A stretch of 64,000 nt of DNA from Microbacterium mangrovi. Its GTDB lineage: Bacteria; Actinomycetota; Actinomycetes; Actinomycetales; Microbacteriaceae. The notes under the pieces were generated by a model. It saw only the letters and a program-made list of their open reading frames with translations. It searched no databases and was not told the DNA's origin. Positions 1 through 64,000 of this stretch are shown here, one piece after another. Within the stretch, counting starts at the first letter, position 1, and every line of letters starts with the position of its first letter. The stretch covers positions 124,001-188,000 of the forward strand of contig NZ_JTDK01000010.1 in assembly GCF_000802305.1 (NCBI RefSeq). Direction: 5' to 3'. The position numbers and the translations under genes were made by a program.

Positions 1-89
1 TGGGAGACACTGTGCATCTCGATCGCGTCCTCAACGCCGTTCGTCGCATCGAAGCGGTCTACGACGTGTACCGCGTCACGTCGTCCTGA
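1..89 (+). CDS. rel: (p)ppGpp synthetase/hydrolase Rel, C-terminal fragment
   Basis: Only the last 28 codons are inside the window, in the frame beginning with GGA at base 3 and ending at TGA 87-89. The fragment ends with the motif RIEAVYDVYRV, which resembles the end of the C-terminal ACT (RRM) domain of long RelA/SpoT enzymes. Those enzymes make and hydrolyse the stringent-response alarmone (p)ppGpp in the cytoplasm. The catalytic domains lie upstream of the window, so the call depends on this short tail alone. The 3' end overlaps the convergent next gene by 14 bases. Confidence 0.6.
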   Translation, partial: GDTVHLDRVLNAVRRIEAVYDVYRVTSS

Positions 90-630
90 GTCCGGCGAGC
101 AGGCGCAGCGCCGAGCCGGTGTGGGGCAGCGACGCGTGGAGCCAGAGCCAGCGTCGTGCGGCATCCGGATCGGCCGCGCCGGCGGCGACCAGGGCGCGAG
201 CGGCGTCGCGTGAGTCCGGGTCGGAGCATCGGGCGAGGTCTGCGAGCGTCCGCGTCGGTGTGGTCACGGCGACCCCTCCGAGCGTGATGAGGTCCTCCGA
301 TCCGATCAAGGTGTCGCGGTAGGCGACCCGAGCGGACTGATCGAGGCGGCGTCGCCCTGTCTGTGTGCGCTGGACGGCGTGGCGGACCGGAGGCGCGGGC
401 ACGGCGCCGTGGATCCAGGCCGCGGTCAGGTGCGTCGCGGCGCAGCCCCGTGGGACAGCGCCGGACACGGATGCCGCGCGCAGCGCGGGCGTCTCGGCGG
501 CGTCGGCGGGGATGTAGGCGTCCCCGACTTCGACGACGTGTCCGTCGATCCGGGCTGCGCTGAGCTCGGCGATGCTGAGGACGGAGCCGGGGGAGTAGAG
601 AAAGGGTGTCGACACTCCCTCAGTGTGCAC
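76..630 (-). CDS. AbiEi-antitoxin-like protein, function unproven
   Basis: 184 codons from GTG at 630; a second GTG at 615 directly follows GAGGGA, so the true start is uncertain. The order of elements is an N-terminal small helical segment, a central stretch with CAATHLTAAW, then TPTRTLADLAR near residues 124-134. That layout resembles the large family of AbiEi-like proteins, relatives of the antitoxin of type IV toxin-antitoxin systems, which is common in actinobacteria. No AbiEii-type nucleotidyltransferase toxin lies beside it, so a toxin-antitoxin role cannot be claimed. It converges on rel with a 14-base overlap and lies downstream of the DUF349 gene, separated from it by a hairpin. Confidence 0.65.
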   Translation of the reverse strand: MHTEGVSTPFLYSPGSVLSIAELSAARIDGHVVEVGDAYIPADAAETPALRAASVSGAVPRGCAATHLTAAWIHGAVPAPPVRHAVQRTQTGRRRLDQSARVAYRDTLIGSEDLITLGGVAVTTPTRTLADLARCSDPDSRDAARALVAAGAADPDAARRWLWLHASLPHTGSALRLLAGLRTT

Positions 631-633
631 AGA

Positions 634-665
634 AGAGGGTCGCCGGCGACAGCCGACGACCCTCT
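634..665 (-). terminator. Hairpin terminator candidate after the DUF349 gene
   Basis: A 9-bp arm (AGAGGGTCG, 634-642) pairs with CGACCCTCT (657-665). A 4-bp inner stem (CGGC/GCCG) closes a GACA loop after one mismatch. Read on the minus strand, the arm is followed by TCTGTG rather than a long U tract, so intrinsic termination would be modest. It sits between the DUF349 stop (679) and the next minus-strand start (630). Confidence 0.5.
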
Positions 666-667
666 CC

Positions 668-676
668 TGTGGATAA
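668..676 (-). promoter_or_regulatory. Perfect DnaA box between genes
   Basis: TGTGGATAA on the plus strand is TTATCCACA on the minus strand, the consensus 9-mer bound by the replication initiator DnaA. It lies between the DUF349 stop codon and the terminator hairpin. It is one of three perfect copies in this window, all between genes or at the very edge of a gene. Binding has not been shown. Confidence 0.5.
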
Positions 677-678
677 GC

Positions 679-1965
679 TCAGCCGCCCAGCGCGCGCAGC
701 CAGGCGCGGCGCGCTTCGAGGGACTCCCGTGCTTCGGCGATCGCGCGGGCGTCGCCGGACGCCTCGGCGGCCGCGAGGTCCTCCTCGAGCTTGGCGATCG
801 CATCGGTGAGCTGACGGGTCATGTCGTTGGCCCGGGCCTTGGTCTCGGGGTCGTTGCGCTTCCAGTCGGCATCCTCACGGGTGCGGACGTTCTGCTCGAT
901 GCGGCGCAGTTCGTCGTCGAGCGCGCGCTCCCGGTCGCGCGGGAAGATGCGGCCGATCTCGTCCCAGCGACGCTGGATACCGGTCAGCAGGGCGCGGGCC
1001 CGGCCGAGGTCGGGCTCATCGGTGATCGCCTTGGCCTCGTCGAGCAGTGCGCGCTTGGCGACGATCTTTTCCTGGGAGGCTTCGGCTTCGGCGCTCTCAC
1101 GGGCCGAGCGCGCGCCGTAGAGTGCGTCACCGGCGGCCTTGAACCGCGCCCACAGCGCGTCATCCGCCTTCTTGCCGGCACGACCGGCAGACTTCCACTG
1201 GTCCAGCAGCTCGCGGTAGGTGCCGATGCCCTCTTCGCCCTTCGGCGCAAGAGCCTCCGCCTTCTCGATGAGGCGCGTCTTCTGGTCCCGGGCGGACTTG
1301 TGGGTCTCGTCGAGCTCCGCGTAGAACGCGCGGCGTTCTTTGTCGAGGGTCGCACGCGCGTCACGGAAGCGCTTCCACAGCTGCTGGGCGACGGACTTCG
1401 GCAGACGTGCGCCGGCCTGCTGCTGCGACTGCCACCGCTCGAACAGACTGTTGAGCTCGGCGGTGGTCTGCTTCCACTGGATCGACTGGGGATCCTGCGC
1501 GGCGAGGGCCTCGGCACGCTCGACGAGCGCCGTGCGGTCGACGATGGCCTCCTCGACCGCCGCGCGGGCGGCGGCGCTCTCGGCCTCGGATGCCTCGGCG
1601 AGAGCGCCGGAGAGTGCGTCGAGACGTGCCTCCAGGGCGGCCAGGTCACCCACGGCGGCGGCGCCGTCCACCTTGCCGCGCAACGACTTCGCGGCGCTGC
1701 GGAGGTCGGCCGCGGACGCACCGCCGCGACGGTGACGGGCTTCGAGGAGCGAGACCTCGCTGGCGAGGTCGTTGTACTTGCGCTCGAAGTAGGCCAGGGC
1801 CTCCTCCGGCGTCCCGTCCGGGTATTCGCCGACGACGCGCCAGGCCTCGCCCTCGCGGACCGACACGGTCCCGTCCGATTCGACACGGCCCCAGCCGGTC
1901 TCCGCGGCCACGGCGGCCTCGGTCTCGGTCGGGCTGACAGGAGTGGATTCTGCGTCGGCAGTCAC
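679..1965 (-). CDS. DUF349 domain protein, coiled-coil
   Basis: 428 codons from GTG at 1965 (reads VTADAESTPV); upstream in-frame sequence is low-complexity and unlikely to be coding. The body is a string of charged, Ala- and Glu-rich helices with repeated units of about 75 residues. The short motifs WKSAGRAGKKADDALWARFK and RRWDEIGRIF are typical of DUF349 repeats. The protein is predicted to be cytoplasmic and elongated. The biochemical function of the family is not established. A TAGGCT hexamer near 2017 on the minus strand could be its -10 element. The neighbouring small membrane-protein gene is also on the minus strand, 73 bases upstream, so the two may be co-transcribed. Confidence 0.9.
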   Translation of the reverse strand: MTADAESTPVSPTETEAAVAAETGWGRVESDGTVSVREGEAWRVVGEYPDGTPEEALAYFERKYNDLASEVSLLEARHRRGGASAADLRSAAKSLRGKVDGAAAVGDLAALEARLDALSGALAEASEAESAAARAAVEEAIVDRTALVERAEALAAQDPQSIQWKQTTAELNSLFERWQSQQQAGARLPKSVAQQLWKRFRDARATLDKERRAFYAELDETHKSARDQKTRLIEKAEALAPKGEEGIGTYRELLDQWKSAGRAGKKADDALWARFKAAGDALYGARSARESAEAEASQEKIVAKRALLDEAKAITDEPDLGRARALLTGIQRRWDEIGRIFPRDRERALDDELRRIEQNVRTREDADWKRNDPETKARANDMTRQLTDAIAKLEEDLAAAEASGDARAIAEARESLEARRAWLRALGG

Positions 1966-2038
1966 GGGATGCACCTCATCGCGGCAGGAGCCTGTGGGGG
2001 AGGGGGACGGCCCCAGCCTAGTACGGATCCGGCCGGAC

Positions 2039-2332
2039 TCAGCGGGTCGCGGACGTACTCGGACTCGGAGTCGACGGCGACGGGACGGCAGTCGGGGCGA
2101 CCGACGTCGTCGGCTTCGGGCTCGCCGCCGGGGCGGGCTTGCCGGGGCCCGCGGCGAAGTACGCGAACTGACCTGCGAGGATGACGACCAGGAGGACGCC
2201 GCCGCCGATGCCCGCGACCACGTTGTCGCGGCGACGCCGGCGGACCCGGGCCGTGTGCAGCTCCTGGCGGGCCTGATACGCGCGGGCGCGGTCCCGCGCG
2301 ATGCGCGCATCCTTGTTCCTGCCGGCCGCCAC
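2039..2332 (-). CDS. Small single-pass membrane protein
   Basis: 97 codons from GTG at 2332, preceded by GGGAGG, a good ribosome binding site. About 40 residues of basic cytoplasmic sequence, rich in Arg, Lys and Ala (motif ARVRRRRRDN), lead into one hydrophobic helix (VVAGIGGGVLLVVILAGQF, about residues 43-61). A Pro/Ser/Thr-rich tail of about 35 residues ends the protein and is predicted to lie outside the cell. I do not recognise a named family. The Pro/Ser/Thr tail could be glycosylated or span the peptidoglycan, but that is inference. A TAAGAT hexamer lies about 30 bases upstream. Confidence 0.75.
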   Translation of the reverse strand: MAAGRNKDARIARDRARAYQARQELHTARVRRRRRDNVVAGIGGGVLLVVILAGQFAYFAAGPGKPAPAASPKPTTSVAPTAVPSPSTPSPSTSATR

Positions 2333-2449
2333 TGTGCCTCCCGAAATCCGTGGTCGCGTCGATCTTACGCAGTGCCCGCCGGAGTGCGCGAAACATGGAC
2401 TCGTCCGTCCGGGCCGGCCGCGAACACCACCGATGTCGGACGGGCGCGC

Positions 2450-2455
2450 TAGCGT
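2450..2455 (+). promoter_or_regulatory. -10 element of the adnAB operon
   Basis: TAGCGT lies 3 nt before GTG 2459 and 9 nt before ATG 2465. A transcript would begin at about 2462, which leaves ATG 2465 practically leaderless and would exclude GTG 2459. No strong -35 hexamer is visible. Confidence 0.45.
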
Positions 2456-2464
2456 AACGTGACG

Positions 2465-5400
2465 ATGGATACGAGAGCACGCGACGCCCTGCCGGGCGAG
2501 AGCCCGGTGCATCCGGACGCCGACCAGGCGGCGGTCCTCGCGCTCGCTCCCGGCGCGTCCGGCACCATCGCCGGCGCTCCCGGCTCGGGCAAGACCCGCA
2601 CGCTCGTGGGCCGGATCGAAGCGCTCATCGCCCGCGGTGCGGACGCCGACGCGATCATCGCTCTGACGCCGAGCCGCGTGACGGCGACGGCCCTGCGCGA
2701 TCGCATCTCGCTGGCGACCGGCGCAGCCACGCAGGGCGCACCGGCCCGTTCCCTCGTGTCGTTCGCCTTCCAGATCGTGCGCGCGGCGGCCGTGGGACGC
2801 GGCGCCGCCGCACCCCAGCTGCTGACCGGAGCGGATGAAGACCAGATCATCCAGGAGCTGCTGCTCGGAGACGCCGAGGACGAGGATGCCGGCCTCTCCC
2901 GGTGGCCTGCCCAGCTGGCCGCGCCGGTGCGGGCCACTGCCGGGTTCCGCGCCGAGGTGCGGGCGTTCTTCGCGGAGTGCACGGAGCAGGGGATCGGACC
3001 GAGCGAACTCGCGCGCCTCGGGTCGGCCGCGGATGTGCCGGAGTGGTCCGCCCTTGCGTCCTTCTTGTCCGAGTACACCGAGGTGCGGGCGGCGATGCGC
3101 GGCGCGCACCGCGACGCCGCGGGCCTGGTCCGTGAGGCGGTGCAGCTCCTGCGGTCGGCGCCGGACTCCGACCTCGGTGCCGTCGGGCGCATCCGGACCA
3201 TCCTCGTCGATGACGCACAGGAGCTGACCCTCGGCGGCGTGCAGCTCGTCGAGGCCTGTCGCGAGCGGGGGATGGCCGTGCTCGCCTTCGGCGACCCGGA
3301 CACGTCCACGGGGGCGTTCCGCGGCGCGCGACCCGAGAACTTCGCGCGCCTCGTGCGTGCCCTCGGCGACATCCACGTCCTCCGCGGGGCCCACCGGCTG
3401 GCGCCGGCCATCGGGGACGTCGTGCGCACCCTCACCCAGCACATCGGCGCCGCCGGAGTCGTCGCGCACCGGATCCCGCCCCGTGACCCCGCCGATCCGG
3501 ACGAAACCCCGGCGGTCCGGTGCATCACGGTGTCGTCGGCCGCGGAGGAGTTCGACTACATCGCACGCGCCCTGCGCGAGCGCCACGTTCATGACGACGT
3601 CGAGTGGTCGCAATGCGCCGTGATCGCCCACGACACCCGTCAGGTGGCGGCGCTGCAGACCGAGCTGTCGGCGCGGGAGGTGCCGGCGCGGGCGACCGGA
3701 GCCGGCGCCGCACCGGCACAGGTGCGACCGGTGCGCGACCTGCTGACGGTCGTCGAACTCGCGTCGCGTGCGCCCGCAGACCGTGAGCCGGGGGAGCTGA
3801 CCGATGCGCTTCTGGGCATCGTCGGCGGGCTCGACCCCATCCAGCTGCGCCGGCTCCGCACCGCACTGCGCCATGCCGAACTCGGTGCCGGCGGTTCGCG
3901 GTCGGCCCGCGAGCTGATGGCGTCCGCGTTCGCGCATCCCGTCGAGTTCGAGTTGCTGCGCACGCGGGAGGGCGCGCGGGCCGCCCGCCTGGCCAAGACA
4001 CTCGCGACGCTTCGCGAGCAGCTGGGCGAGGAGGCATCCGCTCACGAACTCCTGTGGACCGCATGGCAGGGCGCGGGCGTCGCAGGTGCCTGGCAGCAGG
4101 CATCCCGGTCGGCCGGGCCCGTGGGTGTGCAGGCGGGCCGCGACCTCGACGCCGTGGTCGCCCTGTTCCAGTCCGCCAAGCGGTTCGGCGAGCGGCGCCC
4201 CGACGAGGACCCGCTCGTGTACGTGCGCGGGATGCTCGACAGCTCGGTCGCCGACGACAGGTTCGACACCAGTGCCTCCGTGCGCGGGGTCGCCGTGCTG
4301 ACCCCCGCCCAGGCGGTCGGGTGCGAGTTCGACACGGTCGTGATCGCCGGCCTCCAGGACGGCGTGTGGCCGAACACCCGATTGCGCGGCGGTCTGCTGC
4401 AAGCGTGGCGGCTGGCGGAGACGCGTGCCGACCCGACCGGGACGGGCGCCGCGGTGATCGACCGGAGGCGGGAGGCGCTGCACGACGAGCTCCGGCTGCT
4501 CGTCCGCGCGGTGTCGCGTGCGTCGCACCGCGTTCTGGTCACGGCCGTCGACGACGACGACACGGGCCCGAGCCCCCTTTTCGAATTGCTGCCCGAGGCG
4601 GAACACGGCGAGGTGTCGCACCCGCTGTCGCTGCGCGGTCTGGTCGCCATGCACCGCCGCACGCTCACCACCGGCTCGGGCGAGCCCGAGCACGCCGCCG
4701 CGCAGCTTGCGCTCCTCGCCGACGCGCGGGTGGCGGGCGCAGATCCGGATGAGTGGTACGGCATCCTTCCGCCGACGACGCGGGCGAGCCTCCGCGACCT
4801 CGACGAAGAGGATGTCCGTGTGTCGCCGTCCAAGCTCGATCAGCTCGCGACCTGTCAGCTCGACTGGGTGATCCGCGACCTCGGAGCCGATCTCGGAGGC
4901 GTCACGGCGGGGGTCGGCATCCTGATCCACGAGGCCTTCGAGCACGCGTCCCTCGCGACTCAGCTGCCGGCGGAAGACGACCTGTGGCGACGCGTGGATG
5001 CCCGGTGGGGCGAACTGGAGTTCGACGCCGCCTGGGTGGGGCGCGCCGAGAAGACGCGGGCTCGCGACCTGGTGCACCGGCTCCACCGGTATCTGCGTGA
5101 TTTCGCCGCGGCGGGCGGGACCGTGCTCGGTGCCGAATCGCAGTTCCAGGTGCCGGTCGCCCTCGCCGAGCCCGGGCATCCGCACGGTGCCGTGCTGAGC
5201 GGGACGATCGATCGCGTGGAGCTCACTCGCGACGGCCGCGTGGAGATCGTCGACCTCAAGACCGGTAAGTCCGAAGGGCAGACCGATGCCGCCGTCGCGG
5301 GCAACGCGCAGCTCGCGGCCTACCAGCTCGCCTACGACGCCGGTGCGATCCCCGGCGCCCCGCCGGGGGTCCCGGGCGGAGCGAAACTCCTCGTGGTGCG

Positions 5401-5608
5401 CCCGAAGGCGGCGACCAAGCCGTACGTCACGCCCCGCCAGCCCCCGTTCGACGAGCCGACCAAGGAGGCCTTCATCGCACGCGTCCGCGAGGCAGCCGAC
5501 ATCATGCGCGGCACCGAGTTCCTGGCACCCTACGAAGAGCACTGCCGGGCCGACCACAGCTACGGGATGTGCCGCATCCACACGGTGGGGGCGGTGAGTC
5601 GCGCATGA
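2465..5608 (+). CDS. adnA: AdnA-like helicase-nuclease subunit
   Basis: 1047 codons from ATG 2465 (alternative GTG 2459). The protein is a UvrD/Rep-type motor fused to a C-terminal RecB-family nuclease. With AdnB it would resect double-strand-break ends for recombination. Walker A GAPGSGKT is at residues 37-44. Motif II is the unusual LVDDAQ instead of DEYQ, and motif VI is weak (RAVSRAS), fitting the auxiliary motor role of AdnA in mycobacteria. The nuclease has IHEAFEH, SGTIDRVEL, IVDLKTGK and QLAAYQLAY, a complete H-D-D-K/QxxxY set. C797, C1027 and C1036 match three of the four cysteines of an AddB-type iron-sulfur staple, with Asp at 1030 where the fourth is expected. The stop overlaps the adnB start (ATGA). 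Confidence 0.9.
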   Translation: MDTRARDALPGESPVHPDADQAAVLALAPGASGTIAGAPGSGKTRTLVGRIEALIARGADADAIIALTPSRVTATALRDRISLATGAATQGAPARSLVSFAFQIVRAAAVGRGAAAPQLLTGADEDQIIQELLLGDAEDEDAGLSRWPAQLAAPVRATAGFRAEVRAFFAECTEQGIGPSELARLGSAADVPEWSALASFLSEYTEVRAAMRGAHRDAAGLVREAVQLLRSAPDSDLGAVGRIRTILVDDAQELTLGGVQLVEACRERGMAVLAFGDPDTSTGAFRGARPENFARLVRALGDIHVLRGAHRLAPAIGDVVRTLTQHIGAAGVVAHRIPPRDPADPDETPAVRCITVSSAAEEFDYIARALRERHVHDDVEWSQCAVIAHDTRQVAALQTELSAREVPARATGAGAAPAQVRPVRDLLTVVELASRAPADREPGELTDALLGIVGGLDPIQLRRLRTALRHAELGAGGSRSARELMASAFAHPVEFELLRTREGARAARLAKTLATLREQLGEEASAHELLWTAWQGAGVAGAWQQASRSAGPVGVQAGRDLDAVVALFQSAKRFGERRPDEDPLVYVRGMLDSSVADDRFDTSASVRGVAVLTPAQAVGCEFDTVVIAGLQDGVWPNTRLRGGLLQAWRLAETRADPTGTGAAVIDRRREALHDELRLLVRAVSRASHRVLVTAVDDDDTGPSPLFELLPEAEHGEVSHPLSLRGLVAMHRRTLTTGSGEPEHAAAQLALLADARVAGADPDEWYGILPPTTRASLRDLDEEDVRVSPSKLDQLATCQLDWVIRDLGADLGGVTAGVGILIHEAFEHASLATQLPAEDDLWRRVDARWGELEFDAAWVGRAEKTRARDLVHRLHRYLRDFAAAGGTVLGAESQFQVPVALAEPGHPHGAVLSGTIDRVELTRDGRVEIVDLKTGKSEGQTDAAVAGNAQLAAYQLAYDAGAIPGAPPGVPGGAKLLVVRPKAATKPYVTPRQPPFDEPTKEAFIARVREAADIMRGTEFLAPYEEHCRADHSYGMCRIHTVGAVSRA

Positions 5609-8600
5609 CGGACGCCGTGTTGCCGCGGACGGCGCTGATCGCGCCGGAGGTCATCGCGGCCGCGCTCGGGCAGCCGTCCCCCACGTCGGAGCAGTCCGCC
5701 GTGATCGCGGCGCCGCTGGGCCCGGCCCTGGTGGTGGCCGGAGCCGGCAGCGGCAAGACCGAGACCATGGCCGGGCGGGTCGTCTGGCTCATCGCCAACC
5801 GGCTCGTGGAACGCGACGAGGTGCTCGGGCTGACCTTCACCCGCAAGGCGGCGGGGGAACTGGCGGAACGGCTGCAGAGGAGGCTCGCGCGCTGGAGCCA
5901 ACTGGAGCGGCGCGGGCTCGTGCCGCACCTGGCCCGCCTCCACGACGAGGGCCGCCTCGCGGAGCTCGCCGAGGCCTCGGCATCCGAGGCCGAACGCGCC
6001 GCCGTGCTCGACCGGCTCGCCACAGCCGTCGAGGCGGAGCCCGCGGCGTCCGATCCCGATTCCCTCCTGCGTCGGCCGACCGTCATGACCTACAACAGCT
6101 TCGCGGACGGCATCGTGCGCGAGAACGCCGTGCGGATCGGTCGTGACGCCGAATCCGCGGTGCTGTCCGAGTCGGCGGCCTGGTTGCTCATGCGCCGGGT
6201 GGTCTTCGCGTCGGACGACCCGCGGCTCGAGGAACGGCCGAACGCCCTCAGCACGATCATCGACGCGGCGCTGCGGATCGCGCGCGACGGGGTCGACAAC
6301 CTGTGCGACTTCGACGCGCTGGAACGGTTCCCGCTCGAATTCGCGCGGGTGCGCGAGATCCCCTCGACGTCCGCGCGCACGACGGTCTATGCGGACATCG
6401 CGCGGGGCGCCGACGCGGTGGACGGACTGATGGTCCTGACCGCCCTTGCCCGCGAATACGATGCGCACAAGCGCCGACTCGGTGTCATCGACTTCACCGA
6501 TCAGGTCGCGGGCGCCATCGAGATCGTGCGCTCGCATCCCTCCGTCGCCGAGGAGATCCGCCAGCAGTATCGCGTCGTGCTCCTGGACGAATACCAGGAC
6601 ACCTCGGTGGTGCAGACCAGCCTGCTCGCCGCCTTGTTCGCCGATACCGCGGTGATGGCCGTCGGGGATCCGCATCAGGCGATCTACGGCTGGCGAGGGG
6701 CGAGCGCCGGGAACCTCGGCGACTTCGCCGGCGCATTCTGCGCCGACCCCGATGATTGCCGGCAGTACAGCCTGCTCACCAGCTGGCGCAACAGCAGGCT
6801 CGTTCTCACCGCGGCGAACGCCGTGCTCGCGCCCCTCGACCCGCCGGTCCCGGTCGGAGAGCTCCGCCCCCGGCCCGGTGCGGGGGACGGTGTCGTCGAC
6901 ATCGCGTCGTGCGCGGACCTCGACGAGGAGGCCGCCGCGGTGGCGGACTGGTTCGCGCACGTGCGCGCCGAGCGCGCATCGGCCGGACGCTCGACCACCG
7001 GTGCGGTGCTGTTCCGGAACAAGAAGCACATGGTCCGGTTCGGCGACGCCCTCGCGGCGCGGGGCGTGCCGCATCGGATCCTGGGTCTGGGCGGTCTGCT
7101 CTCCACGCCCGAGGTCGTCGACGTCGTGAGCGCGCTGCGGGTCATCAGCGATCCCTCGGCGGGGTCCGCCCTGATCCGCCTGCTGGCAGGCCCCCGGTGG
7201 GCGATCGGACTCGCCGACCTGCGCCAGCTCGAGAAGCTGTCGCGGCGCATCGCCGCGCACGACAGCACCGGGCGACAACTCGATCCGGACATCGCCGAGC
7301 GCGTCCGCACGTCCGCGGATGCCGACCGGGGCTCCCTCATCGACGCTCTCGACTTCATGCTGCGCCGCGACGACGCCCACGCCTGGCTGCGCGGCTTCAC
7401 CGCGGCCGCCCGGGAACGGCTGCGGGACGCAGCGGCCGTCTTCGCAGCGCTGCGGCAGGCCGCCGGGCTTCCGATCGCCGATCTCGTGCGCCTGGTCGAG
7501 CAGGAGCTCCGCCTCGACATCGAGCTGGCCGCCAACGAAGCGCGTGGCCCGGCGCGCACGGCGGGGGCTCAGCTTCGCGCGTTCGTCGACGAGGTGCACG
7601 CCTTCCTCGCCGCCGACGATTCCGGTTCGCTGTCGAGCCTGCTCGCGTGGCTCGACCACGCCGAGCAGCTGGATGAGTTCGCCCCGCGCACCGAGCCCCC
7701 CGAAGACGACGTCGTCCAGCTGCTCACGATCCACGGCTCGAAGGGGCTCGAATGGGATGCCGTCGCGGTCGTGCGCATGGTCGAAGACGAGCTGCCCACC
7801 GGCGCCAAGGGCAAGAGCGGCTGGCTGTCGTTCGGCGTCCTGCCGACCGTGTTCCGCGGCGACTCGGCGTGGCTGCCCGAGTTCGCCTGGCGGGACGCCC
7901 AGACCCAGCAGGAACTGAAGGCCGCGCTCGACCGGTATCAGGAGGAGAATCGCGCCAAGCAGCTCGACGAGGAGCGACGACTCGCCTACGTCGCGGTCAC
8001 GCGGGCGCGAGATCACCTCCTGCTGAGCGCCTCGCCGTGGTCGGGCACGACCCGGCCGCGGGCCACCAGCCGGTTCCTGCAGGAGGTCGCGGACGCCCTC
8101 GGGACCCCTCGGGAGGACGCGGAGACGGGCGAGAACCCGTACGACGGCGAGCGGCGCACCCTCACCTGGCCGCTGGACCCCCTGGGCGTGCGTCGCCCCG
8201 CGGTCGTCGCGGCGGCCGCCCGGGCGCAGGACGCGCTGACTGCGCCGCGCGTTTCCGCCGACGACGACCTCGCCCTCCTGCTCGCCGAGCGGGAGGCGCG
8301 CAAAGCGGCGGCATCCGGGTCCGCACCCGTGCGCATTCCGGCATCCCGCTACAAGGACTTCGTCACGGACTACGAGGGGACCATCGCCGCCATCGAGCGC
8401 CCGATGCCCGAGCGGCCGTACCGCGAGACTCGCCTGGGAACCCTCTTCCATGCGTGGGTGGAACAGCGATCCGGCATGGTCGGCTCCTCCGCCACCCTCG
8501 ACGAGGCACTCTGGGAGCAGGACGACGAGCTGTTCGCACCCGAGAACGGAGTCGCCTCCCGGCCCGGCACGTCAGCCGAGGCGCGCACGGACACCGGCGG

Positions 8601-8946
8601 GGAGCACGACGCGCTGCGGCGACTCCAGGCGGCCTTCGAGAAGTCCGAGTGGGCTTCGCTCAAGCCCCTCGAAGTGGAGACCGAGATCGACTTCCGGTTC
8701 GAAGGCGTCGGCGGTGGCGCGCATGTGGCGATCTGCAAGCTCGACGCCGTCTACCGCCGCGGCGACCGGATCGAGATCGTGGACTGGAAGACCGGCGCAC
8801 CGCCGTCGAGTGCGTCCGATCGCGAGGCGCGGCTCCTCCAGCTGCAGCTGTATCGACGGGCGTACCACGCCAAGCACGGCGTTCCGCTCGACCAGATCGA
8901 CGTCGCGCTGTACTACGTCGCGCACGATCTCGTCATCCGGGACTGA
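5605..8946 (+). CDS. adnB: AdnB-like helicase-nuclease subunit
   Basis: 1113 codons from ATG 5605, which overlaps the adnA stop and implies translational coupling. This is the lead motor of the AdnAB end-resection complex. Walker A AGAGSGKT is at residues 45-52. The canonical helicase motifs TFTRKAAGE, LLDEYQDTS, VGDPHQAIYGWRG, TIHGSKGLEWD and YVAVTRARD are all present. The C-terminal RecB-type nuclease shows LGTLFHAWVE, CKLDAVYRRG, EIVDWKTG and QLQLYRRAY, so it appears catalytically intact. Unlike AdnA it has no terminal cysteine cluster. A contiguous long minus-strand ORF across this gene is a composition shadow and is not annotated. Confidence 0.93.
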   Translation: MTDAVLPRTALIAPEVIAAALGQPSPTSEQSAVIAAPLGPALVVAGAGSGKTETMAGRVVWLIANRLVERDEVLGLTFTRKAAGELAERLQRRLARWSQLERRGLVPHLARLHDEGRLAELAEASASEAERAAVLDRLATAVEAEPAASDPDSLLRRPTVMTYNSFADGIVRENAVRIGRDAESAVLSESAAWLLMRRVVFASDDPRLEERPNALSTIIDAALRIARDGVDNLCDFDALERFPLEFARVREIPSTSARTTVYADIARGADAVDGLMVLTALAREYDAHKRRLGVIDFTDQVAGAIEIVRSHPSVAEEIRQQYRVVLLDEYQDTSVVQTSLLAALFADTAVMAVGDPHQAIYGWRGASAGNLGDFAGAFCADPDDCRQYSLLTSWRNSRLVLTAANAVLAPLDPPVPVGELRPRPGAGDGVVDIASCADLDEEAAAVADWFAHVRAERASAGRSTTGAVLFRNKKHMVRFGDALAARGVPHRILGLGGLLSTPEVVDVVSALRVISDPSAGSALIRLLAGPRWAIGLADLRQLEKLSRRIAAHDSTGRQLDPDIAERVRTSADADRGSLIDALDFMLRRDDAHAWLRGFTAAARERLRDAAAVFAALRQAAGLPIADLVRLVEQELRLDIELAANEARGPARTAGAQLRAFVDEVHAFLAADDSGSLSSLLAWLDHAEQLDEFAPRTEPPEDDVVQLLTIHGSKGLEWDAVAVVRMVEDELPTGAKGKSGWLSFGVLPTVFRGDSAWLPEFAWRDAQTQQELKAALDRYQEENRAKQLDEERRLAYVAVTRARDHLLLSASPWSGTTRPRATSRFLQEVADALGTPREDAETGENPYDGERRTLTWPLDPLGVRRPAVVAAAARAQDALTAPRVSADDDLALLLAEREARKAAASGSAPVRIPASRYKDFVTDYEGTIAAIERPMPERPYRETRLGTLFHAWVEQRSGMVGSSATLDEALWEQDDELFAPENGVASRPGTSAEARTDTGGEHDALRRLQAAFEKSEWASLKPLEVETEIDFRFEGVGGGAHVAICKLDAVYRRGDRIEIVDWKTGAPPSSASDREARLLQLQLYRRAYHAKHGVPLDQIDVALYYVAHDLVIRD

Positions 8947-8966
8947 TCCGTCCGGGGCCGCGCGGC

Positions 8967-10190
8967 TCAGCGGTTGTCGGCCGCGCGCTCGTCGGCTTCG
9001 GAGGCGTCCTGACGGATCCATTCGCCCATGTCGACCGGGACCGTCGCGCCGCCGTCGGCCTGCTCGTCGAGCGCGATGGCACCGGTCTCGTCGAAAGAAT
9101 CGGTCTGCTGATCGTGACCGCGGCCGGCGTCGGACTCCTCGAAGGCGCCGAGCTCGTCGGGGTCGTAGGCGTCGGTCTGCATCGACGTGTCCGCCGCCAG
9201 GCGCACCTCGGGCACGCGTCCGGCGCGAGCGAGCGCATCGTCGATCTCGATCGACTGGGTGCGCGTGAGGTCGTCGTCCTGCACGCTGTCGGCGAGGGCG
9301 GTGAGCAGACCGACCGCGTCGGCCACGATCTCGTCGCTTCCGATGTCGTCGCCGTGGACGAGCCACTTCGCGAACTCGAGCTCGGCGTACAGCCGGGCGC
9401 GGCCGTGGATGCCGGCATCCGGGGCACGCACGCTCGCCTGCGTGTACGCGTCGAAGACGTCCAGTGCGGCCGTGGGAGCCGACGACAGCCACTGCAGGTC
9501 GAGAGCGGGGTCGCCGACGGCCAGGCCGTGCCAATCGAGGATGCCGGTGACCCGCGGCTCCCCGTCGCTGTCCTCCAGCAGGAAAGCGTCGGACGACGCT
9601 CCGCCCAGGATGACGGTGGACTCGAAGCGCCACAGGTGGTCGGCAGCGGCGGCGTGACTCCAGCGCGACAGCAGGGACACCGGGATCCGATGCAGTGCGG
9701 CGACCCGATCGAGCAGGCGCGACACGGACTGGCGCACCTGCTCGGGCGACTGGACCGTGAGGCCGTCGCCGGAGACGACGGATGCGGGCAGGGCGTGCAC
9801 CGCCGCGAGCGCCTGGCCGATCGCGGTGGCCACCCCCCGGCCGGCGGGGACCTCGGCGGCATCCACGCGGTATCCGGCGACGAAGTCGGTCACGGCCGCG
9901 AATCGGCCGTCGACCGTGGTCTCGCCGATCATTCGCGGGGCGGTCATCCGGAGCTGGCCGAGCACGCCCGGAGTCAGCGCCCGCAGCGCGACCGCTTGAT
10001 CACGCAGCTCCTTCTCGGCGGTGTCGTCGGCAGGAACCCGCACGACCAGGAGGCGATCGTCGTCGAGACGCACGACGGCACTGTCGAACCGGCCGCCCGC
10101 GCCCTCCGTCAGCTCAGAGACCCCCACGACGACGGCCTCCGGAAGAGCCGATGTCACCGACGCGGCTAGAGTGAGAGGTGAGCGTGCCAT
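8967..10190 (-). CDS. APH-fold phosphotransferase-like protein, probable pseudokinase
   Basis: 407 codons from ATG 10190, with TACCCT 6 nt upstream (leaderless start). The sequence follows the aminoglycoside/macrolide phosphotransferase fold: an N-lobe ending in LLVVRVPADD, then a C-lobe with the metal-binding motif ILDWHGLAVGDPALDLQW. The catalytic loop, normally HGDxxxxN, reads LGGASSD at about residues 195-201, so the catalytic Asp and Asn are absent. The last ~90 residues are an acidic tail. Database entries for such neighbours usually say macrolide 2'-phosphotransferase; drug resistance is not supported here. It lies between adnB (20 bases away) and nudC and is divergent from nudC. Confidence 0.85.
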   Translation of the reverse strand: MARSPLTLAASVTSALPEAVVVGVSELTEGAGGRFDSAVVRLDDDRLLVVRVPADDTAEKELRDQAVALRALTPGVLGQLRMTAPRMIGETTVDGRFAAVTDFVAGYRVDAAEVPAGRGVATAIGQALAAVHALPASVVSGDGLTVQSPEQVRQSVSRLLDRVAALHRIPVSLLSRWSHAAAADHLWRFESTVILGGASSDAFLLEDSDGEPRVTGILDWHGLAVGDPALDLQWLSSAPTAALDVFDAYTQASVRAPDAGIHGRARLYAELEFAKWLVHGDDIGSDEIVADAVGLLTALADSVQDDDLTRTQSIEIDDALARAGRVPEVRLAADTSMQTDAYDPDELGAFEESDAGRGHDQQTDSFDETGAIALDEQADGGATVPVDMGEWIRQDASEADERAADNR

Positions 10191-10202
10191 GCCCCCAGGG
10201 TA
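10167..10202. promoter_or_regulatory. Overlapping divergent promoters between the phosphotransferase-like gene and nudC
   Basis: Plus-strand TAGAGT (10167-10172) and minus-strand TACCCT (10197-10202) each look like -10 hexamers. The predicted start sites are near 10179 (plus) and 10190 (minus). The two transcripts would therefore overlap by about a dozen bases at their 5' ends instead of diverging cleanly. No convincing -35 elements are visible. Confidence 0.4.
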
Positions 10203-10252
10203 GGTCGGGCGCGAACACCGAGCAGAGCGCCACGCCCGCGACGGAGGTTTCG

Positions 10253-11200
10253 ATGACGGCACAGCAGAGCCCGCAGACGGAGGCGCAGCCCCGGTTCGAT
10301 CGGGCCGCGCACGAGCGTTCTCGACCGGACCTGCTCGAAGAGGTGCTGGCGAACTCCTCGACGCAGGTTCTGGTGATCCACCGCGACGGCGCGCCGCTGG
10401 ACGGGGACCGGCTGCACCTGCGCAGGCTCTCCGCACTGCCGCGACTCCCGCATGCACCGGAGTTCGCCTTCCTCGGCCGAGTCGGGGCGGCAGCGGTGGT
10501 CGCCGCCGTCTACCCGGTCGAAGCCGAGCTGGACTCGCTCGCCGACGGCGCCGCGTGGGCGACGGTGCGCACGCACGGAGCGACGCTCGACGCGTCCGAC
10601 GCCGAATTGCTCGTGACAGCCGTCTCGCTGGGTGCGTGGCTGCTCGATTCGGCCTTCTGCCCGCGCTGCGGCGCACGGACGGAGGTCGTCCAGGCGGGGT
10701 GGGCGCGGCACTGCGGCAACTGCGGACGCGAGCACTTCCCGCGCACCGATCCGGCCGTCATCATGACCGTGACCAGTGCGGAGGACCCCGACCTGCTGCT
10801 GCTCGGATCGAACGCGCTGTGGGGTCCGCCGCGGTACTCGTGCTTCGCGGGATTCGTGGAGGCGGGCGAGTCGCTGGAGTCGGCGGTTCGCCGAGAGCTC
10901 GCCGAAGAAGCGGGCGTGGAGATCGTCGACGAGCACTACCGGTGGTCGCAGGCCTGGCCGTACCCCCGGTCGCTGATGCTGGGGTTCGAGGCGCGTGCGG
11001 CATCCGGCTCGGTCGCGCGACCCGACGGGGACGAAATCGTCGACGTGCGCTGGTTCACGCGACGCGAGATCGCCGACGCGCTCGAGCGCGGCACGACGTG
11101 GGATGCCTCCGAGCCGCCGGCCGATCCCGAGGCTCTGCAGCTGCCCGGCCCGGCCTCCATCGCCTACCGCCTCATCGCGGACTGGTGCCGACGCGGATGA
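10253..11200 (+). CDS. nudC: NAD(H) diphosphatase, NUDIX
   Basis: 315 codons from ATG 10253, chosen because ACGGAGG lies 6-7 nt upstream; an in-frame GTG at 10178 right after TAGAGT is a leaderless alternative. NudC hydrolyses NADH to NMNH and AMP and can remove NAD caps from RNA. A four-cysteine zinc ribbon (CPRCG...CGNCG) is followed by the NUDIX box GFVEAGES...RELAEEAG. The signature SQAWPYPRS corresponds to the SQPWPFPxS motif that marks NADH-specific members. Its stop overlaps the uvrD2 start, so the two genes are likely co-translated. The same order occurs in mycobacteria (Rv3199c-Rv3198c). Confidence 0.95.
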   Translation: MTAQQSPQTEAQPRFDRAAHERSRPDLLEEVLANSSTQVLVIHRDGAPLDGDRLHLRRLSALPRLPHAPEFAFLGRVGAAAVVAAVYPVEAELDSLADGAAWATVRTHGATLDASDAELLVTAVSLGAWLLDSAFCPRCGARTEVVQAGWARHCGNCGREHFPRTDPAVIMTVTSAEDPDLLLLGSNALWGPPRYSCFAGFVEAGESLESAVRRELAEEAGVEIVDEHYRWSQAWPYPRSLMLGFEARAASGSVARPDGDEIVDVRWFTRREIADALERGTTWDASEPPADPEALQLPGPASIAYRLIADWCRRG

Positions 11201-12960
11201 GCGGGTCGGCACTGGACGGACTGGACGACGCCCAGCGGGAGGCCGCGTCTGCGCTGCGCGGGCCGGTGTGCGTGCTCGCGGGTGCCGGGACCGGCAAGAC
11301 CCGGGTGATCACCCACCGCATCGCCCACGGGGTCGAAACCGGCGCGTACACGCCGAATCGCGTCATGGCGGTCACCTTCACGAGCAAGGCGGCGGGGGAG
11401 ATGCGCGGACGGCTGCACCGTCTCGGCGTGCCGGGGGTGGCGGCCCGCACCTTCCACGCGGCGGCGCTGTCTCAGCTGAACTTCTTCTGGCCGACGGTGG
11501 CCAAGGACTCCGCCCCCGGCATCGTCGACAACAAGGTGAAGCTGCTCGCGCACGCCGCCGATTCCATCGGCCTGGACCTCGACCGCCCGACGCTGCGCGA
11601 CGTGGCGGCCGACATCGAATGGCGCAAGGTCACGCTCCGATCTCTGGATGCGTACGCCCATGCGCGCCCCGGCGGCATCGGCGGCCTTCCCGTGGAACGC
11701 GTCGTGGCGCTGCAGCGCGCGTATGAAGCGCTGAAGGACGAGCGACGCCAGCTCGACTTCGAGGACGTGCTCCTCGCGTGCGCCGGCATGCTCGAGGCGG
11801 AGCCGCGCGTCGCGGCCGCGGTGCGCGAGCAGTACCGGCATTTCACGGTCGACGAGTACCAGGACGTCTCGCCGCTGCAGAACCGCCTGCTCGACCTGTG
11901 GCTCGGCGATCGCCGCGACCTCTGCGTGGTGGGCGACGCGAGCCAGACCATCTACTCGTTCACCGGCGCGGACGCCTCGTTCCTGCTCGACTTCGAACGG
12001 CGTCACCCGGATGCCCGCGTCGTGCGCCTGGAGCGCAGCTATCGATCGGCGCCGACCGTGCTGGCCGTCGCGAACGAGCTCATGCGCGGCCGCCCCGGTG
12101 CCCTCCGCCTGACGCCGGCCCGCCCACAGGCGGAGGAGGCGGTTCCGCCGCGTCCGTCCGTCACCGCGTACCTGGACGACGAGCTCGAGGCCCGCGGTGT
12201 GGCGCAGGCGGTCGCGACGCAGCTGAAGTCGGGAGCCGACCCCCGCCAGATCGCCGTGCTGTACCGTACGCACGCCCAGTCGCTGGCCCTCGTCGAGGCC
12301 CTGAGCGCCAAGCACGTCGCCACCACGGTGCTCGGCGGTCGCCGGTTCTTCGACATCCCGGAGGTCCGTCAGGCCGTGATGGCCATCCGTGCGGCGGCCG
12401 TCGCCCCGACGACCGGCTCGCTGGTGCTCAGCGTGCGCGACGTGCTGCGAGGGCTCGGTCTCACGGACGCCCCGCCGCCCGCCGGCGGGGCGCTGCGGGA
12501 GGCCTGGGAGGCGCGGGCCGCCCTCCTGAGGCTGGCGGAGGAGTCGCCGGAGGACATGACGCTGCGGGCATTCGGCGATGAGCTGCAGCGGCGTGCCAAG
12601 GATCAGCACGAGCCGACGGTGAGAACCGTCACGCTGGCGACCCTGCACGCGGCGAAGGGGCTCGAGTGGGACCACGTGCACCTCGTCGGAATGGCCGAGG
12701 GCCTTCTGCCGATCTCCTACGCGACGACTTTCGAGCAGGTCGACGAGGAGCGCCGCCTCGCGTACGTCGGCATCACGCGCGCCGCGCGGACGCTCTCCAT
12801 GTCGTGGGCGCGAGGCGGCGGTCGGCAGGAGCGGCTGCCGTCGCGCTTTCTGCGAGAGATCGGCACGAGCACCGTGGATGAGGTGAACATGCGGCGATCG
12901 ACCGCCGGTGTTCGTCGGCCTCCAGCGTCACCACCTGCACGTCGTTCGCCGGTGCGGTGA
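11197..12960 (+). CDS. uvrD2: UvrD2-type superfamily 1 DNA helicase
   Basis: 587 codons from ATG 11197, overlapping the nudC stop. All SF1A motifs are present: Walker A AGAGTGKT, TFTSKAAGEM, VDEYQDVS, VGDASQTIYSFTGA, LHAAKGLEWD and YVGITRAAR. It is a 3'-5' helicase of the UvrD2/Rep class. The conserved core ends at about LPSRFLREIG (12837-12866). There is no C-terminal HRDC domain such as mycobacterial UvrD2 has. The last ~30 codons are basic and Pro-rich and are antisense to the 3' end of the next gene. The reading frames of the two convergent genes overlap by 188 bp. Confidence 0.92.
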   Translation: MSGSALDGLDDAQREAASALRGPVCVLAGAGTGKTRVITHRIAHGVETGAYTPNRVMAVTFTSKAAGEMRGRLHRLGVPGVAARTFHAAALSQLNFFWPTVAKDSAPGIVDNKVKLLAHAADSIGLDLDRPTLRDVAADIEWRKVTLRSLDAYAHARPGGIGGLPVERVVALQRAYEALKDERRQLDFEDVLLACAGMLEAEPRVAAAVREQYRHFTVDEYQDVSPLQNRLLDLWLGDRRDLCVVGDASQTIYSFTGADASFLLDFERRHPDARVVRLERSYRSAPTVLAVANELMRGRPGALRLTPARPQAEEAVPPRPSVTAYLDDELEARGVAQAVATQLKSGADPRQIAVLYRTHAQSLALVEALSAKHVATTVLGGRRFFDIPEVRQAVMAIRAAAVAPTTGSLVLSVRDVLRGLGLTDAPPPAGGALREAWEARAALLRLAEESPEDMTLRAFGDELQRRAKDQHEPTVRTVTLATLHAAKGLEWDHVHLVGMAEGLLPISYATTFEQVDEERRLAYVGITRAARTLSMSWARGGGRQERLPSRFLREIGTSTVDEVNMRRSTAGVRRPPASPPARRSPVR

Positions 12961-13633
12961 GCATGCGGGCGCAGGTGAGGGCCGCCTCGGCGACGAGCGC
13001 CGGGCCGGAGGTCGGCGCCGCGCACTGAACGAGCTGGGATGCCAGCGCCGGCCAGGCGGGATCGTCGCCGTGCACGTTCGTCTGCGCGCAGATCGCACAA
13101 GCGGTGACGCCGGGGCGGACGAGCGGACCGATGCGGATGGTCCGGCCGGCCATCACCACGGGGAGGTGCAGGATGTCGTCTCTCAGCAGCCGGCCGGCGA
13201 CGACCGGATCGACGAGGAACGGCGACAGCACCACGACCACGTCGCCGCACCGACCCGGAAGCGCGGAGCCGTCCGCGGGCAATGGGCGATGGGCTGTTCC
13301 GATCGCGTCGAGGGTGCCGGTGAACGCGGCGGCGTCGGACGGCGCGATGGAGGCGGCGATCTCCAGGACGATGGACGGCGGCGGCGTCGTCGGCGGCGTG
13401 CTCGCAAGGGCGGGGCGCAGCCGCTCGAGGAAGAGCTCCGCCTCACCATCGGCCGCCCCGAAGGCGGCCGCGACGGGAATCCACGCCGCCTCGTCCAGTC
13501 CGCGCCCCAGCTCGGCGATCATGCGCTCCTGCCAGGGGAGCGGCGACTCGATCCGGGCCACCGCGGGGACGCCGAACTGCATCAGGTCGGGCGTCCGCCA
13601 GAGGGGAGGGGTTGCCGGGTCGAGTCGGAGCAT
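12773..13633 (-). CDS. TOMM-type cyclodehydratase-like (ocin-ThiF-like) protein
   Basis: 286 codons from ATG 13633; GGAGG touches the ATG, so GTG 13678 is an alternative start. The N-terminus (LRLDPATPPLWRTPDLMQFG) resembles a peptide-recognition domain. The middle has CAICAQTN followed by DDPAWPALASQL, and near the end comes HPRCSC. These features match the actinobacterial bacteriocin-biosynthesis cyclodehydratase family (Rv3196 in mycobacteria), E1-like proteins without a YcaO partner in the same locus. No precursor peptide or YcaO gene is visible nearby, so its substrate is unknown. The last 28 codons past HPRCSC run antisense through the uvrD2 3' end. Confidence 0.75.
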   Translation of the reverse strand: MLRLDPATPPLWRTPDLMQFGVPAVARIESPLPWQERMIAELGRGLDEAAWIPVAAAFGAADGEAELFLERLRPALASTPPTTPPPSIVLEIAASIAPSDAAAFTGTLDAIGTAHRPLPADGSALPGRCGDVVVVLSPFLVDPVVAGRLLRDDILHLPVVMAGRTIRIGPLVRPGVTACAICAQTNVHGDDPAWPALASQLVQCAAPTSGPALVAEAALTCARMLTAPANDVQVVTLEADEHRRSIAACSPHPRCSCRSLAESATAAAPADRRLAPTTWRASARRA

Positions 13634-13670
13634 CCTCCGATTGTGCGCGGTGCGCGCCGCCGCCGTGGAG

Positions 13671-13679
13671 TTATCCACA
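13671..13679 (+). promoter_or_regulatory. Perfect DnaA box beside the cyclodehydratase gene
   Basis: TTATCCACA lies 38 bases 5' of the cyclodehydratase ATG at 13633 and 18 bases from the stop of the zincin gene. If the alternative GTG at 13678 is the real start, the box falls on that start codon. It could let DnaA repress the cyclodehydratase gene, or serve as a titration site. Confidence 0.5.
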
Positions 13680-13696
13680 GCAGCGGCGGCGCGGCG

Positions 13697-15115
13697 TCAG
13701 ACCGGCCGGGGACCCTCCGGGCTTTCCGGCTCCTCGCCGGGTTCTTCGCCGGATGACGCCCCGCCGCCCGACGCGCCGCCGCCCAGGGCGTCACGCAGCA
13801 GGGCGTCGATCGCCTCGTCCATCTCGTCGCGCAGCGGCGCGCCCTCGGCGTGCGCCCGCATGCGCGCGATGAGAGCCGCCGGATCGTCGATGTCCTCCGC
13901 CGTCGGCATCAGATCGGGGTAGTCCCACAGGGCGTCGCGGCCGGCGATGCCGACGGCGTCGGTGACCGCGCGCCACATCGCGGCGGCCTCACGGATGCGA
14001 CGCGGTCGCAACTCGAGACCGACCAGGGTTCCCAGCGCATGCTCACCGGGTCCGCCGACGGCACGGCGGCGCCGCACCACCTCGGCGATCCGGTCGGACG
14101 ACGGAATGCGCGCGGTCGCGTCGGCGGTCACCACGTCGACCCAGCCCTCGATGGTCGCCAGCAGGTTCTCGAGGCGCGCGAGGGCCGCGGTCTGGGACTC
14201 GGTGCGCTCGGGCAGGAGCGCGCCGTTCTCGATGGCCTCGCGGAATTCGTCGGGGGCGTTCGGATCGAATCGGCTCGCCATGTCCTCGATCGCGCCCATG
14301 TCGATCTCCACGCCGCGGGCGAAGTCGGTCACCTGGGCGATGACGTGGAGGCGAAGCCACTTCGCGTGCCGGAACAGACGCGCATGGGCGAGTTCGCGGG
14401 TCGCGAGGTACAGGTCGAGCTGGTCCTGGGGGATCTCGAGGTCGCGGCCGAAGTCGGCCGCGTTGAGGGGCAGGATCACCGCGCGTCCGGCCGGCATCAC
14501 GGGGATGCCGACGTCGCCGCCGCTGAGCACCTCCTTGGAGAGCTCGCCGACGACGTGCCCGAGCTGACCCGCGAACAGCGAGCCGCCGATGGCGCGCATG
14601 ATGCGGCCTGCGCCCTGCAGCATGTCGCGCATCTCTTCGGGCGCCTGCTCGCCGATCGCCCGGGTCAGGGCGTCCGCGATGCTCGTCGCGACGGGCTCTG
14701 CCAGTTCCTGCCAGACGGGCATGGTCGCCTCGACCCACGCACCGCGGGTGATCGTCTCGGGTGCGGTGGCCAGTTCGGAGATCGTGGTGGATTCGCTCAG
14801 CCACAGCGTCGCGAGCGTGAACGCCTGCTCGAACCCGCCGCGCTGGACGGACGACACGCTGCGGTCGCTCTGGTTCGCAAGGTGCAGTGCGGCCCGCTTG
14901 GCCGCCTGCCAGTCGATGCCCGATTCGTCGGTGTTACGCATCGTCTCCTGCAGCTGCCGCATGGCCGCCTGCATCATGGCCGGGTCGACGCCCATGCGCT
15001 TGAGCTCCTCGAGCTGCTCGGGATCGATCGTGCTCGGATCGAACGAGCCGCCGAACAGCTGCCGCAGCATGTCTTCGAATTCGCGGTCGTCTCCGCGGTC
15101 GTCTTCGTCGGCCAC
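13697..15115 (-). CDS. Zincin-like protein (DUF2342 family), altered HExxH
   Basis: 472 codons from ATG 15115, with GGAAAGG upstream. It matches the actinobacterial zinc-dependent metalloprotease-like family (Rv3195 position) in neighbourhood and in the order of its helical segments. At the expected HExxH site the sequence is R240-E-L-A-H244, followed by ARLFRHAKWLR. The first zinc-ligand His is replaced by Arg, so peptidase activity is doubtful. The N-terminus holds an acidic, Met-rich segment (PAMMQAAMRQLQE), and the C-terminus is a Gly/Glu/Pro-rich tail. It is on the same strand as the cyclodehydratase gene, which starts 63 bases downstream of its stop, so the two may be co-transcribed. 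Confidence 0.85.
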   Translation of the reverse strand: MADEDDRGDDREFEDMLRQLFGGSFDPSTIDPEQLEELKRMGVDPAMMQAAMRQLQETMRNTDESGIDWQAAKRAALHLANQSDRSVSSVQRGGFEQAFTLATLWLSESTTISELATAPETITRGAWVEATMPVWQELAEPVATSIADALTRAIGEQAPEEMRDMLQGAGRIMRAIGGSLFAGQLGHVVGELSKEVLSGGDVGIPVMPAGRAVILPLNAADFGRDLEIPQDQLDLYLATRELAHARLFRHAKWLRLHVIAQVTDFARGVEIDMGAIEDMASRFDPNAPDEFREAIENGALLPERTESQTAALARLENLLATIEGWVDVVTADATARIPSSDRIAEVVRRRRAVGGPGEHALGTLVGLELRPRRIREAAAMWRAVTDAVGIAGRDALWDYPDLMPTAEDIDDPAALIARMRAHAEGAPLRDEMDEAIDALLRDALGGGASGGGASSGEEPGEEPESPEGPRPV

Positions 15116-15240
15116 GTCTGCCGCCTTTCCGCAATGGTGAGGTCCTGCATCTACGCTAGTCGCACGGATCGCTCCGGCAGCGGGGTGCGCGTCGACTGCT
15201 GTACGCCGCTCGCGAACGGGGCCGGAGGGAAGGGCTGCCT

Positions 15241-16365
15241 GTGGCGCTGTTCGACGAGAACGTGACGATCACCCCGGCGCCGAAGCCACCGCGCACCCGG
15301 CGCACGGTGATCGGCATCTGGGCGCTCGTGGTCGCCCTGGTGGCGATCCTGGTGATGTCGTTCCTGCCGACGGGGTACGTGATCCAGAAGCCGGGACCGG
15401 TGTTCAACACCCTCGGCACGACGACGGACGCGTCCGGCAAGGAGGTCCCGCTGATCTCGATCAAGGGCGCCGAGACCTATCCGACCGCCGGCACGCTGGA
15501 CCTCCTGACGGTGCAGGTGGCGGGGACTCCCGAGCGCACGCCGAATTGGCTCGAGCTCGCGTCGGCGTGGTTCCAGCCCTCTCAGGCGGTCGTTCCGATC
15601 GACTCCGTCTACCCGCCCAACGTCTCCAGCAAGCAGCTGAACGAGGCGAACTCCGCCATGATGGTCGACTCGCAGAAGGAGGCCACGGCGGCGGCCCTGA
15701 CCCACCTCGGCTACGACGTGCACCCGACTCTCCAGGTGTACTCGCTGACGCCGGAGTCGGCATCCGCGGGGGTCCTCAAACCCGGCGATCTCATCCTCGC
15801 CGCGAACGGCACGACCGTGACCGATGCCGACGCCCTCCGCTCCATCGTCGCGAAGTCCGCCGGCAAGTCCGTGAAGCTCACGATCCGCCGCGACGGCAAG
15901 ACGCAGGACGTCAGTGTGACGCCGAAGCAGCAGACCGTGGACGGGAAGACCGTGTGGCTGATCGGCGTGACGCTGACCACCTCCTACGACTTCCCGATCG
16001 ACGTCACCATCCAGCTCAACAACGTGGGCGGGCCGTCCGCCGGGATGATGTTCGCCCTCGGCATCGTCGACGACCTGACCCCGGGCAAGCTGAACGGCGG
16101 CAGGAACGTCGCCGGCACCGGCACCATCACCGCCGACGGGACCGTCGGCCCGATCGGCGGCATCCGCCAGAAGCTGTACGGCGCGCTGGATGCCGGCGCG
16201 TCCTACTTCCTGGCGCCCGCGTCGAACTGCGACGAGGTCGTCGGACACGTGCCGTCGGGGCTGCGCGTGTTCTCGGTGAAGACCCTCGACGATTCCCTCA
16301 AGGCGCTGTCCGCCATCAGCGACGGCGGGAACCTCGCTAGTCTGCCGACCTGTACGGCCAAGTAG
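15241..16365 (+). CDS. PDZ/Lon-like membrane-anchored serine protease (YlbL type)
   Basis: 374 codons from GTG 15241, with GGAGGGAAGGG upstream. One N-terminal membrane helix (residues ~20-42, IWALVVALVAILVMSF) anchors the protein, with the rest outside. A PDZ domain lies around residues 150-235 (SASAGVLKPGDLILAANG). The C-terminal Lon S16 domain follows. The catalytic Ser is S266 in NVGGPSAGMMF and the Lys is K311 in RQKLYGALDAG; a spacing of 45 residues fits the Lon Ser-Lys dyad. There is no AAA domain, so it would be an ATP-independent envelope protease. It corresponds to Rv3194c and is followed by the UPF0182 gene as in mycobacteria. Confidence 0.92.
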   Translation: MALFDENVTITPAPKPPRTRRTVIGIWALVVALVAILVMSFLPTGYVIQKPGPVFNTLGTTTDASGKEVPLISIKGAETYPTAGTLDLLTVQVAGTPERTPNWLELASAWFQPSQAVVPIDSVYPPNVSSKQLNEANSAMMVDSQKEATAAALTHLGYDVHPTLQVYSLTPESASAGVLKPGDLILAANGTTVTDADALRSIVAKSAGKSVKLTIRRDGKTQDVSVTPKQQTVDGKTVWLIGVTLTTSYDFPIDVTIQLNNVGGPSAGMMFALGIVDDLTPGKLNGGRNVAGTGTITADGTVGPIGGIRQKLYGALDAGASYFLAPASNCDEVVGHVPSGLRVFSVKTLDDSLKALSAISDGGNLASLPTCTAK

Positions 16366-16415
16366 CGTCGTCTTCGGATTCGGCGGGCCAGGTCGGGCGT
16401 GTCGTGCGTCGAACC

Positions 16416-16421
16416 TAGGAT
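16416..16421 (+). promoter_or_regulatory. -10 hexamer of the UPF0182 gene (leaderless)
   Basis: TAGGAT ends 6 nt before the GTG at 16428, so transcription would start at or next to the start codon. No good -35 sequence is seen. Confidence 0.5.
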
Positions 16422-16427
16422 GGGAGG

Positions 16428-19343
16428 GTGACTTCGTCCCCAGCGCCGACGCCCGCCCCGCCCCGACGTTCACGCCGCGTGGTCGCGATCACCCTCGTGG
16501 TGCTCGCCGCGCTGGTGGTGGCGTTCTTCCTCTTCGCGAATCTCTACGCGGACTGGCTCTGGTACAGCCAGCTCGGCTACTCCCGTGTGCTCGGCACGCA
16601 GTGGGGCGCCAAGGTGGTGATGTTCGCCATCGGATTCCTCGGCATGGCCGTGCCGCTGTGGCTGGTGATCCAGCTGGCCTACCGGCTCCGTCCGGTCTAC
16701 GCGCGGCTGAGTTTCCAGCTCAGCCGCTATCAGGAGGTCGTCGAGCCGCTGCGCCGCCTGGCGATGTGGGGCATCCCGATCTTCTTCGGGTTCTTCGCGG
16801 GCTTCGCGGCATCCACCCAGTGGCAGACGACCGCGCTGTGGCTCAACGGAGTGTCCACCACCACGACGGATCCCCAGTTCCACCTGGACACCGGGTTCTA
16901 CCTCTTCGCGCTGCCGTTCTACAGTTCGCTGCTCGGATACCTGTCCGCCGTCGTGCTGGTGTGCCTCCTCGTCAGCGCGGTCGTGTCGTACCTGTACGGA
17001 TCGGTGCGCATCGGCCAGCGTGAGCTGCGCATCTCGCGGGCCGCACGCATCCAGCTCGCGGTGCTGGCCTCGCTCTACCTGCTGCTGCAGGGACTCAGCC
17101 TCTGGCTCGACCGGTACAAGACCATGGTCGAACCCGCCGACCGCATCACCGGCCCCGGCTACACCGAGGTGAACGCCGTCATCCCCGGAAAGACGATCCT
17201 CGCGATCGCGGCGATCATCGTCGCCATCCTGTTCATCGTCACCGCGATCATCGGGCGCTGGCGCTATCCGCTGATCGCGACGGCGCTGCTGGTCGTGTCC
17301 GGTCTCGTCGTCGGAATGATCTACCCGTGGATCGTCAACGTCGTCCAGGTCAAGCCCAACCAGCTGAGCCTCGAATCGCCCTACTATCAGCGCAACATCG
17401 ATGCGACGCAGGCGGCGTACGGCGTGGGTGAACTCTCCACGACGCCGTTCGAGGCGAAGCTCACCGCGAAGGCGGGGCAGCTGAAGTCGGACGCCGGCAC
17501 CACCAGCCAGATCCGCATCATGGACCCGGCCATCGTCAGCCCCACCGTGCAGCAGCTGCAGCAGTACCGGTCGTACTACCAGTTCAAGAACCCGCTCGAT
17601 GTCGATCGCTACAACGTGAACGGAACGACGCAGGATGCCGTCTCCTCGGTGCGTGAACTGAACCTCGACGCCCTCGGCAACGCCGCGTCGTGGCAGAACA
17701 CGACGATGATCTACACGCACGGCTACGGTCTCGTGGTCGCCAAGGGCAACCAGCGCACCGACGACGGCAAGCCCGTCTTCATGGAGAGCGGCATCCCCAC
17801 GTCGGGAACGCTGACCACGGAAGACAAGTACGAGCCGCGCATCTACTTCGGTGAGAACTCGCCGGAGTATTCGATCGTCGGCGCGCCCAAGGGCACGAGC
17901 CCGATCGAACTCGACTATCCGTCCGGCTCGGGCGGGTCGTCGGAGACGAAGACCACCTTCAGTGGCAACGGCGGTCCGAACATCGGCAACTGGTTCAACC
18001 GCCTCATCTACGCGCTGAAGTTCCAGTCCGAGCAGATCCTCTTCTCGGACGCCATCAACCCGGACTCGCAGATCCTCTACGACCGCGATCCCACGACGCG
18101 CGTCCAGAAGGCGGCGCCGTACCTGACGCTCGACAGCGACCCGTATCCGAGCGTCGTGGACGGCCGCATCGTGTGGATCGTCGACGGCTACACGACCAGC
18201 GCGCAGTACCCGTACTCGTCGACGGTGAGTCTGTCCTCGGCCATCGCCGACTCCTCGAACCCCGCGCCGCGCTACTCGCTGGACAACATCAACTACATCC
18301 GCAACTCGGTCAAGGCCACCGTGGATGCGTACTCCGGCAAGGTGACCCTCTACGCGTGGGATGACCAGGACCCGATCCTCAAGACGTGGCAGAAGGTCTA
18401 CCCGAGCACGGTCAAGCCGATCAGCAAGATGTCGGCTCAGCTGATGAGCCACGTGCGTTACCCGACCGACCTGTTCAAGGTGCAGCGCGCGATGCTGGGC
18501 GTCTACCACGTCGACGACGCCCAGTCGTTCTACCAGAGCGACAACCGCTGGGTGACGCCCAACGACCCGCAGGACCCGTCGAAATTCCAGCCGCCGTACT
18601 ATCAGATCCTGAAGATGCCGGGTCAGTCGTCGGCGGAGTACTCGATGTTCACGTCGTTCATTCCGCAGTCGAACGCCTCGACCACGACGCGCAACGTGTT
18701 GATGGGCTATCTGGCGGTCGACTCCAACGCGGGAAGCACCGCGGGCAAGGTGAATTCCGGCTACGGCCAGCTGCGGATGCTGGAGATCTCGGCCGACACC
18801 CCGGTGCCGGGCCCCGGCCAGGTGCAGAACACCTTCGATGCCCAGCCGAACGTCTCCGCCTTCATCAACATCCTGAAGCAGGGTGACTCCCAGGTGCTCA
18901 AGGGCAACCTGCTCACCCTTCCGGTCGGCGGCGGCCTGCTGTACGTCCAGCCGGTGTTCGTGCAGTCGTCGGGTGCGACGAAGCTGCCGACGCTGCAGAA
19001 GGTGCTGGTCACGTTCGGCAACAAGGTGGCGTTCTCCGACACGTTGTCCGAGGCGCTCGACACCCTGTTCGGCGGCAACTCGGGTGCGAACACCGGCGAT
19101 CAGGGCGTGACGCCCACGTCGTCGCCGAGCCCCTCGTCATCGGGCTCCACCGGCGGTGGCAACACCGGCACCAGCAACAGCACGGCCTTCCAGGCGATCC
19201 TGCAGGATGCGAACCAGGCGATCGCCGATCGTGAGGCCGCGCTGAAGAAGGGCGACTGGGCGGCGTACGGTGCAGCGGACGCACGTCTGACCTCCGACAT
19301 CCAGCAGCTGATGGTTCTGGAAGCGCAGCAGTCCGGCAAGTGA
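16428..19343 (+). CDS. UPF0182 family integral membrane protein
   Basis: 971 codons from GTG 16428. The first ~300 residues contain seven hydrophobic helices, starting with VVAITLVVLAALVVAFFLF. A very large hydrophilic domain of about 600 residues follows, predicted to lie outside, with family-typical strings such as ESPYYQRNIDATQAAYG and NYIRNSVKATVDAYSG. A Ser/Gly/Thr-rich linker then leads to a short helical tail (QAILQDANQAIADREAAL). The size and layout match UPF0182 (Rv3193c). The function is unknown. The position after the PDZ/Lon protease is conserved in actinobacteria and suggests a shared envelope role. Confidence 0.93.
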   Translation: MTSSPAPTPAPPRRSRRVVAITLVVLAALVVAFFLFANLYADWLWYSQLGYSRVLGTQWGAKVVMFAIGFLGMAVPLWLVIQLAYRLRPVYARLSFQLSRYQEVVEPLRRLAMWGIPIFFGFFAGFAASTQWQTTALWLNGVSTTTTDPQFHLDTGFYLFALPFYSSLLGYLSAVVLVCLLVSAVVSYLYGSVRIGQRELRISRAARIQLAVLASLYLLLQGLSLWLDRYKTMVEPADRITGPGYTEVNAVIPGKTILAIAAIIVAILFIVTAIIGRWRYPLIATALLVVSGLVVGMIYPWIVNVVQVKPNQLSLESPYYQRNIDATQAAYGVGELSTTPFEAKLTAKAGQLKSDAGTTSQIRIMDPAIVSPTVQQLQQYRSYYQFKNPLDVDRYNVNGTTQDAVSSVRELNLDALGNAASWQNTTMIYTHGYGLVVAKGNQRTDDGKPVFMESGIPTSGTLTTEDKYEPRIYFGENSPEYSIVGAPKGTSPIELDYPSGSGGSSETKTTFSGNGGPNIGNWFNRLIYALKFQSEQILFSDAINPDSQILYDRDPTTRVQKAAPYLTLDSDPYPSVVDGRIVWIVDGYTTSAQYPYSSTVSLSSAIADSSNPAPRYSLDNINYIRNSVKATVDAYSGKVTLYAWDDQDPILKTWQKVYPSTVKPISKMSAQLMSHVRYPTDLFKVQRAMLGVYHVDDAQSFYQSDNRWVTPNDPQDPSKFQPPYYQILKMPGQSSAEYSMFTSFIPQSNASTTTRNVLMGYLAVDSNAGSTAGKVNSGYGQLRMLEISADTPVPGPGQVQNTFDAQPNVSAFINILKQGDSQVLKGNLLTLPVGGGLLYVQPVFVQSSGATKLPTLQKVLVTFGNKVAFSDTLSEALDTLFGGNSGANTGDQGVTPTSSPSPSSSGSTGGGNTGTSNSTAFQAILQDANQAIADREAALKKGDWAAYGAADARLTSDIQQLMVLEAQQSGK

Positions 19344-19363
19344 ACGGAGCACCCCGCGGCGTG

Positions 19364-19372
19364 TGTTAGGCT
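19364..19372 (+). promoter_or_regulatory. Extended -10 promoter of initiator tRNA
   Basis: TGTTAGGCT is an extended -10 element. It predicts a start near 19379, giving a leader of about 5 nt before the tRNA at 19384. Confidence 0.45.
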
Positions 19373-19383
19373 ATTAAACGTGC

Positions 19384-19457
19384 CGCGGGGTGGAGCAGCT
19401 CGGTAGCTCGCTGGGCTCATAACCCAGAGGTCGCAGGTTCAAATCCTGTCCCCGCAA
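19384..19457 (+). tRNA. Initiator tRNA-fMet (CAT)
   Basis: The cloverleaf folds completely, with acceptor CGCGGGG/CCCCGCA and anticodon CAT at 19418-19420. Two initiator hallmarks are present: the unpaired C1-A72 end, and three consecutive G-C pairs (GGG/CCC) in the anticodon stem. CCA is not encoded. It is followed at once by a strong terminator, so it is a single-gene transcript. Confidence 0.97.
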
Positions 19458-19463
19458 CAAAAG

Positions 19464-19497
19464 AAAGGCCCGGAATCCTCAAGGATTCCGGGCCTTT
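19464..19497 (+). terminator. Intrinsic terminator after initiator tRNA
   Basis: A perfect 15-bp stem (AAAGGCCCGGAATCC with GGATTCCGGGCCTTT) closes a TCAA loop. The 3' arm ends in TTT, then CGCTTTG. Confidence 0.85.
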
Positions 19498-19553
19498 CGC
19501 TTTGCCGGGCGCCGAGCGGTGCCGGGCCGGCACGGCACTGACAGGATGGAACC

Positions 19554-20372
19554 GTGACAGACATCTCCGCATCCGGTTCCGTCGGCGTCGCCGTTGCGCA
19601 GTTCGCGCCCGGCGACGATGAGGATGCCAACCTCGCCGCGATCGGCGCACTCGCCGGCACCGCCGCGGCGCGAGGCGCACGCGTCGTGGTGCTGCCCGAA
19701 TACTCGAGCTGGTTCCGCGACCCGATCGACGCCGGCCTGCACGAGCACGCCCAGCCCCTCGACGGGAAGTTCGCCCGGGCTCTCGCGGACATCGCGGCCG
19801 GTCACGGCGTGGTCCTCGTCGCCGGGATGGCCGAGATCGTCGCCGACTCCGCGCGCGTTCGCAACACCGTCATCGCGGTGGATGCCGCCGGCATCCGCGC
19901 CGTCTATCGCAAGCTGCACCTCTACGATGCGTTCGGGCAGAGGGAGTCGGACTGGATCGAACCGGGTGCGATCGAGACGCCGCAGACCTTCGAGGTGGAC
20001 GGCCTGCGCTTCGGCATCATGACCTGCTACGACCTCCGGTTCCCGGAGGTCACGAGGCGGATCGTGGATGCCGGCGCCGACGTCGTCCTGGTGCCGTCCG
20101 AATGGGTCCGCGGCCCGGTGAAGGAACACCACTGGTCGACACTTCTGCAGGCGCGCGCCATCGAGAACACGGTCTTCGTCGCGGCGGCCGATCACACCCC
20201 GCCGGTGGGGGTCGGCCACGCGATGGTCGTCGATCCGCAGGGGGTCACGCGGGCCGAGCTCGGAACCCGGGCGGATGTCGCCGTGGCATTCCTGGACCCC
20301 GCCGAGGTGGCCGAGGTTCGTCGGGTGAACCCCGTGCTGGCCGTGCGGCGGTTCGGAGTCGTGCCGCGCTGA
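19554..20372 (+). CDS. Nitrilase-superfamily carbon-nitrogen hydrolase
   Basis: 272 codons from GTG 19554, with CAGGAT 6 nt upstream (leaderless). The catalytic triad is visible: E49 in VVLPEYS, K120 in YRKLHLYDAF and C158 in IMTCYDLRFPE. Enzymes of this branch hydrolyse small amides in the cytoplasm. The YRKLHLYD and CYDLRFPE motifs resemble the Nit2/omega-amidase group, which converts 2-oxoglutaramate to 2-oxoglutarate. It converges on an aminotransferase of the glutamine-transaminase type only 6 bases away, which fits that reading. Substrate specificity cannot be settled from the sequence. Confidence 0.88.
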   Translation: MTDISASGSVGVAVAQFAPGDDEDANLAAIGALAGTAAARGARVVVLPEYSSWFRDPIDAGLHEHAQPLDGKFARALADIAAGHGVVLVAGMAEIVADSARVRNTVIAVDAAGIRAVYRKLHLYDAFGQRESDWIEPGAIETPQTFEVDGLRFGIMTCYDLRFPEVTRRIVDAGADVVLVPSEWVRGPVKEHHWSTLLQARAIENTVFVAAADHTPPVGVGHAMVVDPQGVTRAELGTRADVAVAFLDPAEVAEVRRVNPVLAVRRFGVVPR

Positions 20373-20378
20373 CGCGGG

Positions 20379-21599
20379 TCAGGGGCGCGCGAGCCCGGCG
20401 AGCCGTGCCGCCGCATCCTGCAGCACCTCGATGCGCTTGCACGCGGCGAACCGCACCAGGGTGGCGTACTCACCCCGGTGCTCGGGCGTCACGAAGGCGG
20501 TGAGCGGGATCGCGACCACCCCGGCCCGCCCGGGGAGGGAGCGGCAGAACGCGGCCGCCTCGGTCGCTCCGAGCGGCGCGGCATCCGCGACCGTGAAGTA
20601 CGTGCCGTGCGACGGGATGACGTCGAAGCCGGCACCCCCCAGTCCGGTGGCCAGCACGTCGCTCTTGGCGCGCATCGCCGTCGCGATCTGCACGAAGTAC
20701 TCGTCGGGGAGGCGGAGCCCGGTCGCGATCGCGGGCTGGAACGGGGCCCCGTTCACGTACGTGAGGAACTGCTTGACGGCGAGGACGGCCTCGATGAGGG
20801 GCGCAGGGCCCGAGATCCAGCCGATCTTCCAGCCGGTGGTCGAGAACGTCTTGCCGCCCGACGAGACCGTGAGCGTGCGCTCCCACGCGCCGGGCAGGCT
20901 CGCGATCGGCACGTGGTCCGAGTCGAAGCGCAGGTGCTCGTAGACCTCGTCGGTGATGATGAGGGTGTCGTGCCGGTGCGCCAGCGCGACGATCTGCTGC
21001 TGGAGCTCGCGCGAGAACACCGCGCCGGTCGGATTGTGCGGATCGTTCACGAGGATGATGCGCGTCCGGTCGGTGACGGCCGCGGTCAGTTCGTCCGGAT
21101 CCGGAGCGAATCCGGTGGCGGTCCGATGCAGACGCACGCGAACGAGCCGGGCGCCGGCAAGGGCGACGCACGCCGCGTAGGAGTCGTAGAACGGCTCGAA
21201 GACGACGACCTCGTCGGCCGGTCCGTCCGTGAGAGCGAGCAGGGCCGCGCTGAGCGCCTCCGTCGCCCCCGCCGTGACGAGCACGTCGCGGTCGGGGTCG
21301 GGGGACAGGCCGTACCAGTGCCGCTGGTGGTCGGCGATGGCACGACGCAGCTCGGGGATGCCCCGACCCGGCGGATACTGGTTGACTCCGTCGGCGATGG
21401 CGCGTCGCGCCTCCTCGAGGACCGCGGCGGGACCGTCCTCGTCCGGAAAGCCCTGTCCGAGGTTGATTGCACCGGTCCGGGCCGCGAGGGCGCTCATCTC
21501 GGCGAAGATGGTAGGGAGGACGTCACCGGCGGTGTCCTGGAGCCCCGCACCGGCTGCGGTCCGCCGCCAGGAACCCGTCACAGAACCAAGATCTCGCAC
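20379..21599 (-). CDS. PLP aminotransferase, GTK/KAT/YbdL-like
   Basis: 406 codons from GTG 21599, chosen because TAGCGT (21606-21611) ends exactly 6 nt upstream; GTG 21605 abuts that hexamer and would be untranscribed. The class I fold is clear: INLGQGFPDEDGP at the N-terminus, NDPHNPTG, DEVYEHLRF, and the PLP lysine K250 in SSGGKTFSTTGWKIGW. The INLGQGFP signature marks the glutamine transaminase K / kynurenine aminotransferase / methionine aminotransferase group. DapC (succinyldiaminopimelate aminotransferase) is related and is a common alternative annotation. The pairing with the nitrilase suggests glutamine or methionine transamination. Confidence 0.88.
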   Translation of the reverse strand: MRDLGSVTGSWRRTAAGAGLQDTAGDVLPTIFAEMSALAARTGAINLGQGFPDEDGPAAVLEEARRAIADGVNQYPPGRGIPELRRAIADHQRHWYGLSPDPDRDVLVTAGATEALSAALLALTDGPADEVVVFEPFYDSYAACVALAGARLVRVRLHRTATGFAPDPDELTAAVTDRTRIILVNDPHNPTGAVFSRELQQQIVALAHRHDTLIITDEVYEHLRFDSDHVPIASLPGAWERTLTVSSGGKTFSTTGWKIGWISGPAPLIEAVLAVKQFLTYVNGAPFQPAIATGLRLPDEYFVQIATAMRAKSDVLATGLGGAGFDVIPSHGTYFTVADAAPLGATEAAAFCRSLPGRAGVVAIPLTAFVTPEHRGEYATLVRFAACKRIEVLQDAAARLAGLARP

Positions 21600-21605
21600 A
21601 AGCAC

Positions 21606-21611
21606 ACGCTA
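21606..21611 (-). promoter_or_regulatory. -10 hexamer of the aminotransferase gene (leaderless)
   Basis: Minus-strand TAGCGT ends 6 nt before the in-frame GTG at 21599, and it decides the start codon. Confidence 0.5.
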
Positions 21612-21695
21612 CTCGCATAGTCTCATCCCACTGTCGGCATAAGGTGCACACAGAATCGGCCGCCATGCTGGAATCGCTTGTCAGAAGGAGCACCA

Positions 21696-23291
<1,596 letters not shown>

Positions 23292-23324
23292 GAAGCGCCT
23301 CCGGAGAAGGACGCCGCTGCGCGA

Positions 23325-23330
23325 TAGGCT
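23325..23330 (+). promoter_or_regulatory. -10 hexamer of the first glycopolymer gene (leaderless)
   Basis: TAGGCT lies 6 nt before GTG 23337. The adjacent GTG 23334 is only 3 nt away, so 23337 is the better start. Confidence 0.5.
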
Positions 23331-23336
23331 CGCGTG

Positions 23337-24611
23337 GTGGCGTCCTTCTCATTCGGTGCGGGCAACGCGGCGAAGCTTCTGCGGATCCCGCTCTACGCCG
23401 CCGGCAGGCTGCTGACCCTCATCGTCCCCCGCACGCGTGACGAATGGGTCTTCGGGTGCGGCGGCGGCATCGGCGACGGCGCGCTGGCGCTGTGGCGGAT
23501 CGCCGCGGACGAGGGCGTCGATGCCGTGTGGCTCGTCGAGAACGACCGGGACGCGACCGATGCGCGGGCTCTCGGAATCCCGACGCTGCCGAAGCACTCG
23601 GCGGCCGGATTCTGGCGCACCGCCCGAGCGCGAGTGATCGTGATCACGCACGGGTTCGGCGACGTCAACAGATACGCGGTGTCCGGCGGATTCGTCGTGC
23701 AGCTGTGGCACGGCATCCCGCTCAAGCGGATCGGCGTCGACTCGCCGGAGACGCTGCGGCCTCCCGGGATCGTTCGCGGCACCTTCCTCGAGGCCCCGGC
23801 GCGCTTGCTGCTCGGAATCATGTACCGAGCCGCTTCGCGCCGCATCGACGTCCTCCCCGCGGCGTCGCACCTGGTGCGCGGGCGCCTGCAGTCCGCGTTC
23901 GCACTGCGGGACGACGCCGTGCCGGTGACGGGCGAGCCGCGTGTCGACGTGCTGTCGGCGGGGGAGCCGCGGGTGCGGCATCAGACCGCCCGCGCCCTCA
24001 TCGCCGAGGCGACGGGCGAGGACCTCGACGATTCGACCCGCATCGTCCTCTACGCGCCGACGTGGCGTGACGGCGAGGAAGATCCGGCGATCCCCGATGC
24101 GGATGCCGCCGCCCGCATCGCCGACCTCCTCGACGAGCAGGATGCCGTGCTCCTGATCCGTTCGCACCCGCTCGGCGCTGGCGCGTACGACATCTCCTCG
24201 CCGCGGGTGCGCATGATCGGCAGCGACCGGCTGCGTGACATCACGCCGGCGCTCCCGGGCGTCGACGTGCTGATCACGGACTACTCCTCGCTCGCGTACG
24301 ACAGCTCCCTGGTTCCGATGCCGGTCGTCTACCTCGCCCCGGATGTCACCGAGTACGCGCAGCAGCGCGGCTTCTACGGCCGCTACGAGGATGTCGCCGG
24401 CGACGATTGGGCGCGCACCTGGCCGGAGGCGCTCGCACAGCTGCACGGCATCCTCTCGGACCCGCACGAGCGCGAGCGCCGCGTCGTCCGCGCCGAGGCG
24501 CTCGACGCCGAGGTGCACGCGTTCTCCGACGGCGAGAGCACCCGGCGGGTCTTCGACCTCGTGCGGCTGCGGGTAGCCCGGGCGGACGAGCCGGCGCGGG
24601 CGGCGTCATGA
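23337..24611 (+). CDS. CDP-glycerol glycerophosphotransferase family protein (TagB/TagF-like)
   Basis: 424 codons from GTG 23337. The diagnostic motifs are FVVQLWHGIPLKRIG, VLYAPTWRDG, LLIRSHPLG and LITDYSSLAYDSSL. These define the polyol-phosphate polymerases that extend teichoic-acid-like chains from CDP-activated glycerol or ribitol at the inner membrane face. An N-terminal hydrophobic/basic segment may bind the membrane. It overlaps the next, related gene by 4 bases (ATGA), so the two are co-translated. Whether the polymer is a true teichoic acid or another polyol-phosphate glycopolymer is unknown. Confidence 0.9.
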   Translation: MASFSFGAGNAAKLLRIPLYAAGRLLTLIVPRTRDEWVFGCGGGIGDGALALWRIAADEGVDAVWLVENDRDATDARALGIPTLPKHSAAGFWRTARARVIVITHGFGDVNRYAVSGGFVVQLWHGIPLKRIGVDSPETLRPPGIVRGTFLEAPARLLLGIMYRAASRRIDVLPAASHLVRGRLQSAFALRDDAVPVTGEPRVDVLSAGEPRVRHQTARALIAEATGEDLDDSTRIVLYAPTWRDGEEDPAIPDADAAARIADLLDEQDAVLLIRSHPLGAGAYDISSPRVRMIGSDRLRDITPALPGVDVLITDYSSLAYDSSLVPMPVVYLAPDVTEYAQQRGFYGRYEDVAGDDWARTWPEALAQLHGILSDPHERERRVVRAEALDAEVHAFSDGESTRRVFDLVRLRVARADEPARAAS

Positions 24612-26023
24612 CCGCGGCGGAGTTCACGATCGCCGACGGACCCGCACTCGAACTCTCCGGCGATCTTCCCGCACCCCGCATCGTTCGTCTCGTCGGCCGG
24701 TCGGCGACCACGGAGGGGAGCGTGTCCGCCGACGGCGACCGCTGGCACGCGGTCGTGCCGCTTCGGGCATCCCACTGGGGCGGGCCCCTCCTTCCGCTCC
24801 CGGTCGGCGAGTACGAGCTGACGATCGACGGCGCGCGGCCGGAAGAGACCGCCGTGCCGCTGTCGATGCTCGGACCGTTGCGGGCCGTGCTCGAGCACGG
24901 GATCGTCCGCGTCGGCCCGCCCATGGATCCGGCCTACGATTCGGGCGAGGGGCAGGCGGCGCTCGAGCGACGGTACGCGACGCGCCCCGGACGCCTCGAG
25001 AACGCCGCCTTCTTCGAGAGTCGCCTTGGTCACGTCGCCGACGGCGACCCGTACGCCATCGACCGCGAGCTCGCTGGTCGAGCGCCGCGCGTGACGCGGT
25101 ACTGGAGCGTCGTGGATCTCTCGGTGGACGTCCCCGAGGGGGCGATCCCCGTGGTCGAGGGCAGTCCGCAATGGTGGCGTGCACGCGGCGCCGCGCGTCT
25201 CCTGGTGGTCGACGACTGGCTGCGGCGGCGATTCGTGCGCAGCCGGGGCCAAGTGGTGCTGCAGACCTGGCACGGGTCGCCGCCGCGGCGCCTCGGACTC
25301 CGGCTGCCCGGGTGGAACTTCCGACGGGCCGTCGCCGTGGTGCGCGAATCGCTGCGGTGGAACGTCCTGCTCGCCCAGAGTCCGTTCGCCGCCCGATCAT
25401 TGCGGCGAGGATACGCGTTCAATCGCACGGTCTGGATCGAGGGCGGCCCGCGCAACGACGAGCTCGTCACCGGAGTCGGCGCCGAGGCAGCTCGTGCCGC
25501 GCTGGGCATCCGTGCCGACGAGAAGGTCCTGCTCTACGCCGTGCTCGATCCCGATGCCGCAGCGCGGGTCCTCCCGGCCGACATCGCGCGGCGCACGGGA
25601 TGGGTCGTCGTGCGCATCGGCGCGACGGCGCGCGGAACCGCCGCGGAGGAGGGCCGGGTGATCGATGCGACGGGTTATCCGCGGCTCGCGCATCTGCTGC
25701 TGTGCGCCGATGCCCTCGTCACCGATCGGTCACCGGTGATGTTCGATTTCTCCGTGACGGGCAAGCCGATGTTCTTCGTCGCCCCGTCCGCCGGCGACCG
25801 GCCGGACGGGCGACGCCCGGTCGTGGTCGATCTGGAGTCGCGCGCCCCCGGCCCGGTGGTGCGGACCGCCGACGGCCTCGTGGCGGCCATGGGCGCCGAC
25901 GATCAGGAACGGTACGCCGGGAGATACGCCCAGTGGCGAGCCGTGTTCAACGCTCGCGACGACGGGCACGCCGCCGCGCGCGTGGTCGCCCGCATCCTCG
26001 ATCAGGGGTTCGTGCGGCGCTGA
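24608..26023 (+). CDS. Second CDP-glycerol glycerophosphotransferase-like protein
   Basis: 471 codons from ATG 24608. The first ~150 residues are a beta-rich domain absent from the preceding paralogue. The C-terminal part has LQTWHGSPPRRLGLRL and LVTDRSPVMFDFSVTGKP, divergent versions of the WHG and DYSS motifs (DRSP here), but lacks a clear APTWR string. It may be a primase-type or differently specific polymerase that works with the first protein. The next gene converges on it 3 bases away. Confidence 0.85.
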   Translation: MTAAEFTIADGPALELSGDLPAPRIVRLVGRSATTEGSVSADGDRWHAVVPLRASHWGGPLLPLPVGEYELTIDGARPEETAVPLSMLGPLRAVLEHGIVRVGPPMDPAYDSGEGQAALERRYATRPGRLENAAFFESRLGHVADGDPYAIDRELAGRAPRVTRYWSVVDLSVDVPEGAIPVVEGSPQWWRARGAARLLVVDDWLRRRFVRSRGQVVLQTWHGSPPRRLGLRLPGWNFRRAVAVVRESLRWNVLLAQSPFAARSLRRGYAFNRTVWIEGGPRNDELVTGVGAEAARAALGIRADEKVLLYAVLDPDAAARVLPADIARRTGWVVVRIGATARGTAAEEGRVIDATGYPRLAHLLLCADALVTDRSPVMFDFSVTGKPMFFVAPSAGDRPDGRRPVVVDLESRAPGPVVRTADGLVAAMGADDQERYAGRYAQWRAVFNARDDGHAAARVVARILDQGFVRR

Positions 26024-26026
26024 GGC

Positions 26027-27115
26027 TCACGCGGGCCGGTCGTCAGCGCTCACCCGAGACGTGTCGACAGTGTCCTTCGCGCCCACCAGGGCGCCGCGGA
26101 TGAACCCGACCCCCCAGGCGAGATGGATCGTGGGCAGCACCGCGGCCGTCCAGAGTTTGTCCTGCAGTCCCGGTCCGCCGCCGCGACCGGCGGCCGAGAA
26201 CGACACCACGACGAGGTAGAGGGCGAGGGGCGCGTACACGAGGGATGCCGCCGCCGCGGCCGCGCCGCGCAGGGCGCGCGTCCCCTGAAGCGCCCCCACG
26301 AGCACGGCCAGCCCGGCCGTCGCCACGAGAGCCGGGGGAGCGAAGAACCGGAGCGAGTTGCGGCGACCGTAGCGGCGAACGAGCTCCCCGCGCCATGCTC
26401 CGGTGGCGACGAACTGACGGACCAGGCGCGTCCAGCTGTCGCGCGGCCAGTAGGTGACCAGCAGCTGCGGATCGAACCAGACGCGGTACCCGGCCTGTCG
26501 GATGCGGAAGTTGAGATCCCAGTCCTCGCCGCGTCGGATGGACTCGTCGTAGAGCCCGATCTCCTCGAGGACTTCGCGACGCATGACGCCCAGGTAGGCC
26601 GACTCGGCATCCCCCTCGTGCGTGCCGCCGTGATAGCTCGCTCCGCCGAGTCCGATGGGCGAGTTGTACGCGCGGGCGACCGCCCGCTGGAAGGCGGAGT
26701 GTCCCTCGGCGCGCATGATGCCGCCGACGCTCGCGGCACGCGTGCGCGCCAGCGTCTCCAGTGCGCGGCGCACGTAGCCGGGGGTGAGTTCGGAATGCGC
26801 GTCGACGCGCACGATCGTGGGGTGGATGCTGGCGCGGATCGCGTGGTTGAGACCGCACGGGATGTCCGCTTCGGGGTTGGCGACCAGGCGCACCCGGGGA
26901 TCTTCGGCGGCGAGGCGCCGGGCGATCTCGTCCGTGGAATCGGTGGACGGGCCGAGGGCGATCACGAACTCCATCGGCCCGGGGACATCCTGCGCGAGCA
27001 CCGAGCGCACCGCGCGCTCGAGGTAGTCCTCTTCGTTCAGCACCGGCATGACGAACGAGACGCCCGCCTCGGTCGCGGGGACGGGGGCGTCCTTGCTCGA
27101 GGGCTTTTCGTGCAT
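26027..27115 (-). CDS. Family 2 glycosyltransferase, ExoA-like
   Basis: 362 codons from ATG 27115. The N-terminal GT-A domain has VSFVMPVLNEEDYL, a VRVDAHSEL motif in the DxD position (DAH, as in ExoA-type enzymes) and the acceptor-site sequence RRGEDWDLNFRIRQAGY. About 80 C-terminal residues form two to three membrane helices. It would transfer a sugar onto a lipid-linked or cell-wall acceptor on the cytoplasmic face. It belongs with the flanking glycopolymer genes. Confidence 0.9.
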   Translation of the reverse strand: MHEKPSSKDAPVPATEAGVSFVMPVLNEEDYLERAVRSVLAQDVPGPMEFVIALGPSTDSTDEIARRLAAEDPRVRLVANPEADIPCGLNHAIRASIHPTIVRVDAHSELTPGYVRRALETLARTRAASVGGIMRAEGHSAFQRAVARAYNSPIGLGGASYHGGTHEGDAESAYLGVMRREVLEEIGLYDESIRRGEDWDLNFRIRQAGYRVWFDPQLLVTYWPRDSWTRLVRQFVATGAWRGELVRRYGRRNSLRFFAPPALVATAGLAVLVGALQGTRALRGAAAAAASLVYAPLALYLVVVSFSAAGRGGGPGLQDKLWTAAVLPTIHLAWGVGFIRGALVGAKDTVDTSRVSADDRPA

Positions 27116-27183
27116 CAGTCGATCATCCCATGGGCAGGACGATCCTCGTGTTCGCGCCGGGCGCGACGGCGCGTCCGCGCCGG

Positions 27184-27372
27184 TCAGTCCTGCGGCGTCG
27201 CGGGGGAGGACGGCAGCGGGATCGTCACCGACGTCACCCCGAGAATGCCGAGGGATGCCGCATCCGTCACGATCGCGTCGAGGTGCTCGGCGGGTGCCTC
27301 CGCGTGTTCCGGTTCGGAGGGCACGCCCGGCGTCTCGGCGGGTTCTTCCGGGTTGGTCGCGAAGATGGACAT
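27184..27372 (-). CDS. Small acidic protein, unknown
   Basis: 62 codons from ATG 27372, with GGGAG 8-12 nt upstream on the minus strand. The composition is Glu/Pro/Ala-rich, with no Cys or hydrophobic helix (MSIFATNPEEPAETPG at the start). I do not recognise a family. The ribosome site and the position between two same-strand glycopolymer genes argue that it is real. Low complexity argues for caution. Confidence 0.45.
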   Translation of the reverse strand: MSIFATNPEEPAETPGVPSEPEHAEAPAEHLDAIVTDAASLGILGVTSVTIPLPSSPATPQD

Positions 27373-27453
27373 GTCGTCATTCTCCCGCGCGAGCCTGTGG
27401 CCGGGCTCTGCGATCGTGATGTGCGAATCGGGTGCGGCCGGCGCCGGGAGGCG

Positions 27454-28146
27454 TCAGACGTAGAGGTTGGCGCGCTCGAGGTCTTCGGCGAAGTCGACCT
27501 CGACGGCATAGAGGTCGGAGATGTCGAGGGGCTCCAGCAGAAGGCCGTCTTCGGCGATGGCGAGCTCGAGGCCGCGCTCGAAGTAGTCCTGGTCGCCGAC
27601 TCGGTGCAGTTGTCGCATGAATGCGCGCTTGTCGGCGGCCGAGATGTAGTTGATGCCGACGGCCTCGCCGATGCCACCTCGAACGGTCTTCGACAGATCT
27701 TTGATGTGGCCGTCGGGCGTGACGGTGTATTTGACCTCTTCGTCGCTGACCTTGGCGGTGTTGACCGTCACGAACGACTGCTCGCGCTCGATCAGCGGAA
27801 GGGCGCGTCCGAGGATTCGAGGGTCGAACACCACATCGCCGTTCATCCACAGCACGCCGCCCCGGCCGCTGACCTGCAGCGCGCGAAGGAGGCTCTTGGA
27901 GGTGTTCGTCTGGTCGTAGCGGTCGTTGTGCACGTAGTCGACGTGCGGGAACGCCTCGATGATCGTCTCGGCGCGGTAGCCGACGACCGTGGTGATGCGC
28001 GCGGCATTGCCGAACGCGGCACGGATGTTGTCGTGCTGCTGGCGCATGATGCTGCGTCCGTCACCGAGCACCGTCAGCGACTTGGGAAGGCTGCGCCCGA
28101 GGCGCGAGCCCATGCCCGCCGCGAGAATGACGATCTGAATGCTCAA
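27454..28146 (-). CDS. Sugar/choline-phosphate nucleotidyltransferase (LicC-like)
   Basis: 230 codons. The start is TTG 28146: AGGAG sits 6 nt upstream and no ATG/GTG precedes the conserved N-terminus. The start reads IVILAAGMGSRLGRSLPKSL, the nucleotide-binding loop of the NTP transferase family, followed by WMNGDVVFD with a metal-binding Asp. Length and loop resemble LicC phosphocholine cytidylyltransferase and related enzymes that activate small phosphorylated alcohols or sugars with CTP/UTP. In this cluster it plausibly supplies a CDP- or NDP-activated decoration for the wall polymer; that is inference. Confidence 0.82.
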   Translation of the reverse strand: MSIQIVILAAGMGSRLGRSLPKSLTVLGDGRSIMRQQHDNIRAAFGNAARITTVVGYRAETIIEAFPHVDYVHNDRYDQTNTSKSLLRALQVSGRGGVLWMNGDVVFDPRILGRALPLIEREQSFVTVNTAKVSDEEVKYTVTPDGHIKDLSKTVRGGIGEAVGINYISAADKRAFMRQLHRVGDQDYFERGLELAIAEDGLLLEPLDISDLYAVEVDFAEDLERANLYV

Positions 28147-28359
28147 AGTGTGCTCCTGAAAGGTGACGACACGGCCCGTTCAGACCGCGATGACACCCCG
28201 TTGCGCCGTGACCAGGATAGCGGGACGGTCCGGATATAGGTCGAGGATCAGGGGTTATCCTCCGCCTATCGTGACGAAATCGAGACCTTGTGCCACGTCC
28301 GCGGCGCCGTCCCAACGCGCGTCCAGGCCCGCCTCAGAGGCGGTTGATACCGTGGAGCG

Positions 28360-29778
28360 GTGACAGCTTCGCGACACCTGCCACAGAACTCCTCGTCCGC
28401 CAAGCGGCGTGCCGGTGCCATGCCCCAACGCAGAGCGGGCCGCCCGCCCCTGCCTCCGAAGCCGGCGATCCCGGCGGCGGAGGCGGCCGCGCACGCAGCG
28501 GAGCAGGCCGGGGAGAAGATCGGATTCGTCGTGCCCCCCAAGCCGCCCCTTCCCGTCGACGGCGTGCCGCCGATCGTCGTCAGCCCGGTCGCAGAGCGGG
28601 ATTCGGTGGCGGCGAGCGACACAGTGGCGGAGAGCGACACAGTGGCGGAGAGTGACGCCGTGGCGGAGAGCGAGCCGGTGGTGGAGAGCGAGCCGGTGGC
28701 AGCGACTGAGTCGGTGGTCGAGTCGGATGCCGTGGTCGAGCCGGATGCCGTGGTCGAGTCGGTGCCCGCCGCCGTCCCCGCCGTCGAGCCTGAGGTTGAG
28801 CCCGAGCCGGAGCCGGAGCCGCCGGTCGAGCCAGTGCTTGAGGCTCCGGTCGAACCTGAACCGCCGGTTGAGACCGAGCCCCCGCTTGAACTTGAACTTG
28901 AAGCTGAACCTGAACCTGAACCCCTGGTCGAGCCCACCCCGCGCGACGAGCCGGGGGACGTCGCGCCGACGGCTCCGAGGACCGTCCCGGCATCCGTCGT
29001 CGGGACGATGGAGCCGACCGAGCCCGCGGTCGTGGTGCAGGGGCTGCGCAAGTCGTTCGGCGAATCGGTCGCCGTCGAGGACATCGACCTGACGGTGCCG
29101 GCCGGCAGCTTCTACGGACTGGTCGGGCCCAACGGCGCCGGCAAGACGACGGTGCTCTCGATGATCGCGGGGCTCCTGAAGCCCGATGCGGGCACGATCG
29201 TCATCGCGGGCGAGGACGCCACCCGGCATCCGCACCGCGCCAAGCGGCACCTCGGCATCCTCCCGGATCGACTGCGCACCTTCGATCGGCTCACCGGGCG
29301 GCAGCTCCTCGCGTACCACGGCCTCCTGCGCCGGCTCGACCGGGCCGTCGTCGAGAAGCGGGTCGACGATCTCGCCCAAGCGTTCGATCTCACGAACGCG
29401 CTGTCGCGTCCGGTCTCGGACTATTCGCTGGGAATGACGAAGAAGGTCATGCTCGCGGCCGCCATGGTCCACGCGCCGCGGGTGCTCGTGCTGGACGAGC
29501 CGTTCGAGTCCGTCGACCCGGTGTCGAGCTCCGCGATCCTGGAGATCCTGCGCTCTTACGTCGCCGCGGGCGGCACTGTCGTCCTGTCCAGCCACGGCAT
29601 GGACCTCGTGGAGCAAGTGTGCGACCGGGTCGCCGTCATGGTCGCAGGCCAGGTCCTCGCGGACGGGACCGTCGCCGAGGTGCGGGGCGAGCTCACTCTG
29701 GAGCAGCGCTTCGTCCAGCTCGCCGGCGACGTGAGAGATGTGGAGAGCCTGGAGTGGCTGCACACCTTCTCCGACTGA
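28360..29778 (+). CDS. ABC transporter ATPase with long repeat-rich N-terminus
   Basis: 472 codons from GTG 28360. Residues 1 to ~220 are low-complexity: a basic start, nine 6-residue repeats around SVAESD, then EPEPEPEP and LELELEAEPE tracts. The ABC domain follows, with Walker A GPNGAGKTT, signature YSLGMTKKV (degenerate for LSGGQ) and Walker B RVLVLDEPFESVD, then SSHGMDLVEQVCD. This matches DrrA/CcmA-type exporter ATPases. The permease gene starts 25 bases inside its 3' end (29754). An internal start just before the ABC domain (ATG 29008, reads MEPTEPAVVV) would give a normal-size ATPase, so the extension needs testing. Confidence 0.88.
   Translation: MTASRHLPQNSSSAKRRAGAMPQRRAGRPPLPPKPAIPAAEAAAHAAEQAGEKIGFVVPPKPPLPVDGVPPIVVSPVAERDSVAASDTVAESDTVAESDAVAESEPVVESEPVAATESVVESDAVVEPDAVVESVPAAVPAVEPEVEPEPEPEPPVEPVLEAPVEPEPPVETEPPLELELEAEPEPEPLVEPTPRDEPGDVAPTAPRTVPASVVGTMEPTEPAVVVQGLRKSFGESVAVEDIDLTVPAGSFYGLVGPNGAGKTTVLSMIAGLLKPDAGTIVIAGEDATRHPHRAKRHLGILPDRLRTFDRLTGRQLLAYHGLLRRLDRAVVEKRVDDLAQAFDLTNALSRPVSDYSLGMTKKVMLAAAMVHAPRVLVLDEPFESVDPVSSSAILEILRSYVAAGGTVVLSSHGMDLVEQVCDRVAVMVAGQVLADGTVAEVRGELTLEQRFVQLAGDVRDVESLEWLHTFSD
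28600..28761 (+). repeat. Nine tandem 18-bp repeats in a coding region
   Basis: The unit is close to GACACAGTGGCGGAGAGC, in frame, repeated nine times with divergence and encoding acidic hexapeptides around the SVAESD theme. The first copies are nearly identical and later ones drift. This is the pattern expected of a minisatellite that can change copy number. Confidence 0.85.
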
Positions 29779-31316
29779 GGATCGCCCTCATCGTGGGCGC
29801 CCTGCGGGGGCGTCAGAGGGTGCGCATGGCTTCGGGTGCGGCACTGATCCTCGCGGGCGCCGTGCTCGCGTGCGCCGGTCTGGCGGCGATCGCGAACGCC
29901 GCCGCGCCGACCGCGTTCGTCGTGACCGTCATAGCCGGATCGGCGATGACCGTCGGTTTCGCGGTGGCGGCGCTCCTCTCGCGCTCGGACGACCCTGTGG
30001 ATCCGCGCCGGTTCGCCCTGTTCGACTTCCGCGCCCGCGAGGTCGCGGTCGGGGCAGGACTGGCGGGAGCGGTGAGCGTCCCCGTCCTCGGCGCCACGAT
30101 CGTCGCCGTGGGCGCGGTCGTGTTCTGGAGCGGGCGCGGGGTTCCCTGGCCCGTGACCGTGCTCAGCGCCCTGCTGGTCGTCGTGACGTGCGTGCTGCTG
30201 GCTCGCGTGTGCTTCGGTGCGGCCGCCCTGCTGCTGCGCGAACGCCGTTCGCGGGAGCTCACCGGCATCCTGCTGCTCGCCCTCGTGGTCTTCGTCGTGC
30301 CGACCGCCGTCTTCGTCTTCTCCCTGCAATGGCGCGGCGCCGTGCCCGCTCCGCTCGTCGCGGCCGCCCGCGTCCTGGGGGAGACGCCCTTCGGGGCGGC
30401 ATGGGCGCTCCCGGCGCTGTTCGCATCGGGTGACGCGGCCGGCGGCTGGCTGAGCCTCGTGATCGCGCTGGCGACCCCCGTCGTGCTCGGTGCGCTCTGG
30501 TACGCGGTGACCGTGCGCCTGCTGACGACGACGGAGCGCCCGACGCGGGCGGGGCGCTCCGAGCTCGGCTGGTTCCTCGTCGCGCCGAGCACGCCGGGCG
30601 GTGCGATCGCGGCGCGCAGTCTCGTCTACTGGCGACGCGACAGTCGGTACCTCATGAGCCTCGTCGCCGTTCCGGTGGCCGCGGTGCTGTGCGTGATTCC
30701 GCTCCTGGTGGCCAACGTGCCGTTCGCCGACGCCGTCCTGCTGCCGGTGCCGGTCATCGCGCTGTTCCTCGGGTGGATGCCGCACAACGACGTCGCCTAC
30801 GACGCCACCGCCGTCTGGATCCATTTCGCGGCCGACGTGCGCGGCTTCTCCGATCGGATCGGTCGCCTCGTCCCGGTCCTCCTGATCGGTCTGCCGGCGC
30901 TCGGCGTGCTGATCCCGGTCGCGATGGTGCTGCACGGGCACTGGTCGACCCTCCCGATGATGATCGGCCTGTGCGCCGCGCTCTATCTGTCCGGGCTCGG
31001 TCTGTCGAGCATCTCGTCCGCGCTGGCGCCCTACCCCGTGACGCTTCCCGGGGACAGCCCGCTGCGCCAGCCCGAACGCGTCGGCGTCGCTGCGGTCGTC
31101 TCGCCCGCGCTGGTGCTGCTGGGGGCTCTCGCCTGCGCTGTCCCGGTGCTCGCCTGGTCTTGGGCGGCGTGGCAGGGGGACGCGGTCGCGGCGGACTACG
31201 CGCTGTGGGGCGGAATCGGCATCGGGCTGGCCGTCCTGGTGGGCGGGGTCGCCGGCGGGTCGGCGGTGTTCGAACGCCGTCGCAGCCGCCTCATGGAGTT
31301 CGCGGAATCGCTCTGA
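29754..31316 (+). CDS. ABC exporter permease, polytopic
   Basis: 520 codons from GTG 29754, preceded by GGAG and overlapping the ATPase gene by 25 bases. The N-terminus VAAHLLRLRIALIVGALRG is an amphipathic elbow helix. About ten to twelve hydrophobic helices follow (for example VFVVPTAVFVFSL and AVLCVIPLLVANVPF). It is the membrane partner of the upstream ATPase. The substrate cannot be deduced. Confidence 0.85.
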   Translation: MAAHLLRLRIALIVGALRGRQRVRMASGAALILAGAVLACAGLAAIANAAAPTAFVVTVIAGSAMTVGFAVAALLSRSDDPVDPRRFALFDFRAREVAVGAGLAGAVSVPVLGATIVAVGAVVFWSGRGVPWPVTVLSALLVVVTCVLLARVCFGAAALLLRERRSRELTGILLLALVVFVVPTAVFVFSLQWRGAVPAPLVAAARVLGETPFGAAWALPALFASGDAAGGWLSLVIALATPVVLGALWYAVTVRLLTTTERPTRAGRSELGWFLVAPSTPGGAIAARSLVYWRRDSRYLMSLVAVPVAAVLCVIPLLVANVPFADAVLLPVPVIALFLGWMPHNDVAYDATAVWIHFAADVRGFSDRIGRLVPVLLIGLPALGVLIPVAMVLHGHWSTLPMMIGLCAALYLSGLGLSSISSALAPYPVTLPGDSPLRQPERVGVAAVVSPALVLLGALACAVPVLAWSWAAWQGDAVAADYALWGGIGIGLAVLVGGVAGGSAVFERRRSRLMEFAESL

Positions 31317-31343
31317 CCGGGGTCCGGTGGCCGCCTCGCCGAC

Positions 31344-31349
31344 TAGAAT
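31344..31349 (+). promoter_or_regulatory. -10 hexamer of the DUF3039 gene (leaderless)
   Basis: TAGAAT, close to the consensus TATAAT, lies 7 nt before the ATG at 31357. Confidence 0.55.
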
Positions 31350-31356
31350 CGGCGAA

Positions 31357-31623
31357 ATGAGCACGCCCCTTGACAGCCCCGACCAGGGCGGCACCCTGAC
31401 CCTCGACCGCGAACTCGAGGAACTCCTCAACGAGGAGCTCATCGAGCCGGGTGATCATGAGCGCTTCTCCCACTACGTCAAGAAGGAGAAGATCCTCGAG
31501 TCGGCCCTCACCGGCAAGCCGGTCAAGGCGCTGTGCGGCAAGAAGTGGACGCCGGGTCGGGATCCCGAGAAGTTCCCCATCTGCCCGACGTGCAAGGAGA
31601 TCTACGAGTCGCTGCGCGACTGA
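31357..31623 (+). CDS. DUF3039 protein, putative small zinc protein
   Basis: 88 codons from ATG 31357. C60, C76 and C79 (motifs LCGKKW and CPTCK) and nearby H34/H39 (DHERFSHY) could bind a metal. The start of the protein is acidic and helical. This is the actinobacterial DUF3039 family, whose function is unknown. The leaderless -10 hexamer right upstream indicates its own promoter. It converges on pncB, 24 bases away. Confidence 0.9.
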   Translation: MSTPLDSPDQGGTLTLDRELEELLNEELIEPGDHERFSHYVKKEKILESALTGKPVKALCGKKWTPGRDPEKFPICPTCKEIYESLRD

Positions 31624-31647
31624 TCGGCCCGCGGGCCACGCGACGCC

Positions 31648-33000
31648 TCAGTCCGCCGACGTGTGCACGGTGGGGATGCCGGGATCGGCCCGGCTGAGGG
31701 CGAGAGCCTGCACCGGCAGCTCCTCCCGCACCCGCAGGTGGTGCGCCCGGGCACGGCGGACGCCCTCCGGTCCCTCGGCCGTCGCGTCGATGTCGCCGGC
31801 GACCACGAGCGGCACCTGCAGCGGACGCGCATCCGGATGCTGTGCCGGAGCGTCGGGAAGGTCGAATCCGCTCGCGACCTCGACCACTTCGGCCGTCGCG
31901 GTGCCGCCCTCCAGACGGCGGAAGGCGGTTTTGCGCCCGCCGAGCGACGCCTTGTCGGCGGACAGCTTGGCGACCGGTGTCCACCCACCAGCGGCATCCT
32001 GCCGGGCGACGAGTTTGAACACCATGCCCGCGGTCGGCGTTCCGGAGCCGGTCACGACCGACGTCCCCACACCGTAGGCATCCACCGGCGAGGCCGCCAG
32101 GGCGGCGATCGCGTACTCGTCGAGGTCGCTCGTCACGGTGATCCGCGTCCCGGTCGCCCCGAGTGCGTCCAATTGTGCGCGAACCTCGGCGGCGACGATC
32201 GGCAGGTCGCCGGAGTCGATGCGCACTCCGCCGAGCCCGGTGCCGGCGACGCGGATCGCGGTCGCGACGCCGGTCCGGATGTCGTAGGTGTCGACGAGGA
32301 GGGTCGTGTCGGCGCCCAGCGCCTCGATCTGGGCGCGGAAGGCGTCTTCCTCCCGGTCGTGGAGGAGCGTCCAGGCGTGCGCCGCGGTGCCCATCGTGGG
32401 GATTCCCCACGCGCGTCCGGCCTCGAGGTTGCTCGTCGCACCGAAACCGGCGATGTAGGCGGCTCGGGCGGCGGCGACCGCGCCGCGCTCCGATGCCCGG
32501 CGCGAGCCCATCTCGGCGAGCGGACGGTCTCCGGCGGCGATGGACATGCGCGCCGCGGCCGTGGCGACCGCGGAATCGTGATTGAGGATGCTGAGGGCGA
32601 TGGTCTCCAGGACGACGGCATCCGCGAACGTGCCCTCGACGGTGAGGACCGGCGAGCCGGGGAAGTAGAGCTCACCCTCCCGATAGCCGGTCAGCGACCC
32701 GCGGAAGCGATAGTCCGCCAGGTACGCCAGAGTGGTGTCGTCCACCACGCGGTCATCGCGGAGGAACCGCAGTTCGTCGTCTCCGAAGCGGAACGAGCGC
32801 AGCGCCTCCAGGAGGCGCCCGGTGCCGGCGACCACGCCGAACCGGCGACCGCCCGCGAGGCGACGCGCGAACAGCTCGAACACGCAGCGCCGCGCGGCCG
32901 TGCCGTCGCGCAGCGCGCCCTCCAGCATGGTGAGCTCGTACCGGTCCGTGAGCAGCGCCGTGCTCGGCTGCGAGGAGGGGGCGACCATGCCGGTCAGCAT
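31648..33000 (-). CDS. pncB: Nicotinate phosphoribosyltransferase
   Basis: 450 codons from ATG 33000 (a second Met at 32988 is equally possible; neither has a strong ribosome site). The family features are [13 protein letters not shown] at the start, the active-site region [27 protein letters not shown] and GTSVVTGSG. The enzyme converts nicotinate, PRPP and ATP to nicotinate mononucleotide in NAD salvage. NudC, elsewhere in the window, acts on the same cofactor pool. It is divergent from murI. Confidence 0.95.
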
Positions 33001-33039
33001 ATCGCCGCCGCCGCAGCCGACCGCCCGTGCACGCCCGGG

Positions 33040-33045
33040 TAGGCT
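33040..33045 (+). promoter_or_regulatory. -10 hexamer of the murI operon (leaderless)
   Basis: TAGGCT lies 8 nt before GTG 33054. A weak CCGACC at -35 distance (17-nt spacer) is visible. Confidence 0.5.
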
Positions 33046-33053
33046 GGTCGATT

Positions 33054-33898
<845 letters not shown>

Positions 33899-33902
<4 letters not shown>

Positions 33903-34630
33903 GCGACATCGTCCGCGCCGACGGGCGCAGCGTCAGCGACCTGCGTCCGGTCACGATCGAACGAGGCTGGAGCAAGCAGGCCGAAGGATCCGCACTGGTG
34001 AGCTTCGGAGACACGAAGGTGCTGTGCACGGCGTCGTTCACCGGGGGAGTGCCGCGCTGGCTGACCGGGAAGGGCAAGGGGTGGGTGACCGCCGAGTACG
34101 CGATGCTGCCCCGCGCCACGAACTCCCGCAACGACCGCGAGTCGGTCAAGGGCCGGATCGGCGGTCGCACGCACGAGATCTCCCGGCTCATCGGTCGCGC
34201 GCTGCGGGCCGTCGTGGACACCAAGGCGCTGGGCGAGAACACCGTCGTGATCGACTGCGACGTGCTGCAGGCCGACGGCGGCACCCGCACGGCCGCCATC
34301 ACGGGGGCGTACGTCGCCCTCGCGCAGGCGATCGAATGGGGCCGCGAGAAGCGTCTCGTCCCCGCCAAGGCCGACGTGCTGCTGGACTCCGTCGCGGCCG
34401 TCTCCGTCGGGATCATCGACGGCGAGCCGATGCTCGACCTCGCCTACGTCGAAGACGTGCGCGCGGAGACCGACATGAACGTCGTGGTCACCGGGCGCGG
34501 GCTGTTCGTCGAAGTGCAGGGGACGGCCGAGGGGGCCCCGTTCGACAAGCGCGAGCTCGACGCACTGCTCGACCTCGGCGTCGACGGATGCAGCCGCCTG
34601 CGCGAGCTCCAGCTCGCTGCACTCGCATGA
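33899..34630 (+). CDS. rph: Ribonuclease PH
   Basis: 243 codons from ATG 33899, overlapping the murI stop. The sequence has [44 protein letters not shown] and [17 protein letters not shown], all typical of RNase PH. It trims tRNA 3' ends by phosphorolysis. None of the three tRNAs in this window needs only exonucleolytic trimming of a fully encoded CCA except tRNA-Lys. Translationally coupled to rdgB. Confidence 0.97.
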
Positions 34631-35241
34631 ACGCCGACGGAGCCCGCAAGCAGGCGGTGCTCGCCACGCACAACCCGCACAAGGTCACCGAATTCGAGCG
34701 GATCATCCGCACCACCCGGCCCGACTTCGAACTCCTCGGGTACGACGGGCCCGAACCCGTCGAAGACGGAGTGACGTTCGCGCAGAACGCGCTCATCAAG
34801 GCACGCGCAGCCTGCCGCCACACCGGGCTCCCGTCGTTCGCGGACGACTCCGGCGTGAGCGTCGACGTGCTCGGCGGATCACCCGGCATCTTCTCGGCCT
34901 ACTGGGCCGGGCACAAGAAGGACCCGGTCGCCAACCTGAACCTGCTGCTCGACCAGATCTCCGACATCGCGGACCCGCACCGCACGGCCCAGTTCGTGAG
35001 CGTGATCGCCCTCGTGCTGCCGGACGGAGCGGAGCACACCGTCGAGGGCGTCTGGAACGGACGGATCGCCGAGGCCGCGCGCGGCGAGGGCGGCTTCGGG
35101 TACGACCCGGTCTTCGTCCCCGACGGACAGGTGCCGTGGGCCGAGCGCACCGTGGGCGAGTGGACGGATGCCGAGAAGGCCGAGGCATCCCACCGCGCGC
35201 GGGCGTTCCGTGCGCTCGAGCCCCTGCTCGAGACGCTCTGA
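34627..35241 (+). CDS. rdgB: Non-canonical purine NTP pyrophosphatase (RdgB/HAM1)
   Basis: 204 codons from ATG 34627, overlapping rph by 4 bases. Motifs: [33 protein letters not shown] and [11 protein letters not shown]. It removes dITP/XTP from the nucleotide pool. The length is normal. Confidence 0.96.
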
Positions 35242-35249
35242 CGCGGTCC

Positions 35250-35264
35250 TGAGAACAAGTCTCA
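35250..35264. promoter_or_regulatory. Palindrome TGAGA-N5-TCTCA upstream of the cation exporter
   Basis: TGAGAACAAGTCTCA is a perfect 5+5 inverted repeat with a 5-base centre, 45 bases before the -10 hexamer of the CDF gene. Its size and symmetry suit a dimeric repressor or activator. It is not followed by a T run, so it is unlikely to be a terminator of rdgB. Which regulator binds is unknown. Confidence 0.4.
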
Positions 35265-35308
35265 TTCCCGACTAGGGGAAACGGCCCGGACCGGGGTTTT
35301 GCCGCCCG

Positions 35309-35314
35309 TACGCT
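35309..35314 (+). promoter_or_regulatory. -10 hexamer of the CDF gene (leaderless)
   Basis: TACGCT lies 6 nt before ATG 35321. Confidence 0.5.
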
Positions 35315-35320
35315 GGATTC

Positions 35321-36229
35321 ATGCACGATCACGCCCCCGGGGTCCGCGGCGCCGACAACCGTCGGCTGCTGGCGACCTCGCTCGCGATCACGAGTTCCGT
35401 GATGGTCGTGCAGATCGTCGGGTCGGTCCTGTCGGGTTCGCTCGCGCTCCTCGCCGATGCCGCGCACATGTTCACGGATGCCGCCGCGCTCGTGATCGCC
35501 CTGATCGCCAGTGTCGTGGCATCCCGCCCGGCCGACGAACGGAGCACGTTCGGCTATCAGCGCGCCGAGGTGTTCGGTGCTCTCGTGAATGCCGTGATCC
35601 TCATCGCGCTGTCGGTGTGGGTGGCCGTCGAGGGCGTCCTGCGCCTCCTGAATCCGGGAGAGACGGAGGTTGCCGGCGGCCTCATGCTCGTCGTCGCGGC
35701 GGTGGGTCTCGTCGCCAACGCGGTGTCGATGTGGCTGCTGAGCGCCGCTCAGCGCCACAGCATCAACGTGCGCGGGGCATACCTCGAGGTGCTCGGCGAC
35801 CTCATCGGCTCCGCCCTCGTGATCGTCGCGGCGCTCGTGATCCTGCTGACCGGGTGGGCGCAGGCGGACGCCCTCGCCTCCCTCGCGATCGCGGCCATGA
35901 TCGTGCCTCGTGCGGTCTCGCTGCTGCGCGAGGTCTTCTCGGTGCTCGGCGAAGCGGCGCCGGAAGGCGTCCACGTCCAGGAGATCCGCGAGCACATCCT
36001 CGGAACCCCGGGCGTCACGGACGTCCACGACGTGCACGTGTGGCAGCTCACCCGCGGGGCCCCCGTCTTCAGCGCCCACGTCGTCGTGACGCCGGAGGTG
36101 CTCGCCGACGGGCGCTCCGGCCGTGTCCTGGCGCAGCTGCAGGGATGCCTGTCGACCCATTTCGACGTGGAGCACTCCACGTTCCAGCTCGAGCCGGCCG
36201 GACACTCCGAGCACGACGCCCACATCTGA
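35321..36229 (+). CDS. Cation diffusion facilitator (CzcD/ZitB-like)
   Basis: 302 codons from ATG 35321. Six membrane helices carry the metal site motifs LLADAAHMFTDAAAL (helix 2) and YLEVLGDLIGS (helix 5). A cytoplasmic C-terminal domain has VHDVHVWQLTRG. The N- and C-termini are His-rich (MHDHAPG and EHDAHI). It exports divalent metal, most likely zinc, in exchange for protons. The upstream palindrome could be a metal-responsive operator. It converges on ligD, 6 bases away. Confidence 0.93.
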   Translation: MHDHAPGVRGADNRRLLATSLAITSSVMVVQIVGSVLSGSLALLADAAHMFTDAAALVIALIASVVASRPADERSTFGYQRAEVFGALVNAVILIALSVWVAVEGVLRLLNPGETEVAGGLMLVVAAVGLVANAVSMWLLSAAQRHSINVRGAYLEVLGDLIGSALVIVAALVILLTGWAQADALASLAIAAMIVPRAVSLLREVFSVLGEAAPEGVHVQEIREHILGTPGVTDVHDVHVWQLTRGAPVFSAHVVVTPEVLADGRSGRVLAQLQGCLSTHFDVEHSTFQLEPAGHSEHDAHI

Positions 36230-36235
36230 GGGCGC

Positions 36236-38671
36236 TCAGTCCTCCCGCACCACGTCGGCCGCCGACTTGTCCGGGCGCAGCCCGCGCCAGCGCGCCTGCC
36301 GCAGCGTGCCGTTCGGCGACCACTCGGCGAACTCGACCTCGGCCACCACGCTCGGCTGCACCCAGATCGCGTCGGCCGCGTCGGCGGCCGGGGTGTCGGC
36401 GAAGGGATCAGTGTTCACCACGAGTGGAGCCAAGAGGTCCAGGAGCGACGCGAGCGCGCGCTCGCTGAGGCCGGACCCGACCCGTCCGCAGTAGTGGAGA
36501 CCTTCCGGCGTGGGCACTCCGACCAGGAGCGAGCCGATCATCGAGGCGCGGCCGCCCCTCCCCGGGCGCATGCCCCCGATGACGACTTCCTGCGTGCGCA
36601 CGTGCTTCACCTTCAGCCACGACGGACTGCGCACACCGGGCTGATACGACGAGGCCGGATCCTTCACGACGACCCCCTCCAAGCCCAGCCGGCCGCTGGT
36701 CTCGAGGGCGGCATCCACGTCGTCGAAAACGGGCGGGACGATGATCTGGGCCGGGAGGCGCGCCGACAGGTCTTCGAGCAGCCGGCGCCGTTCGCGCAGC
36801 GGGAGGACGGCATCGTGCTCGTCTCCGACCGGCAGCGCGTCGAACAGCACGTACTGCACGGGAGTGCGCGGAACCTCCCGTGCGATCTCGTCCGGGGAGC
36901 GCAGATTCATGCGCTGCTGCAACCGGGTGAAGCTCGGCCGGCCGGATGCGTCCATCGCCACGACCTCGCCGTCCAGGACGAGCGGCCGCGGACCCAGGTC
37001 CACGTCACGGACGATGTCCGGATAGCGGGCAGTGGCATCCGCACCGCTTCGTGCATAGAGGCGGAGGCGCTCGCCGTCCCAGACCCCCAGGGCGCGCATG
37101 CCGTCCCACTTGATCTCGGTCCACGCGCCCCACCGCTGGGCTGCTGCCCGCGCGATGCCGGGGGTGGCCGAGACGGAGAGCATCGCCCGCGGCACCGCGA
37201 GCGAGAGCGTCTCGTGGTCGCGCGGCGGCCGCCGATCGGCCTGCTCGGTCGGCGTCGGCGTCGCGGCATCCGGCTGGGGGAGTCCGGCCGCATCGGTCTT
37301 CATCCGGTGCAGCAGCCACGTCGACTTCTCGCCGTCGCCGTCGGTTCGGATCAGCGCCAGCCGCGCGCGACCGAGCGGGCCGCCCGGTCGTCCTTCAGCG
37401 GTGAGGATGATCTCGTCCTCCCGCCACTTCTCGAGGTCGTAGCGCCCGTCGTCCCAGATCGTGACGGTGCCGGCGCCGTACTCGCCGCGCGGGATGGTGC
37501 CTTCGAACGACCCGTACTCCAGGGGATGGTCCTCGGTCTGGACCGCGAGATTGTTGCGGCCCGGGGTCGGGGGGACGCCGCGCGGGACGGCCCAGCTCGC
37601 GAAGACTCCGTCGTGCTCGAGGCGGAAGTCCCAGTGCAGCCGCGTCGCGTGATGCTCCTGGATGACGAACCGCGGCCGCTCGCCGGCCGGCGTCGCGTGG
37701 GCGAGCGGGTTCTCCGGCACCGGCTCCGGGGTCCTGTTCGCGTCGCGCTTCGCGATGTACGCCGACAGGGGGCCGGTGGTCCCGCCGCGCGCACCCGCGC
37801 GGAATCCGATCGCCGCCATCGGGTCGCCCAGCTCGTCGGCGCGCAGCAGCACGTCGCCGATCACCAGGTGCCGCAGTCCCGGGTCGTCCAGCTCGTCCCA
37901 CGTCCGCGGGGCCGCGACGAACGGTCGCTCGCGTCCGCGGAGGGAATAGGGCGCGATCGTGGTCTTCTTGCCGTTGTTCTGACTCCAGTCGACGAGCACC
38001 TTGCCGTCGCGCAGCGCCTTGGACATGCTGCTCACCACCAGCTCGGGATGGTCCGACTCGAGCGCGCGCGCCAGTTCTTTGGCGACCTGCGACACCTGCT
38101 CGCTCGTCAGCGCGCCCTCGAGCGCCGCGTACAGGTGGAGGCCCTTGCTCCCGCTCGTCACCGGGTACGGCTCCAGGCCCATGTCGGTGAGGATGCGGCG
38201 CGCCCACCGCGCCACCGCGGCGCATTCGACCAGCCCGGCCCCCGGCCCCGGATCGAGGTCGAGCACCAGCCGGTCCGGCGGCGCCGGCATCCCGTCGTCG
38301 CCGAATCGCCACTGCGGCACATGCAGTTCCAGAGCCGCCGTCTGCGCCAGGTACACGAGCGCGGCCGTGTCGTCGGCGAGCGGGTAGTCCTTCGCCCCGC
38401 CGGAGTGCTGGATGGGCATCCGGCGCAGCCAGCCGGGCGCGCCGGCCTCGAGGTCCTTCGCGAAGAAAGGGGTGGACTGCACGCCTTCCGGCCAGCGTTT
38501 CCGAGTGATCGGGCGGCCGGTGACGTGCGGGATCATCAGCGGCGCGATCCGGGAGAAATAGTCGATCACCTCCGCCTTCGTGGTGCCGGTCTCGGGGTAG
38601 AGCACCTTGTCGAGATTGGTCAGCCGCAGGCGGCGACCCGCGACGCGGACCAGCTGCTCGTCGTCTGCCAT
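36236..38671 (-). CDS. ligD: Multifunctional NHEJ DNA ligase LigD
   Basis: 811 codons from ATG 38671, with CAGGAT 6 nt upstream (leaderless). Domain order is polymerase-phosphoesterase-ligase, as in mycobacteria. The polymerase domain (~1-290) has LVLDLDPGPG. The 3'-phosphoesterase (~335-490) has QEHHATRLHWDFRLEHDG. The ligase (~510-811) has the nucleotidyl lysine K521 in EIKWDGMRA, then VLDGEVVAMD and EGVVVKDP. It fills in, cleans and seals double-strand breaks together with Ku, whose gene starts 58 bases away on the other strand. Confidence 0.97.
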   Translation of the reverse strand: MADDEQLVRVAGRRLRLTNLDKVLYPETGTTKAEVIDYFSRIAPLMIPHVTGRPITRKRWPEGVQSTPFFAKDLEAGAPGWLRRMPIQHSGGAKDYPLADDTAALVYLAQTAALELHVPQWRFGDDGMPAPPDRLVLDLDPGPGAGLVECAAVARWARRILTDMGLEPYPVTSGSKGLHLYAALEGALTSEQVSQVAKELARALESDHPELVVSSMSKALRDGKVLVDWSQNNGKKTTIAPYSLRGRERPFVAAPRTWDELDDPGLRHLVIGDVLLRADELGDPMAAIGFRAGARGGTTGPLSAYIAKRDANRTPEPVPENPLAHATPAGERPRFVIQEHHATRLHWDFRLEHDGVFASWAVPRGVPPTPGRNNLAVQTEDHPLEYGSFEGTIPRGEYGAGTVTIWDDGRYDLEKWREDEIILTAEGRPGGPLGRARLALIRTDGDGEKSTWLLHRMKTDAAGLPQPDAATPTPTEQADRRPPRDHETLSLAVPRAMLSVSATPGIARAAAQRWGAWTEIKWDGMRALGVWDGERLRLYARSGADATARYPDIVRDVDLGPRPLVLDGEVVAMDASGRPSFTRLQQRMNLRSPDEIAREVPRTPVQYVLFDALPVGDEHDAVLPLRERRRLLEDLSARLPAQIIVPPVFDDVDAALETSGRLGLEGVVVKDPASSYQPGVRSPSWLKVKHVRTQEVVIGGMRPGRGGRASMIGSLLVGVPTPEGLHYCGRVGSGLSERALASLLDLLAPLVVNTDPFADTPAADAADAIWVQPSVVAEVEFAEWSPNGTLRQARWRGLRPDKSAADVVRED

Positions 38672-38677
38672 GTGCCC

Positions 38678-38683
38678 ATCCTG
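38678..38683 (-). promoter_or_regulatory. -10 hexamer of ligD (leaderless)
   Basis: Minus-strand CAGGAT ends 6 nt before the ligD ATG at 38671. It lies inside the 58-base ligD-ku divergent spacer. Confidence 0.4.
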
Positions 38684-38729
38684 CCGCGAGACGGCCCCAT
38701 CCGGCGCCGGGACGGTGTGTACTGGGTTC

Positions 38730-39554
38730 ATGAGAGCCATCTGGAAAGGCGCGCTGACCTTCGGTCTGGTCAACGTCCCGGTGAAGGTGTACTCCGCGGT
38801 GGAGGACCATGACGTGTCCCTGCACCAGGTGCACGGAGTCGACGGCGGACGCATCCGGTACCAGCGCATCTGCGAGATCGACGGAGAAGTCGTGCCGTAC
38901 GCCGACATCGACCGGGCCTACACCGACGGTGAACAGACCGTCGTGCTCACCAAGACCGATTTCGCCGCCCTTCCCGCGGAGCGAAGCCGGGAGATCGACG
39001 TCGTCGAGTTCGTGCCGAACGACCAGCTCGATCCGCTGCTCTTCGACAGCGCGTACTACCTCGAACCCGACTCGGCGTCTCCGAAGGCCTACGTGCTGCT
39101 GCGTCAGACGCTCGAGCGTACCGATCGCACCGCCATCGTGCGCTTCTCGCTGCGGCAGAAGACCCGCCTGGCCGCGCTCCGCGTCCGCGGCGACGTGCTC
39201 GTGCTGCAGACGCTGCGATGGTCCGACGAGGTTCGCGAGGTCGCGTTCCCCTCGTTGGACGAGCCGGTGCGGATCTCCTCACAGGAACTGGACCTGTCGG
39301 CATCCCTCGTGGAGAGCTACGCGTCCGACTTCGACCCCACCGAGTACACGGACGACTATCAACGAGAGCTTCGGGTGCTGATCGACGCGAAGATCGCCGA
39401 GGGCGACACGCTCGATCCGTCGGCCACGTTCGCCGCGTCCGCAGAACCCGAAACGGGCGGGGAGGTCATCGACCTCATGGCCGCGCTGCGCGCGAGCGTC
39501 GAGCGGTCCCGGGCCGCGAAGGGCACCGGGGACGACGAGGCTCAGGCGGGCTGA
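38730..39554 (+). CDS. ku: Ku DNA end-binding protein
   Basis: 274 codons from ATG 38730. It begins RAIWKGALTFGLVNVPVKVY, the hallmark of bacterial Ku, and contains GEVVPYADIDRAY and ELRVLIDAKIAEGD. The C-terminus is short (ERSRAAKGTGDDEAQAG) and lacks the Lys-rich extension seen in mycobacterial Ku. It homodimerises on DNA ends and recruits LigD, encoded divergently. The 3' end overlaps the convergent dedA-type gene by 13 bases. Confidence 0.97.
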   Translation: MRAIWKGALTFGLVNVPVKVYSAVEDHDVSLHQVHGVDGGRIRYQRICEIDGEVVPYADIDRAYTDGEQTVVLTKTDFAALPAERSREIDVVEFVPNDQLDPLLFDSAYYLEPDSASPKAYVLLRQTLERTDRTAIVRFSLRQKTRLAALRVRGDVLVLQTLRWSDEVREVAFPSLDEPVRISSQELDLSASLVESYASDFDPTEYTDDYQRELRVLIDAKIAEGDTLDPSATFAASAEPETGGEVIDLMAALRASVERSRAAKGTGDDEAQAG

Positions 39555-40276
39555 TCTCCGGAGGCCTCCAGGCCCGCGGCATCCGCGGCATCCTGGGGGG
39601 CCTCCGCCTGCGCCTGCGCCTCGTGCTTGCGAGCCTTGGCGCGCTCGCGGAAGTAGTGGGCGAGCGTCACCCCGACGCTCACGACGACGACGCCCACCAG
39701 GATCACGTCGATGTACTTGGTCACGAAGTCCGCGACGACGGGAATGAAACCGATCACGTAGCCGAGCATCACGATACCGAAGCACCAGATCACGGCGCCG
39801 ATCGCGTTGTACAGCGTGTACCGGCGCCGCGGCATCTTGCCGACGCCGGCGACGACCGGCGCGAAGGTCCGCACGACGGGGACGAACCGGGCCAGGATGA
39901 CGGTCAGGCCGCCGTAGCGTGCGAAGAACGCGTTCGTGCGGTCGACGTTCTTGCGGCTGAAGAGCCCGGACTCGCGCCGCTCGAAGACCGCGGGGCCGGC
40001 CTTGTTGCCGATGTAATAGCCCATCTCGCCGCCCGCGAAAGCGGCGACGGCGATCAGCAGCGCGACCACCCAGACGTTCAGCCCGAAGATGTTCTTGGTG
40101 TTCGTGAGGAGCCCGGCGATGACCAGGAGGGTGTCGCCGGGGAGGATGAAGCCCACGAGGAGCCCGGTCTCCGCGAAGACGATGCCGAGCACCACGAGGA
40201 GCGCCCAGGGGCCGGCCCCGGAGATGATGTTCTCCGGGCTGAGCCAGGGGATCAATGAGGCAGCGTGCACAGGCAT
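39542..40276 (-). CDS. DedA family membrane protein
   Basis: 244 codons from ATG 40276; an in-frame ATG at 40312 is possible. Features: FAETGLLVGFILPGDTLL, the DedA loop GGEMGYYIGNKAGP, FARFVPVVRTFAPVVAG-type sequence (seen as ARFVPVVRTFAPVVAGVG) and four to five membrane helices. The C-terminal tail is Ala/Gln-rich. DedA proteins include lipid scramblases and flippases important for envelope homeostasis. It lies 43 bases downstream of tRNA-Leu on the same strand and may be read through from it. Confidence 0.9.
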   Translation of the reverse strand: MPVHAASLIPWLSPENIISGAGPWALLVVLGIVFAETGLLVGFILPGDTLLVIAGLLTNTKNIFGLNVWVVALLIAVAAFAGGEMGYYIGNKAGPAVFERRESGLFSRKNVDRTNAFFARYGGLTVILARFVPVVRTFAPVVAGVGKMPRRRYTLYNAIGAVIWCFGIVMLGYVIGFIPVVADFVTKYIDVILVGVVVVSVGVTLAHYFRERAKARKHEAQAQAEAPQDAADAAGLEASGDQPA

Positions 40277-40318
40277 TCCGTCGTGAGTGTTGGAGTGGTG
40301 AAGAATCACCGGCATTCG

Positions 40319-40400
40319 TGCGGAAGGTGGGACTTGAACCCACACGCCCGAGGGCACAGGAACCTAAATCCTGCGTGTCTGCCGATTTCACCACTCCCGC
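40319..40400 (-). tRNA. tRNA-Leu (TAG)
   Basis: On the minus strand GCGGGAG pairs with CTTCCGC (one G-T pair) with discriminator A. The anticodon loop TTTAGGT gives anticodon TAG (complement at 40364-40366), reading CUA. There is a long type II variable arm as required for leucine. CCA is not encoded. Confidence 0.95.
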
Positions 40401-40550
40401 GGAGATCCCAGTCTAGCCAGGAGCCGGCTGTGCGTGGTCCGTGTGCTCGCGGCATCTTCCCGGCATTCGTGGGGCGTCCCTCGGGCATGTTCAGGCGATT
40501 CGCGGAATGCGGCGGCGGTACTGTGAACCGGCTCAGAGGAAGGATGTCGC

Positions 40551-41852
40551 ATGCGCGAACTGCTGAACCTGCAGATCATCGGGGGCGTGGTGCCGTGGGC
40601 GCTCACCATCACGTCGCTCGCGATGCTGATCGCGCTGCTCGTCCGCAAGCCCACCAAGGGGTGGGTGATCGGCTCCGCGGTCGCGATCGTGGTCGGGGTG
40701 GGGGTCGCCGTGGGCATCTACATCTGGGCGAACACGACGCTCGTCTTCGAGATCCCGCTCCCGGACGCCGTGCTCGGCTGGACCGCCGCCGCATTCGCCG
40801 GCATCGGTCTCGCGATCGTCTGCATCTGGCGCGGACGATGGTGGCAGCGCGTCATCGCCGTCGGAGCGATCGGCGCGTTCGCCCTCACCGGGGTGGTGCA
40901 GGTGAACGCCGTGTTCGGCATCGACCCGACCGTCGCGGATCTGCTCGGCGTCACGGTGAGCAACCCGGTCGCGCTGCCGCACGGGCACAAGGCCACCACG
41001 CCCGCAGCCGGGACGGCGCTGTATCTGCGGTGGCACGCCCCGAGCGGGATGCCGGCCGAGGGGCGCAGCGGCACCGTCTCGATCCCGGGGACCGTCTCGC
41101 ACTTCCACGCCCGGCTGGCCGGGCTCTACCTGCCGCCGGCCGCTCTGGTGCCGAACGCGCCGGCGCTGCCGCTCATGATCATGATGATGGGCTACCCGGG
41201 CGTGCCCAGCATCCGCCCCACCGCCGACGTCGTGGCCAGACTCGCCGCCGCCCATCACGGGCTCGCGCCGATCGTGATCGTCGCCGACCAGGTCGGGACG
41301 GACGGCGACCCGGGCTGCACGAACGGAGCGCGCGGCAACGCCGAGCAGTACGTCACCACCGACGTCCTCGACTGGGCCCGCAAGCACCTGAACATCATCC
41401 AGAGTCCCCGCTACTGGACGATCGCCGGATACTCCAACGGCGCCACCTGCGCGGTGAAGATCGGCGCGCAGTACCCGAAGGAGTTCCGCAGCGTGCTCGC
41501 GGTGTCGCCCGAGCTGTACATCGGGACGCATTACTCGCGCACGATGATCCGCCACGTCTTCCGCGGCAATCTCGCCGCCTGGCAGGCGGCCAAGCCCGCG
41601 GTGATCCTGGCGAAGAACGCGCACGTGCACCACTTCTACCGTGGCGAGTACACGATCATCACGACGGGCGCCCTGGACACCCACTACGGCGTCCAGTCCC
41701 ATGAGCTCGCGGCGGCGGCGCGGCGGGCGGGGATGTTCGTCTCACTGCGGGTGCTGCCCGGGGTGACCCACATCGGGGCGAACGTCGTCGACGGGCTGTC
41801 CACGGGCATCGGGCTTCTCTACGCCAGGTGGGGGCTCGCGCCGGCGGTCTGA
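40551..41852 (+). CDS. Membrane-anchored alpha/beta-hydrolase esterase
   Basis: 433 codons from ATG 40551, with GAGGAAGGA upstream. The first ~130 residues form four membrane helices. The rest is an extracytoplasmic alpha/beta-hydrolase domain. The nucleophile is S295 in the elbow IAGYSNGATC, and a C-terminal GVTHIGANV supplies the likely His. Two cysteines flank the active region. The fold resembles the esterase-D/antigen-85 group of secreted acyltransferases and esterases. The lipid substrate is unknown. It stands alone between tRNA-Leu and the Tad operon. Confidence 0.85.
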   Translation: MRELLNLQIIGGVVPWALTITSLAMLIALLVRKPTKGWVIGSAVAIVVGVGVAVGIYIWANTTLVFEIPLPDAVLGWTAAAFAGIGLAIVCIWRGRWWQRVIAVGAIGAFALTGVVQVNAVFGIDPTVADLLGVTVSNPVALPHGHKATTPAAGTALYLRWHAPSGMPAEGRSGTVSIPGTVSHFHARLAGLYLPPAALVPNAPALPLMIMMMGYPGVPSIRPTADVVARLAAAHHGLAPIVIVADQVGTDGDPGCTNGARGNAEQYVTTDVLDWARKHLNIIQSPRYWTIAGYSNGATCAVKIGAQYPKEFRSVLAVSPELYIGTHYSRTMIRHVFRGNLAAWQAAKPAVILAKNAHVHHFYRGEYTIITTGALDTHYGVQSHELAAAARRAGMFVSLRVLPGVTHIGANVVDGLSTGIGLLYARWGLAPAV

Positions 41853-41904
41853 GCAGCACCGCCGGGACCCCGGGCGCGTCGGTGAACGGGGTTGCGTGCG
41901 GGCC

Positions 41905-41913
41905 TGTGGATAA
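41905..41913 (-). promoter_or_regulatory. Perfect DnaA box upstream of tadA
   Basis: TGTGGATAA (TTATCCACA on the minus strand) lies 40 bases before the tadA start. It overlaps TAACTT, which could be a -10 hexamer, so DnaA binding could block transcription. Confidence 0.5.
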
Positions 41914-41917
41914 CTTT

Positions 41918-41945
41918 CGAGGCAGCCTCGCGGAAATTGCGAGGA
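41918..41945 (+). promoter_or_regulatory. Two mutually exclusive hairpins over the tadA ribosome site
   Basis: Hairpin A pairs CGAGG (41918-41922) with CCTCG (41926-41930). Hairpin B pairs CCTCGC (41926-41931) with GCGAGG (41939-41944). They share the CCTCG segment and cannot coexist. B buries the ribosome site GAGGA (41941-41945), and A would free it. This is the minimal layout of a translational switch. It requires the transcript to start upstream of 41918, which is not established. Confidence 0.35.
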
Positions 41946-41952
41946 TGTCCGG

Positions 41953-43146
41953 GTGCTCCTTCCGTCCAGTTCCACCGCGGCCCGTGCCCAGGGGACCGAC
42001 GACGGTGCCGCCGCGCCGTCGAACCTCGTGGCCGCCCGGGTACGGGAAGAGCTGCGCAGCCAGCAGATCGATCCCTCCCGCGACCCCGATCGCGCGCAGA
42101 CGCTGACGCGGGTCGAAGTCCGCCGGTACAACGACACCGCCCTCGCGCGCGGTGAGCGCCCCATCGACGACGAAGACGGGTGCGTGCGGGAGGTGCTGGC
42201 GGCGGTTGCCGGCTACGGCCCGCTGCAGCCGTACCTCGACGATCCCTCGGTCGAGGAGATCTGGATCAACGCGCCCGACCGGGTCTTCCTGGCGCGCGGC
42301 GGGGTGTCGCAGCAGCTTCCCCTGCACCTGCAGGACGGACAGGTGCGCGATCTCGTGGAGCGGATGCTGCACGCCACGGGGCGGCGCGTGGACCTGTCGC
42401 AGCCGTTCGTGGATGCATCCCTGCCGGATGGTTCTCGTCTGCACGTGGTGATCCCGGACGTGACGCGGCGGCACTGGTCGGTGAACATCCGCAAGTTCCT
42501 GTCGGCGTACCGCGACCTCGAGGGCCTCGTCGCGGCCGGCTCCCTCACGTCGCAGGCGGCCGAGGCGCTTCGCGTCGAGATGTCGCGCGGCAGCAGCGTG
42601 CTCGTCTCGGGGGCGACCCACGCGGGCAAGACGACGATGCTCGGAGCGCTCATCGCCGCCTGTCCGCCCGAGCACCGGATCATCACCGTGGAGGAGACCT
42701 TCGAGCTCGCCGTCGCCGCACCCGACATCGTCGCGATGCAGGGCCGCCAGCCGAGCCTCGAAGGCACCGGCGAGATCACGCTGCGCCGCCTCGTCAAAGA
42801 AGCCCTGCGGATGCGACCCGACCGTCTCATCGTCGGCGAGGTGCGGGATGCCGAGGCCCTCGATCTGCTCCTGGCGCTCAACACCGGCGTGCCCGGTGCC
42901 GCGACGATCCACGCGAACTCGGCACGAGAGGCCCTGCGCAAGCTGGGGGCCCTTCCGCTGCTGGCGGGTCGGAACATCGATGCCGCCTTCGTCACGGCGG
43001 CCATCGCCTCGTCGGTCCAGCTCGTCGTGCACTGCGCACAGGATTCGCAGGGTCGAAGGCGCGTCACCGAGATCGTCGCTCCGACCGGCACCGTGACGGA
43101 CGGCGCCGTCGACGTCCGCACGGTCTACACGGGGGCGACATCGTGA
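41953..43146 (+). CDS. tadA: Tad/type II-IV secretion ATPase (TadA/CpaF)
   Basis: 397 codons from GTG 41953, with GAGGA 7 nt upstream. The N-terminal CpaF domain (VEEIWINAPDRVF) precedes the ATPase core, with Walker A SGATHAGKTTML, Walker B-like DRLIVGEVRDAEALD and His-box GAATIHANSAREAL. It powers pilus assembly from the cytoplasmic face. It is the first gene of a seven-gene run (tadA-tadB-tadC-pilin-like-tadE-tadE-tadG) with overlaps throughout. Confidence 0.95.
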   Translation: MLLPSSSTAARAQGTDDGAAAPSNLVAARVREELRSQQIDPSRDPDRAQTLTRVEVRRYNDTALARGERPIDDEDGCVREVLAAVAGYGPLQPYLDDPSVEEIWINAPDRVFLARGGVSQQLPLHLQDGQVRDLVERMLHATGRRVDLSQPFVDASLPDGSRLHVVIPDVTRRHWSVNIRKFLSAYRDLEGLVAAGSLTSQAAEALRVEMSRGSSVLVSGATHAGKTTMLGALIAACPPEHRIITVEETFELAVAAPDIVAMQGRQPSLEGTGEITLRRLVKEALRMRPDRLIVGEVRDAEALDLLLALNTGVPGAATIHANSAREALRKLGALPLLAGRNIDAAFVTAAIASSVQLVVHCAQDSQGRRRVTEIVAPTGTVTDGAVDVRTVYTGATS

Positions 43147-44003
43147 TCGTCGTCCTGGGCACGATGCTGGCGGCCGGCATCCTGCTTGTCGCGGCGCCCG
43201 CCCTGTGGCCGCGCGGAGCCGCACGGCCGGCGCCGGCCGATCGGACCGGAGCGGTCCGCCGACTGCTCGACGGCGCCGGGTTCGCGGCCGTGTCGACCCG
43301 GACGCCCGTGCTCCTGGCCCTCGGGTTCGCCGTCGCCGGCGCCTGCGCGACGTGGCTGGTGATGGGCGTGCCGGTCCTCGTGCTGATCGCCGGGGTGGCC
43401 GCCGCAGGTGCTCCGTTCGTGTGGCTGAACGCCCGCGCGAAGCGCTTGCGCCGCGCACGTCGTGCGCTGTGGCCGGACATCTGCGACCTGCTCATCGCGT
43501 CCGTCCGCGCCGGCATGGGTCTGCCGGATGCCGTCTCGTCCCTCGCCGGGTCGGCGCCGACGGCCCTGCGCGGGCCGTTCGACGCGTTCGCCCGCGACGT
43601 GGCGGCCTCCGGGCACTTCGACTCGGCGGCCGCGCGACTGAAGACCCGGCTGGCCGATCCGGTGGCCGACCGGATCATCGAGACGCTGCGCATGGCGCGC
43701 CAGGTGGGCGGCACGGAGCTCGTTCCAGTCCTGCGATCCCTCGCCTCATCCGTCCGCGCGGAGGCGGCGCTGCGCGCAGAGGTGGACTCGCGTCAGTCGT
43801 GGATCCGCGGAGCCGCGGTCCTCGGCGTAATCGCACCGTGGGTGATCGTGGCCCTCCTGGCACTGAGGCCGGAGGGCGTGAACGCGTACAGCAGCCCGGC
43901 CGGGGTCGCCCTCATCCTCGGCGGCGCGGTCGTGTCGGTGATCGCCTACCGGATCATGATCCGCATCGGACGCCTTCCGGAGCCGCGGCGGTGGTTCGCA
44001 TGA
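43143..44003 (+). CDS. tadB: Tad inner-membrane platform protein TadB-like
   Basis: 286 codons from GTG 43143, overlapping tadA by 4 bases. A type II secretion F (GspF) domain is seen as PDICDLLIASVRAGMGLPDA and METL-like MARQVGGTELVPVLRSLA strings. Four to five hydrophobic helices are present at both ends. With TadC it forms the platform that the ATPase drives. Confidence 0.9.
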   Translation: MIVVLGTMLAAGILLVAAPALWPRGAARPAPADRTGAVRRLLDGAGFAAVSTRTPVLLALGFAVAGACATWLVMGVPVLVLIAGVAAAGAPFVWLNARAKRLRRARRALWPDICDLLIASVRAGMGLPDAVSSLAGSAPTALRGPFDAFARDVAASGHFDSAAARLKTRLADPVADRIIETLRMARQVGGTELVPVLRSLASSVRAEAALRAEVDSRQSWIRGAAVLGVIAPWVIVALLALRPEGVNAYSSPAGVALILGGAVVSVIAYRIMIRIGRLPEPRRWFA

Positions 44004-44932
44004 CGGGACGATGGACGACCGACGCAGCGCTGGCCGTGCTGCTGGGCGGGGCCTTCGGGGTCGGTGTGTGCCTGGTGCTGGTCTGCCTGCCGAGGTGGGG
44101 CGCACCGTCGCTGAGCCGGCGCATCGCACCGTACATCAGGGACGTCTCCGATCCGCTCGGCCTCACCGCCCTGACACCGTTGCACTCGTTCGGCATCCGC
44201 GATCTGCGGCTGCGGACGGCGGAGCGCGCCGCATCCCTCCTGGGCGGGTCTGCCGTGATCGAACGCCGTCTCCGACAGTCCCGACGGTCCGGCGACGTCA
44301 TCGCCTTCCGGGGTCGTCAGCTCATCTGGATGCTGTCCGGGCTCGGGGCGGGCGCCGCCCTGGCGGTGCTGGCCGTGATCGGCGGGCGCGGCGGCGGCAT
44401 CGCGGCCGTCCTCCCGCTCGTCGCCGCAGCGCTCGCCGTGGTCGTGTGCGACGCGGAACTCACCGCCGCCGCCCGGCGGCGATGCGCCCGGATCGAAGAC
44501 GAACTGCCGACCATGCTCGACTTCCTCGCGATGTGCCTGTCGGCGGGGGAGGGCATCCTCGACTCGCTTCGCCGTGTCGCCCGCCTCGGATCCGGCGAGC
44601 TCACCGCGGAGCTGCGCGACGTGGTGCTCGCCGTCGGCACCGGCGCCGGCCTCGGCGACGCGCTCACCCGGATGAGCGCGGACCTCCAGCTGCCGGCGCT
44701 GTCGCGCTCCATCGATCACATCGTCGCCGCGATCGACCGCGGCGCCCCGCTCGCGCAGGTATTGCAGGCCCAGGCGGCCGATGCGCGCGAAGAGGCCAAA
44801 CGCGGTCTCATCGAGCGAGCCGGCCGGAAGGAGATCTACATGCTGATCCCGCTGGTGTTCCTCATCCTGCCGCTGTCGGTGCTGTTCGCGATCTTCCCGG
44901 GGGTGTTCCTGCTGCGCCTCGGGATCGGGTGA
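44000..44932 (+). CDS. tadC: Tad inner-membrane platform protein TadC-like
   Basis: 310 codons from ATG 44000, overlapping tadB. The GspF domain is LPTMLDFLAMCLSAGEGILD, followed by EEAKRGLIERAGRKEIYML and a final membrane helix (FLILPLSVLFAIFPGVFLL). It is the TadB partner. Confidence 0.9.
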   Translation: MTGRWTTDAALAVLLGGAFGVGVCLVLVCLPRWGAPSLSRRIAPYIRDVSDPLGLTALTPLHSFGIRDLRLRTAERAASLLGGSAVIERRLRQSRRSGDVIAFRGRQLIWMLSGLGAGAALAVLAVIGGRGGGIAAVLPLVAAALAVVVCDAELTAAARRRCARIEDELPTMLDFLAMCLSAGEGILDSLRRVARLGSGELTAELRDVVLAVGTGAGLGDALTRMSADLQLPALSRSIDHIVAAIDRGAPLAQVLQAQAADAREEAKRGLIERAGRKEIYMLIPLVFLILPLSVLFAIFPGVFLLRLGIG

Positions 44933-44982
44933 GGCGACAGGGTCCCGGGGGTCGGCTGACGCAAGAGATGAAGGAGAGAAGA

Positions 44983-45183
44983 ATGAAGAAGAAGGCACGT
45001 GCCATCCTGAAGGGCTTCGCATCGCGGTGGGATGCCGCGGCGAACGACGACCGCGGAGACGTCCCCGGCTGGGTGCTCATCACGCTGATGACCGCCGGTC
45101 TGGTCGTCGCCGTCTGGGCGCTCGCCGGTCCGGCGCTCGCGGATCTTTTCAATCAGGCGATCGCGCGCGTCTCCGGGCTGTGA
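44983..45183 (+). CDS. Small pilin-like membrane protein of the Tad operon
   Basis: 66 codons from ATG 44983, with AAGGAG 6 nt upstream (ATG 44968 is upstream of that site and rejected). A basic start leads through DDRGDVPGW to one hydrophobic helix (VLITLMTAGLVVAVWALAGP) and a short tail. The position and size suit the major Flp pilin. However, the Glu five residues after the putative cleavage Gly, standard in Flp pilins, is absent, so processing is uncertain. Confidence 0.78.
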   Translation: MKKKARAILKGFASRWDAAANDDRGDVPGWVLITLMTAGLVVAVWALAGPALADLFNQAIARVSGL

Positions 45184-45599
45184 TGCGCACCGGGAGGCGC
45201 CGCCCGACCGATCGCGCGCGCGAGCGTGCGGCCGATCCGGATGACCGCGGGTCGAGCCCGGTCGAGTTCGTCCTCGTCGGAGGCCTGCTCACCATCCTCA
45301 CGCTCGGCGTCCTGCAGTTCGGTCTCGACGTGTACGTGCGAAACGTCGTCCACGATGCCGCGGTGGAGGGCGCGTATCACGCGGCGCTGGCAGACCTCGA
45401 TGCGGCGGACGGGGCGGCCTGGACGAGGCGGATCATCACGCGGACGGTCGGCGCCCGCTACGCCGGGCGGATCGATGCGCGCCGTTCCGGAGACGATGTG
45501 CGGCTCACGGTGCGCACGACGCTGCCCCTCATCGGGCTGATCGGGATCCCTCAAGCCTTGGAGGTGACCTCCCGTGCGCCGATCGAACGGCTGGACTGA
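45183..45599 (+). CDS. tadE: TadE-like pseudopilin 1
   Basis: 138 codons from ATG 45183, which shares one base with the previous stop (TGATG). DRGSSPVEF carries the prepilin-type pattern (Gly, then Glu at +5). It leads into a hydrophobic helix (VLVGGLLTILTLGVLQFGLD) and an extracytoplasmic domain. This is the minor pseudopilin of the Tad system. Confidence 0.88.
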   Translation: MRTGRRRPTDRARERAADPDDRGSSPVEFVLVGGLLTILTLGVLQFGLDVYVRNVVHDAAVEGAYHAALADLDAADGAAWTRRIITRTVGARYAGRIDARRSGDDVRLTVRTTLPLIGLIGIPQALEVTSRAPIERLD

Positions 45600-46056
45600 C
45601 CGGCTCCGAGTCAACGCGCCGGCGACGGACGACGCGGGGTCGGCGGCGATCGAGTTCATCTTCGTGGGCGTGCTCATGCTGGTTCCGCTGGTCTACCTGA
45701 TCGTGACCCTGGGCCTGGTGCAGGGACAGACCCTGGGGGCGGAGGCCGCGGCGCGGCACATCGCCCGGGCGGTCGCCACGGCGCCGGATCCGGAGGCCGC
45801 ATCCCGCCGCGCTCGCCAGGTTCTGCAGGCGGTGATCGCCGACTACGACCTCGACCCGGCGACGGTGGATCTGTCGATGAGCTGCCTGCCCCGCGGGGTC
45901 CGCTGCCCGTCGGCGGGCGCCACCGTCCGTGTGACCGTGCGCGCACAGGTCGCGCTGCCGCTCGTGCCGCACATCCTCGGCCTGAACGACTGGGCCAGCG
46001 TCCGGCTGGAATCCCATGCCGCCCAGCACGTCTCGCAGTTTCCGGGGTCGCCGTGA
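45574..46056 (+). CDS. TadE-like pseudopilin 2
   Basis: 160 codons from GTG 45574, inside the previous gene by 26 bases, with GGAGGT upstream. DAGSAAIEF again matches the prepilin cleavage pattern and is followed by the helix IFVGVLMLVPLVYLIVTL. Two cysteines (CLPRGVRC) could form a disulfide outside the cell. Confidence 0.87.
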   Translation: MRRSNGWTDRLRVNAPATDDAGSAAIEFIFVGVLMLVPLVYLIVTLGLVQGQTLGAEAAARHIARAVATAPDPEAASRRARQVLQAVIADYDLDPATVDLSMSCLPRGVRCPSAGATVRVTVRAQVALPLVPHILGLNDWASVRLESHAAQHVSQFPGSP

Positions 46057-46493
46057 CCGTCGCCTGGCCCGGGCGGCGCCCACGCCCCGGCGCCGACGAC
46101 GAGGGCACGCTGATGATCCTGACGATCGCGTACGCGGCGCTGGCGCTGGTGCTCATCCTGCTGTGTGCGGATGCCACGTCGATGTACCTCGCTCAGAAGC
46201 AGGTCGAGGCGGTGGCCGACGGTGCCGCCGTCGCGGCCGCCGAGGGGGTGGCCTCCGCGACGGGCGAGGATACGGTCGCGGTGCGACTCGATGACGACGC
46301 GGTGCGCAGGGCGGCGTCGCTGTTCGTGCACGACAACGGAGGGGGAGCCGCCCTCGTGAGCGGGACGGCACCGGACAGCACGTCGGCCCGCGTCACGGTG
46401 GCGTCGACGTGGCATCCTCCGGTCATCACGCTGTTCGTCCCGCAGGGCGTGACGCTGCGCGCCACCGCGACGAGTCGCACGGCTCTGGAGTGA
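46053..46493 (+). CDS. TadG-like membrane protein
   Basis: 146 codons from GTG 46053, overlapping the previous gene by 4 bases. DEGTLMILTIAYAALALVLI forms an N-terminal helix without the prepilin Glu. VEAVADGAAVAAAEGVA follows, a helical motif typical of TadG/Rv3660-cluster proteins. It ends the Tad operon. Confidence 0.82.
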   Translation: MTVAWPGRRPRPGADDEGTLMILTIAYAALALVLILLCADATSMYLAQKQVEAVADGAAVAAAEGVASATGEDTVAVRLDDDAVRRAASLFVHDNGGGAALVSGTAPDSTSARVTVASTWHPPVITLFVPQGVTLRATATSRTALE

Positions 46494-46506
46494 CCCGTAT
46501 CCGCGA

Positions 46507-46512
46507 TACCCT
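46507..46512 (+). promoter_or_regulatory. -10 hexamer of prfB (leaderless)
   Basis: TACCCT lies 8 nt before ATG 46521. It separates prfB transcription from the Tad operon. Confidence 0.5.
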
Positions 46513-46520
46513 GGACTGTC

Positions 46521-47633
46521 ATGCTTGAGTTCGATCCGTCTGCCGACATCCAGGCCCTGCGTTCCACGTTCTCCGACATCCAGGCCGTCGTCGATGTTCC
46601 CGCCCTGCGCGCCGACATCGAGCGACTGAGCGCCGAGGCCGGTGCCCCCGACCTCTGGGACGACGTCGAGAAGGCGCAGAAGGTCACCAGCGCCCTCAGC
46701 CACCGTCAGGCGGAGCTCAAGCGCGTCACCGACGTCGAGCAGCGCCTGGACGACCTCGACGTGCTCGTCGAGCTCGCCAACGAGATGGACGACGAGGACA
46801 CCGCGAACGAGGCGCGGGCCGAGCTCGCCGCGCTCGGCGAGGTCATCAGCGACCTCGAGGTCCAGACCCTCCTCGACGGCGAGTACGACGAGCGCGCTGC
46901 CGTCGTCACGATCCGCTCGGGCGCCGGCGGCGACGACGCGACCGACTTCGCCGAGATGCTGATGCGCATGTACCTGCGGTGGGCGGAGCGGCACAAGTAC
47001 CCGGTGAAGGTGATGGACACCTCCTACGCCGAGGGCGCCGGCATCAAGTCCGCGACGTTCGAGGTGGATGCCCCGTACGCCTACGGCACGCTGTCGGTCG
47101 AGGCCGGCACGCACCGCCTGGCCCGCATCAGCCCGTTCGGCTCGGCGGACAAGCGCCAGACCAGCTTCGCCGCCGTCGAGGTCATCCCGGTGATGGAGGA
47201 GGCCGTCGAGGTCGACATCCCCGAGGGCGACATCCGCGTCGACGTGTTCCGCTCGTCGGGGCCGGGCGGACAGTCGGTCAACACCACCGACTCCGCCGTG
47301 CGCATCACGCACCTCCCGACCGGGATCGTCGTCTCGATGCAGAACGAGAAGTCGCAGATCCAGAACCGGGCCGCTGCGATGCGCGTGCTGCAGACGCGCC
47401 TGCTCCTTCTGAAGAAGGAAGAAGAGGCGGCCAAGAAGAAGGAGCTCGCCGGCGTCATCACCGCGAGCTGGGGCGACCAGATGCGCTCGTACTTCCTCTA
47501 CGGACAGCAGCTCGTCAAAGACCTCCGCACCGGCTACGAGGTCGGCAACCCGGCGGTCGTCTTCGACGGCGACCTCGACGGCCTGATCGCCGCCGGCATC
47601 CGCTGGCGCAAGCGCAAGGACGACGACGACTGA
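46521..47633 (+). CDS. prfB: Peptide chain release factor 2
   Basis: 370 codons from ATG 46521 in one uninterrupted frame, with no programmed frameshift site. The GGQ motif is at 249-251 ([11 protein letters not shown]) and the UGA-specific SPF tripeptide is in [11 protein letters not shown]. It terminates translation at UGA and UAA. Confidence 0.98.
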
Positions 47634-47707
47634 CGTCTCGACGCGAAGACATCGATCCGGATGCCGCGCGTCCGGGTGTCGTTAGCGGTCGCGACGGCGT
47701 GCCCGCT

Positions 47708-47713
47708 TAGGCT
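47708..47713 (+). promoter_or_regulatory. -10 hexamer of ftsE
   Basis: TAGGCT lies 9 nt before ATG 47723. It predicts a leaderless or near-leaderless transcript. Confidence 0.45.
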
Positions 47714-47722
47714 CGTTAGGCC

Positions 47723-48736
47723 ATGATCCGGTTCGAGAACGTCACCAAGCGTTACCGCGGCACGTCGAAGCCCGCCCTCAGCGAGGTCGACTTCGAGGTG
47801 CTGCGAGGCGAGTTCGTCTTCCTCGTCGGCCCCTCCGGGTCCGGCAAGTCATCCTGCCTGCGGCTGATCCTGCGCGAGGACACCCCCTCCGAGGGCCGCG
47901 TGATCGCGCTGGGACGCGACCTGCGCACGATGTCCACCCGCAAGGTCCCGTACTTCCGCCGCCACATCGGAGCCGTCTTCCAGGACTTCCGGCTCCTTCC
48001 GACCAAGACGGTCTCGCAGAACGTCGCCTTCGCGCTGCAGGTGATCGGCGCCTCGCGGCCCTTCATCCAGCAGGCGGTGCCGGAGGCACTGTCGCTGGTC
48101 GGACTCACCGGCAAGGGCAAGCGACTGCCGCACGAGCTGTCCGGCGGCGAGCAGCAGCGCGTCGCGATCGCGCGTGCGCTGGTCAATCGTCCTCAGGTGC
48201 TCCTCGCCGACGAGCCGACCGGAAACCTGGATCCAGCGACCTCCGCCGACATCATGCAGCTGCTCGCGCGCATCAACCTCGCCGGGACCACGGTGGTCAT
48301 GGCGACGCACGAGGCGGGATTCGTCGATCAGATGCAGCGCCGCGTGATCGAACTGAGCGAGGGCGTCATGGTGCGCGACGAGAGCCACGGCGGTTATGGC
48401 GATCGCCGTCTGCCGGACCTCGCGCCCGGCCCCGAGAAGGGCGTCGAGTCCGTCGCGGCGTTGACCGCCGTGCTCGAACTGCACCGCGAGATCGTCGAGA
48501 CGGGCGTCGCCGACCTGCCCTTCGCACCCGCACCGGTCCCGGCTTCGCGCCCCGCACCGCAAGCCGATGCGAAGGGTGCCGAGGAGCCTGAGGAAGCCGA
48601 GAAGGCACCCGAGGAGCCGGCACCGCGAACGGGGACGATCGAGGTTCAGGATGTCGACGTCGCCGAGCTCGGCCTCGCCGACAAGCTCGGCCTCGGCGAC
48701 ACGGACGACGACGAAGAAGTGGGGCCGACGCGATGA
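47723..48736 (+). CDS. ftsE: Cell division ATPase FtsE with C-terminal extension
   Basis: 337 codons from ATG 47723. The ABC domain has Walker A GPSGSGKS (36-43), signature [14 protein letters not shown] and Walker B VLLADEPTGNLD. FtsE is usually ~225-230 residues. Here about 105 extra residues follow, Pro/Ala/Glu-rich and ending in an acidic tail (DTDDDEEVG). It overlaps ftsX by 4 bases. FtsEX couples division to peptidoglycan hydrolases. Confidence 0.96.
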   Translation: MIRFENVTKRYRGTSKPALSEVDFEVLRGEFVFLVGPSGSGKSSCLRLILREDTPSEGRVIALGRDLRTMSTRKVPYFRRHIGAVFQDFRLLPTKTVSQNVAFALQVIGASRPFIQQAVPEALSLVGLTGKGKRLPHELSGGEQQRVAIARALVNRPQVLLADEPTGNLDPATSADIMQLLARINLAGTTVVMATHEAGFVDQMQRRVIELSEGVMVRDESHGGYGDRRLPDLAPGPEKGVESVAALTAVLELHREIVETGVADLPFAPAPVPASRPAPQADAKGAEEPEEAEKAPEEPAPRTGTIEVQDVDVAELGLADKLGLGDTDDDEEVGPTR

Positions 48737-49647
48737 GGGCTGGACTCATCTTCACCGAGGCGCTCTCCGGCCTGCGGCGGAACATCTCGATGGTGATCTC
48801 GATCGTGCTGGTCACCTTCGTCTCGCTGACCTTCGTGGGTGCGGCGATCCTCATGCAGGGCCAGATCGGCAAGATGCGCGACTTCTGGACCGGGCGTGCG
48901 CAGGTGCAGGTCTCGATGTGCGTGAACGGCGCCCGCGAGGCATCCTGCTCGAGCGGGGCCGCGACGGCCTCCCAGATCGCCGCCGTCAAGAAGCAGCTCG
49001 ACAGCGCCGCGCTGAAGCCCCTGATCGGCCAGTATCGGTTCGAGACGCCCAAGCAGGCGTACGAGAACGCTCTGAAGCTGCTCGGCAACGACTACCGCGA
49101 CATCCTCAGCCCCGGCCAGTTCGGGGCGAGCTTCTACATCAACCTGGTCGATCCCGAGAATTCCGCCGTCCTGTCCGAAGCCTTCGCCGGAAAGCCCGGC
49201 GTCCAGGGCGTCCAGGATCAGATGAAGCTCCTGCAGCCGTTGTTCTCCGCCCTCACGGTCGCCACGTACATCGCCGTGGGAATCGCCGTGCTGATGCTCA
49301 TCGCCGCCGTGCTCCTGGTCGGCACCACGATCCGATTGTCGGCCTATGCGCGAAGACGGGAGATCGGCATCATGCGGCTCGTGGGGGCATCGAACAGATT
49401 CATCCAGACGCCGTTCATCCTGGAAGGCGTGTTCTCGGCCCTGATCGGATCCGTCCTGGCGTGCGTCGCGGTGTGGGCCACGGTGCAGTTCGGGGTGGGC
49501 GGATACCTGGAGCGGCGGGTCGAGTTCGTGACGACCTGGGTAGACACCTCGGACGTGCTGTATGTCATCCCGATCCTCATCGGGCTCGGCGTGCTGCTGG
49601 CGGCCGTGTCCGCCGGCTTCGCGATTCGCCGGTGGCTGCGCGCTTGA
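48733..49647 (+). CDS. ftsX: Cell division permease FtsX
   Basis: 304 codons from ATG 48733. One N-terminal membrane helix is followed by a large extracellular loop with two cysteines (VSMCVNGAREASC), then three C-terminal helices. It also has RRREIGIMRLVGASN-type sequence (seen as ARRREIGIMRLVGASNRF). It transmits ATPase activity of FtsE to wall hydrolases outside. Confidence 0.96.
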   Translation: MRAGLIFTEALSGLRRNISMVISIVLVTFVSLTFVGAAILMQGQIGKMRDFWTGRAQVQVSMCVNGAREASCSSGAATASQIAAVKKQLDSAALKPLIGQYRFETPKQAYENALKLLGNDYRDILSPGQFGASFYINLVDPENSAVLSEAFAGKPGVQGVQDQMKLLQPLFSALTVATYIAVGIAVLMLIAAVLLVGTTIRLSAYARRREIGIMRLVGASNRFIQTPFILEGVFSALIGSVLACVAVWATVQFGVGGYLERRVEFVTTWVDTSDVLYVIPILIGLGVLLAAVSAGFAIRRWLRA

Positions 49648-49710
49648 TAGACTGACGGGCTTGCCGCCGTCCGTCCGGGCCACCTGCGGCATCCGACCAA
49701 GGAGTGGACC

Positions 49711-50187
49711 ATGCCTCGGGAACGTGGTGAGAAAGTCGTCGCGACAAACCGTCGCGCCCGCCACGAGTACACCATCGAGAAGACGTACGAAGCGGGCCTG
49801 GTGCTGACCGGCACCGAGGTGAAGTCGCTGCGGCAGGGCCGTGCGAACCTGTCCGACGGATACGCCTACATCGACGGCGGCCAGGCCTACCTCGATGCCG
49901 TGCACATTCCCGAGTACTCGCAGGGCACGTGGACCAACCACTCGTCCAAGCGCACCCGCAAGCTGCTGCTGCACAAGGACGAGATCATCAAGCTGTCGCA
50001 CGCCGTCTCCGCGGGTGGGTACACGCTCGTGCCGCTGAAGCTGTACTTCTCGGACGGCCGCGCCAAGGTCGAGATCGCGGTGGCGAAGGGCAAGCGCGAG
50101 TACGACAAGCGCCAGACGCTGCGCGAGCGCCAGGACAAGCGCGAGGCCGAGCGCGCGATGCGCTCCCGCAACCGGCTGGGGGAGTGA
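49711..50187 (+). CDS. smpB: tmRNA-binding protein SmpB
   Basis: 158 codons from ATG 49711, with AAGGAG upstream. Motifs: [39 protein letters not shown] and the basic C-terminal tail [18 protein letters not shown]. It carries tmRNA into stalled ribosomes. The tmRNA gene lies 3 kb downstream, a common actinobacterial arrangement. A TAGACT hexamer near 49647 may be its -10 element. Confidence 0.98.
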
Positions 50188-50201
50188 GCGCGGGCTGACT
50201 C

Positions 50202-51662
50202 TCAGCGGGTGGACGCGTCGGCCGGCGCGGCCGGATCGGATGCCGCGGCGTCGCGGAATGCGTCCTTCGGCACGAACACGAGCAGCCCCGCGGCGATGAG
50301 GGCGGTGACGCCGCAGACGACCCACACTGTCACGTAACCGGTGAAGGAGCCGGCGGTCGATTGCGTCCCGCCGGTGGCCCCGTGCAGCAGGGCGATGCCG
50401 AAGACGCAGGAGGCGATCGCGCCGCCGACGGTCTTGACCGAGTTCGTCAGGCCGGTGGCGACACCGGTCTGGGTCGGCGGAGCGGCGGATGCCGCGGCGG
50501 CGGGCAGGGCGGCGACGAGCGCGCCCGACCCGATGCCGACGATGACCATGTTCGTGATGAGCTGGCCGTAGGCGGCGTGGAACGGCAGGAACAGGAGGAA
50601 CCCGATGCCGACGAGGACGGCTGCGACGATGAGCGCCACGCGGGGCGTGAGCAGTCGTGCGACGGTCGGATAGGTGACAGCCCCGGCGATCATCGCGATG
50701 AGGTAGATCCCGATGATGAGCGAGGTCTGGAAGCCGCTCGTGCCGAGGCCGTAGCCGTACACGGCCGGGTCGGTGCGCGCGAAGGTCGACAACGGTGCCT
50801 GCGCGCCGAGGACGCTCACTCCGAACAGCCCCGCGGTGAGGAAGACCGGGCCGAGGCTGGGGGAGCGGAACATGCGGACGTCGATGAGGGGGTCCGGCTG
50901 GCGCAGCTCCCAGACCGCGAACGGCCACACCAGCAGGATGCCGAGGGCGACCACCGCCCACGAGAACGCGTTCTCGACCCCCGTGATCCGCAGCAGGCTC
51001 AGGCCGCCCGTGAGGGCCAGCAGCGCGAGCGAGATCAGCACGAGCCCCACCGTGTCGAGGCGCCCGCCGGTGGGGTTCGGCGACTCGCGCACACCCCACA
51101 GCACGACGAAGAAGCAGGCCACGACGGCGAGGGCGGGGATGAGCAGCACCACCGTGAGCGGCAGCACGTCGACGAGCGCCCCGCCGACGAGCGCGCCGAT
51201 GATCGCGCCGCTTTCGAGGGCCGCGACCAGCAGGCCGGCGGCCTTCGCGGTGATGCCGGAGCGTCCGGGCAGGGACCGGGCACGCGACCAGATGAGCGCG
51301 ATCTCCAGGGGCAGCCAGACGACGTAGAAGCCCATGAGCGCCCACGCGGCCAGGAAGACCGGGAACGACGACGTGAACGGCAGCACGAGCGCGGCGGCCG
51401 CCGTGATCGCGGTCGAGACCAGCAGGATGCGCTTGTGCCCGACCATGTCGCCGAGTTTGGCCAGCGCCGGGACGACCAGTGCCGACAGCATCAGCTGGGT
51501 GCCCTCGAGCCAGTTCACGTCGGCGTCGGGGATCTCCAGATGCCGCGCGATGTTCGTCAGCATCGGGGTGTAATACCCCTGGAGGATGCCGCTGGTGAAC
51601 TCCACGAACGCGAGGAAGCCGACGACGCCGGCGAGGGTGCCGAGGCTGGTGCGCGCTGACAT
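50202..51662 (-). CDS. MFS transporter, 14-helix DHA2-like
   Basis: 486 codons from ATG 51662, with GGAG 5 nt upstream. I count fourteen hydrophobic helices. The loop 2-3 motif is GDMVGHKRILL. A probable drug or metabolite exporter of the DHA2 type; the substrate is unknown. It lies 29 bases downstream of the M20 peptidase stop on the same strand, so the two may be co-transcribed. Confidence 0.88.
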   Translation of the reverse strand: MSARTSLGTLAGVVGFLAFVEFTSGILQGYYTPMLTNIARHLEIPDADVNWLEGTQLMLSALVVPALAKLGDMVGHKRILLVSTAITAAAALVLPFTSSFPVFLAAWALMGFYVVWLPLEIALIWSRARSLPGRSGITAKAAGLLVAALESGAIIGALVGGALVDVLPLTVVLLIPALAVVACFFVVLWGVRESPNPTGGRLDTVGLVLISLALLALTGGLSLLRITGVENAFSWAVVALGILLVWPFAVWELRQPDPLIDVRMFRSPSLGPVFLTAGLFGVSVLGAQAPLSTFARTDPAVYGYGLGTSGFQTSLIIGIYLIAMIAGAVTYPTVARLLTPRVALIVAAVLVGIGFLLFLPFHAAYGQLITNMVIVGIGSGALVAALPAAAASAAPPTQTGVATGLTNSVKTVGGAIASCVFGIALLHGATGGTQSTAGSFTGYVTVWVVCGVTALIAAGLLVFVPKDAFRDAAASDPAAPADASTR

Positions 51663-51691
51663 CGGGCTCCTTTGCACGGAAACGGGCCAGG

Positions 51692-53026
51692 CTACTGTAA
51701 CCGCTCCAGGAGCGTGCGATGGAATCGGGCACCGCGCTCGAGCTCGGCGATCTCGACGCGTTCGTCCACCCCGTGGATGCTCGCGCGCAGCTGCGCGCTC
51801 ATCGCGAGCGGCGCGAACCGGTACACCACGGGGCTGAAGCGATGGAAGTGCCGGGAGTCGGACGCCGCCATCATCACGTACGGAACGGCCGTGGCGTCCG
51901 GGTGGGATGCCGCCAGCGCCTCCCTCATGAGGGCGAACTGCGCGTTGTCGGTCGGCGACTCCGGTGACGGCTCGTCGCCGTCGACGACCTCGACCGCGAT
52001 GCTGCGGTCGCTGATGCGCCGCGTGACGCGCTGCACCGTGCCGGCAACGGTCTCGCCCAGTGCCAGGCGCAGGTTGAGCGTCGCGGAGGCCTGCGACGGC
52101 AGCACGTTGGCCGCCGTTCCGCCGGACTGCATCGTGGCCGCGACGGTCGTGCGCACCATGGCCGCAGGCTCGCCGCCGAGGGCGGCGAACACGCGCGCCG
52201 ACACCGCGGGCAGGGCGGCGAGCATCCGGTAGAGCGGCCTGGCCGGGCCCGTGCTGGTCCGCGAGAAGGTGTGCAGCATCCTGCTGACCGCGAGCGGCGT
52301 CCGCGGGCGGAAGGTTCCCGGCGTCAGGCGGTCGATGCTGTGCGCCAGAGTGCCGATGGCGGTGCGGGCCGGCGGCGCGGAGGCGTGCCCGCCGGCGCCG
52401 CGGGCGCCGAGTCGCAGGGTCAGGGTGCCCTTCTCGCCGACCCCGATCATGGCCGCCGTGCCGGTGACGAACGGGAGCGGGGCATCCACCACGGCGCCGC
52501 CCTCGTCGAGGACGAGCCACGGGGTGATGCCGCGCTCGCGGAGAGCGGCTGCGATCGCCTGCGCGCCGCCGCCGTGCGTCTCCTCGTTGCCGCCGAACGA
52601 CAGGTAGACGTCGCGTGCCGGCACGTGGCCGGCTTCGAGCAGCTGCTCCACGGCCTCGAGCACCACCAGCAGTGGTCCCTTGTCGTCGAGTGCGCCACGC
52701 CCGTACACGAACCCGTCGGCGATGCGGCCCTCGAACGGGGGATGCGTCCAGGCGTCCGACGCGTCCACGGGCACGACGTCGTAGTGCGCCATGAGGACGA
52801 CCGGGTCGGCGTCGGAGTCCCGGCCGGCCCAGCGGTACAGCAGCCCGAAGTCGGTGAGCCGCTCGCGGGTCAGCATCGCGGCGATGCGCGGATACAGCTC
52901 GCCGATCAGCTCCACGAACGCCTCGAACGGTGCGCGGCCCCGCTCGTCGACCTCGGCCGACACCGTCGGCAGCTGGATCATGCGGGAAAGTCGCTGCGCC
53001 ATGGCGTGCTGCACGTCGTTCGTCAT
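51692..53026 (-). CDS. M20 family metallopeptidase
   Basis: 444 codons from ATG 53026, preceded by GGAGG at a long spacing. The two-metal site motifs are VVLMAHYDVVPVD, GRGALDDKGPLL and SFGGNEETHGG. An ordering AAALRERG/VLDEGGAVV and a C-terminal GVDERVE follow. It resembles the PM20D1/carboxypeptidase S branch, which cleaves or forms N-acyl amino acids or dipeptides. There is no signal peptide, so it acts in the cytoplasm. Confidence 0.9.
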   Translation of the reverse strand: MTNDVQHAMAQRLSRMIQLPTVSAEVDERGRAPFEAFVELIGELYPRIAAMLTRERLTDFGLLYRWAGRDSDADPVVLMAHYDVVPVDASDAWTHPPFEGRIADGFVYGRGALDDKGPLLVVLEAVEQLLEAGHVPARDVYLSFGGNEETHGGGAQAIAAALRERGITPWLVLDEGGAVVDAPLPFVTGTAAMIGVGEKGTLTLRLGARGAGGHASAPPARTAIGTLAHSIDRLTPGTFRPRTPLAVSRMLHTFSRTSTGPARPLYRMLAALPAVSARVFAALGGEPAAMVRTTVAATMQSGGTAANVLPSQASATLNLRLALGETVAGTVQRVTRRISDRSIAVEVVDGDEPSPESPTDNAQFALMREALAASHPDATAVPYVMMAASDSRHFHRFSPVVYRFAPLAMSAQLRASIHGVDERVEIAELERGARFHRTLLERLQ

Positions 53027-53068
53027 CGGGGCCTCCGGCCGTCCACCCTAAGCCACCGGTCGCCGGAA

Positions 53069-53097
53069 TTGCCGCGCGTCGTTCGTCGTTGTAGTCT
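53069..53097 (+). promoter_or_regulatory. Promoter of tmRNA
   Basis: TTGCCG (53069-53074) and TAGTCT (53092-53097) are separated by 17 nt, a housekeeping-sigma promoter. The predicted start is near 53104, leaving a leader of about 65 nt that must be removed before the mature 5' end at 53171. Confidence 0.65.
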
Positions 53098-53170
53098 GTG
53101 ATGCTCGGGTGCGGATGCTCCCGAGTGGCAACTCCACAGTGTGACAGCGGTCCCTTCATCTGAAGGACAC

Positions 53171-53537
53171 GGGGCTGATCGGTTTCGACAGCGCCTGTGA
53201 ACCCACGAGAAGCGGGCCGAGGATGCAGGGTTATCTCGTGAACGCTCCCTGCAAACCAATAAGTGCCAACAACAAGCGCACTGACTTCGCCCTCGCTGCG
53301 TAAGCGAGCCCGATAGTCCGTCAGGCCGTATGTGATTCCGATACGGATCCTGGCGTCATCTAGGAATCTTGCTGTGTGACGGCGTCTGGACGTCACGCGG
53401 GACTCTTCCCAGGCTGGGCCTGTCGACTTGGGTGTCTGTGACAAAGGTCGGGGCCGAGCAGAACGTCTGCACAGACTGCGCCCGGAGAATGCGTGGAATC
53501 TCAGCGCTGGACGGGGGTTCGATTCCCCCCAGCTCCA
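53171..53537 (+). ncRNA. ssrA: Transfer-messenger RNA (tmRNA)
   Basis: The 5' end GGGGCTGATCGGTTTCGACA and the 3' end GGTTCGATTCCCCCCAGCTC pair as a tRNA-like domain with discriminator A. The tag ORF is 53265-53303 and encodes ANNKRTDFALAA before TAA, with the first Ala as resume codon. The tag ends in ALAA, the degradation signal read by ClpXP/ClpAP-type proteases. The length is about 367 nt, CCA not encoded. Confidence 0.97.
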
Positions 53538-53564
53538 CTGGCTTCCAGCCGAACCGCTGTCACG

Positions 53565-53618
53565 GAAGAGAGCCCCCTCGGAGCCCTGCGAACGCAGGGC
53601 TCCGAGGGGGCTCTCTTC
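53565..53618 (+). terminator. Long perfect hairpin after tmRNA
   Basis: Two perfectly complementary 26-nt arms (53565-53590 and 53593-53618) start GAAGAGAGCCCCC and leave only a tiny loop. The 3' side continues GTCGC without a U tract, so release may rely on stem strength alone. Confidence 0.8.
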
Positions 53619-53814
53619 GTCGCGGCAGGGTGCCAGCATCCCGGCTCTCGCGCAAGCATCGAGCGTCGCTCGCGGAAATCTTCCTGTCCGGCGGGGCGGA
53701 TTCTCACGATCCGGACACGACCGGGTCTCGGGGTTGGCTCTTTTGAACCGGGTCCGATTACGCTTCATCGATACCCATGTCTGTGGGCCCCCGAACTCAC
53801 ACCGAGGTGAATCA

Positions 53815-54720
53815 ATGCGAACCCGACGTTTCCTCGTCGCCGCGGCCGGTGCCGCTGCGGCCGCCCTCCTGCTCGCCGGCTGCGTGGACAACACGCCCAC
53901 CGGCTCGTCCACCGGCGGATCCTCCGCCAGCGGCGCGGCCGTCACGAAGGATGCCGCCCTTTACAACGCCCTCCCGTCCTCGATCAAGTCCTCCGGCGTC
54001 CTCGCCGTGGGCATGGACGACACCTACGCTCCGAACGAGTTCAAGGACGCGAACGGCAACCCCACCGGCTGGGAGGTGGACCTCACCAACGCGATCGCCG
54101 CGAAGCTGGGGGTCAAGGCCCAGTACAACATCGCCAAGTTCGACAACATCCTCCCGTCGATCACCGGCGGCAAGGACGACATCGGCATGTCGTCGTTCAC
54201 CGACACCAAAGAGCGCGAGAAGCAGGTCGACTTCGTCAACTACTACTCCGCCGGCATCGCCTGGGCATCGCTCAAGGGCAAGAACGTGAACCCGGACGAC
54301 GCCTGCGGCCTGAAGGTGGCCGTGCAGTCCACGACCTACGAAGACACCGACGAGGTGCCCGCCAAGTCGAAGGCCTGCACCGCGAAGGGCAAGCCCGCCA
54401 TCCAGGTCTTCCGCTTCGACGCGCAGGACCAGGCCACCAACGCCGTCATCCTCGGCCAGGTGGATGCCATGAGCGCGGACTCGCCCGTCACCGCGTACGC
54501 GATCAAGACGACCGGCGACAAGCTCCAGCCCGCGGGCAAGACCTTCGACGTCGCCCCGTACGGCATCCCGGTCGCCAAGAACTCGCAGCTCACGCCCGTC
54601 CTGCAGAAGGCCGTGCAGGCGCTGATCGACGACGGCACCTACGGCAAGATCCTCGACAAGTGGGGTGTCGCCGACGGTGGCGTGAAGACGGCCGAGATCA
54701 ACCTCGCTTCGAAGAGCTGA
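53815..54720 (+). CDS. Amino-acid ABC transporter substrate-binding lipoprotein
   Basis: 301 codons from ATG 53815, with GAGGTGA upstream. It has a lipoprotein signal peptide with lipobox LLAGC (acylated C23). The family 3 solute-binding fold is shown by MDDTYAPNEF, GWEVDLTNAIAAKLG and the C-terminal DDGTYGKILDKWGV. It captures polar amino acids outside the cell and heads a three-gene importer operon. Confidence 0.94.
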   Translation: MRTRRFLVAAAGAAAAALLLAGCVDNTPTGSSTGGSSASGAAVTKDAALYNALPSSIKSSGVLAVGMDDTYAPNEFKDANGNPTGWEVDLTNAIAAKLGVKAQYNIAKFDNILPSITGGKDDIGMSSFTDTKEREKQVDFVNYYSAGIAWASLKGKNVNPDDACGLKVAVQSTTYEDTDEVPAKSKACTAKGKPAIQVFRFDAQDQATNAVILGQVDAMSADSPVTAYAIKTTGDKLQPAGKTFDVAPYGIPVAKNSQLTPVLQKAVQALIDDGTYGKILDKWGVADGGVKTAEINLASKS

Positions 54721-54721
54721 G

Positions 54722-55690
54722 ATGTCCTCGTCTGACACGCAGGCCGCCCCGAGCGCCGCGTCGCAGCACGAGGAGGCCGAGCCGATCAAGGCGGTCAAGC
54801 TGCGGCATCCGTGGCGGATCATCCTCGCGGTCGTGCTGGTCCTGCTGCTGGTCTGGTTCATCACCGACGCCCTGCATCGCGAGGCCTACGGCTGGCCGTA
54901 CGTCGCGAAGTTCATCTTCGACCGGCGCATCAGCGCCGCCGCGCTGGTGACGCTCGAGCTGACGGTGCTGTCGATGGTCATCGCGATCATCCTCGGCCTG
55001 ATCCTCGCGGTCATGAGGATGTCGCCGAACCCGGTCGTGAAGTACATCGCGTGGCTGTACCTGTGGATCTTCCGCGGCACGCCGGTGTACGTGCAGCTGG
55101 TGTTCTGGGGCCTGTTCTCGCTGATCTACAAGAACATCTTCGTCGGCGTCCCCTTCACCGACATCGGGCTGAACCTCGACCTCGGCTTCATGACGAACAC
55201 GTTCATCATCGCCGTCGTCGGCCTGTCGCTGAACGAAGCCGCGTACATGGCGGAGATCGTGCGGGCCGGACTCCTGTCCGTCGACCAGGGCCAGGAGGAG
55301 GCGGCCACCGCGCTCGGCATGAGCTGGGGACAGACCATGCGCCGGATCGTGGTGCCGCAGGCGATGCGCGTCATCATCCCGCCGACCGGCAACGAGGTCA
55401 TCTCGATGCTGAAGACGACCTCCCTGGTCGCGGCGATTCCACTCACGACCGACCTGTACGGTGTGTCGCGCGACATCTCCGCCGTGACGTTCACCCCGAT
55501 TCCGCTGCTGATCGTCGCGTCCTGCTGGTACCTGCTGGTCACGTCGATCCTGATGATCGGCCAGTACTACCTCGAGAAGCGGTACTCGCGCGGGGTGGGC
55601 GACAGGCGTCCTCCGGAAGGACCCAAGCAGCCCGGGACGATCACGGAGACCGTCAAGACCATGCGCAACGCGGAAGGGGGACAGGCATGA
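54722..55690 (+). CDS. Amino-acid ABC transporter permease
   Basis: 322 codons from ATG 54722. A His/Met family permease with the EAA loop ([20 protein letters not shown]) and about six membrane helices. It is the only permease of the operon, so a homodimer is expected. It overlaps the ATPase gene by 4 bases. Confidence 0.93.
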
Positions 55691-56457
55691 CCGAGGTGAC
55701 CCCCATGGTGGAGGCCCAGCAGGTCTCCAAGAGCTACGGCTCCAACCAGGTGCTCAAGAGCATCTCGCTGACCGTGATGCCCGGCGAGGTGCTGTGCCTG
55801 GTCGGTCCGTCCGGTTCCGGCAAGTCCACGTTCCTGCGGTGCATCAACCACCTGGAGCGGGTCAACGCCGGCCGGCTCGCGGTCGACGGCAAGCTCGTCG
55901 GGTATCGCGAGGCGAACGGCAAGCTCTACGAACTCCACCCGAAGGAGGCGGCGCTGCAGCGACGCGACATCGGGATGGTGTTCCAGCGGTTCAACCTGTT
56001 CCCGCACATGACCGCGCTCGAGAACGTCATGGAGGCGCCGGTGCGCGTCAAGGGCGTGGGTCGCGCGCAGGCGAAGCAGCGCGCGCGTGAACTCCTCGAA
56101 AGGGTGGGACTGGGCGAGCGGACCGACTACTACCCGGCGCACCTGTCCGGCGGGCAGCAGCAGCGCGTCGCGATCGCCCGGGCTCTCGCGATGGACCCGA
56201 AGCTGATGCTGTTCGACGAGCCCACCTCCGCGTTGGACCCGGAACTCGTCGGCGAAGTGCTCGACGTCATGAAGGAGCTCGCACGGACGGGCATGACGAT
56301 GATCGTGGTCACCCACGAGATGGGCTTCGCCCGCGAGGTGGCCGACGAAGTCGTCTTCATGGACGGCGGCGTCGTCGTCGAGTCCGGAGACCCGAAGGTT
56401 GTGCTCACCAACCCGCAGCACGAGCGCACGAAGGCGTTCCTCTCCAAGGTGCTCTGA
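55687..56457 (+). CDS. Amino-acid ABC transporter ATPase (GlnQ-like)
   Basis: 256 codons from ATG 55687. Walker [10 protein letters not shown], signature [14 protein letters not shown], Walker [15 protein letters not shown] and switch His in VVTHEMGFA are all intact. It energises the upstream permease. A bidirectional terminator follows 5 bases after the stop. Confidence 0.95.
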
Positions 56458-56462
56458 TCGCC

Positions 56463-56504
56463 GTCGACGATGCCCCGCTCCTTCCTGGGCGGGGCATCGT
56501 CGAC
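56463..56504. terminator. Bidirectional terminator
   Basis: A perfect 16-bp stem, GTCGACGATGCCCCGC (56463-56478) with its complement (56489-56504), closes a 10-nt loop between the ABC operon and the convergent lipoprotein gene. Confidence 0.75.
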
Positions 56505-56523
56505 TCCGGCGGTGCGGCGGCGG

Positions 56524-57054
56524 TCAGGACGGATCAGCGATGAGCAGGATGCCCTGCTTCGTGCTGGCGACCTTGACCCAGCCGTCGGTGAACAGGTACG
56601 TCATCCCGAACCCCTCGTCGTCGGGGTTCAGGATCATGTCTTTGCCGGCCGTGATGTACACGCCTTCGGGCGCGTCGATGCGCCGCCATCCCTGCGACAG
56701 GAGCTGTTTCTCGGCCTCTTTCGCCGTCGCGGCGTCGATCGGGCCCCGGCCGAAGACCTCGGCGCGCTCGCTCGACTGGCCGCCCCAGGTGCACTGCAGG
56801 CCTTTGGCGACGCGGATGTCGCCGACGTACAACGGCCCCGGCTCAGCGGTCCACCCCGCGGCCGTGAACGCCTTCACGGTCGCCGCGGGGATCATGCCCT
56901 CGCAGGTGAGCGCGACGGCCGTCGCGTGGGGAGTGGAGGATGCCGCCGCAGAGGCTGCTCCGGGGTGCTCCTGACCGGGGCCGCCGGTGCATCCCGCGAG
57001 GAGCATGCCGGCGGCGAGGAGCAGCGCGACCGCGGCCGATCGGCGCCGGATCAT
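56524..57054 (-). CDS. Putative lipoprotein, unknown function
   Basis: 176 codons from ATG 57054. A signal peptide with lipobox LLAGC (C22) is followed by a Ser/Ala linker and a globular domain with two cysteines (LTCEGMIP and GLQCTWGG) that may pair. I do not recognise a named domain. It overlaps the hisN stop by 4 bases and is co-translated with it. Confidence 0.82.
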   Translation of the reverse strand: MIRRRSAAVALLLAAGMLLAGCTGGPGQEHPGAASAAASSTPHATAVALTCEGMIPAATVKAFTAAGWTAEPGPLYVGDIRVAKGLQCTWGGQSSERAEVFGRGPIDAATAKEAEKQLLSQGWRRIDAPEGVYITAGKDMILNPDDEGFGMTYLFTDGWVKVASTKQGILLIADPS

Positions 57055-57890
57055 CCGGCCCCCTCGCCGTGCAGCAGGGTCAGATAGGCATCGTGCAGCA
57101 CACCGTTCGTCGCCAATGACGAGCGGTCGCCGATCGAATCGGTGCCGTCGAACGCGGTGAAGCGTCCGCCGGCCTCGCGCACGATGGCGACGTGGGCCGC
57201 GATGTCGTACTCCTTCACGCCGAATTCGGCGACGAACTCGAGGCGCCCCTCGGCCAGCAGCATGTACGGCCACGCGTCGCCGTAGCCCCGATCGCGCCAC
57301 ACGCCGCGGCTGAGGCGGATCAGCGTATCGAGTTCGCCGGCCTCATCCCACTGCTGGATGCTCTGGAAGCTGACGCTCGAGAGGGCGACGTCGTCGACGG
57401 CGGAGACGTGGATGCTGCGCGGTGCGCTCTCCCCGGGGACGTTGGTCCACGCGCCGTGCCCGCGCGCCGCCCACCAGCGGCGTCCGATGGACGGCTGGCT
57501 GACGATGCCCACGACGGGGACGCCGTCGACGGCCAGGGCGATGAGGGTCGCCCACATGGGGATGCCCTTGAGGTAGTTGGCGGTGCCGTCGATGGGGTCG
57601 ATGATCCACTGCCGCGCGGTGGAGCCGGTGCTCCCGAACTCCTCACCGAACACACCGTCGCCGGGCCGTTCGGTGAGCAGGATGTCACGGATCGCCCGCT
57701 CGGTCGCGAGATCCGCCTCGGTCACGTGCGTGGAATCCGCCTTGGTCCGGATGTCGAGGTCGGGGGCGTCGAAGCGCGCCATCGAGACGGCATCGGCCGC
57801 GTCCGCGAGCCGCAGCGCGAGTTGCAGGTCTGCGGCGAGATCGACGGCGACGGAGGGCTCGGCCGCGGATTCGGAGGCTGCGCTGTTCAC
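57051..57890 (-). CDS. hisN: Histidinol-phosphatase, inositol-monophosphatase fold
   Basis: 279 codons from GTG 57890, with TATCCT 6 nt upstream on the minus strand (leaderless). Metal-binding motifs: GEEFGS, WIIDPIDGTANYLKG and GYGDAWPYML. The family splits histidinol phosphate or inositol phosphate; the actinobacterial HisN type fits best by length and motif. It is not near other his genes. Confidence 0.85.
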   Translation of the reverse strand: MNSAASESAAEPSVAVDLAADLQLALRLADAADAVSMARFDAPDLDIRTKADSTHVTEADLATERAIRDILLTERPGDGVFGEEFGSTGSTARQWIIDPIDGTANYLKGIPMWATLIALAVDGVPVVGIVSQPSIGRRWWAARGHGAWTNVPGESAPRSIHVSAVDDVALSSVSFQSIQQWDEAGELDTLIRLSRGVWRDRGYGDAWPYMLLAEGRLEFVAEFGVKEYDIAAHVAIVREAGGRFTAFDGTDSIGDRSSLATNGVLHDAYLTLLHGEGAG

Positions 57891-57896
57891 CCGTCA

Positions 57897-57902
57897 AGGA
57901 TA
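57897..57902 (-). promoter_or_regulatory. -10 hexamer of hisN (leaderless)
   Basis: Minus-strand TATCCT ends 6 nt before GTG 57890. Confidence 0.5.
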
Positions 57903-57960
57903 TCGGGCGGCCCCGCAGCCCCGATTTCGTGTTGCGCGGATTCTCGGGTAATGTGATCTC

Positions 57961-57984
57961 TCGGTTCGCGGAACAGCGAACCGA
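57961..57984 (+). other. Hairpin leader directly abutting tRNA-Lys
   Basis: TCGGTTCGC (57961-57969) pairs perfectly with GCGAACCGA (57976-57984) around a GGAACA loop. The 3' arm ends at the base before the mature tRNA. A TAATGT hexamer (57949-57954) predicts transcription from about 57961, so the whole leader would be this hairpin. Confidence 0.55.
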
Positions 57985-58060
57985 GCACCTCTAGCTCAAT
58001 CGGCAGAGCAACTGACTCTTAATCAGTGGGTTCTGGGTTCGAGTCCCAGGGGGTGCACCA
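57985..58060 (+). tRNA. tRNA-Lys (CTT)
   Basis: Acceptor GCACCTC pairs with GGGGTGC. The anticodon loop CTCTTAA gives CTT, reading AAG. CCA is encoded (58058-58060), unlike the other two tRNAs in the window. Confidence 0.97.
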
Positions 58061-58068
58061 CCAGTGCG

Positions 58069-58109
58069 AAGGCCCTCGATCCCGTGGAAACACGGTGATC
58101 GGGGGCCTT
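58069..58109 (+). terminator. Terminator after tRNA-Lys
   Basis: An 18-bp stem with one bulged T joins AAGGCCCTCGATC plus CCGTG to their complements around a GAAA tetraloop, followed by TTCG. Confidence 0.75.
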
Positions 58110-58162
58110 CGTCGTGGCGGCGGGTTCCTCTCGATGTCGGAAGGGCGTGGCAGACTTCGGGC

Positions 58163-59698
58163 ATGCTGCTGCACGAGGTCGTCGCCACGGTGGCCGCGGT
58201 CGGGGCGACCCGGTCGCGACGCGTCAAGGTCGACGAGCTCGCCGCACTGCTCGCCCGTCTGGGGCCGGAGGAGGTCACGGCCGCCGTCGGGTTCCTCACC
58301 GCGAGCCCCCGCCAGGGCCGGCTGGGCATCGGCTGGCGCAGCCTGACCGACCTCCGGGTCGAGCACGCGACCACCGCGACCCTCACGGTCGCCGAGGTCG
58401 ATGCGGAGTTCGACCGGCTGGCCGTGGCGTCCGGGCCGGGGTCGGCTGCCGACCGCGCGCGGCTGCTCCACGACCTCGCCCGTCGCGCGACGCCCGACGA
58501 GTGGGGCTTCCTGGTGCGGGTCATCCTCGGAGAACTCCGCACCGGTGCGCTGGAGGGCGTGCTCACCGAGGCGGTGGCCCGCGCGGGCGGGCATCCGACC
58601 GACGCGGTGCGTCGCGCCGCGATGCTCTCCGGGAGTCTCGCCGAGACGGCACGCATCGCCCTGTTCGAACCGGACGGCGCCCTGCAGGAGGTCGGACTGG
58701 AGGTCGGGCGACCCGTGCTGCCGATGCTGGCGGCATCCGCCGCCACCGTCGCGGATGCCGTCGCAGTCACCGGGGAGTCCTCGGTCGAGTTCAAGCTCGA
58801 CGGGGCACGGATCCAGGTGCACCGCCGCGGCCACGACGTTCGCGTCTTCACCCGGAGTCTCGCCGAGATCACCCATCGTGTGCCCGAGATCGTCGAGATC
58901 GTCCGCGGGTTCGATGCCGACTCCGTCATCCTGGACGGAGAGACGCTGGCGCTCGATGCGGACGGCCGCCCGCGGGCGTTCCAAGACACGATGGCGCGTT
59001 TCGGGGCGGATGCCGACCGCTCTGTGGTCCTGCGGCCCTGGTTCTTCGACATCCTGCACGTGGACGGGCGCGACCTGATCGACGCGCCCCTGTCGGAGCG
59101 CCGGGCGGAGCTGGCCCGGGTGGTCGGTGACAACCTCGTCCCGGCGACGCTCACCGGGCAGCCGGAGGTCGCCGTGGAGTTCTCGCGCGACGCGCTGGCC
59201 GCCGGCCACGAAGGCGTCGTCGTGAAGTCGCTCGCCGCTTCGTACGCGGCGGGCCGCCGGGGCTCGGCCTGGATCAAAGTCAAGCCGGTCCTCACCTTCG
59301 ATCTCGTCGTGCTCGCGGCGGAATGGGGCTCCGGGCGCCGCACCGGGCTGCTGTCGAATCTCCATCTCGGCGCCCTCGACCCGGTCGGGGAGTTCGGGGC
59401 GGCCGGCGGCTTCGTCATGGTCGGAAAGACGTTCAAGGGCCTCACCGATGCGCTGCTGCGGTGGCAGACCGAGACGTTCCCGGAGTACGAGACCGGCCGC
59501 ACCGCCCATGTCGTGCGTCTGCGGCACGAGCTCGTCGTCGAGATCGCCATCGACGGCGTGCAGCGCTCCTCGCGGTATCCGGGCGGCCTCGCCCTGCGGT
59601 TCGCGCGGGTCAAGGGGTACCGGCCCGACAAGTCGCCCGCGGAGGCCGACACCATCCAGGCGCTGCGCGCGCTCCTGCCGGCGGGCGACAGCGCATAA
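58163..59698 (+). CDS. ligB: ATP-dependent DNA ligase LigB
   Basis: 511 codons from ATG 58163, with CAGACT 6 nt upstream. An N-terminal helical DNA-binding domain (~1-180) precedes the nucleotidyltransferase core, with K211 in VEFKLDGARIQ, VILDGETLALD and EGVVVKSL. An OB-fold follows. The size and layout match mycobacterial LigB. It is a stand-alone ligase distinct from LigD, probably for repair synthesis. Confidence 0.96.
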   Translation: MLLHEVVATVAAVGATRSRRVKVDELAALLARLGPEEVTAAVGFLTASPRQGRLGIGWRSLTDLRVEHATTATLTVAEVDAEFDRLAVASGPGSAADRARLLHDLARRATPDEWGFLVRVILGELRTGALEGVLTEAVARAGGHPTDAVRRAAMLSGSLAETARIALFEPDGALQEVGLEVGRPVLPMLAASAATVADAVAVTGESSVEFKLDGARIQVHRRGHDVRVFTRSLAEITHRVPEIVEIVRGFDADSVILDGETLALDADGRPRAFQDTMARFGADADRSVVLRPWFFDILHVDGRDLIDAPLSERRAELARVVGDNLVPATLTGQPEVAVEFSRDALAAGHEGVVVKSLAASYAAGRRGSAWIKVKPVLTFDLVVLAAEWGSGRRTGLLSNLHLGALDPVGEFGAAGGFVMVGKTFKGLTDALLRWQTETFPEYETGRTAHVVRLRHELVVEIAIDGVQRSSRYPGGLALRFARVKGYRPDKSPAEADTIQALRALLPAGDSA

Positions 59699-59744
59699 CG
59701 ACGCTCGATGCGTGGCATCGGCCACCCGTGGGGCACGAGGGGGT

Positions 59745-59781
59745 GTCGGGCGTTGTCCGACCCGTCCGCGACGCGTAGCGT
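59745..59781 (+). promoter_or_regulatory. Promoter with embedded operator, CoA-transferase operon
   Basis: TTGTCC (59753-59758) and TAGCGT (59776-59781) are spaced 17 nt apart. The -35 lies inside the inverted repeat GTCGG-N7-CCGAC (59745-59761). A repressor bound there would cover the -35. AAAGGAG and GTG 59808 follow. Confidence 0.55.
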
Positions 59782-59807
59782 CGTGCACGACAGCAAAGGA
59801 GTGTCAC

Positions 59808-60575
59808 GTGATCGACAAGCAGGTGCCGGATGCCGCGACCGCGGTGGGCGATATCGGCGAAGGCGCGAGTATCGCCGTCGGGGGTTTCGGGTTGTCCGGC
59901 AACCCGATGGGGTTGATCGAGGCGCTGCATGCGCGGGGCGTCGGCGGCCTGTCGATCGTGTCGAACAACTGCGGCGTCGACGACTGGGGTCTCGGCATCC
60001 TGCTGGGGTCCGGGCGGATCCGGAAGATGACGTCGTCCTACGTGGGGGAGAACAAGGAGTTCGAGCGGCAGTTCCTGTCGGGAGAGCTCGAAGTGGAGCT
60101 GACGCCGCAGGGCACGCTCGCGGAGAAGCTGCGCGCGGGCGGTGCGGGGATCGCGGCCTTCTTCACCCCGACCGGGGTCGGCACGCAGGTCGCCGAGGGC
60201 GGCCTGCCGCAGCGGTACGACGGCTCAGGCGGTGTCGCACAGGCATCCGCTGCGAAAGAGGTGCGCACGTTCATGGTCGCGGGCCGGGAGCGGGAGTTCG
60301 TGCTCGAAGAGGCGATCGTGACCGACTACGCCCTGGTGCACGCCGCGGTCGGCGACCGCCACGGGAACCTGGTGTTCAACAAGGCCGCCCGCAACTTCAA
60401 CCCCCTCGCCGCCATGGCGGGGCGCGTCTGCATCGCCCAGGTGGAGCGACTCGTGGAGCCGGGGGAGATCGACGCCGATCGGGTGCATCTTCCCGGCATC
60501 TACGTGCACCGGGTCGTCGAGGTCGGCCCCGGGATCGAGAAGCGCATCGAGCGTCGCACCGTGAAGGAGGCCTGA
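59808..60575 (+). CDS. 3-oxoacid CoA-transferase subunit A
   Basis: 255 codons from GTG 59808, with AAAGGAG upstream. [10 protein letters not shown] is the CoA-binding region of subunit A, with [18 protein letters not shown] and [14 protein letters not shown]. With subunit B it activates an acetoacetate or 3-oxoadipate-type acid using succinyl-CoA. It is the first gene of a three-gene operon with thiolase. Confidence 0.93.
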
Positions 60576-60576
60576 G

Positions 60577-61230
60577 ATGGGACTGTCCCGTACCGAGATG
60601 GCTGCCCGCGCCGCCCGCGAGCTCGCGGACGGCGCCTACGTGAACCTGGGTATCGGGCTGCCGACCCTCGTGCCGAACTACGTGCCCGACGGGGTGACGG
60701 TGGTGCTGCAGTCCGAGAACGGCATCCTCGGCGTCGGACCGTATCCGGACGAGCAGCACGTGGACCCGGACCTGATCAACGCGGGCAAGGAGACGGTGAC
60801 GACGCTCCCCGGGAGCGCGTTCTTCGACTCCGCGCTCAGCTTCGGGATGATCCGAGCCGGAAAGATCGACGCCGCCATCCTCGGCGCGATGCAGGTGTCC
60901 GCGGCCGGCGATCTCGCGAACTGGATGATCCCGGGAAAGATGGTGAAGGGTCCGGGCGGGGCGATGGACCTGGTCCACGGCGCCGGCACGGTCATCGTGC
61001 TGATGGAGCACGTCGCCCGGGACGGCAGCGCGAAGATCGTCGACGAGTGCACCCTGCCGCTGACCGGCAAGGGCGTCGTGGACCGGATCATCACCGACCT
61101 CGCCGTCATCGACGTCACCGCCGAAGGACTCGTCCTGGCCGAGCTCGCGCCGGGCGTCACCGTCGCGCAGGTGCAGGCCGCCACCGAGCCGACGCTGGTG
61201 ATCCCGGAGACCTTTAGGCTGGAGGCATGA
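60577..61230 (+). CDS. 3-oxoacid CoA-transferase subunit B
   Basis: 217 codons from ATG 60577. The catalytic Glu is E47 in [25 protein letters not shown] and [13 protein letters not shown] are family strings. It pairs with the preceding gene and overlaps the thiolase gene by 4 bases. Confidence 0.94.
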
Positions 61231-62411
61231 ACACCGACGACGTCGTCATCGTTGCCGCCGCCCGCACCCCCCAGGGTCGCCTGAAGGGCGCGCTGTCGAG
61301 TCTCTCGGCGCCGCAGCTCGGCAGCGCGGCCATTCGAGGCGCGCTCGAGGGCGCCGGCATCCCCGCCGATGCGGTCGATGCCGTGCTGGTCGGACAGGTG
61401 CTGCCGGCCGGCTCCGGCCAGAATCCGGCACGTCAGGCGGCGATCGGAGCCGGGCTGCCCTGGAATGTGCACGCCGCGGGCGTCAACAAGGTGTGCCTGT
61501 CCGGGCTCACCGCCGTGATCGACGGCGCGCGCATGATCGCCGTGGGCGACGCCCGGGTCGTCGTGGCCGCCGGCATGGAATCGATGTCGCAGGCGCCCCA
61601 CCTGCTCATGGGCTCGCGCAGCGGCTGGCAGTACGGGTCGGTCGAAGTGCTCGACCACATGGCCTACGACGGACTCACCGATGCGTATGACCGCGAGAGC
61701 ATGGGCGCCTCGACCGAGCGCCTGAACGAGCGCTACGAGGTCACGCGCGCCGACCAGGACGCCGTGGCCGCGCGATCGCATCAGCGTGCGGCCGCCGCAC
61801 AGGCCGCCGGCGTCTTCGACGGCGAGATCGTGCCGGTGTCGATCCCGCAGCGCAAGGGCGAGCCCGTCGTCGTGACGGCGGACGAGGGCGTGCGTCCCGA
61901 GACCACCGTCGACACGCTGGCCGGGCTGCGGCCGGCGTTCGCCCAGGGAGGGTCCATCACCGCCGGCAACTCGTCGCAGATCTCCGACGGCGCATCGGCC
62001 GTCGTCCTCACGACCCGCGCGCACGCCGACGAGCAGGGGTGGCCGGTGCTGGCCGTGGTCGGGGCATCCGGCCAGGTCGCCGGCCCCGACAACTCCCTCC
62101 ACGCGCAGCCGGCCGGCGCGATCCGCAAAGCGTGCGACAAGGCGGGCATCCGGCCCGGCGACCTCGACTTCGTGGAGATCAACGAAGCCTTCGGCGCCGT
62201 GGTGGCGCGGTCGCAGCGTGAACTCGGGCTCAGCGACGACGTCGTCAACATCCACGGCGGAGGCATCGCGGTCGGGCATCCGATCGGGGCTTCGGGCAAC
62301 CGGCTCGTCGTGCACGCCGTGCACGAGCTGGTGCGGCGCGGGTCGGGTTCGGCCGCCGTCGCGCTGTGCGGCGGAGGCGGACAGGGCGACGCGCTCATCC
62401 TCACACGCTGA
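61227..62411 (+). CDS. Acetyl-CoA C-acetyltransferase (thiolase)
   Basis: 394 codons from ATG 61227. The catalytic C90 (NKVCLSG), H351 (GHPIGASG) and C381 (LCGGGGQGD) are all present. It makes or splits acetoacetyl-CoA. Downstream of the CoA-transferase this gives a route from ketoacids to acetyl-CoA; a 3-oxoadipyl-CoA thiolase role is equally possible. Confidence 0.94.
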
Positions 62412-62439
62412 CGCCTTTCGCGGCGCCCGGCCGATGCCG

Positions 62440-62445
62440 TAGCCT
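62440..62445 (+). promoter_or_regulatory. -10 hexamer of the GNAT gene (leaderless)
   Basis: TAGCCT ends 6 nt before ATG 62452. Confidence 0.5.
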
Positions 62446-62451
62446 CGGCGC

Positions 62452-62907
62452 ATGAGGATCGCTCCGCTCGCCGAATCCGACCGCGCCGACTGGGAGCCGC
62501 TCTGGCAGGGCTATCTGACCTTCTACGAGACCGAGCTGGCCGACGACGTGTCAGATGCGACGTTCGCCCGGCTGGTCGCCGGAGACGGCATGCACGGCGC
62601 GCTCGCCCGAGACGACGACGGACGCGCCGTCGGCTTCGTGAACTGGCTGCCGCAGGCATCCACCTGGACGAAGGGCACGTACTGCTACCTGGAGGACCTC
62701 TTCGTCGCGCCGGACGTGCGCGGAGGCGGCGTCGGCCGCGCGCTCATCGCACACGTGCGGACCTGGGCGGAGGACGCCGGCTGCGACCAGGTCTACTGGC
62801 TGACGGCCGAGACCAACACGCAGGCGCGCAAGCTCTACGACAAGGTCGCAGAGCTCTCCGGATTCGTGCACTACCAGATCACGCTGGCTCCGCACGGGTC
62901 GAACTGA
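62452..62907 (+). CDS. GNAT family N-acetyltransferase
   Basis: 151 codons from ATG 62452. The acetyl-CoA loop is VAPDVRGGGVGRALIAHV, preceded by CYLEDLFV and followed by the C-terminal KLYDKVAELSGFVHY. The acceptor is unknown. The gene converges on a small membrane protein 4 bases away. Confidence 0.92.
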   Translation: MRIAPLAESDRADWEPLWQGYLTFYETELADDVSDATFARLVAGDGMHGALARDDDGRAVGFVNWLPQASTWTKGTYCYLEDLFVAPDVRGGGVGRALIAHVRTWAEDAGCDQVYWLTAETNTQARKLYDKVAELSGFVHYQITLAPHGSN

Positions 62908-62911
62908 GCGG

Positions 62912-63139
62912 TCAGAGCGCTCCGTCGTCGCCGGCGGCCCGGATCGCACGCTCGGCGAGCACTTCGCGGCGCGTGTCGACGATGGCGCCGACGGTGAGCG
63001 CCACCGTGATGCCCCAGCTGAGCCAGATGAGCACGTGGCGCCACGTGAACGGCTGCTCCTCGTCGCGCAGGCCGCGCAGCAGCTCGAGTCCGGTGGTGAT
63101 CGCCCCGATGAGGCCTGTGCCGAAAACGTACTTGCGCAT
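62912..63139 (-). CDS. Small two-helix membrane protein
   Basis: 75 codons from ATG 63139, with TACCGT 6 nt upstream on the minus strand (leaderless). Two hydrophobic segments (GTGLIGAITTGLELL and HVLIWLSWGITVALTVGAIV) flank a polar loop. I do not recognise a family. The start and promoter make it a real gene. Confidence 0.75.
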   Translation of the reverse strand: MRKYVFGTGLIGAITTGLELLRGLRDEEQPFTWRHVLIWLSWGITVALTVGAIVDTRREVLAERAIRAAGDDGAL

Positions 63140-63145
63140 GTCTTC

Positions 63146-63151
63146 ACGGTA
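63146..63151 (-). promoter_or_regulatory. -10 hexamer of the small membrane protein gene
   Basis: Minus-strand TACCGT ends 6 nt before ATG 63139. Confidence 0.5.
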
Positions 63152-63243
63152 GCGTCTCCCACCCTCGATGGCACGCTTCGGCCGGTGGCCGCCGACCCGC
63201 GCGCTAGCCTGGAAGGTGCGCCCCCGACCCGGAGGAGGACAGC

Positions 63244-64000
63244 GTGAGTCAGGCAGAGTTCGTCATCGTCGCCAACCGATTGCCCGTCGATCGAGACGCG
63301 AACGGAGGGTGGCGGACCTCGCCCGGCGGCCTGGTCACCGCGATGGAGCAGGTCATGCGCGGGGTCGACGGCGCGTGGGTCGGATGGCCCGGTCAGCCCG
63401 ACCTGGACATCGACCCGTTCGACTTCGACGGGATGCGGCTGGTGCCGGTGAAGCTGAGCGCCGAAGACATCGAGCTGTACTACGAAGGCTTCTCGAACGA
63501 CACCATCTGGCCGCTCTATCACGACGTCATCGCGGCCCCGCGCTACCGTCGTGAATGGTGGAACGCCTACCGGCGCGTCAACCGCCTGTTCGCCACCGCC
63601 GCGGCCGACGCGGCCGCGGAAGGTGCGACGGTCTGGGTGCAGGACTACCAGCTGCAGCTCGTCCCGCAGATGCTCCGCGAACTTCGTCCCGATCTGACCA
63701 TCGGGTACTTCCATCACATTCCGTTCCCGGCATATGGCCTGTTCTCGCAGCTTCCCTGGCGTCGCCAGGTGCTGGAGGGCCTGCTCGGTGCTGATGTGAT
63801 CGGCTTCCAGCGCGTTGCGGATGCCGGCAACTTCGCCCGCGCCGTGCGGCGGCAGCTGCGGTACGAGACCAAGGCGGGCGTCGTGCGCGTCCCCACCGCG
63901 GACGACGAAGCGCGTCCGGCGGTGGTCCGCGCCTTCCCGATCTCGATCGACACCGCGCAGTACGAGGACCTCGCCCGGGACCCGAAGGTGAGAGCGCGTG
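63244..64000 (+). CDS. otsA: Trehalose-6-phosphate synthase, N-terminal part
   Basis: 252 codons are visible from GTG 63244, and the gene runs past the window end. GGAGGAGG lies 7 nt upstream. Family motifs: FVIVANRLPVDRD, SPGGLVTAMEQVM, VWVQDYQLQLVPQMLRELRP and IGYFHHIPFP. The enzyme joins UDP-glucose and glucose-6-phosphate for trehalose. A TAGCCT hexamer (63205-63210) predicts a short leader of about 28 nt. Confidence 0.95.
   Translation, partial: MSQAEFVIVANRLPVDRDANGGWRTSPGGLVTAMEQVMRGVDGAWVGWPGQPDLDIDPFDFDGMRLVPVKLSAEDIELYYEGFSNDTIWPLYHDVIAAPRYRREWWNAYRRVNRLFATAAADAAAEGATVWVQDYQLQLVPQMLRELRPDLTIGYFHHIPFPAYGLFSQLPWRRQVLEGLLGADVIGFQRVADAGNFARAVRRQLRYETKAGVVRVPTADDEARPAVVRAFPISIDTAQYEDLARDPKVRAR

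Follow-up and report, generated by a model that had tools for sequence, protein, structure and literature searches.

The AdnA of M. smegmatis holds a [4Fe-4S] cluster; it has an upstream Cys together with a tail C-x2-C-x5-C. What becomes of such a site when the middle tail Cys is an Asp? The question is raised by the adnA gene at positions 2465 to 5608, forward strand, of a 64,000-nucleotide stretch of Microbacterium mangrovi DNA, the whole of which is called the window here. A first-pass annotation had offered two answers, that the cluster has an Asp ligand or that it was lost while the Cys spacing remained.

The adnA gene and its C-terminal tail

The gene encodes a UvrD-type motor followed by a C-terminal PD-(D/E)XK nuclease. 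An alternative GTG start at 2459 gives a protein two residues longer than that from the ATG at 2465, from which residues are numbered here. Among solved structures the top sequence matches were 7sjr, 9np6 and 6ppj (E 1e-106 to 1e-108), chains that we take to be AdnA of M. smegmatis, and the C-terminal domain matched PDDEXK_1. An adnB-like partner gene with a UvrD helicase and PDDEXK_1 lies next to it on the same strand (5605 to 8946). Judged from its sequence, the product belongs, as the AdnA subunit, to a double-strand-break resection enzyme of the AdnAB type; this identity had been proposed before and is borne out by the structure chains, the domain match and the neighbouring gene. The host genome contained a single match to AdnA at E ≤ 0.001. 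The best named matches to the window AdnA were from Microbacterium at about 60% identity, and genomes of the same genus gave like results, which places the host genome with Microbacterium. The catalytic residues D916, D930, K932, Q949 and Y953 are all present. Further downstream in the window (10178 to 12960), the translations, judged by eye, resemble another UvrD-type helicase and a pyrophosphatase of the NudC type whose C-x2-C motifs are paired.

The tail of the protein reads HCRADHSYGMCRIHTVGAVSRA. Reading from the ATG confirmed the residues originally pointed out, namely C797 (4853 to 4855) upstream and C1027-x2-D1030-x5-C1036 in the tail (5543 to 5545, 5552 to 5554 and 5570 to 5572, respectively; all on the forward strand). 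The window AdnA does not have the four-Cys staple, an upstream Cys plus a tail C-x2-C-x5-C: it carries three of the four Cys, with D1030 at the middle place. A profile comparison with the four-Cys set pairs C1027 with the first tail Cys, D1030 with the middle one and C1036 with the last, in agreement with the initial description of an iron-staple-type nuclease domain in which one Cys position is missing. M. smegmatis AdnA (chain A of 6ppj, 6ppr, 6ppu, 7sjr and 9np6) is homologous over the full length and its nuclease fold is alike, but the window AdnA has Asp in place of the middle Cys and a His immediately before the first tail Cys. The iron-staple nucleases AddB, Dna2 and Cas4 likewise share the fold and the layout of upstream and tail Cys; their four Cys contrast with the three Cys plus His, loosely spaced, of the window AdnA type. 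Section 14 of PMC7430649 and, for Cas4, a passage of PMC5704561 describe the four Cys of iron-staple nucleases as strictly conserved.

Distribution and linkage of the site residues

AdnA nuclease domains were gathered from named genomes, from Microbacterium (99 genomes) and from the family (150 genomes, 85 genera), most family and genus members being added by coordinates; from the class and order searches the best 30 matches each were kept as loci. Of 350 loci, four had no nuclease-domain match and three no complete C-terminus, leaving 343 rows, 326 of them distinct, which are not fully independent because the genome sets overlap. Classed by tail Cys alone, the distinct rows comprised 40 with a four-Cys C-x2-C-x5-C tail, 179 with three Cys, 93 without the Cys and 14 of a Micrococcaceae form. 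The nuclease catalytic residues were retained in every class, and the five named above in 179/179 three-Cys rows.

All 93 Cys-less rows were from Microbacteriaceae. Nine of them bear one tail Cys elsewhere, none in column 1027 or 1036; that of L220 is near 1036. None of the 40 four-Cys rows came from this family, nor was such a tail seen among the family members examined. The three-Cys rows belong to Microbacteriaceae with the exception of four (of 179) that lack the label, one titled Planococcus (60% identical to the window AdnA) and three unplaced bins. Among further loci outside the family, 12/12 best matches and 9/10 rows of f41 and f43 were four-Cys; 6/6 Micrococcaceae (f2) and 4/4 f42 rows were not. 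Decayed tails outside the family were observed in L386 (f41; CSVC, with the last Cys gone) and L397-L400 (f42). The adnA of Microbacterium elymi (L062) has, in the complete genome, a broken reading frame ahead of the nuclease domain, either a genuine lesion or an error of sequencing; this locus was excluded from the C797 counts.

When 178 three-Cys and 92 Cys-less proteins were aligned and scanned column by column, only four positions proved to be present in all of the first group and none of the second: C797, H1026 (5540 to 5542, forward strand), C1027 and C1036. Because the sorting used the tail Cys only, the linkage of C797 and H1026 is independent of it. C797 was present in 178/178 readable three-Cys rows, which goes beyond chance, and in 0/93 Cys-less ones, and the upstream residue was also Cys in every readable four-Cys row; H1026 was present in 179/179 and 0/93, respectively. 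In an out-of-sample set of 14 further family genomes, ten had C797 with H-C-x(5-11)-C, four had none of these and none was mixed, which brings H1026 to 189/189 rows bearing the site (10/10 of the later members). Partial sets of the four residues were found neither among the 270 aligned rows nor among these 14. At the level of genera, the site was present in 29, absent from 55 and mixed in none (84 of the 85 genera, g82 and also genome G103 being left out). Three Cys and one His are kept or lost jointly, as a Cys3-His site should be. The original grouping of C797 with C1027 and C1036 is upheld by this all-or-none pattern across 270 aligned rows, and the outcome named at the outset as refuting, a Cys pair not kept in close orthologues, was not seen: every Microbacterium row read retains the pair. 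The first list of site residues was right in its three Cys but overlooked H1026.

The next His in the scan, H1039 (5579 to 5581, forward strand), reached 0.994 in the three-Cys group versus 0.837 in the Cys-less one. It follows C1036 as C-x2-H, a common zinc-binding spacing, and its presence in 178/179 three-Cys rows would suit a Cys3-His site with H1039 as the fourth ligand in place of H1026. Yet it is absent in four of the ten later members, which keep the other residues, and retained in 78/93 rows that have no site. Since those four members lack H1039, H1026 is the better fourth residue, and ligation by H1039 appears extremely unlikely. The sole three-Cys row in which H1039 is replaced, by Gln, is L118.

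Residue 1030 and the nature of the site

The two tail Cys of the window AdnA are spaced x8, as they are in 139/179 distinct three-Cys rows; 40/179 have x7, x9 or x10, and among the ten later members the spacing runs from x5 up to x11. The spacing once called exact is therefore so in the window AdnA and in those 139 relatives, but not in the others. In the x8-spaced rows, residue 1030 is Glu in 63, Asp in 31, Pro in 30, Ala in five, Arg, Gln and Ser in two each, and Gly, Trp, Phe and His in one each. The 122 Microbacterium rows have Glu in 55 and Asp in 28, with Ser, Ala, Gly or Pro in five and another spacing in 34; Pro occupies the position in 29 of the 57 rows from outside Microbacterium.

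An Asp-ligated [4Fe-4S] cluster, with D1030 in the role of the middle Cys, would account for the acidic residue in 83/88 x8-spaced Microbacterium rows and for where D1030 falls on the four-Cys profile, namely at the middle Cys. It is at odds with the 34/122 Microbacterium rows that are spaced otherwise, with the five that have Ser, Ala, Gly or Pro and with the Pro that prevails in other genera. Moreover, an acidic residue is better conserved one column earlier, at 1029 (Asp in 146/179), where the window AdnA has Ala. Pro is unable to act as a ligand, so residue 1030 cannot hold the site together family-wide, and we regard an Asp-ligated cluster as very unlikely. The other initial answer, a lost cluster with the spacing left behind, is contradicted as well: it is the spacing that drifts, and in rows that have the site neither H1026 nor any of the three Cys varies.

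The joint behaviour of the four residues points to another explanation. In Microbacteriaceae, the four-Cys iron staple was probably converted into a putative Cys3-His site, which would hold either zinc or an Fe-S cluster ligated by one His, and this site was then lost repeatedly. We infer metal binding by these four residues, with H1026 as a ligand, and a structural role for the site. C797, close to where the nuclease fold begins, and the tail residues H1026, C1027 and C1036 would together pin the domain, the metal site tying the C-terminal tail back onto the nuclease fold. H1026 would substitute for the lost middle Cys, the C1027-C1036 loop would be free in length and residue 1030 would be no ligand. 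The whole site would later have disappeared from many lineages, with the nuclease catalytic residues kept.

Several points count against the Cys3-His reading. Many relatives lack the site, so not every AdnA requires it. Adjoining residues, here His-Cys, are uncommon as ligands of one metal, and H1026 could be a second-shell residue. If the latter applied, the three Cys, which preserve the staple layout, might by themselves hold a [4Fe-4S] or [3Fe-4S] cluster whose fourth iron is open or solvent-bound; three-Cys clusters of this kind occur in aconitase-type and radical SAM proteins. We consider this unlikely, given that H1026 is linked as tightly as the Cys are (179/179 and 10/10 rows with the site, 0/92 without) and that a spacing of x5 to x11 is loose.

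The AlphaFold2 model of the isolated nuclease domain had a mean pLDDT of 89.7. It superposed on M. smegmatis AdnA with Z 23.3 and rmsd 5.0 over 280 residues, as far as the last tail Cys of the latter, residue 1037, and matched AddB (4cej, Z 16.1), Dna2 (5ean, Z 13.7) and Cas4 (8d3l, Z 12.6). By block, the pLDDT was 84 for model residues 281-290, which end with C1027, 62 for 291-300, which hold C1036, and 41 beyond; in a four-Cys control, block 291-300 contained all three tail Cys and had a pLDDT of 92. The low values in the tail are either evidence against a well-defined site or the mark of a variable-length loop modelled without metal. The former would fit a protein that binds no metal at all, its three Cys and His being a relic of the lost staple, or a redox or disulfide pair derived from it, and 93 distinct relatives do manage without the site. 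Relics, though, are expected to go residue by residue, and partial sets are missing from all 270 plus 14 rows; three Cys plus a His would also be an odd composition for a disulfide. A site free of metal thus seems quite unlikely.

Proposed remodelling of the staple in Microbacteriaceae and Micrococcaceae

FastTree trees of 324 and 338 rows were built on the motor domain, with the site's own columns excluded. On the motor-domain tree the site state switches six times, four of these on well-supported (starred) branches, and C797 follows every time; a sign test over the four well-supported changes gives p = 0.125, the independent events being few, though with no exception. The iron staple has probably been remodelled in Microbacteriaceae, where the state of the site changed in parallel several times. 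A His before the first tail Cys was found in 7/40 four-Cys rows, including L348 and L350, which the tree places closest to the family. The H-C-x2-C-x5-C of these nearest rows is a possible intermediate, and the His may have been present before the middle Cys went.

Micrococcaceae AdnA likewise has three Cys and an invariant His, but all four within the tail: in 20/20 sequences (L063-L065, L068, L069, L072-L074, L077, L079, L081, L157, L328, L349 and L391-L396) Ser takes the place of the upstream Cys, and in the tail the His stands ahead of C-x5-C-x2-C. A Cys3-His set confined to the tail in this way would leave the domain unstapled. As a fuller and more tentative proposal, to which we give somewhat less than even weight, a zinc Cys3-His staple replaced the [4Fe-4S] cluster in Microbacteriaceae, a separate tail-only Cys3-His set arose in Micrococcaceae, and complete loss occurred repeatedly.

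Two general causes of these changes were considered and rejected. A deficit in Fe-S assembly does not agree with the SUF core family, found in 10/10 chosen genomes with and without the site, nor with the endonuclease III Fe-S motif, found in 9/10 of the same genomes (absent in G177). A dead nuclease is contradicted by the retained catalytic residues; one row that looked exceptional, L412, has GRADLLQ at the D position and IDIKTSR at the D-x-K position.

According to section 14 of PMC7430649, the iron staple is critical to the structural integrity of the nuclease domain, at least in AddAB. For the Cas4 protein Pcal_0546, which has four Cys and a [2Fe-2S] cluster as against the three Cys and His of the window AdnA, the abstract of PMC4176176 reports that Cys mutants lost the cluster with DNA cleavage unaffected; on that account the staple need not serve catalysis. 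In the open-licence literature searched, titles and the beginnings of abstracts yielded nothing on altered or lost AdnA staple ligands, and the terms iron, Fe-S, cluster, cysteine and zinc do not occur in PMC13309787.

As a repair gene the window adnA is ordinary, but its site is real and unusual, and it illustrates that inferring an Fe-S site from residual Cys spacing can mislead. Within one bacterial order, AdnA has a four-Cys staple, one of two distinct Cys3-His sets, or nothing, with the catalytic residues retained throughout, so that the reason for clusters in these nucleases becomes testable with natural relatives. If the zinc-staple reading is true, AdnA would provide a natural series, Fe-S, Cys3-His and none, for probing what the staple does.
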